Virus record (IMG/VR): IMGVR_UViG_3300042861_000404
Coordinates: 1 to 35,740 of that record
DNA length: 35,740 bases
Strand: one strand, 5' to 3'
Source: a virus
Positions 1 through 35,740 of this stretch are shown piece by piece (the first letter of the stretch is position 1; every line of letters starts with the position of its first letter). The position numbers and the translations under genes were made by a program. The notes beneath the pieces are model-generated. The model had not been told where the DNA came from. It was given only the letters and a program-made list of their open reading frames with translations, and searched no databases.

Positions 1-1616
1 TACAATTTCAAATAATCATTTTCTAAACTATCTAAATATTCATTACTATATGGAAGTGGAGGAAGTTCATTGCCATTTTGAGCTTGTGATAAGTTACCAC
101 CATATTTAAATCTTAAATTACCTAAAGCATTATAATCAAATTGTCTTTGTTGTTCAGGTGTAGGTCCTAAGCCAGGAAATCTTTTTTGTAATTGAGAATC
201 TTTTACAACTTGTGTGTCTGCATTATAATCAGTTTGTTGTATCATAGAACTTGGAATACCGGGAATAGTTGGAGTATTAATCATTGCAGCAGTAGGTTGA
301 CCGTTGTCACCTACAGGTATCATTGAACTTTGACCTACTTTATTAATACCCATGTATGTGTTATACTCATATGGATTTTTTGCACCAGGTAAATATGACA
401 TACCCCTACCATATTCATCAATACCCATTCTAACACCAGTTGGATCATCTTTACCACTCATGATCATAGCTCTAGTATCTGGATCCATTGCAGCTAAATA
501 ATTATAATCTTTACCTTTTAATGCATTTTTTTGACTGGCCGAATCATAAATTCTTTTATCTATTGGTCTACTACTAGTAATGAAATCATAATCATGAGTA
601 TCAGTATTATAATTAAATCTAGAATTAGCAGCTATATCTTTACCATATTGATCAACTGTTCTTAAACTTCCTTTGTTTCTAGATGCATTATATAAATCTG
701 TATTATCAGCTATGTATTTATTTGGATCATTAGCATCTTGAGTTATTTTATAATTATAATAATCTCCTTTAGTTGCATCTCTTATTCCGGCTTTCTTACT
801 TCCATCTCTAAAAAAGCCATCTTTAACTCCATCTTTATTTGCATCATCTCCACTTAAAAATTCCTTATAACCGCCATAAGCTACAGCAGCAGCTTTACCT
901 AAACTAAAATCTTTATTTGTATATTCAAATTCCATAGGATTTATATACAAAGGTGCTCTTTGCCAATGCATGTTTCTATTAGTAGATACATTATTAACTG
1001 CACCTACTTTACCTTGAGGTACGCCACCCATATCATATTTTTCACCACCATATTCTTTTTTCCAACCAGCAGCATTTTTAGCAAAGTTAGCCATCTTAAC
1101 TACAGCCGGAGGATACTCATCTGTATTTGCCATTACTTTACTTGCAGCTTCTTGTACAGACATACCACGTGCTTCAGCCCATCTAGTAAATTTGCCTTCA
1201 TTCTCAGGTTTAATTTCTATTCCTGATTTACCCATAGACATTCCTGGTTCATTAGTTTCTTCTGCTGACATATCATCAGAATGCATGCGTGTATCTTGTG
1301 TTAGTTCTTCTGGAGTTTTATCTAGATTAGCAAGATCTGGTTCACCACCAACTTGTTCTTCTACTTGTTGATCTTGACTTAACTCTTGGAATAAAGCCAT
1401 GATATCATCTTCCTCAAAGCCATTCATCATTAAAGCTTGACCAATAGTTTGTTGATCAACTTGTTGCTGCATTAAAGACACAACAACTTCAGCAGGATTT
1501 TGTCCTTGACCTATTGATTGAGAAATAAAATCTGAAATTTGTTGTATAGCAGGATCTACTGATTCTTGTTGTGGTTGTGCCATAACTTGTTCAGCCATTT
1601 GTCCTCCTTCTTGCAT
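1..1616 (-). CDS. Large virion protein, probable cargo/ejection protein (C-terminus outside window)
   Basis: The reading frame is open from 1616 to the window edge (about 538 residues) and continues beyond it. Two in-frame starts are possible, ATG at 1616 and ATG at 1598. I prefer 1616 because the AGGAGG just before the second ATG also encodes Glu-Gly-Gly, giving an N-terminus MQEGGQM that matches Gly-Gly motifs in the neighbouring giant protein. Numbered from the 1598 start, the first 75 residues are Gln-rich and acidic. Residues about 124-185 form a compact segment (GIEIKPENEGKFTR, then GMSVQEAASKVMAN, then KMANFAKNAAGWKKEYGG), which resembles a short module I remember from structural proteins of environmental and gut phages. 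YGG and MGG follow near 183-192, and another YGG lies near the window edge. The rest is polar, rich in Asn, Tyr and Asp, with no enzyme motif seen. It lies downstream of the muzzle-like and multidomain genes, where crAss-like phages encode virion cargo. Function is inferred from position only. Confidence 0.72.
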   Translation of the reverse strand, partial: MQEGGQMAEQVMAQPQQESVDPAIQQISDFISQSIGQGQNPAEVVVSLMQQQVDQQTIGQALMMNGFEEDDIMALFQELSQDQQVEEQVGGEPDLANLDKTPEELTQDTRMHSDDMSAEETNEPGMSMGKSGIEIKPENEGKFTRWAEARGMSVQEAASKVMANTDEYPPAVVKMANFAKNAAGWKKEYGGEKYDMGGVPQGKVGAVNNVSTNRNMHWQRAPLYINPMEFEYTNKDFSLGKAAAVAYGGYKEFLSGDDANKDGVKDGFFRDGSKKAGIRDATKGDYYNYKITQDANDPNKYIADNTDLYNASRNKGSLRTVDQYGKDIAANSRFNYNTDTHDYDFITSSRPIDKRIYDSASQKNALKGKDYNYLAAMDPDTRAMIMSGKDDPTGVRMGIDEYGRGMSYLPGAKNPYEYNTYMGINKVGQSSMIPVGDNGQPTAAMINTPTIPGIPSSMIQQTDYNADTQVVKDSQLQKRFPGLGPTPEQQRQFDYNALGNLRFKYGGNLSQAQNGNELPPLPYSNEYLDSLENDYLKL

Positions 1617-1670
1617 TAAACTTATTTTGTTTACTTTCACGGTATCTAGATTATATTATTAATATACAAA

Positions 1671-1686
1671 TAAATCTATAGATTTA
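1671..1686. promoter_or_regulatory. 16-bp perfect palindrome in intergenic gap
   Basis: TAAATCTATAGATTTA is fully self-complementary and lies in the short gap between the 2,054-residue gene (stop at 1712) and the next gene (start 1616 or 1598). It has no loop and no U-tract, so it looks more like a protein-binding site than a terminator. Perfect palindromes of this length can arise by chance in AT-rich DNA, so confidence is low. Confidence 0.3.
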
Positions 1687-1711
1687 CTAATTTTTAAGGT
1701 TTAAGAATTAC

Positions 1712-4700
1712 CTACAAATATGTCATTATATAATTTGCTGCAGTCATTCCTAATTCTTTTGCTTTACTATAGTAAATTCTATTCAATTTATCATAATTTT
1801 TTATTGCTTGTTCTTCATTTCCAATAATACCTTTTATGTAATCTTTATACATGCTAATATTACCAGAATTTAATTGACCACCAAATTGTTTTTTATTAGC
1901 AATAGCTCCTCCCATTTTCTTTTTAATTAACAAACTATTGTATGCTTGCATTAAAGAACCAGGTTTTGATTCACCACCTTCTTGTTTTTTATCTAATTGT
2001 CTGAATGATAAATAAGATGAATTACTTTTAACACGGTCAGCATAATTACTACGGCTATTCCATTTTGTAGGTAAGTATTTCCACACATCTTGTTTTTGTT
2101 TATCATTTAATTGTTGATTATATCTTACACCTAATATAGTAACAGTACCTATAGCTGCTTTTTTAGGATCTAGAAAATCTTTATTAGATGTAATACCTAC
2201 TTCTTTTAATGCTTTTTTTTCATCCTCATTTAAATAATTCCATCTTATTTGTGTTAACCCAACACTTCTAGTATTTTCATTAGCTCCATAAGTTGTTGCT
2301 TTTGATTTATAATCAGGACTACTTGATGATTTAGGATCTAAAACTTTATTGGCAGCTCTTGCTAAATTACCAGCAGCACTATGTGTATCTCCATAATTAC
2401 TTTCAGCACCATATATACCAAAACTCATTTTAGCTAATTCATTATATACATCAGATGAAATCTTTGCAGCTTTCATTACATCTTGTTTTCTTGTAGTTAA
2501 TGCAACAATAAAAGGTTTAGTAGTATTATTGTATTCTTTTTCATCATTGAAATCATTCCATTGAAATACATCATTTTTAAATTTTGTTTCATCAATATAG
2601 GCCTTAATTGGTTTATACACTAATGTGTTAGTTGTTTGATTTGCACCTTGACCTTTTTGTTTAGTTCCTGTTTGATCTATATACTGATTATATCTTTGTC
2701 TATTTTTAGAAGATACTCTTAATGCAGGTTTACCATCTATGATTTGAAAATTATTTCCCTCATCTTCAGGTAAAATATAAACTTTTGTATTCAAATCTAA
2801 TTGACCATATAGTTCTTTAAGATCTTCACACTTACCATTAATACAACCATTACTCATTCTATTATCTATAACAGTTCCATTATTAAATTTAATTCTTCTA
2901 GGTTTAGGTGTACCGTGAATTGTTGTTGCAACCTCAATACCATTTTCATTTTTTAAATTAAATGCAGGTTCATTATAGTATTCTGTACTAGCAGGATTAA
3001 TATTTGAAATAGTATAAATACCAGCACCAGTGGATTTGTTTCCTGCACTCCAATCCGTTTTACCATTTTTAACTTTAGTAACAGTTTGAGCATCACCAGG
3101 ATTTTGACCAACGCCAACCTCAAATGACTTTGTTAAATTACCACCCGTGTAAAGTTTCATTACAGCATTCTTCTTATCAACTATAAGATATGTATCTTCT
3201 GGTTTGTCATTATAATAACTTACAATCTTTTGCTCATCAGATAACTTATTAATTTTATCTTTCTTGTCTCTTATTGTATTCCAATCTTTATATACTTCTT
3301 CTTTAGGTGTGTAAACATTTTTGTTTACAAGATTAATTTTTTGATTAATGCTAATTATATTTGGATCTGAAATACTCTCATTATTTCTCATAATACTTGC
3401 AATAGAAGTATTATTTGCTGCAGCAATTTTACTAAGTGTATCCCCTTTCTTAACCACATATTCAACTAATGGACTTGGTGTAGTTGTATTTTGTGCGTTA
3501 GGTTCACCACCCTCTTTCATTTCTGGAACAAGTTCTTCTTCTCCCATTTGAGAAGTTGCTCCTAAACCTATTGGACCTAAAGTAAGAAGTTTATTAAAAC
3601 TATCTGATAAAAATTTTAAAGTTTTTGGATGATCATCAGCAAAATCAAATATTCTATGATATGATTGTTCTGTATAAGGATTTATAAAAGGTTCTTCTTT
3701 AAAATGTTTCATTGCCTCAAAAACTTTTTTAGGAGTAATTGGTTCATAAATATCTTTTATTAATCCTCTTTCTAACATTGATCTTCTTGCCTCAGCTAAA
3801 AATGATGATGGTTCTCTTGAAGGCATTCCCTGTTTATTTTTTCTAAAATAATTATATGCCTTTTTTGTTTTTTCTGAAAAGTTTTTTGATAAGTTTTCTG
3901 AATTATTAAAATATTTTCTAAGTAAATCATCTAAAGTAGTATTTCTAGCATTTTGTAAAGCATGATTTATTTCATGATCATAGACAGGCATTCCCTCTGC
4001 GTATTCTCTACCAATAGCAATTTCACCAGGCATTTCTGTACCATAATAAGTTTTTGAAAAAAGATCATCTCTAAAACTTGGTTCTTTACTTAAATTAATA
4101 GCATTATCTGAATAATTACTTGATCCTAAACCAGTTCTAAAAAATGCATTATTTCTAGGTATTCCAAATTTATTTGGAGTTAATTCAGAATTTAACTTTT
4201 TAGCTTCTAAATAATTTTTGTTAAAATTTCCCTGCAAAGCTGTTTTATACAATTCTGAAATTCTTGTATGAGCATTGCTAACAGCTTGTTTTTCTATATC
4301 ACCATACTTTTCTAAAACTGGAAAATCCCTTTTCAACATTTCAGCTTCTTGTACAACTAATCTATTAAATCCTTCAGGAGATTCAAGTTGTTCAATTTTT
4401 TTTAACAACTCTTTATCTAAATTTTCAGCACCAACAGTTATTAATTTTTTGTTTCTATTTTTAAAAGTTGTAGCAAGATTTTTTATTGGATTAGCATATT
4501 CAGTTTCTAATGTAGCACCTGTATTTCTAATATCATCTAGTTTTGATATAGTACTTTCTTCAATAGTTAATGGTTTATATCCTTGTAACCAATCTTTCTG
4601 TAATATTCTACCTTGTGATAAAGGTACTTCTGCGTTACCTGCTATCCATGGTGTATATCCTGAAGCCGAATTAGCAGGAAAAACAAAAGGTTCACCTGCT

Positions 4701-7700
4701 TGATTTACTCCAGATGTTTCAAATATAACAAATGGTCTACTTCCAGTAGCACCTTCTCCTGTACTATATAATTTTGTAAAATCTGTTCCTTCTACAAAAT
4801 GTGGTCTTGGAAAAATAGATTGATTTGCACTTCTAATTGCACCAGATTCTACAGCATCAGCTAATCCTGTTTCTCCTATTTGTCTATAAAAAGAATTAAC
4901 ATTAGGCTTAAATGCTCTAGGATTATATTTCCACGCATTAGATAACAAACCTTCTTTTGTACCTAATGCTTTTCTTGTAGCAGATAATCCTTCACCTATA
5001 GTTTTAGCAGCAGGACCAGCAATTGGTGCAATTTCTACAACATCCATTGCAAGATTACCAGCATTTTTCCAAGATGGATTATTATACATTTCTACAGCAT
5101 CTGGTCCAACGTTAGCTAAACCATGTCCTGCAAAACCTGCATTAATAGCATTACCAACAGTAGCTCCTGGAATAGAAGACATACCTGGTAAAGAAGTTGC
5201 TAATGCTCCTTCTATATACGGAGCAGCTGCAGCACCTGCAAATTCTAATCCTGCTGCAAGTGGAGCTAATGCATATGGTGCAAGCATTGCTGCTGCTGTT
5301 CCATATATTATAGGTGCTGCTATATTTGTTACATCTTCACTTAATGGAGCTTTTGTATATGCTTTTCTTCTAACAGCTCTTCCTATTGCAGAATCACTAT
5401 TGAAGTATTTTTTTTCTTCATCTGATAGTTCTTGATAAAAAGGATATTGGTTATCATAAGGAGTAACAACCACTTCATTAAATGGATTAAAAGAAATAGT
5501 ATTATCATCATTTTGTACACCTATTCTTCCTTCATTATATAGTTTAGCATATTCAGAAGAATCTGTTAATATGTTTCTTTTAATACCATCACCTTGATCT
5601 ACTGTTATTTCTTGTCCTTCTTGTGCTATTTGAGTTATCTTTCCTGGATGAGCCCATTGTCCCATGTCATCTTTAATGATTCCTCCTTCTTTTAATGCTG
5701 ATAATTTTTTTGAATATTTACCAATATGAGATCTACTTTTATTTTCCCAAAGTTCAGGTGTCATTTTTTTCAAATCTACAATATCAAAAATCTGTTCACC
5801 TGGGTTACCTTTAAATGCATAGTGTCCAAACTTATCAGGTTTTATTAAATTTCTAAAAGTACTTTTATAAAACTCAGGAGTAGTAAATATTTCTTTAATA
5901 GCCTGGTTCTCTTCGTATTTTATTGGATCAAAAGCTCTAAGCTCAGCTATTTTTTTAGATGTAAAATCTAAAGCTTTTTTATCTGCATTTGTAATAAAAC
6001 TATTTCTAATATCAAAATAGTCAACATGATGAAATGATTTATCTGGATAGATTTTTTTCATTTCTTCTTCAGCTTTATTGTATATATTTTTTCTAACATC
6101 AATATGCTTATCCCATTCTTTATCTATAATTGATTGTTTATTTTTTACTTTTAAATCTACTTTATTCATTAAATCATCTAAAAGATTAGGGTTACCTGCA
6201 CTTTTAACAAACTCTTCTATAGTTGTAGGAAATCTTTTTTGCCAATCTGTTTTTATTATATTTGCCCCTTCTGGATTATTAATTCCTTTTTGATAATCTA
6301 ACTGATTATTATTAATCCAGTCTTGTCTATTATTAGATGAATAATCAAGATTTTTTCTTCTAAGTTTAGCATAGTATCCATCTCCATAAGTGTATCCTTG
6401 AGCAGTAGGTATTGAATTAGAAGTATACAACGCATTATCTCCTTTGTTCATCATGTATCTACCATATCCAGTATCAGGAGGAATTTCCGTAAGCATTAAT
6501 TTTGCCGCTTCTTCAGGATTATCTTTCCAGTTAATATTTCTTTCTTCTAAGTTTTTTAATATGTCAGGATTTCTTTTTGCAAGTTCATCCCAATTTGTAC
6601 TTACACCTCTAACAAAAGTATTATGTCTATTCATCATACCTCTTACTGTTCTATTAGTAAGTTCATCAGATTGAGCAATTCTTTCTAAATTTTTTGGTAA
6701 TTTATATCCATATTGTTTTGCCCATTTTTTTGCATAATTTAAATCTTCTAAATTTTTAAAAATATTTGTAACATTATTTGCAGAAGAAGCAAATGATGGT
6801 CCAGCTGTTCTTAATCCTTGTCTTAATTCAGGAGATATACTTGTTGGAATATTTCTTAATTGTTTCATTCCTTTTTGAACAAATGGTTTTGCTCCTTTTG
6901 CTATAGGAATAAAGTTAAGAGCTTCTACACCTGCCATTGTTTGATTCAATGCAGCATCTCCAAAGTTACCTTCAGACAAATCACTAAACACTTGTCCTTG
7001 ACTTTCTGCAAGATTTTTTGCAGACTCAGCATAATATACAGGATTAATAAAATCAACAGCTGTATCAAGATTGTTTCTTTCTCCTGAACTAAAATTGTCA
7101 GGAATATCTTCATTTCTCACCTTATATCCTGCAGCAGTCATTGGATTAAGTGCTATTTCTTTTGCTTTACTTAATGTACTTTGAGGAATGTACTGTCTTA
7201 CTTCTTCTGGTTGTTGTTGTTCTGATAAACCTTGTTGACGTTTATAAACTTCTCTTGCTGTTGATTCAGAAACATTATGTTTTTTTTGAATTTTTTTTAC
7301 TTCAGTATCAACTTTTGTTTTTACTTTTTTAAACTCTTCTAATGCTTTATTTTGTTGTTTTAATTTTTCATCTGCCCATGCATATCCTGTAGATTTAGGT
7401 ATACTAAAATCTAATTTAGCAACATTAAGTTTTGGAGTTTCATTACCTGTTTGAGCTTTCACTAAACCTTTACCACCACACTTGTGACAATCATAAAGAT
7501 CAGATCCACCATCAACAGCTTTCCATTGCCAACCGCAGTTACCACACTTAATAGTTTTGTCTAATAAACCACCTCCCATTTTAGCAAGTAATGTTTCTGT
7601 TACTTCATTACCAGGGAACTGATAATCAAATCCAGGATACATTATCTGTTCATTACCTAGATTATCAATACCATGAATTGGTCCTTTTCTCAAAGGACTA

Positions 7701-7876
7701 CCATCTCTTTCTTTCATGGTTATAGAACCAGATGGAATAATGTTTTGATAATTATTAACATCTGGACTATCAATTCTGAATCCTTCTGTAGAAAATACCC
7801 CTGTAGTATAAGTGAATATTTCATTAGGACCCCCTGGTAATCCTCTACGTTCTATTTGTTGTATTTCTTTCTTCAT
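1712..7876 (-). CDS. Giant multidomain virion protein: zinc ribbon, ART-like segments, HExxH protease, LysM, L,D-transpeptidase, lytic transglycosylase
   Basis: The protein has 2,054 residues. Order seen: ITMK...MYPGFDYQFPG...VTE linker (about 50-95); zinc ribbon C111-C114/C130-C133; helical, charged stretch (170-220); possible ADP-ribosyltransferase-like segment with FVRG at R423 and YTSNS at 484-488; GQWAHPGKI linker (739-747); Ala/Gly-rich hydrophobic stretch (850-900), possibly membrane-active; second possible ART-like segment with FYRQIG at R998 and FVIFE at 1049-1053; metallopeptidase motif HEINH (H1301, E1302, H1305) with E1362 in FLAEARR as candidate third ligand; LysM (1470-1515); YkuD L,D-transpeptidase with HGTP (H1654) and SNGC (C1678); SLT lysozyme-like fold with E1825 in GAESNYG and SVGLTQI (1871-1877). 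The C-terminus ends KLNRIYYSKAKELG...NYIMTYL. The start overlaps the upstream stop as TAATG, suggesting translational coupling. Known roles of these families are peptidoglycan binding, crosslink remodelling and glycan-strand cleavage. I infer a role in wall penetration at genome entry. The protease, LysM, YkuD and SLT calls are solid; the ART calls are tentative. Confidence 0.87.
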   Translation of the reverse strand: MKKEIQQIERRGLPGGPNEIFTYTTGVFSTEGFRIDSPDVNNYQNIIPSGSITMKERDGSPLRKGPIHGIDNLGNEQIMYPGFDYQFPGNEVTETLLAKMGGGLLDKTIKCGNCGWQWKAVDGGSDLYDCHKCGGKGLVKAQTGNETPKLNVAKLDFSIPKSTGYAWADEKLKQQNKALEEFKKVKTKVDTEVKKIQKKHNVSESTAREVYKRQQGLSEQQQPEEVRQYIPQSTLSKAKEIALNPMTAAGYKVRNEDIPDNFSSGERNNLDTAVDFINPVYYAESAKNLAESQGQVFSDLSEGNFGDAALNQTMAGVEALNFIPIAKGAKPFVQKGMKQLRNIPTSISPELRQGLRTAGPSFASSANNVTNIFKNLEDLNYAKKWAKQYGYKLPKNLERIAQSDELTNRTVRGMMNRHNTFVRGVSTNWDELAKRNPDILKNLEERNINWKDNPEEAAKLMLTEIPPDTGYGRYMMNKGDNALYTSNSIPTAQGYTYGDGYYAKLRRKNLDYSSNNRQDWINNNQLDYQKGINNPEGANIIKTDWQKRFPTTIEEFVKSAGNPNLLDDLMNKVDLKVKNKQSIIDKEWDKHIDVRKNIYNKAEEEMKKIYPDKSFHHVDYFDIRNSFITNADKKALDFTSKKIAELRAFDPIKYEENQAIKEIFTTPEFYKSTFRNLIKPDKFGHYAFKGNPGEQIFDIVDLKKMTPELWENKSRSHIGKYSKKLSALKEGGIIKDDMGQWAHPGKITQIAQEGQEITVDQGDGIKRNILTDSSEYAKLYNEGRIGVQNDDNTISFNPFNEVVVTPYDNQYPFYQELSDEEKKYFNSDSAIGRAVRRKAYTKAPLSEDVTNIAAPIIYGTAAAMLAPYALAPLAAGLEFAGAAAAPYIEGALATSLPGMSSIPGATVGNAINAGFAGHGLANVGPDAVEMYNNPSWKNAGNLAMDVVEIAPIAGPAAKTIGEGLSATRKALGTKEGLLSNAWKYNPRAFKPNVNSFYRQIGETGLADAVESGAIRSANQSIFPRPHFVEGTDFTKLYSTGEGATGSRPFVIFETSGVNQAGEPFVFPANSASGYTPWIAGNAEVPLSQGRILQKDWLQGYKPLTIEESTISKLDDIRNTGATLETEYANPIKNLATTFKNRNKKLITVGAENLDKELLKKIEQLESPEGFNRLVVQEAEMLKRDFPVLEKYGDIEKQAVSNAHTRISELYKTALQGNFNKNYLEAKKLNSELTPNKFGIPRNNAFFRTGLGSSNYSDNAINLSKEPSFRDDLFSKTYYGTEMPGEIAIGREYAEGMPVYDHEINHALQNARNTTLDDLLRKYFNNSENLSKNFSEKTKKAYNYFRKNKQGMPSREPSSFLAEARRSMLERGLIKDIYEPITPKKVFEAMKHFKEEPFINPYTEQSYHRIFDFADDHPKTLKFLSDSFNKLLTLGPIGLGATSQMGEEELVPEMKEGGEPNAQNTTTPSPLVEYVVKKGDTLSKIAAANNTSIASIMRNNESISDPNIISINQKINLVNKNVYTPKEEVYKDWNTIRDKKDKINKLSDEQKIVSYYNDKPEDTYLIVDKKNAVMKLYTGGNLTKSFEVGVGQNPGDAQTVTKVKNGKTDWSAGNKSTGAGIYTISNINPASTEYYNEPAFNLKNENGIEVATTIHGTPKPRRIKFNNGTVIDNRMSNGCINGKCEDLKELYGQLDLNTKVYILPEDEGNNFQIIDGKPALRVSSKNRQRYNQYIDQTGTKQKGQGANQTTNTLVYKPIKAYIDETKFKNDVFQWNDFNDEKEYNNTTKPFIVALTTRKQDVMKAAKISSDVYNELAKMSFGIYGAESNYGDTHSAAGNLARAANKVLDPKSSSSPDYKSKATTYGANENTRSVGLTQIRWNYLNEDEKKALKEVGITSNKDFLDPKKAAIGTVTILGVRYNQQLNDKQKQDVWKYLPTKWNSRSNYADRVKSNSSYLSFRQLDKKQEGGESKPGSLMQAYNSLLIKKKMGGAIANKKQFGGQLNSGNISMYKDYIKGIIGNEEQAIKNYDKLNRIYYSKAKELGMTAANYIMTYL

Positions 7877-10800
7877 TATCTCATTGATAAAAGTAATTTG
7901 GTGTTATTCAATCTCAATAACATCTTTCTATTTTCTGATTTAACTCTTCTTAAAATAACATTGTTATAATAATGTCTAAACTTCTTGTGTTGTAATGGAG
8001 GCTTATTATAATTTAAATTTGTTGTATTTAAAAGTCTTATGTATCCATTAGGTTGTGTATCCCAAATTGATTGTTCAGCATTTGTAAATTCACCTCTATC
8101 ATTTGTAATATCATAGAACTGATTAAATCTATATTTTTGTTCTACTTTGGAACATAATATATTCATGCTATTTATATTGATAATAGGATAAGTCAATTCT
8201 AATAAAGGATTATTATAAGGTGTTGGAGTTAATTGCAGTAACCCAGATACTTGCTCATTATTATAAATAACAGATTGATCAAAATTAAAATCCAAATCTT
8301 CCCATTTATCATCATTACAAGCATATCCCATATCTCCTTTATATACATAAGTTTCTAATTGATACTCCATACTTCTAACAGTATTAACCATTTGTCCAGT
8401 ATTAGAAACTAATTCTACTTCCCATGGATAATCAACCCCATAATAATTGGCAAAACTATCACATCTTGTATTATGTCTCCAGAATGAACCAACTTTATAA
8501 TTAGCAGGTGTAGATTCATACTTATAAAAATTACAAATCTGTGGATTTGGATTTATATATGTAGGATTACCAATCAAATATACATCATCACAATTTCCAG
8601 TTGTAGTTGTAACACTTCCTACAGGAGATTCTGGACATGCACAACTTACTTTTCTACATACAGGTGGTGTAATATTATCACATGTACCTGTTGTTGAAGT
8701 ATAAAGACTTGTTGCTGAATTATAAAATACTTTTGTATATCCAGGAGCACAATCACAAACAAATGGAACTGAACAAACAGATCCTGCAATAGCACTTGCT
8801 ACAGCAGTAAATGTTGCAGGTATAGCAGCATTAATTCCAAATTGATATCCATCAACATTTACAGGTCCTGGTGTACAAGATATATTACCTAATACATTAC
8901 CGGTTGGTATAGCTGTATTTGCACCACAAAATAATGCATATACTCTTTGGTTTGCTGGACCAGTTGCATTTGGTGAAACACCCACTCCTTGAAATGGACA
9001 ACCTATATTTCCAGGATCAGTTTCTGTATCTGTAACTAATATTAAAATTTGTTTAAAAAATGGCTGTGCACTTCTATTACCTAATTGACTTATTGACTTT
9101 TGATTTAATCTGGTTTGTCCACTTGCCATACCTACATTGACAGATGTTCCACCACTTGTTGGCCAGTTGGCATTATACCATGCTGCAACTTGTGCCGGAG
9201 TAACTGTATTACTCATAGACCAAGTACCCCCTGCTGGATTTGGTATATTATAATTTGTATTTGCAGTATTCCAAGCAGTAAATCCAATCTGCATTGTTGC
9301 TGCAGCCATTTGTGAAGTTATATTTGGATCATTTAAAAATGCATTTAACCATGCTAATTGTGCTTGTTTACGTCCAGCTGATTGAGTTGATCCAGAAATA
9401 TCCATTGCTACAACAATATCAATTAAACAAGCAGTGGCCCCACCATTTACAATAGAATTGATTTGGTCAACAGTAACTATTGCTGGCTCATTAATATTAA
9501 TTGATTGTTCACATAATCCATTTGCAGAGTTATAATTATATCCCGGAGGACATTGTGGTATAGTTGTAGTTAATGTTTTAGTAGTAAAAAAATGATTAAT
9601 ACTTGGCAATGCAAGTTCTGGATGCCAATCATGAAATGATATCCAAGCTTTAGCTTTAGGATCATAACTTACAGTCCAAGAACAATCTTCAAAAAATATT
9701 GGATCACCTAATGTGATAGGATTTCCAGATAAAGCAAAACCTCTAGTTTCACTGTATGTAACATTAGCAATATATTCAGCTTTAACTCTATAATCTTTTT
9801 TCATAAAGTAAACTAAATCATCATTAGGATCATAAACAGTTTGGCAACCAACTCCCACTACTGGATTATCAGATAATGGAGATGCCTCTAATAAAGGATA
9901 TTGTTTAACCAATTGAGATGGTAAATATTTATTAAACCACCACTTCATTCCAGCATTAGATATTGGATCCAATGTTTGACCTGTAAAGTGAAATATTTTT
10001 CCTTGAGCCTGTGATATAAAAAATAAACCTACAGGTGTATTCATCACACTTCTCAAACTCTCACATGAACCATATTCATTTGATAAATCTGAATTAACAA
10101 TATTTTGAAATGGTTGACTAAATAATCCTCCATCACCAATTGTAATTTTAGTATCTAAAGATGTTTTTAACTCATCAACTCCTTGAAACATTTGTGGAGA
10201 CAAAAATGGAAAGAATATAATAGCTCCACTTTTATTAATAGGTTTAATAACACTTACTTTATTTTTAAAGTCTTTATAATTAAATGGTAAGAATACTCTC
10301 CAGAAATCTTTTTTAGATTCTTTCTGTGCTTGTAATGAATAAATTAATCTTTTTGGATAACTAACATAACAATTTTCTGCAGTATAAGGATCATAATATC
10401 TTGGTTGAATTTCACCAAAACTACCTAACTGAGTTACAAATTTAGATGGGCTTAATGATTCATCATATTTATAAAAATTATCTTTCTTTTCAATTTGTGC
10501 ATGGAATAATTCATCAATATCATTATAACCATATACATCATATATTCTTGCGTCAGCTCTATCTTCCCAATCTCTATTAGCTAAGTTAACTTCAGACTCC
10601 ACAAAGAAATCTAATATACCATTAACGTGAGTATACATATAAGCATATCTCATAGCAAACTTAGGATTAGGATCACCACTAGAACCAAAGATTGAAGTTA
10701 AACCACTAGCACAACTATTTGATCCCCTATCTAAATAAAATAAATCACTAGGAAAAACAGCATCTAATGCACCTTCACTTGCAAGACCAAATGATGCAAT

Positions 10801-13800
10801 TTCACCAGCCAAAGTACTCATGTCAAATTTTTGAGAATTTAACCAGAATCTTGGATAAGGTATATTAACATGTTGAGAATAATCATATGTAAATTCATCA
10901 GGTTGCCCTAATAAATATTGTGCAAATATTGGCATAATAACTTTTTCAGTATATCTTGTAATAAATATATCACCACCAAATATAGCTGAACTAGTATATT
11001 TAAAAGCATCAGGTTTAGTAGGATCTAAATATTCTACACAACCTCTCATTTGTACTTGCTTAATACCATCTAATTGACCATATTGATTATCAAAATTAAA
11101 TTTAAGAGCACCATAATAAGCAGATATAGTTCTTTTTTGTTTAGCTGTAGGATTAGTTAAATAATCACTACTGTAAGTATTAACTCCTCCATTAGCATCA
11201 ACATCTCCCCCAATTGTAAATCTTGATTTATCAATTATACTTGGTTCAGTTACATCTTTATCTAAAGAAATTGCTACAGTACTAGGTCTAAATAAATTAT
11301 TAATTTTATAATTTCCATTATCAAATGACTGAAATGATTGACCTAAATAATTTGAATCTGTATTTTTAATTCTAAATAATCCTGTATTGATTTTAGTATA
11401 TTCATTAAAAAATCCATAAGAATTATATTTAAATGCAAAATCAGATTTATTTACTAAATTATAAATCAATTCTAATATTTCATTTCCTCCAATTGCTATA
11501 TTAGTTTTTGACATTGTAAGAGAAACAAATGCTCTTACCACCATTGGTAATGATGATTCTGATGAATCATTTGTTTGTGAATTATTTATTGTACCGCCAA
11601 TTACACCAGGTGATAAACCAGCAGTAGTAACAATTCCTGCATTAACCATATCTAATGCATATGTAGCAATTCCACCAGCATAAAGATCTGCTAAACCAAC
11701 TGCATTATTAAGTAATGTATTTAAAGCTATTTGACCAACTGTTGAAACTCCGCCACCAACACCAGCTCCAGCTGCATTTACTGCAAGATTTGCACCACCA
11801 CCTGTTGTACCACCTGTACCAAAACCTAAATAAAAATCATTTGCTTGATAACTACCTCTAGCACCTTCAATAATTTTACTTCTAGTACCTAACATTTTAT
11901 GCATAGCATAACCAACACCAATAATAGAAGCTATTATTGCTGCACCATTTCTTAATAATTTAAACTGCGGATGATCTTCAGATGCTTTAAAATAACCACT
12001 TGAACTACCATTTACATAACCATATAATCTTGTTTCATATGCATTAAGAAATGGTTTAGTAAACATCAAATCTGGTGATGAAAAACTAAATACTTTTTTT
12101 GAATAACCTGAAGGTTCACCAGCTATAGGAGGATCAATACCCAATGGTCTAAAATTACCTATTGATTGACTATAGTTATCACAACCTTCTGTTCTATGAA
12201 TAGAATTAGCATCACCATCATGAAAATAAACATCAGGTCTTAAATCATTATATGGATAATTAGGATATAATCCTTGAACAGATCCACCTATTAAATTTTC
12301 TGCATTAGGAATAGTATACTTACGCATATTTCTAAACAATCCTTTTGCTAAAATTGATTTAGCACCTGCTCTAGATCCTCTTAATATTTCATACCCTACA
12401 ACATTTGTTATATAAGTTCCATCATTATTTTTAGGTCTACCAATATTTGTAAATTCTACACCTAATACGTTAATTAAATCTCCAGATGTAGTACTTATAT
12501 GCAATGGTGAATTTGAACCTCCAACTTCTTCAGTAGGAAACTTGTGGTGTCTAATAGGTTTACCACAAAGATCCCCCCAAATATCAGGCCTATCTGCAGG
12601 ATATCTTTCAGTTGATTCCCAATAACCCATTTCACCTCTTGCAATAATCAATGAACCATCAGGCTGAACTTCCGTTAAACCAGATGATGTAATTGTACCT
12701 GTATTATAAACCTTATATAATGGATCTCCAGCACTATCTAAAACATTATCACCTACTATTATATCTGTTTCTAAATATGTTCCTGAAGGTGTTGTAAATG
12801 GTCTTGGTGCTCTTCCTGGAATATGATATGATGAAGATCTTTCTCCTGTATTATAAATCCATCTAATAAAGAATGCATATTGCTCATCTCTTAAAAATCC
12901 CATTTTATTTCCACCTAAATGATAATAAGCAGAATCAATTTGATTTGCCACCCAATTAACTTTGATCTCATTTGCTATTGGTTGATAATTAAAATCAAAT
13001 TGACTAACAGGTCCTTGTCTAATTAACCAATCATTTACAACATACATTGCATTTGATTTCTCATAAGCAGGACTTCTTTGAGGAATTGTTTTTAAATTAA
13101 CAGCCACTAATGTATCATCAATATAATCAATATTTATATCTTCTTGTTGTGTACTGTAAATACCAATACGTTTAGCATATATTTGACCTTGATTTCTTAT
13201 AAGTAATACTAATTCATAATAATCATAATCATTATCTAAATTGCTTACTTTAACATTTAAAGAACCTCCTGTACCCTGATGTGAAAATAATGTTTGAATA
13301 TTAGATATACCAATATAATCAGTAACCTTTTGTTCAGTTTCAACATAAGCAATAAAAGCTTGATATGCTCCATTTTGTAACATACCACCATCTATTGATT
13401 TGGTTAAACTAACACAAGGCGTATCAACTAAAGGAGCTAATCTTATTTTTTCACAATTCAATCTTGCTGTATCATCATATGTAATACAATCAGCATTAGG
13501 TGCTGATGATACAGTTCTGATCCATGGTACTTTATCAATGTTTAATGAACGTGATGGATTGTTTCCATCATCCCAATATACTTGCCATGTACAATCAAAA
13601 TTTTCTTTTGCCGCACCAGTTATTAAATATTTTCTATTAAAGTTTAAACAAGGATCATTTACAATTACTTCATACTTGCATTCACTGTCATCAAATCTTC
13701 CAATTTCTGAATTTATATCATCAGTAGAGTAAACAATCCAGTGATCACCATATCTATGTATAGCTCCAATAATTGTATATGGTACAACACCGCATTGTAA

Positions 13801-13980
13801 ATTTGATGGTTCATTACCAATTACACCAAGATCACCATCAGTAGAATTGTTTATAGCATTACGGGCATGCCACCAACTTTCATTTGGTGCCATTGACTGT
13901 GTAATATCTTTATTCATTCCTTTGATGAATGAATTAGTATTTACGGATGATGTTCCAGGATTATTATTTTGTTGTGCCAT
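7876..13980 (-). CDS. Muzzle-like large tail protein with an embedded von Willebrand A domain
   Basis: The protein has 2,034 residues. The N-terminal third (NSFIKGMNKDI, WWHARNA, dense beta-type sequence with YWDDGNNPSRSLNI near residue 135) has the character of the big muzzle/tail-needle-region protein of crAss-like phages, and it sits directly after two ring proteins as expected. Residues about 670-800 are Gly/Ala-rich and hydrophobic. Residues about 1515-1735 form a vWA domain with a MIDAS site: D1527-x-S1529-x-S1531 (DISGS), a GGTS loop near 1610 and DTETD near 1648. Such domains bind protein or glycan ligands through a divalent metal. The domain is bracketed by two Cys-PGY motifs (C1477 PPGY and C1744 APGY), the second followed by a short Cys-rich stretch. 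The C-terminus is basic (ending LLRLNNTKLLLSMR). The stop codon overlaps the next start (TAATG). The tail role is inferred from order and family character; the vWA assignment is seen in the sequence. Confidence 0.78.
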   Translation of the reverse strand: MAQQNNNPGTSSVNTNSFIKGMNKDITQSMAPNESWWHARNAINNSTDGDLGVIGNEPSNLQCGVVPYTIIGAIHRYGDHWIVYSTDDINSEIGRFDDSECKYEVIVNDPCLNFNRKYLITGAAKENFDCTWQVYWDDGNNPSRSLNIDKVPWIRTVSSAPNADCITYDDTARLNCEKIRLAPLVDTPCVSLTKSIDGGMLQNGAYQAFIAYVETEQKVTDYIGISNIQTLFSHQGTGGSLNVKVSNLDNDYDYYELVLLIRNQGQIYAKRIGIYSTQQEDINIDYIDDTLVAVNLKTIPQRSPAYEKSNAMYVVNDWLIRQGPVSQFDFNYQPIANEIKVNWVANQIDSAYYHLGGNKMGFLRDEQYAFFIRWIYNTGERSSSYHIPGRAPRPFTTPSGTYLETDIIVGDNVLDSAGDPLYKVYNTGTITSSGLTEVQPDGSLIIARGEMGYWESTERYPADRPDIWGDLCGKPIRHHKFPTEEVGGSNSPLHISTTSGDLINVLGVEFTNIGRPKNNDGTYITNVVGYEILRGSRAGAKSILAKGLFRNMRKYTIPNAENLIGGSVQGLYPNYPYNDLRPDVYFHDGDANSIHRTEGCDNYSQSIGNFRPLGIDPPIAGEPSGYSKKVFSFSSPDLMFTKPFLNAYETRLYGYVNGSSSGYFKASEDHPQFKLLRNGAAIIASIIGVGYAMHKMLGTRSKIIEGARGSYQANDFYLGFGTGGTTGGGANLAVNAAGAGVGGGVSTVGQIALNTLLNNAVGLADLYAGGIATYALDMVNAGIVTTAGLSPGVIGGTINNSQTNDSSESSLPMVVRAFVSLTMSKTNIAIGGNEILELIYNLVNKSDFAFKYNSYGFFNEYTKINTGLFRIKNTDSNYLGQSFQSFDNGNYKINNLFRPSTVAISLDKDVTEPSIIDKSRFTIGGDVDANGGVNTYSSDYLTNPTAKQKRTISAYYGALKFNFDNQYGQLDGIKQVQMRGCVEYLDPTKPDAFKYTSSAIFGGDIFITRYTEKVIMPIFAQYLLGQPDEFTYDYSQHVNIPYPRFWLNSQKFDMSTLAGEIASFGLASEGALDAVFPSDLFYLDRGSNSCASGLTSIFGSSGDPNPKFAMRYAYMYTHVNGILDFFVESEVNLANRDWEDRADARIYDVYGYNDIDELFHAQIEKKDNFYKYDESLSPSKFVTQLGSFGEIQPRYYDPYTAENCYVSYPKRLIYSLQAQKESKKDFWRVFLPFNYKDFKNKVSVIKPINKSGAIIFFPFLSPQMFQGVDELKTSLDTKITIGDGGLFSQPFQNIVNSDLSNEYGSCESLRSVMNTPVGLFFISQAQGKIFHFTGQTLDPISNAGMKWWFNKYLPSQLVKQYPLLEASPLSDNPVVGVGCQTVYDPNDDLVYFMKKDYRVKAEYIANVTYSETRGFALSGNPITLGDPIFFEDCSWTVSYDPKAKAWISFHDWHPELALPSINHFFTTKTLTTTIPQCPPGYNYNSANGLCEQSININEPAIVTVDQINSIVNGGATACLIDIVVAMDISGSTQSAGRKQAQLAWLNAFLNDPNITSQMAAATMQIGFTAWNTANTNYNIPNPAGGTWSMSNTVTPAQVAAWYNANWPTSGGTSVNVGMASGQTRLNQKSISQLGNRSAQPFFKQILILVTDTETDPGNIGCPFQGVGVSPNATGPANQRVYALFCGANTAIPTGNVLGNISCTPGPVNVDGYQFGINAAIPATFTAVASAIAGSVCSVPFVCDCAPGYTKVFYNSATSLYTSTTGTCDNITPPVCRKVSCACPESPVGSVTTTTGNCDDVYLIGNPTYINPNPQICNFYKYESTPANYKVGSFWRHNTRCDSFANYYGVDYPWEVELVSNTGQMVNTVRSMEYQLETYVYKGDMGYACNDDKWEDLDFNFDQSVIYNNEQVSGLLQLTPTPYNNPLLELTYPIININSMNILCSKVEQKYRFNQFYDITNDRGEFTNAEQSIWDTQPNGYIRLLNTTNLNYNKPPLQHKKFRHYYNNVILRRVKSENRKMLLRLNNTKLLLSMR

Positions 13981-13998
13981 AGTAATTTAATTCTTTTA

Positions 13999-14961
13999 TT
14001 AACATGTAGAACAGCCAGAACCTTCTGATGAATGTAATGTTTTAGATGATGTATTAAGTCCATGATGTAATCTTGGATTATAAGGTGCATAACTTAAAAA
14101 CATATTATAGTAATTATGATATTGAGCTCTTCTATTCATTGTAAAGACTTTTTGCATTTCAGCAAAATCAGGTGTGTTTACAAATGATAATGCATTATTT
14201 CTTGCTGGTCTTAGACGTGTTTCTACTAATTGTAATTGAGGAGCCATTTGTTCACCCTGCCAAATCATATTTTCTAATATTCTTTGTTTTAATGCGTATT
14301 CATAATATTCATTACAAATAGGATGATCAAAAACTAACAAATCTCCATTAGGAGATTCCATAGCTCCTTGATAACTTATGTATACTCTACCACTATTAAA
14401 ATTAGTAATTAAAAACCCATCAACTATTTGTGCAATATCTGGAGCTTGAGCAGCTAAGTCAGGACAAAAACAACTCTTTTGATTTACATCTTGAATTTTT
14501 AATTCAGTCCAAGTACTATAAGTTCTATATTGATTTGGTGATATTCTTTGAACTAACTGATAACTATTTTTATCTTCACATGTTTTAACTATACATACAT
14601 CAGCACATCCTTCTCCTGTACTACATGCCGCAACTTCTCCAGGTGCCGGCACATAAGGTACATCATTAAAAGTTTCAACATGAGTACCTGATGGCATTGT
14701 CGCATTAATATGATATTCACCACAAAGAAATGCATAATTAATATATGCAAAATCTCTAGGTAATTGAGCTCTACCATGTTCTACATCAATTATGGTTTCT
14801 TTAGTTCTATGTATTTTTAGACCAAGTTCATAATTAATTCTAGTAGCAACTTTAATTAATTGCTGTGGTTCAATCATTCCTTCCAATGAATAAGTTGTAA
14901 AATCAATTGCAACATCTTCATATAACTGACTGAATGTTCTATATTTATGTGATACGCTCAT
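13999..14961 (-). CDS. Tail adaptor/ring protein (tail-tubular-A-like)
   Basis: The protein has 320 residues. The N-terminal 75 residues are predicted helical with FSQLYEDVAIDF and the segment ELGLKIHRTKETIIDVEHG followed by LPRDFAYIN, the pattern typical of head-to-tail adaptor proteins in short-tailed phages, including crAss-like ring proteins. A Cys-rich loop lies near residues 112-130 and a second (CFC) near 165. A helical C-terminal half (YYEYALKQRILENMIWQ...) follows. The start overlaps the previous stop as TAATG, and the muzzle-like gene follows 18 bases downstream, so these three are probably translated together. Which ring layer it forms cannot be told from sequence alone. Confidence 0.65.
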   Translation of the reverse strand: MSVSHKYRTFSQLYEDVAIDFTTYSLEGMIEPQQLIKVATRINYELGLKIHRTKETIIDVEHGRAQLPRDFAYINYAFLCGEYHINATMPSGTHVETFNDVPYVPAPGEVAACSTGEGCADVCIVKTCEDKNSYQLVQRISPNQYRTYSTWTELKIQDVNQKSCFCPDLAAQAPDIAQIVDGFLITNFNSGRVYISYQGAMESPNGDLLVFDHPICNEYYEYALKQRILENMIWQGEQMAPQLQLVETRLRPARNNALSFVNTPDFAEMQKVFTMNRRAQYHNYYNMFLSYAPYNPRLHHGLNTSSKTLHSSEGSGCSTC

Positions 14962-15638
14962 TATCTATTTATGTTTTGTTTATTATCAGAATCTTCACTT
15001 GGTATTTGCATTGTATTCATCATGATATTTATAATTTGAGATTCAATTTCTGCAAACATTGCTTCAGGTATATACATTGGTTGTTTATATCTAGGAGTGC
15101 AATCATCTTTTTCATCACAATTCCATTTTGTAATATCATCATTAAATACACCTTCAACTTTGATAGCATCCCACTCAATGTTTGGTGAATAAATATATCC
15201 ATCTAACCACCAAAAATATTTTGTTCTATTGTATTTAAAAGATGTTGTTTTAGTCATGGAAGTATATGTTCCGGGATATGTTGCTTGAAGTTCTTGTGAA
15301 CCATCTATTGAAGTTATAGTACGTATAAGCGGACCCCAATAACCTTCAATCATAGAAGGCAATTTAAGTTTTGTACGTTTGATTGTACATCCACTAGTTA
15401 TTCCAGAACAGCCTGCTTCTACTTTATCTACATCAATCATTTCAACATATGGAAGAGCTTTCCATACAGAGTTGAATTTCATCAATTTGTTTAATGAGTC
15501 TTGTCTTCTCATTAAAACTTGAGCAAACTTTTCTATTAAGCTATAGATATATCTATCTGTTACAAAAGAATCTTGGACTTCAGCTTTAACCTGCCCTCTT
15601 ATTCTTGAAATTGCTTCTGCTATTATTATTTGTGACAT
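14961..15638 (-). CDS. Ring/connector protein of crAss-like type
   Basis: The protein has 225 residues. It begins with a helical section (IAEAISRIRGQVK...FVTDRYIYSLIEKFAQVLMRR), then WKALPYVEMIDVDKVEAGC, a Cys pair, LPSMIEGYWGPLI and TSIDGS, and a beta-rich part with FWWLDGYIYSPN. From memory this combination is characteristic of a conserved crAss-like head-tail ring protein. The C-terminus is polar and probably flexible. The neighbours are a conserved unknown upstream (5-base gap) and the tail adaptor downstream (overlapping TAATG), which supports a tail-assembly role. The assignment rests on motif memory and gene order. Confidence 0.6.
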   Translation of the reverse strand: MSQIIIAEAISRIRGQVKAEVQDSFVTDRYIYSLIEKFAQVLMRRQDSLNKLMKFNSVWKALPYVEMIDVDKVEAGCSGITSGCTIKRTKLKLPSMIEGYWGPLIRTITSIDGSQELQATYPGTYTSMTKTTSFKYNRTKYFWWLDGYIYSPNIEWDAIKVEGVFNDDITKWNCDEKDDCTPRYKQPMYIPEAMFAEIESQIINIMMNTMQIPSEDSDNKQNINR

Positions 15639-15643
15639 CTTAT

Positions 15644-16210
15644 TTATGTTTCAAATTCATTATAAAACTCTAATTCTTTTTTGGTTTCTTCAGTATTAGC
15701 ATCATATAAATGCGCTACTCTATACTTATTTTTCATTACAACATACTTAGTCCAACTTTCAGGATAACTTTTAGCTACCGCTCTTTTAAAGTCTCTGCAA
15801 GCTACAAATCCCCATAACTCTCTATTTTTAAATCTATATTTTGTTGACCAGTTAGTATAAAATATTTTACCTAAATTACCATCAGTTTCCCAATTTTTAT
15901 TTTGTAAAACTTTACCATATTGTTGAGATAATGCATAATTTGTATTTACCGTTTTAGCAGAAGGACATGTACCAATAAATAAATATCCTAATGAATCAGG
16001 TAACTCTACACCATCTCTATTTTTAATTACTGCTTGCCATAAATTTACATTATAGAGTTTTATTATTTTTTTTAATTTATCATTATCAATATTAGAATAC
16101 AAAGGTTTTTTTTCTTTAAACTCTTTTATTGTTTCTCCATTTAATATTCCCAATCTTTTTTCTCTATATCTTGGTGCCTTTAAATCTGGTTTTTTAAAAT
16201 TATTTATCAT
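15644..16210 (-). CDS. Conserved hypothetical protein of the tail module
   Basis: The protein has 188 residues and is basic. Recognisable segments are NNFKKPDLKAPRYREKRLGI at the N-terminus, VELPDSLGYLFIGTCPSAK in the middle and KIFYTNWSTKYRFKNRELWG. I remember proteins of this kind as widespread in crAss-like genomes between the metallophosphoesterase and the ring proteins, but without a known function. No catalytic motif, signal peptide or membrane segment is visible. It starts about 58 bases after the metallophosphoesterase stop, behind a weak terminator-like hairpin, and is followed 5 bases later by the ring protein, so co-expression with tail genes is likely. Confidence 0.6.
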   Translation of the reverse strand: MINNFKKPDLKAPRYREKRLGILNGETIKEFKEKKPLYSNIDNDKLKKIIKLYNVNLWQAVIKNRDGVELPDSLGYLFIGTCPSAKTVNTNYALSQQYGKVLQNKNWETDGNLGKIFYTNWSTKYRFKNRELWGFVACRDFKRAVAKSYPESWTKYVVMKNKYRVAHLYDANTEETKKELEFYNEFET

Positions 16211-16230
16211 ATGGTTATATTTATAATTTA

Positions 16231-16261
16231 CAAAAAAAAGACCACTTAATGAAATTTAAGT
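16231..16261 (-). terminator. Weak terminator-like hairpin after the metallophosphoesterase gene
   Basis: Arms ACTTAA and TTAAGT (16244-16249 and 16256-16261) enclose a 6-base loop. On the minus strand they are followed two bases later, after GG, by a C-free stretch leading into T8 (A-tract 16232-16239 on the plus strand, with one intervening C). The stem is short and AT-rich, so read-through into the tail genes is expected. Confidence 0.35.
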
Positions 16262-16268
16262 TGTTTCT

Positions 16269-17468
16269 TTATATTGATTGATATGTTAATTCACATATAT
16301 TCCCTAAAATTGAATCTTGTAGTTCCAATTTTCCTGATCTTCTATTACCTACATATTTATTACTGTAGTGATAATAATCTGTTTTACCTAAACTAGGGAG
16401 TGTCTTTTCTATAAATCCTGCTGTCTCATTTGATGTCATATATTCTACTTTTCTATCTGTATGTATATGACCTTTATATAAAGTTCTGTTTGTTGTAGCA
16501 CCCCATTGTTTTGGATATTCAGATGCATATATTAAAGGATTATTTTTACTTGATTTATCTCCATGTTCAAATGCATTAAAGTTATTACCCCATACATGAA
16601 CCTTTCTTTCTTCATACTTAATATCCCATTCTATATCTCCATCATTATAAATAGATTTGGATAAGGCATGCACTAAATGATGAGAAGATAATCTATCATG
16701 ATTACCTGGAACATATACTACAACAAGTTCCTCACAATATTGTTTTATATAATTTATAGCCCAATGCATAGCATCAAAAGCCTGCATATAAGCATCTGTT
16801 GCGGACATACAATTATCAACAGGCGTTCCTCCTGTAGTTGTACCTGCAAAAGTATCCATATTAATTAAATCACCACCAACAACAAAATATAGTACTTTAA
16901 TATTATGTGATGCAGTTCCTCTTGTCAATAAATTTTTTATAGTGTCTTCAAAATCTTTATCAATAGTTTCATTCCCTTGTTTTCCAAAATGTATGTCTTG
17001 TAAAGATATTATTCCGCATACATCTGCTTTACTAAGATCATGAATTTTATTTGTAGTAATTTTGTAAATCTTTGGTTTCCAATTATTTAATAGATTTAAT
17101 AATAAATCTTCTTTGGTATTTTCTTTAATTTTGGTTATTAAAGCTGAAACTCTCCAATGGTCTCCCATTTGTTTATTCCAATATTGAGATAATTTCCAAA
17201 CCTTTGTGTCAATTTTTAAAAGTTTTATTATCTCTTCTGCTGTTTTTGGTTCATATGTAAATGAACCTGAAATTGTTGATTGCCCTTTTTCTAAATCAAC
17301 AGACTCAGTTATTTTATTATCTTGAGTATGTATTTTTTTATATTTATTTAAAATTTGACCTTTAATTTTAACATATTCTTCTTCTGATATCCCTAATCTT
17401 GATGCACAATATGCTGATGATTTTTTCCATTTTAATGACTCAAGTATTTTATTTTTTAGATAACTCAT
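16269..17468 (-). CDS. Calcineurin-like metallophosphoesterase
   Basis: The protein has 399 residues. The full metal-binding motif series is present: D158-x-H160 (SLQDIHFG), D200 in VVGGDLIN, N256-H257-D258 in VPGNHDRL, H302 in FEHGDK, and H334-x-H336 in KGHIHTD. This is the binuclear-metal phosphoesterase fold of the SbcD/PP2A superfamily. The N-terminal 150 residues are an extra basic, helix-rich part with a possible helix-turn-helix (CASRLGISEEEYVKIKGQI, residues 21-39). Such a protein recurs in crAss-like structural blocks, but its substrate is unknown; DNA-end processing or nucleotide hydrolysis are possible. It follows a strong terminator, so it should have its own promoter in the 146-base gap upstream. 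The enzyme class is secure, the role is not. Confidence 0.92.
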   Translation of the reverse strand: MSYLKNKILESLKWKKSSAYCASRLGISEEEYVKIKGQILNKYKKIHTQDNKITESVDLEKGQSTISGSFTYEPKTAEEIIKLLKIDTKVWKLSQYWNKQMGDHWRVSALITKIKENTKEDLLLNLLNNWKPKIYKITTNKIHDLSKADVCGIISLQDIHFGKQGNETIDKDFEDTIKNLLTRGTASHNIKVLYFVVGGDLINMDTFAGTTTGGTPVDNCMSATDAYMQAFDAMHWAINYIKQYCEELVVVYVPGNHDRLSSHHLVHALSKSIYNDGDIEWDIKYEERKVHVWGNNFNAFEHGDKSSKNNPLIYASEYPKQWGATTNRTLYKGHIHTDRKVEYMTSNETAGFIEKTLPSLGKTDYYHYSNKYVGNRRSGKLELQDSILGNICELTYQSI

Positions 17469-17528
17469 AAAATCTTTTTTTAAAATTATGTAAATGTAAA
17501 ATATTTTTTATAAACTTATGGCTTTTTT

Positions 17529-17561
17529 AAAAAAAAAGAGGTTGAGTTACCCCAACCTCTC
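17529..17561 (-). terminator. Rho-independent terminator after the Cys-rich FN3 gene
   Basis: An 8-bp perfect stem (AGAGGTTG at 17537-17544, CAACCTCT at 17553-17560) with an 8-base loop is followed on the minus strand by a run of T (A-tract 17529-17537 on the plus strand). It lies about 55 bases downstream of the stop of the 186-residue gene and upstream of the metallophosphoesterase, so it separates the fibre cluster from the tail block. The rest of this gap (17469-17614) holds no ORF. Confidence 0.85.
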
Positions 17562-17614
17562 TCAACGCCTGTGACAGAAAACCAACAAACTATCACTATT
17601 GTTGTTTTTTTACA

Positions 17615-18175
17615 TTATGTTGCAGGTGTGGTAAATAGTATTTCTATTGGTTTACATGATGTTGAGTTACCAACACTCACCACTTTTACTTTATATGCTG
17701 TACTAGCTAAAAGATTTGTTATTGTATAATTAAATACAGTAGAAACAATTGGTACAGAATTAGCTAAAACCCATGAGCCAGGTGCAATTTGTGTATTATA
17801 ATAAATATTAACACCGGTACTTCCACTCCAAGTTCCATTCCATAATATTGATGCTGTATTTTTTGTAATAACACCAGCATATACATTAAATGGATCATGT
17901 TGTATATCATTAGATGTACACGTACCTAAACCATTGGTTAATATCATAGCAAATTTTTGTATAATAGAATCAAGCCTTTCCCCTTTAGTTATTTGTAATA
18001 ATGTTCCTGGAGAACCTATTTGAAAAGATGTACCACAATAACTAACGCATTCTGTACATTGTATATCATCACATCTTTCACTACCAACACTACAGTCAGT
18101 ATATGTACATGGATTAGTTAATGCTGTATCAGCACAACCACAACTACTATTACATTTTGAACAATTACATCCCAT
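17615..18175 (-). CDS. Small Cys-rich virion protein with a fibronectin type III domain
   Basis: The protein has 186 residues. The first 50 residues contain 13 cysteines in short CxC/CxxC spacings (MGCNCSKCNSSCGC, CTYTDCSVGSERCDDIQCTEC). A short helical stretch (GERLDSIIQKFAMIL, residues 84-98) follows, then an FN3-like beta domain (about 110-186) with ILWNGTW, YYNTQ and YTITNLLASTAYKVKVVSV, the usual final strands of that fold. The upstream neighbour is the 754-residue fibre protein, which also has an FN3 domain; a strong terminator follows. The likely role is a fibre-associated or decoration protein on the virion surface. The dense cysteines could bind zinc or form disulphides outside the cell. 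Confidence 0.66.
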   Translation of the reverse strand: MGCNCSKCNSSCGCADTALTNPCTYTDCSVGSERCDDIQCTECVSYCGTSFQIGSPGTLLQITKGERLDSIIQKFAMILTNGLGTCTSNDIQHDPFNVYAGVITKNTASILWNGTWSGSTGVNIYYNTQIAPGSWVLANSVPIVSTVFNYTITNLLASTAYKVKVVSVGNSTSCKPIEILFTTPAT

Positions 18176-18204
18176 TTTTATATTTTATTTTAATTACTGC
18201 TTAG

Positions 18205-20469
18205 TTATATATATGTTGATGAACAACCGTTAGTGATTAATGAATTTACAGTTGCTGTTGCATAGCTAACATTCCATGCACCACCTGTTGCTATTGCAAA
18301 ATTTCTCCAAGGATATATTAATGTTCCGCCTGATGGAGTATATGTTAAACTAGTACCTGGACCTAATACAAAACATTTGATACCTTGCGTTAAACATGTT
18401 TGAGCCAATGAATTTAATCTTGCTACATCTGTATCATTAAATGCATCATCATCACCACTTGGGAAATTATCAGTATAAATAAGTACATATTTTGCAACTC
18501 CTGTTCTAAATGTTCCAGCAAATGCATTTGATTCAACAACAAACCCTAAAGCCATATCTGTAGGTTCTGGTCCACCTACTCCGCTTCCTATTGGCCAATA
18601 TGTAGGTGCAGGTCCGCCCTGCATATCTGTACCATTGTAAATTTTATTTAATTGAGTTGTAAATGATGTACTATTATTTGTAGCAAATTTTTCTACTGCA
18701 GTAATATATTGATATTTACCACCAATACCTGTATTTACAATTCTTTGAGGAACTGATGTTGTAGGACCTGGTAATGCTAAATAATCTACTGAAGTAGAAT
18801 AAGTTGTTGTAGAAGTAGACGCTTCATCAGCTAAAACTAAAGCTAATCTATAAGCATTTGTTCCTGATTCTGTTTGTATTGTACTTATAGTAGATGCAAT
18901 ACCTGCTTTAATAGTATTAATAGCTGAACCCATACTTGATGTATAGTCAAGTAAGAACACAACATCTAATCCATTACTACATGCAGCAGCTGCACTTTGC
19001 GTTGTGAATGTCACAATATTTGTTGTACAAACTTGTGTTTGACCACCAGCTTGAACTGTAACTCTAGTTTTATATTCTGTACCTGCAACCAAACCTGTAA
19101 AAGCATTTGTTACCGTAACACCTGGAGAATTTTGTGTATAAGTAGCTACAACAACATTTGTTGAAGAATTAATAATATCTATAATATAAACAACTCCTGT
19201 ACCTAAAGGATTTGTAAATGTAACAGTAGCTCCTGTTGATGTAATTGAACTCATAGATGGCATTGGACAAGGTATAACTCCCGCAACAGATTTAACTATT
19301 GTATTATTACATGTATCTCTACCATCAGTAACACAAAATGCTACACTAGTAGTTAATGCACCATAAGTGTTTAAACCTGGTAAAGATATAGTAACACCAC
19401 TTGCAGAATTTTGTAAAGCAGCTACACTAACAGTACTTGTAACTGTAACATTATTAACATCTTTGATAGTAATAATTGTACTACCAGCGCAATCATTAAA
19501 TGTTGCCGGTATAACAGAACCAGTTCCAGTTGTATTTTGAAAATTAAAATTAATACCTGATATTACACCTGTACCACTTAATACATTTGATGTATTATAA
19601 CCAAAGGTTACACTATCACAACCTGATGGGCAACAGTTAGTTTGAATACTTGAAACAGCCATATGTAAATCATTTAATACAGTCCATATATTCTGCGCGC
19701 TTTGTGCTAAATTTACAGGAGTATTAACCCAACCAGTTATTCCACCATATGTAACAGAAGGATTAGATAATGTTGGAGTAGTACTTAAAATATCAGCTTG
19801 ACTAATAGCTGAATTAATTGCAGCAGGTAAACCTACTGCTGTTTCTAATGAACAATATCTTACCTCTAAAGCAAGTAATAAAACAGATACATCTGTTAAT
19901 GTTCCTACATTAATTATACATGTTGGTACTACTTTTTTCTCAACAACAGCTCCGCTACATGGTAAAACACAATTTTCTAAAACTGTTATTCTAGTATTAT
20001 AATTACTTAATGTTGTATTAATAGTTGCTATTGAAGTAAGTATATTACAAACTTTATTAGCAATAAGAGTTGCAAATTGATCTAAAGGTAATTGTGTAAC
20101 TGGATTTCCTGATGGATCATTATAGACTAAACATGCAGGTAAAGTCATTATAGGTAAAGTATATGTACTAGAAGGTGCATTATCTGCGCATATTGCATTA
20201 ACCATTTGTTGTAAAACAGGAACTAATGTAGTAGGTGTTGTACCTGGAATATTAAGACATGATAAATCTAAACCAGTTAAATTTGGATTAGCAGTAACTC
20301 CATCTGTAATTAAGTCACATACTAATTCAGCTAACTTAGCTGTTACATCACTAATTGTATCTCCATTACATAGGTTTATACAACTAATATCTGGTCCTTG
20401 CCAAATGACACAATTAGATGAAATGCTATCACAGCCATTTGTTGAATTACTTGAATTTGTTGGTATCAT
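18205..20469 (-). CDS. Fibre/adhesion protein with FN3 and von Willebrand A domains
   Basis: The protein has 754 residues from ATG at 20469. A longer frame reaches ATG 20544, but the extra 25 residues would be read through an inverted repeat and are basic and unlike the rest, so 20469 is preferred. The N-terminus (NCVIWQGPDISC, CNGDTISDVTAKLAELVC) resembles virion-anchoring ends of fibre proteins in this phage group. Beta-rich Thr/Ser/Val sequence follows, then an FN3-like domain (about 400-492, ending FTGLVAGTEYKTRVTV) and a C-terminal vWA domain (about 500-754) with a complete MIDAS: D508-x-T510-x-S512, T637 in PEPTDMALG and D667 in YTDN. The domain order suggests a stalk with a metal-dependent adhesive tip, probably for host surface or extracellular glycans. 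The Cys-rich FN3 gene follows 29 bases downstream. Confidence 0.8.
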   Translation of the reverse strand: MIPTNSSNSTNGCDSISSNCVIWQGPDISCINLCNGDTISDVTAKLAELVCDLITDGVTANPNLTGLDLSCLNIPGTTPTTLVPVLQQMVNAICADNAPSSTYTLPIMTLPACLVYNDPSGNPVTQLPLDQFATLIANKVCNILTSIATINTTLSNYNTRITVLENCVLPCSGAVVEKKVVPTCIINVGTLTDVSVLLLALEVRYCSLETAVGLPAAINSAISQADILSTTPTLSNPSVTYGGITGWVNTPVNLAQSAQNIWTVLNDLHMAVSSIQTNCCPSGCDSVTFGYNTSNVLSGTGVISGINFNFQNTTGTGSVIPATFNDCAGSTIITIKDVNNVTVTSTVSVAALQNSASGVTISLPGLNTYGALTTSVAFCVTDGRDTCNNTIVKSVAGVIPCPMPSMSSITSTGATVTFTNPLGTGVVYIIDIINSSTNVVVATYTQNSPGVTVTNAFTGLVAGTEYKTRVTVQAGGQTQVCTTNIVTFTTQSAAAACSNGLDVVFLLDYTSSMGSAINTIKAGIASTISTIQTESGTNAYRLALVLADEASTSTTTYSTSVDYLALPGPTTSVPQRIVNTGIGGKYQYITAVEKFATNNSTSFTTQLNKIYNGTDMQGGPAPTYWPIGSGVGGPEPTDMALGFVVESNAFAGTFRTGVAKYVLIYTDNFPSGDDDAFNDTDVARLNSLAQTCLTQGIKCFVLGPGTSLTYTPSGGTLIYPWRNFAIATGGAWNVSYATATVNSLITNGCSSTYI

Positions 20470-20524
20470 AAATATTTTTTTTCTATAATGTATTATTCTA
20501 TTGAAATCTATACAATTATAATAT

Positions 20525-20575
20525 ACAAAAAATTTTATAACCAAACAAGAAAAGTTCAGTTATAAAATTTTTTGT
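20525..20575 (-). terminator. Large AT-rich inverted repeat, probable terminator of the 84-residue gene
   Basis: Two perfect 17-base arms (ACAAAAAATTTTATAAC at 20525-20541 and GTTATAAAATTTTTTGT at 20559-20575) flank a 17-base loop. The T6 at the end of the minus-strand stem is internal to the arm. It lies 24 bases after the 84-residue gene and before the 754-residue gene. Because it is symmetrical it could also be a processing or regulatory hairpin. Confidence 0.55.
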
Positions 20576-20598
20576 AAAAATATCTATGTGTAAAAATA

Positions 20599-20853
20599 TT
20601 ATCCTAATGGATTTTCAGAAGGATCTTCTATTGGTGAGATTGAACCATCCGTTAAATTGACATTAACTTGGCCATATTTTTCTTCTAATGTTTTTGCAAC
20701 AGCATCAAATTCAACTTTAACTTTAGAATATTCTGCAAACATTGCTTGTTTAGCTAATTCAGCATTACCTAAATTTAAAGTAATGTTATTAAGTTTTTGT
20801 TGAACTTCAACTAAATTTTGTAACTCTTCTTCCGTAAGTTTGATTGTTCCCAT
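20599..20853 (-). CDS. Small helical coiled-coil protein
   Basis: The protein has 84 residues and is acidic. It starts IKLTEEELQNLVEVQQKLN, then LGNAELAKQAMFAEYSKVK and a heptad-like helix up to about residue 66, ending in a polar tail rich in Pro and Glu. The pattern suggests two antiparallel helices or a coiled coil. I recall similar short IKLTEEEL proteins in fibre regions of environmental phages, possibly assembly chaperones or minor virion parts, but no function is known to me. It stands alone between a TAnnTTTG promoter-like box and the AT-rich hairpin, so it may be a single-gene transcript. Confidence 0.65.
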   Translation of the reverse strand: MGTIKLTEEELQNLVEVQQKLNNITLNLGNAELAKQAMFAEYSKVKVEFDAVAKTLEEKYGQVNVNLTDGSISPIEDPSENPLG

Positions 20854-20878
20854 ATTTATTGGTTTTTAAATTGATTTA

Positions 20879-20886
20879 CAAATATA
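20879..20886 (-). promoter_or_regulatory. Promoter-like TATATTTG box upstream of the 84-residue gene
   Basis: On the minus strand TATATTTG matches the Bacteroidota -7 consensus TAnnTTTG and lies 26 bases before the ATG at 20853. A T-rich TTTTAAAA stretch occurs about 20 bases further upstream, a weak candidate for the -33 element. The region is very AT-rich, so chance matches are likely. Confidence 0.4.
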
Positions 20887-20945
20887 TAACTTATTTAAGA
20901 TTTTTAAAACTTTTTAATTCTTTTAATTTATCCATAATATATAAA

Positions 20946-21077
20946 TTATTCTTCAATTATTTCTTCAATTATTTCTTCAGTAATAGTAACATAATTACCG
21001 TAAGCTTCTGCTTCTGCAAGGTTAAGAGTTTCAATGTACCCTTGACCTACTATCATTCTATATTTTGTAAGTGTCAT
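20946..21077 (-). CDS. 43-residue acidic small protein downstream of the receptor-binding-type fibre
   Basis: Minus-strand ATG at 21077 to TAA at 20946. The protein begins MTLTKYRMIVGQGYIETLNL, continues with AEAEAYGNYVTITEE and ends in a repeated Glu-Glu-Ile-Ile pattern. It starts 11 bases after the stop of the 563-residue fibre gene, in the same direction, and fills a gap otherwise without a gene. Short proteins with a GYIET core occur next to fibre genes in related phages as far as I recall; the role is unknown, perhaps fibre assembly. The spacing and sensible composition make it likely real despite its size. Confidence 0.55.
   Translation of the reverse strand: MTLTKYRMIVGQGYIETLNLAEAEAYGNYVTITEEIIEEIIEE
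20949..20978. repeat. 12-base tandem repeat, 2.5 copies
   Basis: The unit TTCTTCAATTAT is repeated twice and followed by a half copy. It lies in the 3' end of the 43-residue gene and encodes the Glu-Glu-Ile-Ile repeat there. It could vary in copy number through slippage, changing only the tail length of that protein. Confidence 0.85.
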
Positions 21078-21087
21078 AATATTAATT

Positions 21088-22779
21088 TTAATTTAATGCC
21101 CCTCTATTACCAACAGGTATGGTAAATGCTACATAATCACAAGATATCATTTCCGTTGGAATTGATTGTGATGCTGAACTAAATGCTAGTATGGTACATG
21201 TATATGCTGCAGTAGGTATATTAGATGCTAAAGTATCAGTCCATAAAATGGTACCTGCCATATTATAAAGTGTATATTCTATTAAAACTGCAGATTTATA
21301 TACAATTCTCATATGAAACCATAAACCACCATTTGATATAGTATAAGATGTTGCTGTTTGGCTTCTTGATGAATTGTTTGCTGTTTTTCCATATAATTGG
21401 TTATCAACTATTTCCATATAAATACCAGCTGATGCATCTGTGGATATATTAGTAGCTACAAAAAATCCTGCTCTAACCGTTGATCCAACTCCTGCTATAA
21501 CATTGGGTGTTCTAAAAACAAAGTCCATTTGTTGTCCTATTGATGGTAAAATAGCTCCAGTACCTACAACATTAGATGATAAACTACCTCCACTGACAGG
21601 AGTAGCAGATGACTGGATTCGTGTAATTCCTGGATTTATACCATTTGTAAAAGTAGTTGTTGTATTAGATCCACTATTTAAAGCTGCAAAAACAAATGGT
21701 GTATTAGCAGCTGCTACTGTTCCAATAAAATCAGAACTTATTACTAGAGTTCTTTGTCTTCTTCTAAATTCTTCTGTTTCATTCTCCCAAGTTGCTCCAT
21801 TATAGACCAGTAAATCTCCAATAATTGGTGCTGTTATACTAAATGAAGGTATTGTATTATCATAAGTAATTGTTGTACCACTTGCTTTAACAAAACCAGT
21901 TCCATTTAATTGTGCTTGTCCACCTAATCCTGATAATGTATAAGTTGGTACATTCAATACTCCAGATGTTAATGTTGATGATCCTGAAGATCCTGTAGTA
22001 GTTAATGATACAAATGTATTTGTAGGTAAAGTTGCTAATGAACCATTTCCACGTATATATTCTAATGTTGTTCCTGTTGGTATTGGAAAATAAGTTGTTG
22101 CTGCTGTAGAACTTAATAAATATGGAGATAATGCACTACTAGTTATGAAGTTGCTTGGATTACCTGTTAATGGATAAAAATTTGCAGCAACATATGTAGT
22201 ATCTATAAATCCTAAAGGATTGCTATTTGGATAATATAATGTTGTATCAAGAGCAAAAGTACCAGCCGCAGTCATTTTTACAAACGGTGTTCCTGATACC
22301 CATGTAGGATAATTTAATGCACCCCAAGTACCAACTGTTGGTATTGATGGTCCAGTACTTACAGATCCATCAGCCATTAAATATTGTGAAGATGTACCTC
22401 CAATTTTTATAAATGAATTACCTGTAATACCTGCATTAGAATATATAGTACCATTAACATCTAATTTATATATTGATGTTGAACCACTAGGTTTATTTAT
22501 TATAACTGACGTACCATTATCTTCTATTAATGAATCACCAATAGTAGATATTGTAATAAATTTAGATATGCGGTTTGGTATACCTGGACCAACTTCAGAT
22601 GCACCAGAATTAATTGTAATCCATCCAGTTGCAGTTTTTAATTTTAATTTACTTATAATTGTATCATAGTAAATTTGTCCAATAGCAGAAGTAATAGGAA
22701 CTGAATTTAAGTTTTGAATTACAATATTTTGTATTTCATTTAAATTTAAGTTTATATTACTTAAATATTTAATTCCCAT
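21088..22779 (-). CDS. Fibre/receptor-binding protein with lectin-like C-terminal domain
   Basis: The protein has 563 residues. The N-terminus (IKYLSNINLNLNEIQNIVIQ, then IGQIYYDT and ATGWITIN) matches the virion-attachment style of many Bacteroidota-phage fibres. The middle part (about 75-340) is a Gly/Thr/Ser-rich shaft of short repeats with FITSSALSPYLLSS and YIRGNGSLATL, typical of trimeric beta fibres. After RRRQRTLVISSDF (about 340-352) comes a roughly 220-residue beta-rich domain with WFHMRIVYKS, IEYTLYNMAG and ISCDYVAFTI, which has the look of a concanavalin/laminin-G-like jelly roll and is the likely host-binding head. It is followed by the 43-residue gene. Fibre nature is well supported; the exact fold of the tip is inferred. 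Confidence 0.72.
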   Translation of the reverse strand: MGIKYLSNINLNLNEIQNIVIQNLNSVPITSAIGQIYYDTIISKLKLKTATGWITINSGASEVGPGIPNRISKFITISTIGDSLIEDNGTSVIINKPSGSTSIYKLDVNGTIYSNAGITGNSFIKIGGTSSQYLMADGSVSTGPSIPTVGTWGALNYPTWVSGTPFVKMTAAGTFALDTTLYYPNSNPLGFIDTTYVAANFYPLTGNPSNFITSSALSPYLLSSTAATTYFPIPTGTTLEYIRGNGSLATLPTNTFVSLTTTGSSGSSTLTSGVLNVPTYTLSGLGGQAQLNGTGFVKASGTTITYDNTIPSFSITAPIIGDLLVYNGATWENETEEFRRRQRTLVISSDFIGTVAAANTPFVFAALNSGSNTTTTFTNGINPGITRIQSSATPVSGGSLSSNVVGTGAILPSIGQQMDFVFRTPNVIAGVGSTVRAGFFVATNISTDASAGIYMEIVDNQLYGKTANNSSRSQTATSYTISNGGLWFHMRIVYKSAVLIEYTLYNMAGTILWTDTLASNIPTAAYTCTILAFSSASQSIPTEMISCDYVAFTIPVGNRGALN

Positions 22780-22801
22780 TGCGTTATAGTTTTAATTATT
22801 T

Positions 22802-23302
22802 TTAGTTTAAATAAGCATATCCCGCAAAAGCAGAAGTAAATGTTATTGTTAGCATGTTTGAACTATTATAAGTTATATCACCAGTAACAACATGATTTAA
22901 ATCATCAACCACCGTTACTGATGGAAAAGTACCTAAATTATGTGTTATAACCCAAACTGCTAATAATGTATCCTGAGTATGTACATAAGTTCCTTTATTA
23001 TATAATATATTTTCAAGATCTATTATAGTACAAACATTAGTTGGTGTAGCTGCACAAGATATACTAGCTTCAGTATTAACTGGTGCTAATGGTTCAATAA
23101 ATATACCTGCTTGACCGCTGTCAATAATTGATTTATTAGAGGCACTATTTTGCCAATCACACAAATACTTATTTAAAGTTGCTGTTTCAAAATCAACATA
23201 ACAACATGGTTCTATACCAAATTTAATTTCTTTAAAATTTGTATATGCCTGTGTTGCAAAATTTTGTTCAGTTTTAATTCTTTTAATAAGTGCTTGCTCC
23301 AT
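22802..23302 (-). CDS. Short fibre-type virion protein
   Basis: The protein has 166 residues. The N-terminal half has helical sequence and four cysteines (EPCCYVDF, YLCDWQ). The C-terminal about 60 residues (VWVITHNLGTFPSVTVVDD, VVTGDITYNSSNMLTITFTS, FAGYAYLN) match a small beta module that I know from ends of phage fibre and decoration proteins (pattern W-x-I-x-HNLG-x-x-PSV). It sits between a Cys-rich small protein (3-base gap) and the 563-residue fibre (22-base gap), so all three are likely co-expressed. It may serve as an adaptor or a short head or tail fibre. Confidence 0.6.
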   Translation of the reverse strand: MEQALIKRIKTEQNFATQAYTNFKEIKFGIEPCCYVDFETATLNKYLCDWQNSASNKSIIDSGQAGIFIEPLAPVNTEASISCAATPTNVCTIIDLENILYNKGTYVHTQDTLLAVWVITHNLGTFPSVTVVDDLNHVVTGDITYNSSNMLTITFTSAFAGYAYLN

Positions 23303-23305
23303 GTT

Positions 23306-23509
23306 TTAATTTTTTCTAAGATCTCTAATTTGTTGAGCGGCTAATTCTAAATTTAAATCTCTTGTTGGTAATGATTGTGTAGGTACCTCACCATTTAATC
23401 TTTTATTAGCCCATTCATTTACACATGTTTTACATATGGCAGTTCCTTGATCATCAAATGTTTTTTGACAACCACAAGTAAATGTTTTGTTACAATTTGC
23501 ACAGTTCAT
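23306..23509 (-). CDS. Small zinc-finger-like Cys-rich protein
   Basis: The protein has 67 residues. The first 32 contain seven cysteines: C3-x2-C6, C12-x-C14, then ICKTC (C26 and C29), consistent with a small zinc-binding knuckle. The rest is a polar helix ending in RDLNLELAAQQIRDLRKN. It could bind nucleic acid or act as an assembly factor; its place within the fibre cluster gives no firm hint. A TAnnTTTG-like box lies 40 bases upstream of its start, the first such site after the terminator at 24216-24253. Confidence 0.6.
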   Translation of the reverse strand: MNCANCNKTFTCGCQKTFDDQGTAICKTCVNEWANKRLNGEVPTQSLPTRDLNLELAAQQIRDLRKN

Positions 23510-23548
23510 ATTAATTTATTTTTTGGTTTATTTAAATTTATTGATAGC

Positions 23549-23556
23549 CAAATATA
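23549..23556 (-). promoter_or_regulatory. Promoter-like TATATTTG box upstream of the small Cys-rich gene
   Basis: TATATTTG on the minus strand fits the Bacteroidota TAnnTTTG -7 element and lies 40 bases before ATG 23509, in the 77-base gap after the 190-residue gene. No clear -33 element is seen. It could drive the three-gene fibre set 23509-21088. Confidence 0.38.
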
Positions 23557-23586
23557 TAATTTATTATATTCATTTGGTTAATAATA

Positions 23587-24159
23587 TTAGTATAAATATG
23601 TTTTTCCTCCACAATTTCCAGATGGACAAATTACTTTATTTAATCTATCTTTTGCATAATTATATAACTGCATTCCTTGAGCTGGAGATTGACAATATTC
23701 AACATTGGCTACAGCAGCATCAATCATAATTTTAATATAACCCATTTCATTTAAAAGTTCTTGCTTATAAGATTGAGGTTGACATGCTTTAATATCTAAA
23801 TCACATAATACTTCATAATATTTTGTCATTAATCTAGTTACTCTTAAATGATTATATTCTACATAAACTTTTGAATTTGGAGAAACACTATATTTAATAA
23901 CATAAACACCATCAGGAATTTCTTGTTGTATAGTTCCACAATTAAGTTTTTGTATTGCAAGTGCACATGCTGTTAAGCACATATCAAAACCTTCTGTAAC
24001 TTTTAATAAAACAGGTACTGTAAATCCCGGAAGTGTTATTAATAATTCTTCACAATCAATAGCAAGATCTGAAGAATACTGACTAGTATCTTTAATGCAT
24101 AAAAGATTACAATTAGATACTGTTGGTATTTCTAAGCTTAATATATGTTTGTCAGCCAT
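23587..24159 (-). CDS. Conserved virion-associated protein, function unknown
   Basis: The protein has 190 residues. The N-terminal half is beta-rich with CEELLITLPGFTVPVLLKV and GFDMCLTACALAIQKLNCG, then IPDGVYVIKYSVSP and VYVEYNHLRVTRLM. The C-terminal half is helical, and it ends PSGNCGGKTYLY. The segments PGF, DGVYVIKYS and YVEYNHLR look like a conserved phage family that I associate with the structural region of crAss-like and other Bacteroidota phages, without known function. It starts after the strong terminator of the 487-residue gene, so it needs its own promoter in the 126-base gap 24160-24285; that gap shows only AT-rich sequence (TTTGTATATTG on the minus strand) and the terminator. 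Confidence 0.6.
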   Translation of the reverse strand: MADKHILSLEIPTVSNCNLLCIKDTSQYSSDLAIDCEELLITLPGFTVPVLLKVTEGFDMCLTACALAIQKLNCGTIQQEIPDGVYVIKYSVSPNSKVYVEYNHLRVTRLMTKYYEVLCDLDIKACQPQSYKQELLNEMGYIKIMIDAAVANVEYCQSPAQGMQLYNYAKDRLNKVICPSGNCGGKTYLY

Positions 24160-24215
24160 TTTGTTATTTGTTTTAATACACTTATATATACAATATACAA
24201 AAAAAAATAGAACAA

Positions 24216-24253
24216 ATAAAAAAAGAGTAGGAGATTTTGTCCCCTACTCTAAT
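24216..24253 (-). terminator. Strong Rho-independent terminator after the 487-residue virion gene
   Basis: An 8-bp perfect stem (AGAGTAGG at 24224-24231, CCTACTCT at 24243-24250) with an 11-base loop is followed on the minus strand by T7 (A-tract 24218-24224 on the plus strand). Flanking A and T runs extend the pairing. It lies about 35 bases after the stop at 24286. Confidence 0.9.
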
Positions 24254-24285
24254 TTTTAATAGAATATTCTTTTTAGATATATTGA

Positions 24286-25749
24286 TTACCAGTAAGAATT
24301 AGTTTCTAATGCAATGTTGTTACCAGCAGCATTTGCTAAAGCAATTACTCTATTAACTAAATTTAATACATTTGTGTTAGCAGTTTGATCAGAACATTTT
24401 ACATATATTTGATAAACATATTGATCATTATCAAAAACACCAGATGGATTATTAAATCTTGGAACAGTGTGTTGAATATAGTATGCTTTATAAGTAGCAG
24501 TTCTATCAACAGCAGCTAAAATTTCATCTGACATCTCAATCTCTCTAATTCTTGCACTATCCGCATTTCCTTGATTGAATGGAGATTGTCTGTATCTTTC
24601 AGATAAGATTAAATCTCTAACTACAGTTTCACCTTGAGTTTCTTGCATTTGACCAGGAGTGCTAGTAGCAACACCACAATCATTACATGGATTACCTGTT
24701 TCATCTAAGATAGATGCAATAATAACTACTGGTTCAGCATTAAAATGATCTCTAGTATCAAACGAACAGTTACCAAATTTAGTATCAACATAAGCACCTA
24801 CAAAATTAACTGTAGCAGTAACTTTAGTTGTTCCATTAGGATCAGTTGAAGGAGTATAATTTCCAGAACCAGCAGTTCCTAAAGCTTGTTCAATAGTATA
24901 TACAGATTGTACACTTACAGCACCAGTAGTTGCAGTAACTACAACACCACCGGCAGTAACAGCAGTAACTGTTAAAGTTCCGCCTGTTCCACCAGCAACT
25001 GTTAATACATCATTTACCGCATACCCAGCACCACGTGCAGCAATACTATATGTAGCAATACCTCCAGAAGATACAGTTAAAATATTAACTTTAAATCCTG
25101 AACCAGTACCACCAGTAGTAGCAACACCAGAAGCAACAGAATATCCAGAACCAGCAACTAATGTAGCAGTTTGAACACCATTAACATCACCTTCAGCAAT
25201 AAATGGTTTAATTAATGGATTAGCTAAAACCTGTTTAGCCATAGTAGCAGATACCAATGTTGGATCTAAAAATTCTTGTCCGTCAATACAACAAATATTT
25301 GCTGAATCACCAATAGCATAAGCATTGTGATTTAAGAAACGTAATGTTGGTGAACCTTTAACGTCAATTCTCATGAATTGAGTTTTTCCACATGGAGCAC
25401 AATCAGATCCTAATGATAAAGATGCTGTAGCTTGTTGAGCCGTTAAACAGTTGGTTACCCAAACTCTTGAGATAAATTTAGGATTGATACCTTTTGATTT
25501 AACTGATTCTTTGTAACCACCATTACCAGGATTGTTTCCAATGGTATCTTTAGTGTAAAAACTTCCTTGTACAAGATAAGCTAATGAGTTAGCTGGTAAA
25601 GTACCTCCTGATACAGCAATTGTTTGCCAGTTTGAATCAGAAACTAAACCTAATTGTCCAGCAGTTAATGCTGAAGTTGCAGTACCTGCAGACGCTTGGG
25701 TTGAGGTAGCAACAAACGTTTTGTAAAACGCATGATTAAAATAAGCCAT
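24286..25749 (-). CDS. Probable second major virion protein with an inserted Gly/Thr-rich domain
   Basis: The protein has 487 residues. It starts MAYFNHAFYKTFVATSTQAS. Conserved-looking core parts are YKESVKSKGINPKFISRVW (79-97), MRIDVKGSPTLRFLN (126-140), a region around DTRDHFNAEPVVIIASILDE (331-350), LILSERYRQSPFNQG (380-394) and a helical C-terminus ending LETNSYW. Residues about 194-268 (ATLVAGSGYSVASG, GGTGSGFKV, ARGAGYAVNDVL, GGTGGTLTVT) are a repetitive beta segment found as an add-on in many phage structural proteins, and look like an insertion. The gene has its own strong terminator and an 84-base upstream gap, as the capsid gene does, which suggests very high expression. I do not recognise the family; candidates are a head decoration or tail-barrel protein. 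A sheath is unlikely because crAss-like phages are short-tailed. Confidence 0.62.
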   Translation of the reverse strand: MAYFNHAFYKTFVATSTQASAGTATSALTAGQLGLVSDSNWQTIAVSGGTLPANSLAYLVQGSFYTKDTIGNNPGNGGYKESVKSKGINPKFISRVWVTNCLTAQQATASLSLGSDCAPCGKTQFMRIDVKGSPTLRFLNHNAYAIGDSANICCIDGQEFLDPTLVSATMAKQVLANPLIKPFIAEGDVNGVQTATLVAGSGYSVASGVATTGGTGSGFKVNILTVSSGGIATYSIAARGAGYAVNDVLTVAGGTGGTLTVTAVTAGGVVVTATTGAVSVQSVYTIEQALGTAGSGNYTPSTDPNGTTKVTATVNFVGAYVDTKFGNCSFDTRDHFNAEPVVIIASILDETGNPCNDCGVATSTPGQMQETQGETVVRDLILSERYRQSPFNQGNADSARIREIEMSDEILAAVDRTATYKAYYIQHTVPRFNNPSGVFDNDQYVYQIYVKCSDQTANTNVLNLVNRVIALANAAGNNIALETNSYW

Positions 25750-25786
25750 AATTTTTGTTTTTTGTTGTTAATAAATATATAAAGTT

Positions 25787-25799
25787 GTACTACGTGTAC
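25787..25799. promoter_or_regulatory. GTAC-type inverted repeat upstream of the 487-residue gene
   Basis: GTACTACGTGTAC holds two GTAC half-sites around a central ACGT, about 40 bases before the start at 25749. The minus strand reads TATATTTA between it and the gene, one base off the TAnnTTTG box. A GTAC-ended palindrome also occurs at 28133-28148. Function is speculative. Confidence 0.25.
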
Positions 25800-25833
25800 A
25801 GATATAATATAAGAAAAATTATTTAATTTCCAA

Positions 25834-26349
25834 TTATGATAAGAAAATTAATTTATATTTTGTTGAATTAATTGAATCTTTTACAAGATCAAGATTATTT
25901 ACAATTTCTGAATAAGGCATCATAGCTTGAACTTTATTAACTGTATTATATAAATCTCTTAAATATCCTACAGCATCTGCTACAGTATCTAATGTTCTAA
26001 TTGGTGAATCTTTATATGTTAAAAGTTTTTCAGATACACCTTGATATCCTTCTACTAAAGTATCAGCTTGATCATGCAATCCTTCATAAAAACTACCCAA
26101 AGCTATATGTGCTGAATAAGAACCTTCTCCTGTAACTTTTAAATGTAGTCTATGAAAACTAATTGCAGCATTCATCATTTCAGTTGCTAAATTAGCAGTC
26201 ATAGTATCTAAAGAACTGCCTCCTACACCAGTATCTGGTACAGGTTTAGCTATAACAGATTCTTCTTTTTCTTCAACTTTAACAGATAGTCTGCTAATTG
26301 TTTTAGCGGGTTGTGTATTTATCTTTAAAGATCTCATTTTATTTTCCAT
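25834..26349 (-). CDS. Dps/ferritin-like four-helix protein
   Basis: The protein has 171 residues. After a polar, probably disordered N-terminus (1-45) a helical domain follows. RLHLKVTGEGSYSAHIAL, FYEGLHDQADTLVEGYQG and the spacing H69-x11-H81, D96-x3-E100 reproduce the E. coli Dps ferroxidase pattern (H51, H63, D78, E82); the position of Dps D67 is Gly85 here. Dps-like proteins store iron and protect DNA from oxidation. Short Dps-like families are known in phages. It lies in the head/connector block between a ring protein (2-base gap) and the 487-residue virion protein, so it may be packaged or act during assembly. The helical fold is likely; iron activity is inferred. Confidence 0.66.
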   Translation of the reverse strand: MENKMRSLKINTQPAKTISRLSVKVEEKEESVIAKPVPDTGVGGSSLDTMTANLATEMMNAAISFHRLHLKVTGEGSYSAHIALGSFYEGLHDQADTLVEGYQGVSEKLLTYKDSPIRTLDTVADAVGYLRDLYNTVNKVQAMMPYSEIVNNLDLVKDSINSTKYKLIFLS

Positions 26350-26351
26350 GA

Positions 26352-27059
26352 TTAATTATTTCTTTCAGCAGAACCTTGGCCCCTTTGTTGTTGATAAATA
26401 TTTTCTATATCTCCTGCAATAAGTGAAGCCGTATCATCTAATAATACTTCAACAACATCATCTTTAAATTGACAAGGTATATTGGTTGTACTAACTACAC
26501 CGGTATATGGATCAACACATCCTTGTATTTGAATATAAACTGGTTTTTGATAATAAGTTAATACAGGATTTACAATATTAAAATCTTTATTTCTATAAAT
26601 TCTAATCTTATTTCCTAACATTGTGCAAAATGTTTCTCCCCATTCAAAATTTGGATTTTTTAATGGATCTCTTAATAAAAGAGATACATTAGCTTCTTCT
26701 GCTAAATAAACAGTCATTGATCTTGGATCTGGACAACACTCACTTGTAGCATCAGCACTTATTCTTTTATATTCTAAATAAGTATTTACAGGAAAATTAT
26801 TTGCTTGAAAGTATTGATCAGTTACAACTCCTGTTAAAGATAACTCTCTTAACAAGGGTTGTAAATCATCAATTCTTCTTTTGGACATTTCATCACCTTC
26901 TTTGTACATATTACCTCCGTGTAAAGTTCTTCTACACCAATCTATTTGTACTTTATTAAATGCTTCAACAAACTGCCAACATTCTATATTATCATAGTCT
27001 TGACTATCAAGTTTATTCAGCCTTTGTTTTAATTTAATTAAGAGAGTGTTATTATCCAT
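26352..27059 (-). CDS. Head-tail ring/connector protein
   Basis: The protein has 235 residues. The helical N-terminus (LLIKLKQRLNKLDSQDYDNI, CWQFVEAFNKVQIDWCRRTL) and the following TYLEYKRISADATS, CCPDPRSMTVYLAEEANV and WGETFCTMLGNKIRIYRN are the hallmarks I remember for the conserved crAss-like ring protein that sits near the portal. The C-terminus is Gln-rich and polar. It follows the 338-residue unknown by 10 bases and precedes the Dps-like gene by 2 bases, so these three form one operon. The ring role is inferred from family memory and position. Confidence 0.65.
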   Translation of the reverse strand: MDNNTLLIKLKQRLNKLDSQDYDNIECWQFVEAFNKVQIDWCRRTLHGGNMYKEGDEMSKRRIDDLQPLLRELSLTGVVTDQYFQANNFPVNTYLEYKRISADATSECCPDPRSMTVYLAEEANVSLLLRDPLKNPNFEWGETFCTMLGNKIRIYRNKDFNIVNPVLTYYQKPVYIQIQGCVDPYTGVVSTTNIPCQFKDDVVEVLLDDTASLIAGDIENIYQQQRGQGSAERNN

Positions 27060-27069
27060 TTTTTATAAT

Positions 27070-28086
27070 TTAAGAGTTCCAGTACGGTTCTACTTTATTA
27101 AGTAATGCCATTAATGTTTCTTCATTTTCAGGATTCTTTAAAAATTCTAAACATTCAGATGGTGACTTACCTAATCTAATTCCACTATCAATTGGTTCAA
27201 TCCAACCTCCAGCTTTAGTAGTAATAAATCTATAATATAAAGCGTCTTTAATTAAAGCTCTAATTTTTAATTCCTCCATTGATAATCCAGATACTTCTAT
27301 AAATTGTGATGCAGCTCTCTTCTTAGAAGACTCAGCACCATTACCATGAATATATTCATCCATGTTTTCATAAAGAATATCATTAGGTGTATTTTTAACA
27401 TACTGTACACTGTCAGCATCACAAATCTTAGCAACATACATTAATTTTGAAGCATTTGAATCATACATTTTTTGTAGCTCAACTAATGCTTTATTTTTCA
27501 ATTTACTAAGTTCTGTTCTAGTACTTAATGTTTCTTCCATTGTATCAAGATAGAATTTAGGTGGATTACCTGATTCTCTAGCTTCTCTTAATGATTTTGC
27601 TACAATAGAAAAACCTCCAGCATGAATAGCATGTAATTTTATTAAGTCATAAGGATCTTTTTCTGGATCTAAAAACACAGGATCATTACCACATCTTAAA
27701 CTAATCTTATCCCAAAATTTTGAATTATCAGGCTTCATTACAGTAAGCTTATTCCAAAAATCTTTATCATCTATGTCAACAACATTAGCTGCTAATTCAG
27801 CTTCTAATTGAGCAACAACTTTTCTAATTTCTTTTATCTTAGCTGCTTTTTCTTTTGCAGGTAACATTTTTACATCAGGAGCAAATTCATTTAATCCTGT
27901 AACATAACGTTTAACCCCATTCATTTCTAAACAAGCTAATGTTTCTTCATGAAATACTCCATCATGCAAAGCTAATCCGTAATGCTCTAAACCCATATTC
28001 TCTTTTGAAGAATTAAAATAAGGACGTATAGCAATAGTTTGATTTTTGGTTTGCTGATACTTTTCTACAATTGTGTAATCATTCAT
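27070..28086 (-). CDS. Conserved crAss-like head-block protein, function unknown
   Basis: The protein has 338 residues, predicted mostly helical and charged. It starts MNDYTIVEKYQQTKNQTIAI; a long helix spans about residues 75-97 (AKEKAAKIKEIRKVVAQLEA), and DLIKLHAIHAGGFSIVAKSL and LSMEELKIRALIKDALYYRF are other clear helical parts. No enzyme motif is visible. The place between the capsid gene and a ring protein fits a head-completion, auxiliary capsid or cargo role, which I cannot decide. It is preceded by a 122-base gap with a promoter-like box and a perfect palindrome, so it may start a new transcription unit covering 28086-24286. Confidence 0.62.
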   Translation of the reverse strand: MNDYTIVEKYQQTKNQTIAIRPYFNSSKENMGLEHYGLALHDGVFHEETLACLEMNGVKRYVTGLNEFAPDVKMLPAKEKAAKIKEIRKVVAQLEAELAANVVDIDDKDFWNKLTVMKPDNSKFWDKISLRCGNDPVFLDPEKDPYDLIKLHAIHAGGFSIVAKSLREARESGNPPKFYLDTMEETLSTRTELSKLKNKALVELQKMYDSNASKLMYVAKICDADSVQYVKNTPNDILYENMDEYIHGNGAESSKKRAASQFIEVSGLSMEELKIRALIKDALYYRFITTKAGGWIEPIDSGIRLGKSPSECLEFLKNPENEETLMALLNKVEPYWNS

Positions 28087-28127
28087 AATTTGGTTTTTGT
28101 TAAAATTTAATAATTGTTCTCATTTGT

Positions 28128-28135
28128 CAAAAGTA
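28128..28135 (-). promoter_or_regulatory. Promoter-like TACTTTTG box
   Basis: On the minus strand TACTTTTG fits TAnnTTTG and lies 42 bases before the start of the 338-residue gene, in a gap that follows the end of the preceding gene. No convincing -33 element at standard spacing. The last three bases of the palindrome at 28133-28148 overlap it, as expected for a regulated promoter. Confidence 0.42.
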
Positions 28136-28148
28136 CATAATTATGTAC
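28133..28148. promoter_or_regulatory. 16-bp perfect palindrome overlapping a promoter-like box
   Basis: GTACATAATTATGTAC is completely self-complementary without a loop and overlaps the TACTTTTG box. This is the arrangement of an operator for a dimeric regulator. No U-tract follows, so a terminator is unlikely. Confidence 0.4.
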
Positions 28149-28173
28149 AATTTATTATTATTAATATTTCTAA

Positions 28174-28194
28174 AGTAAGGTTTTTAATCTTACT
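28174..28194 (-). terminator. Weak hairpin after the 66-residue gene
   Basis: Arms AGTAAG and CTTACT enclose a 9-base loop, followed on the minus strand by only TTTAGA. It lies 15 bases after the stop of the 66-residue gene. The short U-tract makes it a weak terminator at best. Confidence 0.3.
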
Positions 28195-28208
28195 CTAGTT
28201 TATTTGAC

Positions 28209-28409
28209 TTATGCCGGTAAAACAATTTTTAATGCTCCTGCTGTATGATACAAATCTCCATTACTTAATCCTGCTGCTTTTGCCGCAGCATTATCTGCAT
28301 AATTTCTATCTAATATATCTTTACCTACAGCTTTTGAAGCAATAATTTGAGAAACATTTAAGTTTGAAAACTCATATGTTTTATTTGCTTTTTTTATATC
28401 TAGTGCCAT
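28209..28409 (-). CDS. Small capsid-associated protein
   Basis: The protein has 66 residues. The C-terminal half, with DILDRNYADNAAAKAAGLSN and GDLYHTAGALKIVLPA, is a widespread small module in phage structural genes (pattern AAxAGGLxxGDLYxTxGxLKIV); as I recall it often ends head-fibre or decoration proteins. The N-terminal half is short and beta-like. The position right behind the capsid gene and its terminator supports a decoration or head-fibre role. A basal level could come from terminator read-through. Confidence 0.62.
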   Translation of the reverse strand: MALDIKKANKTYEFSNLNVSQIIASKAVGKDILDRNYADNAAAKAAGLSNGDLYHTAGALKIVLPA

Positions 28410-28430
28410 TTTACTTATGTTTTAAAGATT

Positions 28431-28463
28431 AAAAAAAAGGGAGGAGCTTTTACCCTGCCTCCC
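28431..28463 (-). terminator. Strong Rho-independent terminator after the major capsid gene
   Basis: A 6-bp all-GC-rich stem (GGGAGG at 28439-28444, CCTCCC at 28458-28463) with a 13-base loop is followed on the minus strand by T8 (A-tract 28431-28438). It lies 18 bases after the capsid gene stop at 28481. Confidence 0.88.
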
Positions 28464-28480
28464 ATTTTTATTATTAATTA

Positions 28481-30097
28481 TTAGAATGAACCACCAGTGA
28501 TTGGGTTTCTCATAACAATTTTTAAAACTTTAGTTGGATCTTTAACCCAGATAGCAGGCATAGTTTGTGACATCATTACACGGTATCCGTTAAAGTTACC
28601 AGTAGATGCAAAACCTTGAGTTCTTCCCATGTAATCCATAGTTCCATTTTGGTAGAACCATTTCAATTGATTATCCCAAGATAATTTCAATAAATGGATG
28701 TTATCATTTCCTTCATCTGTTACGTCAAAGATAATAAAGCTATAAGAACTTAATGGACGGCCATCAATTAATGGATTCTCAATATCATTAGTATTCAAGT
28801 TATCAAACGCAGGGTTCAATACAAACTTAACATTAGCTAAGAAAGGAATAGTAAATGAAGTATAAGCAAATCCATAATCTAGATCCATTCCAGAACCTTT
28901 AACAGCTCCAATATCACTAGCATTTTGTACTAGACCAGAACCATATACTTCATCAGCAATAGCTTTGTTGATCAATTGCATACCACCAATACCTGTTTGA
29001 ACAACAAGTGATCTTTGAGGATCTGGACCTTTGAACTCAACTTTACCTTGGTAGAAGTTATATAATTCAGATTTAAACATGTCAAGTGTGAAAGAAGACT
29101 TGTTATAAACTCTTTTGAATGAGTTATCTAACTGTGCCCATAATCCCACAGATAATCTAATATCATCTGGACCATCTTGTTTAATTCTACCACCTTTACC
29201 CCACATCAAGTAAGTTTCAATATCAGAAGCAATTTTTGATAAGTGAGCAGCTTCCATGTTTGTAATAAATGTTCTAGTAAGAGTACCATTTTCAAATGCT
29301 TCTCTTGCACCAGCTTTACCCATGTTAGCAATTAATCCTTCAATACTAGGTACAGCTGGATCATTGTTAGCTCCAAAGTTTCTCCAGATTTCAGTTACAG
29401 GTACAGTACCATCTGCATTCAAACCACCTTTGATCATTAAATCAGCACGGCTAGAAATAGAATAGTGTACGTGTGCTTCAGCTCCTCCTACAAAGTTGTA
29501 GAACTCACGGAAACCAGAACCTGTTTCAATGTCAGAAAATCTTTCACCATACTCACCTCTTGCAGAACCTTTTCTGAAGAACTTAGTACCTTTAGCTAAA
29601 TACTTATTATCTAAGCTAGCTACGTTGTTATTGTTTACCAATTGAACAGTATAGATAAAACCGTCACCAGCAGGAATAATATCATCAGCTGTGATGTAAA
29701 GCTCTAATCCATTGTATTTGTCATAAGTGATGATATCACCATGTCCAAATGTTCTTTTAGAAATTTTAATTTTAAATGTTGTACCATCTACACCTTTAGT
29801 AGCATTAGCTGGTTCAATATCTGCCACAATGTATGGAAGATCTTGTGCAATAGGAGTTTGCCATTTGTACTCACCACGTGCATTGTCTACCATAATTGTA
29901 TTCTTTCCACCAAATGATGCCATTTGATAAAGAGGCATTTCAACTTTTTGAGTCATTGCCCATAAATCAACTGGTCCCATATCCATAGGTTCTGCTGAAC
30001 CTAGCATTTGAGTCAAGTGATAAGAATCAACATGAGAACTTGCTTTGTAGCTAGTATCTCTTAGGAAAATCCCATTATTTAATACTGGAGTTGCCAT
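28481..30097 (-). CDS. Major capsid protein
   Basis: The protein has 538 residues, a size usual for the HK97-fold capsid protein of crAss-like phages. It starts MATPVLNNGIFLRDTSYKAS. Segments such as GHGDIITYDKYNG (116-128), a helical part around NMEAAHLSKIASDIETYLMWGKG, and a C-terminal RPLSSYSFIIFDVTDEG and ITGGSF are consistent with that family. There is no protease-cleavage signature that I can point to. It lies after portal and scaffold-like genes and before a strong terminator, the standard place and expression setting of a capsid gene. Third-position G and C appear more frequent than in neighbouring genes, fitting high expression. The identification rests on order, size and motif memory. 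Confidence 0.85.
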   Translation of the reverse strand: MATPVLNNGIFLRDTSYKASSHVDSYHLTQMLGSAEPMDMGPVDLWAMTQKVEMPLYQMASFGGKNTIMVDNARGEYKWQTPIAQDLPYIVADIEPANATKGVDGTTFKIKISKRTFGHGDIITYDKYNGLELYITADDIIPAGDGFIYTVQLVNNNNVASLDNKYLAKGTKFFRKGSARGEYGERFSDIETGSGFREFYNFVGGAEAHVHYSISSRADLMIKGGLNADGTVPVTEIWRNFGANNDPAVPSIEGLIANMGKAGAREAFENGTLTRTFITNMEAAHLSKIASDIETYLMWGKGGRIKQDGPDDIRLSVGLWAQLDNSFKRVYNKSSFTLDMFKSELYNFYQGKVEFKGPDPQRSLVVQTGIGGMQLINKAIADEVYGSGLVQNASDIGAVKGSGMDLDYGFAYTSFTIPFLANVKFVLNPAFDNLNTNDIENPLIDGRPLSSYSFIIFDVTDEGNDNIHLLKLSWDNQLKWFYQNGTMDYMGRTQGFASTGNFNGYRVMMSQTMPAIWVKDPTKVLKIVMRNPITGGSF

Positions 30098-30142
30098 AAT
30101 TTTTACTTGTTTTTAGTTATTAATTGTTTTTATATTTGATTG

Positions 30143-31444
30143 TTAAATCCTTTTAAAAATGTTGTTGGTTCTTGGTAATTTTTTTGTTGGTTGTCTTCTT
30201 GTTTCTTCATCTTTATCTTGAATACCAAGAGAACTTGAACTATGATTACCTTGTTCTGTTTTTAATTTTCTTACTGTTTGCTCAATACTTTGTTGAGCAC
30301 CTTTGTCCATTATCTTTGCTTTATATCCTTGTGGATCTTGTAATAACCATAATGCTTCTGAAATTAATGCATAATTTGGTTCCACAAACTGATACTTTTC
30401 TAATAAGTGACCTAATAGATTTGTATTTTTACCACTCACTGAAGGATAACTAGGTTGGACTAAACCATTATACAACATTGCTTGAGTCTTTCTATCTACT
30501 TTAATATCTCCAAGATTACCATCTTTTAAAGTATCATATACATTTTGCATATAAGCTTTAGATGCTTGCTCTTGTTGTTTTTGTTTTATTTGCTGCTCTT
30601 GTACTTTTCTAATAACAATTTGCTCCGCCATCTTATCTAACTTTGGTTTAAACTTAGCAGCTTGTTGTTCAAGTTTTCCTAAGTCTTTCCAAATTTCAAT
30701 TTCTTCTTCAATTTCTTCAGATGTACCATAGCCGGTAGCATTCAAATATTCTTTAATAATAATTTCTTGATCTCTTTCTGATCTAATATCTAATTCTTTA
30801 GTTTCTTCTACTTGACCTAAAGTTGAAAACAAACCTTTTAAATCAGTACCACCATCTGCTACATATCTAGCTGCAATTTGCAATTCTTCTGGTAAGCTAG
30901 CAAAAAACTGTTTAGGTGTTTCACGTCTTACTTGATTTGCTTTTTCTTCTAAATTAGCTTCAATTAATTCTTCCCAATCTTTTGCTGTGTATTCATCAAA
31001 TGATTTCTCATCATCAAATGGAACTAATTTGTCTTCTTTAATCATTTTAGAAAAGACATCAGAAATTCCAGAAATAGGTTTTCTACCTCTAGTTTCTTTC
31101 TTTTCTTCATCATCCTCTTCATCTAAACTATCAAGAATACTTTTAGCATCTTCTTTAGTTGCTTTAGGTGTAACCTCATCCTCATCATCATCTGCAAGAA
31201 GATCTGTATTTGATGTTGAACTTTTACCTTTATCAGTTAAATCATCCGCATCATCTGCATCCGGATCAGCAAATGAAAAATCTGCTTTTTTATTTATTCC
31301 TGAAAAAATGTTGTTTGTAGTCTTTGTTTCTTTTCCAGATGGCAAAGTCATATCATCACCGCTAGGTGCTGCACTGAATATTGTATCTAAGTCAATGTCT
31401 AAAGTTTCTACATTACTATTCATAGTGTTGTTTTTGGTACTCAT
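30143..31444 (-). CDS. Acidic scaffold-like head assembly protein
   Basis: The protein has 433 residues. Residues 1-115 are strongly acidic and low-complexity (ADPDADDADDL, LADDDEDEV, LDEEDDEEKKE), likely disordered. A basic patch RGRKP follows, then mostly helical sequence with a long Gln/Lys-rich coiled coil (about 270-300), and a basic C-terminus. The motif TNNIF occurs twice, at 43-47 and at 426-430 near the last residue. Acidic, coiled-coil proteins between portal and capsid genes are usually scaffolds, and the basic C-terminal end would fit capsid binding. No protease motif is seen. A 127-base gap upstream, AT-rich, holds no clear promoter or terminator. Confidence 0.58.
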   Translation of the reverse strand: MSTKNNTMNSNVETLDIDLDTIFSAAPSGDDMTLPSGKETKTTNNIFSGINKKADFSFADPDADDADDLTDKGKSSTSNTDLLADDDEDEVTPKATKEDAKSILDSLDEEDDEEKKETRGRKPISGISDVFSKMIKEDKLVPFDDEKSFDEYTAKDWEELIEANLEEKANQVRRETPKQFFASLPEELQIAARYVADGGTDLKGLFSTLGQVEETKELDIRSERDQEIIIKEYLNATGYGTSEEIEEEIEIWKDLGKLEQQAAKFKPKLDKMAEQIVIRKVQEQQIKQKQQEQASKAYMQNVYDTLKDGNLGDIKVDRKTQAMLYNGLVQPSYPSVSGKNTNLLGHLLEKYQFVEPNYALISEALWLLQDPQGYKAKIMDKGAQQSIEQTVRKLKTEQGNHSSSSLGIQDKDEETRRQPTKKLPRTNNIFKRI

Positions 31445-31571
31445 CTTATTGTTGGTTTAATAATTAATACTTATATCAATAATATAATAAATCTTTATTT
31501 AGTTTACACTACATTAAACTTATAATATTTGAAAAATTGTAAAGTTTTTTGCAGTATATAGCTAACACAAA

Positions 31572-34319
31572 TTATTTATCTTTTGGTTTTTTAACATCAT
31601 ATTTATTTTTATTCTGTATGGCTATATTTAATTGATTATTTGATATTTGTGTTTGTGCCGCAATTTTTTCTCTTTCAACTTGAAGTTTTTGAGCTTCCAT
31701 AGATGATTTAGTTACTAACTCTTCACGTTTCATATTCATTTGTTCTCTGTATTGAGTTGTTTGTTGAATATCTTTTAATGCATCTTGATAATCATTTATT
31801 TGATTTTCATTTACATCAACACCGGCCCCATATCCCGCAGCTCTAATTTCTGCTACAGTAATATCTTTTTGTCTATCTTTTTCAGCTTCTTGTTGTTCTA
31901 ACTGAGCTTTCATTTGAGCTTGTTGTGCCTGTGCTTGTAATTGTTGTTCTTGCATTTGACGTTGTTGTTGCATATCTTCTTGTCTTTGAGCTGTAACTCT
32001 TGCTTCAGAATCTCTTAAAATATCAGTTACTTCAGAAATAGAATCTGCTTTAACAATATTACCAAGTTCATATATGCTGGCACCAGTTGTGTTATTAGTT
32101 AATGCCATTTGTTTTAACTGTTCAAGAATAGCTCTATGATTTGTTTTAGTTGTAGCAAATACATTAAAGTCTCTTAGTAAAAGATCTGTACCATTAATTG
32201 TAAAGTTTACCTTTTCTGCTTCAGTAGAAATGTAACTCAATCTTATACTAGGATTAGTACTATAGTAGAACTGAGCTAAGTCTGTTCTCATTTGATGTAC
32301 ACGTGGCATAAGTTGATCAGAGTGTTGTACAAAGTAAATTTCTGTTTGAGCATATGACTGTTGCATTGCATTTATTACTCCAGTTGCTGTTTCTGCTGAT
32401 ACAGGACCACCCAATCTTTGTTGATTAATACCTATTGCATCAAAACATTGTTGTTTAAAGTAATTAGCTAATTGTATTCTGCTCATTAATCTACCAGTTT
32501 GCTCCATGTTTAGAGTCTGATAGTGTTGGAAGTTTACAGCATTTTCAGTATTAGTAATTGAAGTATCAAGAGGAAGCATTTGAAAATCCTTCATTGCTAC
32601 GTATGCTTTAGCATAATTGTTTTTACCCCAATCTTCTCCCATAGAGTGACGTGGTAATGCATTCTGATCAAACATAATTACTGTACCTAATTCATCAATT
32701 AAGATATCAGCAATCTGGTTATTAACCATATTATATCCAACTTGATATGCTTTCATTAAATCTACCAAAGAAGTAGATCTAGTATTTCTATCAGAGAATA
32801 CTCTACCTTCTACTGGTAACTTACAACCGTATAAAGAATTATTTCCTTTAAATTGAAAAGGCAATCTACCAGGTTTAGTTCTATTAATACCTAAGTATAT
32901 AGGATTTATTTCACTACTTGTAGAACTTTTCCACATTGCAGGTACATTTGGTCCTACTTTTACACCACCCCAAATTTCATTAATCCAAATCCAATCAATA
33001 TGTTCTCCTTGTAACAATGTATCTTTTGATTTGTTTTTAAATATTGATGTATCATAAATAGCTTTTTCAGTTACCTTGAATGTTTCATCAACTATTTCTT
33101 GAGTAACTTCACCATCATATTCTATCTTAGTAAGATGTCCAATTTTTCTTTGTGTTTTCCAATAAATTGTAGAAACTCTCATCAAGTTGCTATCACCAAA
33201 ATAAGCTAAGTCTTCACTTTCATTTAAAATCTGATTTAAGATATCTCCTCCTCTACCAGGATCTGCCATATAGTTACTTGTATATTGTCTATATGCTAAA
33301 CCGGGTGAATTAGTATTCCATGCGTGAGATCTTGTGGCATCATAATAAGAACCATCATTTTGATAACCATTAACTTGATATTGAGCAGATCTTGCAGGAT
33401 AAATTCTTTGTAATGATTCTAATTGATTTTGATTCATTAAATATCCGTACTTATCTACAACATCAGCTACTGTCATTAAATCAACTTTACCAACATATGC
33501 TGAATCAGAAATATATCTTTGATCAGGAGATTTTTGATAGAATGTTAATACAGGATTCCATAGTTCAATATCATAATCATCTTCTAACATACGGAAATGC
33601 CAAAACTCTCTATCAGCAATAAGCATATCTCTAAAACCTCTTTCTTCAAGTTCTTGCATTTTGAATCTTTCTTCATCAACATTTAATTGATGAGTAGCCC
33701 ATTCTTCAACAGAACTTCTATATGACTTACTAAAGAAGTCTTCAATTTCAGGTAATGATTTAATATTTTCTGGAGCAAGTTGTTGCTGCGCTTCTTCAGA
33801 TGATGGGTCCATTCCCATTTGAATCATCTTTTCTACTAATTTTTTTTCAGCATCTGCAAGTAATGCTTCTTCAACCTGCATTTTCTTTTGCTCAAGCATT
33901 TCATTGTATGATCTATCATCAACTGCTCTGAACTGTACCTTATTGTATCTTTTGGAAAACTCACCACTTAATACATTAATTACATTTGGAATAATAGGAT
34001 AAAATTTAAGTTCTAAGGCAGAATCATTTTCTTTAGTTAAAACATCCATTAAATCTTTATAGTCATTGTCAGGTTCAACTATATAATCTGTTTTATCTAT
34101 AATACCTTTAGCTAACTTATAATTTTTTAAAAGCCTTCTAGCATTGAGTTTCAAAAATTGAATACCTTGGAGTTCTAACCAATCTAAATTCCATGCTGCC
34201 CAATCATCTGTTTTTTCACTATAAGGTAAAAATTGAATAGGTTGCGTCAAACTAGAAAAGGTAGGTCCTTCTTCTTTTCTTGCACCGGCTTTTAACTGCA
34301 TTGCATTAAGTACTTTCAT
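31572..34319 (-). CDS. Portal protein
   Basis: The protein has 915 residues. The N-terminal two thirds match the crAss-like portal style: ISDSAYVGKVDLMTVADVVD, a basic and aromatic clip region (MWKSSTSSEINPIYLGINRT), and a long helical stretch with GRLMSRIQLANYFKQQCFDAI and GINQQRLGGPVSAETATGVI near residues 640-660. The last about 150 residues are a Gln-rich, Ala-rich coiled coil (EDMQQQRQMQEQQLQAQAQQ and onward), ending in a basic tail. The long Gln-rich helix is expected for the barrel that reaches into the head. It follows the terminase by 21 bases. Portals form a dodecameric ring at one vertex through which DNA enters and leaves. Confidence 0.87.
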   Translation of the reverse strand: MKVLNAMQLKAGARKEEGPTFSSLTQPIQFLPYSEKTDDWAAWNLDWLELQGIQFLKLNARRLLKNYKLAKGIIDKTDYIVEPDNDYKDLMDVLTKENDSALELKFYPIIPNVINVLSGEFSKRYNKVQFRAVDDRSYNEMLEQKKMQVEEALLADAEKKLVEKMIQMGMDPSSEEAQQQLAPENIKSLPEIEDFFSKSYRSSVEEWATHQLNVDEERFKMQELEERGFRDMLIADREFWHFRMLEDDYDIELWNPVLTFYQKSPDQRYISDSAYVGKVDLMTVADVVDKYGYLMNQNQLESLQRIYPARSAQYQVNGYQNDGSYYDATRSHAWNTNSPGLAYRQYTSNYMADPGRGGDILNQILNESEDLAYFGDSNLMRVSTIYWKTQRKIGHLTKIEYDGEVTQEIVDETFKVTEKAIYDTSIFKNKSKDTLLQGEHIDWIWINEIWGGVKVGPNVPAMWKSSTSSEINPIYLGINRTKPGRLPFQFKGNNSLYGCKLPVEGRVFSDRNTRSTSLVDLMKAYQVGYNMVNNQIADILIDELGTVIMFDQNALPRHSMGEDWGKNNYAKAYVAMKDFQMLPLDTSITNTENAVNFQHYQTLNMEQTGRLMSRIQLANYFKQQCFDAIGINQQRLGGPVSAETATGVINAMQQSYAQTEIYFVQHSDQLMPRVHQMRTDLAQFYYSTNPSIRLSYISTEAEKVNFTINGTDLLLRDFNVFATTKTNHRAILEQLKQMALTNNTTGASIYELGNIVKADSISEVTDILRDSEARVTAQRQEDMQQQRQMQEQQLQAQAQQAQMKAQLEQQEAEKDRQKDITVAEIRAAGYGAGVDVNENQINDYQDALKDIQQTTQYREQMNMKREELVTKSSMEAQKLQVEREKIAAQTQISNNQLNIAIQNKNKYDVKKPKDK

Positions 34320-34340
34320 TCTAAATTTAATTTAGTTAAT

Positions 34341-35740
34341 TTATTTATAATTTTTAAAGCCTGATCTTTTTATTGTATTTCCTGTATTGTTTCCACTACG
34401 CCCAATATTTTTAAACGGACTATACTTTAATTTATACAAATTTTCTGGATTTACCAAAGATTTTTCTTCTGATTCACGTCTTTTTGAAAAACCTCTGTTA
34501 GATTGTTGTATTTTTACAAAAGCTACTAGTGCTCCAAATGCAACTAATCTATCCACGTTAAGTCCAGGGTAATATGCTAACATTTCTTTTATTAGCATTC
34601 CATCAGGTATTCTTTCTACACCTAAAGTTTGTTTTGTTACAACACCATTGATATCAGTTTCTTCATCTATAACTTCTCTTAAAAATTCAATTGCATATGA
34701 AATCAAATGACTTTTAAATAATGTACCAGTATTCTTCCATCCATACTCTTGATATACAGTATTGTTTGAACCAAGATCTTTTAAGAATAATATTTGTTGT
34801 TTAGGTACTAAGTATCTTTGTTTCTTTCTAGAAATCATATGTTGTATAAACAAAGATATGTTATTCTCAACTATAGTCCAAGCATTATACCATTCTATAA
34901 TTAATTCTAATCTTTCATGTGTTTTATTAATATCATCAAATCTACCACACCATGATGCTACAATCTTATCCTTTTCTAAAAACTGTTCTACATCTCCTGA
35001 TATCATAGTTCTTGTAACCTCTGTTGCATTCTTATAAACAAAGATACTACATAAGGAATCAGAAGTAGTTGTCTTACCTTCTGATACAGGGTCAATAGAG
35101 GCGTAATAAGCCCCAAACTCAGGGCTTTTGACAGGACGTTCCCAAACAACAATACTTCCTGTCTTATCCACTTGTTTTTTGTCTACAGGGAATCTGCTAA
35201 TTGGTAGCTTATTTGTTCTTTTAGCAAAGATTCCTTTTTCATCTCTATCTAATTCAATGAGTTCATAAGGATATTCTTTTTCTTCTATCTTTTTCTGTTG
35301 TTTACTAAGAATACCTTGTGGAAATACAGATGCTTTTCTATATGCAAATGCTTCAGCAATATTTAAAGGTTTCTGAGATATCCTTAATTGGAACTGTTCA
35401 CCATTTAATTCATTCTTCCATTTTTCTCTTTCTTCAGCAATTGCCTGTTCAGCTTCTTTTACCAATGAGTTTCCATAGTCATCAATAAATGGAGGCATTG
35501 ACCATTGTTCTGGAATAAATAAACCAGCCATCCCTATTGTACCATCTGCATCAATAAGATCAGTTTCAACGGCATATATATCATTTGCTGCTGGATTAGT
35601 AATCATTTCTTTCAAAGGATTACATTGTTCTAAATCTCCCACTGATCCGGCAGCAATAAACATACCTGTAGTAATCATACCAGAAGACATTGCAGGACGC
35701 AAGTATTCATATGTCTCAGACATCTTTGAAGCAATCCCAG
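34341..35740 (-). CDS. terL: Terminase large subunit, C-terminal part (N-terminus outside window)
   Basis: The frame is open to the window edge; residues upstream of the first in-window Met (35723) include Gly-Ile-Ala-Ser-Lys, so the true start and the Walker A/B ATPase motifs lie outside. Numbered from that Met, ITTGMFIAAGSVGDLEQ (17-33) looks like the end of the ATPase domain, where terminases have a GTGGDL-like coupling motif. The RNase H-like nuclease follows: YYASIDPVSEG with D211, VENNIS with E286 and a final acidic residue about D353 in FLREVIDEET, giving the usual three acidic metal ligands. The protein ends in a basic, Asn-rich tail. It cuts and pumps DNA into the prohead through the portal encoded just downstream. 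The assignment is secure; only the missing N-terminus limits it. Confidence 0.9.
   Translation of the reverse strand, partial: GIASKMSETYEYLRPAMSSGMITTGMFIAAGSVGDLEQCNPLKEMITNPAANDIYAVETDLIDADGTIGMAGLFIPEQWSMPPFIDDYGNSLVKEAEQAIAEEREKWKNELNGEQFQLRISQKPLNIAEAFAYRKASVFPQGILSKQQKKIEEKEYPYELIELDRDEKGIFAKRTNKLPISRFPVDKKQVDKTGSIVVWERPVKSPEFGAYYASIDPVSEGKTTTSDSLCSIFVYKNATEVTRTMISGDVEQFLEKDKIVASWCGRFDDINKTHERLELIIEWYNAWTIVENNISLFIQHMISRKKQRYLVPKQQILFLKDLGSNNTVYQEYGWKNTGTLFKSHLISYAIEFLREVIDEETDINGVVTKQTLGVERIPDGMLIKEMLAYYPGLNVDRLVAFGALVAFVKIQQSNRGFSKRRESEEKSLVNPENLYKLKYSPFKNIGRSGNNTGNTIKRSGFKNYK

Follow-up and report, generated by a model that had tools for sequence, protein, structure and literature searches.

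A mosaic protein encoded behind the muzzle gene of a crAss-like phage: a probable virion-borne cargo with predicted wall-opening and effector cassettes

P0001, a mosaic protein of 2,054 amino acids encoded directly after the muzzle gene of a crAss-like phage, is probably a polyvalent cargo carried in the virion that would open the cell wall and deliver effectors; the mosaic slot that encodes it lies at the position of PhicrAss001 cargo protein C1. Judged from sequence comparisons, the post-muzzle gene is a cassette-exchange slot at this cargo position, a feature that the original prediction for this DNA had not recognised. Members of the crAss-like group are the most abundant gut viruses. Their envelope crossing and host takeover are little known, and a single locus where effector and wall-cutting cassettes are traded would, if real, be a handle on both.

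Genomic context

The window, meaning the whole stretch of 35,740 nucleotides that was analysed, is a 35.7-kb virus record from an uncultured phage. Genes of its structural block all lie on the minus strand, with those for the terminase large subunit (TerL), portal and major capsid protein (MCP) followed by a gene for a 2,034-residue muzzle protein. PHROGs matches were obtained for the portal (phrog_6547, 8e-92), the major head protein (phrog_11589, 1.5e-31) and TerL (phrog_6681, 4.5e-45). A crAss-type muzzle, portal, MCP and TerL thus stand together within one block, and this makes the window the virion block of a crAss-like phage. The features around P0001 are as follows.

7876..13980, minus strand: muzzle protein, 2,034 aa, Pfam crAss_MUZ (1e-29), directly upstream of P0001
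1712..7876, minus strand: mosaic cargo/polyvalent protein P0001, 2,054 aa, identified by its open frame and relatives
3..1640, minus strand: P0003, the next cargo-like gene, rich in GG sites, cut by the window end

The muzzle stop overlaps the P0001 start. This muzzle gene directly upstream, together with the portal, MCP and TerL genes of the block, supports the proposed placement of P0001 in a virion locus. In PhicrAss001, the muzzle gene (gp44) is likewise followed immediately by the gene for cargo protein C1 (gp45). Mass spectrometry detected gp45 in virions, where it was seen bound to the portal and tail barrel inside the capsid and tail, and a stretched, partly unfolded state has been proposed for it (Bayfield et al. 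2023, PMC10172136). When P0001, rather than gp45 itself, was used as the phmmer query on the chain sequences of the PDB, no crAss001 chain was among the matches listed.

Layout of P0001

The frame begins with ATG and runs without interruption from 7876 to 1712 on the minus strand; a plus-strand reading of 1712-7876 was dropped, as it contains stops throughout. Every residue singled out by the original prediction is present, including R423 (NTFVRG), YTSNS (484-488), R998 (FYRQIG), HEINH (1301-1305), the LysM repeat (1473-1515), H1654, C1678, E1825 and Q1876. A chance origin of these motifs is unlikely, because relatives match separate parts of the protein at 74-82% identity: L001 at 82% across the LysM-YkuD-SLT part, L002 at 82% across the HEINH part, and L121 at 74% across the R423 part. 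Pfam, NCBIfam and PDB-sequence searches of P0001 returned nothing for SLT, metalloprotease or ADP-ribosyltransferase (ART); NCBIfam gave LysM only, and the PDB sequences gave only LysM relatives. The segments, from the N terminus to the C terminus, are listed below.

7574..7843, minus strand: N-terminal conserved slot module, residues 12-101 (...ITM...GID..G...MYPG.DYQFPG..VTE)
7472..7549, minus strand: zinc-ribbon-like CGNCGWQW...CHKCGG, residues 110-135, recognised from the sequence
6797..7456, minus strand: region B, residues 141-360, a segment common to 19 proteins, without a known enzyme motif
5693..6694, minus strand: ART-like segment 1, residues 395-728, with R423, SNS (486-488), PGEQ (692-695) and a helical insert
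5567..5692, minus strand: KEGG (729-732) and a partial second module copy (IKDDMGQWAHPGKITQI), extending to residue 770
4982..5614, minus strand: MID segment, residues 755-965, with a hydrophobic stretch at 852-880
4556..4984, minus strand: ART-like segment 2, residues 965-1107, with R998 and ...KDWLQGYK, seen in 13 proteins
3506..4534, minus strand: zincin-like metallopeptidase cassette, residues 1115-1457, with HEINH (1301-1305), a Glu in EPSSFLAEARRSM and a KEGG end
3332..3460, minus strand: LysM, residues 1473-1515, Pfam PF01476 (4.5e-12)
2774..3193, minus strand: YkuD, residues 1562-1701, with H1654 and C1678, Pfam PF03734 (6.1e-13)
1997..2509, minus strand: SLT/GH23-like domain, residues 1790-1960, with E1825 and S-V-G-L-T-Q (1871-1876)
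1715..1981, minus strand: C-terminal tail, residues 1966-2054, with two K..GG sites

Both ends of the protein recur in relatives. The N-terminal module is 52% identical to that of L117 and 41% to that of L121, and the consensus drawn from further slot proteins shows a similar ribbon near its N terminus, with a Pfam Zn_ribbon_4 match in one of these proteins. The C-terminal tail is 90% identical in L001 and is common to L117. The conserved module occurs in nearly all slot proteins examined, a universality that is overstated because the loci were gathered partly through the module itself; a sequence search of the PDB found no solved relative of it.

P0001 also retains the start of a second module copy (732-770) beside its own diverged N-terminal one (12-101). 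In L090/L122 and L094/L123, a complete module comes after the same ART-like segment 1 cassette; in L122 and L123 this module reads IKDDMGQWAHPGEITEI...ITM.GV.YPVLGISDTGD...MYPG..Y.F.G..VTEYP. A reading in which the module of P0001 is split, with its N-terminal half at 729 and its C-terminal half at 47, was dropped, since L121 and L117 show the N-terminal copy to be complete though diverged. The 732-770 piece is therefore an extra partial copy, and by this comparison it is likely a remnant of recombination.

Glycine-rich joints mark several of these boundaries. Motifs of the form [KRQ]x0-2GG occur 6.55 times per 1,000 residues in slot proteins and 7.87 times in the next gene, compared to 0.43 times in the upstream virion genes, an enrichment partly explained by composition. 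Homology breakpoints fell near K-x-GG sites in 18-26% of cases versus 10-12% for random positions, a modest excess of about twofold. Sites of this type end the ART-like segment 1, zincin-like and SLT-like cassettes of P0001.

Wall-directed domains

LysM and YkuD, both named by the original prediction, were borne out by Pfam, the former above cutoff and the latter at 50 bits against a cutoff of 23.4. The YkuD catalytic His and Cys (H1654, C1678) are invariant in alignment A11, which comprises three sequences of 38-82% identity.

The predicted transglycosylase stood on its motifs more than on profiles. Its catalytic-type Glu and S-x-G-x-T-Q are invariant in 16 of 16 sequences, but P0001 did not match Pfam SLT (PF01464) when E values up to 10 were allowed, and the profile was reached by just 2 of the 16 relatives, weakly, at E of about 0.004. 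Alignment by hhalign of this domain with the Pfam-SLT copies of relatives gave no signal, the profiles being thin. The chains of L001 and L117 additionally carry a genuine Pfam SLT domain, and the combination of wall cutting with YkuD is therefore well supported for the slot. Pairing a glycan-cutting domain with an L,D-transpeptidase-type domain in one phage chain had been called unusual. YkuD together with an SLT-like domain is, however, no one-off: about 25 loci have the combination, some of them in other phages as separate proteins of 530-660 aa, and it is thus stable in these families. If both domains act as their motifs suggest, together they would form a wall opener of an unusual, two-enzyme kind.

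Peptidase and ART-like cassettes

A metalloprotease remains a candidate for residues 1115-1457. The HExxH motif is retained in L002, L004, L005, L075, L087 and L156, with divergent relatives showing HEINH, HEIGH, HEVGH, HEMGH or HELGH and a conserved Glu downstream; L158 has no plain HExxH. No profile matched the cassette, and an AlphaFold model of it together with ART-like segment 2 had a pLDDT of 41 and was disregarded.

In the two proposed ART segments, R423 and R998 are conserved, and profile matches are absent from both. In a nine-sequence alignment of segment 1, the Arg and SNS are invariant and the putative Glu is found in seven of nine, with Thr or Gln in the others. The segment also occurs in the slot protein (QOR56498.1, L115) of Carjivirus genomes from the human gut, and there the counterpart of the putative Glu is Lys. 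The AlphaFold model of segment 1 was usable, with a pLDDT of 76, and its Foldseek and VIA matches fell only on the helical insert; no ART chain was among the matches listed, which is no evidence against an ART fold. An iterative profile of this segment drifted and was discarded. In segment 2, R998 is widely conserved, but the second motif, A..YG..F.AEVP in relatives, is missing from P0001, and the segment is degenerate in this protein; none of 12 members matched any Pfam family, ART-PolyVal (PF18760) included. Comparison by hhalign of both segments with the ART-PolyVal copies of relatives gave no signal, again with thin profiles.

A hypervariable slot

Related contigs share the gene order exonuclease, small genes, ring protein, muzzle, slot gene and next cargo-like gene, and the synteny of the slot is kept in about 33 relatives. 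Within this fixed frame, slot proteins range from 193 to 1,910 aa among 55 relatives, with a coefficient of variation of 0.48 versus 0.09 for the muzzle; in a wider set, an open frame in L004 reaches 2,172 aa. Most of the records compared are metagenomic fragments. For pairs whose ring proteins are 80-100% identical, median alignable coverage was 0.44 for the slot protein, compared to 0.96 for the muzzle and 0.82 for the next gene.

Cassettes and backbones have different histories. For example, L001 resembles P0001 in its backbone (muzzle 85%) and in the N terminus of the slot protein (86%), and residues 147-1468 are missing from it. The zincin-like part of L002 is 82% identical to that of P0001, but its muzzle is only 42% and its exonuclease 48% identical; in L121, the ART-like segment 1 part is 74% identical, but the muzzle about 41%. 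At 74-82% identity, the cassettes far exceed the backbones around them (40-50%), and have therefore been exchanged between phages.

Pfam analysis of 73 slot proteins found ART-PolyVal, an ART exoenzyme-family match (ADPrib_exo_Tox), GNAT, histidine phosphatase, Pre-toxin TG, LysM, SLT and YkuD. Slot proteins with ART-PolyVal were those of L089, L101 and L104, and several relatives also encode the domain in large frames outside the slot. Such a domain repertoire is that of polyvalent proteins (PMC5512222).

Proposed function and alternatives

A staged entry machine, as first suggested for P0001, is plausible. The conserved module probably docks or sorts the protein into the particle, and the activities would come from enzyme cassettes that can replace one another and are often linked through K-x-GG sites. 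At infection, the packaged chain would probably be extruded through the tail and muzzle. LysM would bind peptidoglycan, the SLT-like domain would cut glycan, and YkuD may act on peptide stems or on protein-wall links. The HExxH peptidase could free cassettes or cleave host proteins. Modification of host proteins would fall to the ART-like segments, should they be active.

A more far-reaching proposal is tentative, and we consider it possible rather than probable: that the crAss-like post-muzzle gene is a dedicated effector-exchange slot in which a docking module is combined with K-x-GG-delimited wall-enzyme, peptidase and host-modifying cassettes that swap like polymorphic toxin domains, with the zincin-like peptidase cutting the K-x-GG joints during or after ejection. 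If true, the slot position would reveal many new phage effector domains.

LysM together with wall-cutting domains is typical of lysins, and the LysM-YkuD-SLT part could instead be an endolysin-type enzyme that acts from inside late in infection, either fused to the cargo backbone or released from it; the stand-alone YkuD-SLT-like proteins of other phages fit such a role. We consider this unlikely. In crAss-like loci the three domains share one reading frame with the slot protein that comes right behind the muzzle, the N terminus of P0001 has no obvious signal peptide by eye, and the Leptolyngbya phage Lbo-JY46 has a transglycosylase-like domain with the same module behind its muzzle-position gene. 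Somewhat less likely again is that the enzyme-like segments have for the most part decayed or taken on new roles and that P0001 is chiefly structural filler or an internal tail or capsid scaffold, selected for bulk over chemistry. The degenerate ART-like segment 2, slot proteins as short as 193 aa and the partly unfolded state proposed for C1 of PhicrAss001 would suit filler, whereas the invariant catalytic residues of YkuD in three sequences and of the SLT-like domain in 16, together with HExxH retention across divergent relatives, argue for retained chemistry, and tenfold variation in slot length argues against a length constraint.

Position behind the muzzle, a wall-binding LysM and a diversity pattern like that of receptor-binding proteins would also be expected of a surface-exposed adhesin or tail-tip accessory whose diversity matches receptors or wall types instead of supplying injected effectors. 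This is very improbable, since the domains of relatives (ART-PolyVal, GNAT, histidine phosphatase) resemble those of intracellular effectors, and the PhicrAss001 protein at the same position lies inside the capsid and tail (PMC10172136).

Comparison with known systems

Among single proteins, P0001 is like gp45 of PhicrAss001 in its large size and in its place in the virion region, next after the muzzle gene, a likeness of position. Unlike P0001, gp45 measures 90.8 kDa, has segments that bind the portal and the tail, and is predicted to contain a transmembrane helix, and the available part of its description gives it no enzymatic domain set (PMC10172136). QOR56498.1 (MW067002.1), from a p-crAssphage-like Carjivirus, shares both the region after the muzzle and ART-like segment 1, at about 31% identity over 370-523, with a second match near its own end; unlike P0001, it shows no YkuD or SLT-like match and is annotated as a hypothetical protein.

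Polyvalent proteins are proposed to be injected with phage DNA and processed by their own zincin-like peptidases (Iyer et al. 2017, PMC5512222). The text of that study does not mention crAss, YkuD or LysM, and no literature joining polyvalent proteins with crAss-like phages was among the matches listed. Two virion-packaged, early-injected examples discussed there can be compared with P0001 by description, these being phage T4 Alt, an ART with an R-S-E site, and the N4-type virion RNA polymerase proteins, in which several activities are joined, as predicted for P0001 (PMC5512222). Like polyvalent proteins generally, P0001 is encoded among late virion genes and joins several unrelated enzymatic domains in one chain, with LysM and YkuD from Pfam and an HExxH cassette, to which slot relatives add SLT, ART-PolyVal and GNAT. 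Zincin-like peptidases, ARTs and peptidoglycan-cutting domains are recurrent themes among polyvalent proteins (PMC5512222), and the slot has matches or candidates for each. Unlike the proteins of that survey, those of the P0001 type all sit at a single syntenic slot and combine a conserved module with K-x-GG linkers. By its predicted domains and placement, P0001 is a new form of polyvalent protein, and its putative YkuD and SLT-like pair is a recurrent phage unit.

Cargo domains outside the slot

In the related locus L121 (L121:11561-15016), YkuD is encoded by the gene that follows the slot and is not part of the slot protein itself, which suggests that domains shift from one cargo gene to an adjacent one. 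The pair of YkuD and the SLT-like domain also occurs in separate, stand-alone phage proteins of 530 to 660 aa (L136, L143, L144, and L145), one of which has an added LysM, and within the stretch read, no crAss-type neighbours were recognised around these genes. Copies of ART-PolyVal were likewise found away from the slot, about 20 kb downstream of it, in frames of about 1,950 to 2,000 aa:

37945-38934 in G009 (genome of L038): ART-PolyVal copy in a very large frame
7034-8023 in G041 (genome of L073): ART-PolyVal copy in a very large frame

Muzzle gene architecture

The C-terminal part of the muzzle is fused within the window gene at 7876-13980, as it is in L001, L117, and L121; in many relatives, this part is a gene of its own (about 288 aa) just upstream of the slot gene. 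By eye only, von Willebrand A-like stretches were seen in two window frames, a tail-associated gene (18205-20544) and the muzzle gene (7876-13980) (VFLLDYTSSMGS..., IVVAMDISGSTQSAG...), and these are possible adhesion domains.

A cultured cyanobacterial phage, Leptolyngbya phage Lbo-JY46 (PP438436.1, L114), has in the muzzle position a gene encoding 1,654 aa, with no Pfam match to crAss_MUZ, which immediately precedes the gene for a module protein:

L114:14974-16461: 495-aa protein, conserved module of the slot proteins at the N terminus, transglycosylase-like domain at the C-terminal end

This C-terminal domain matched Pfam Transglycosylas with an E value of 0.001.
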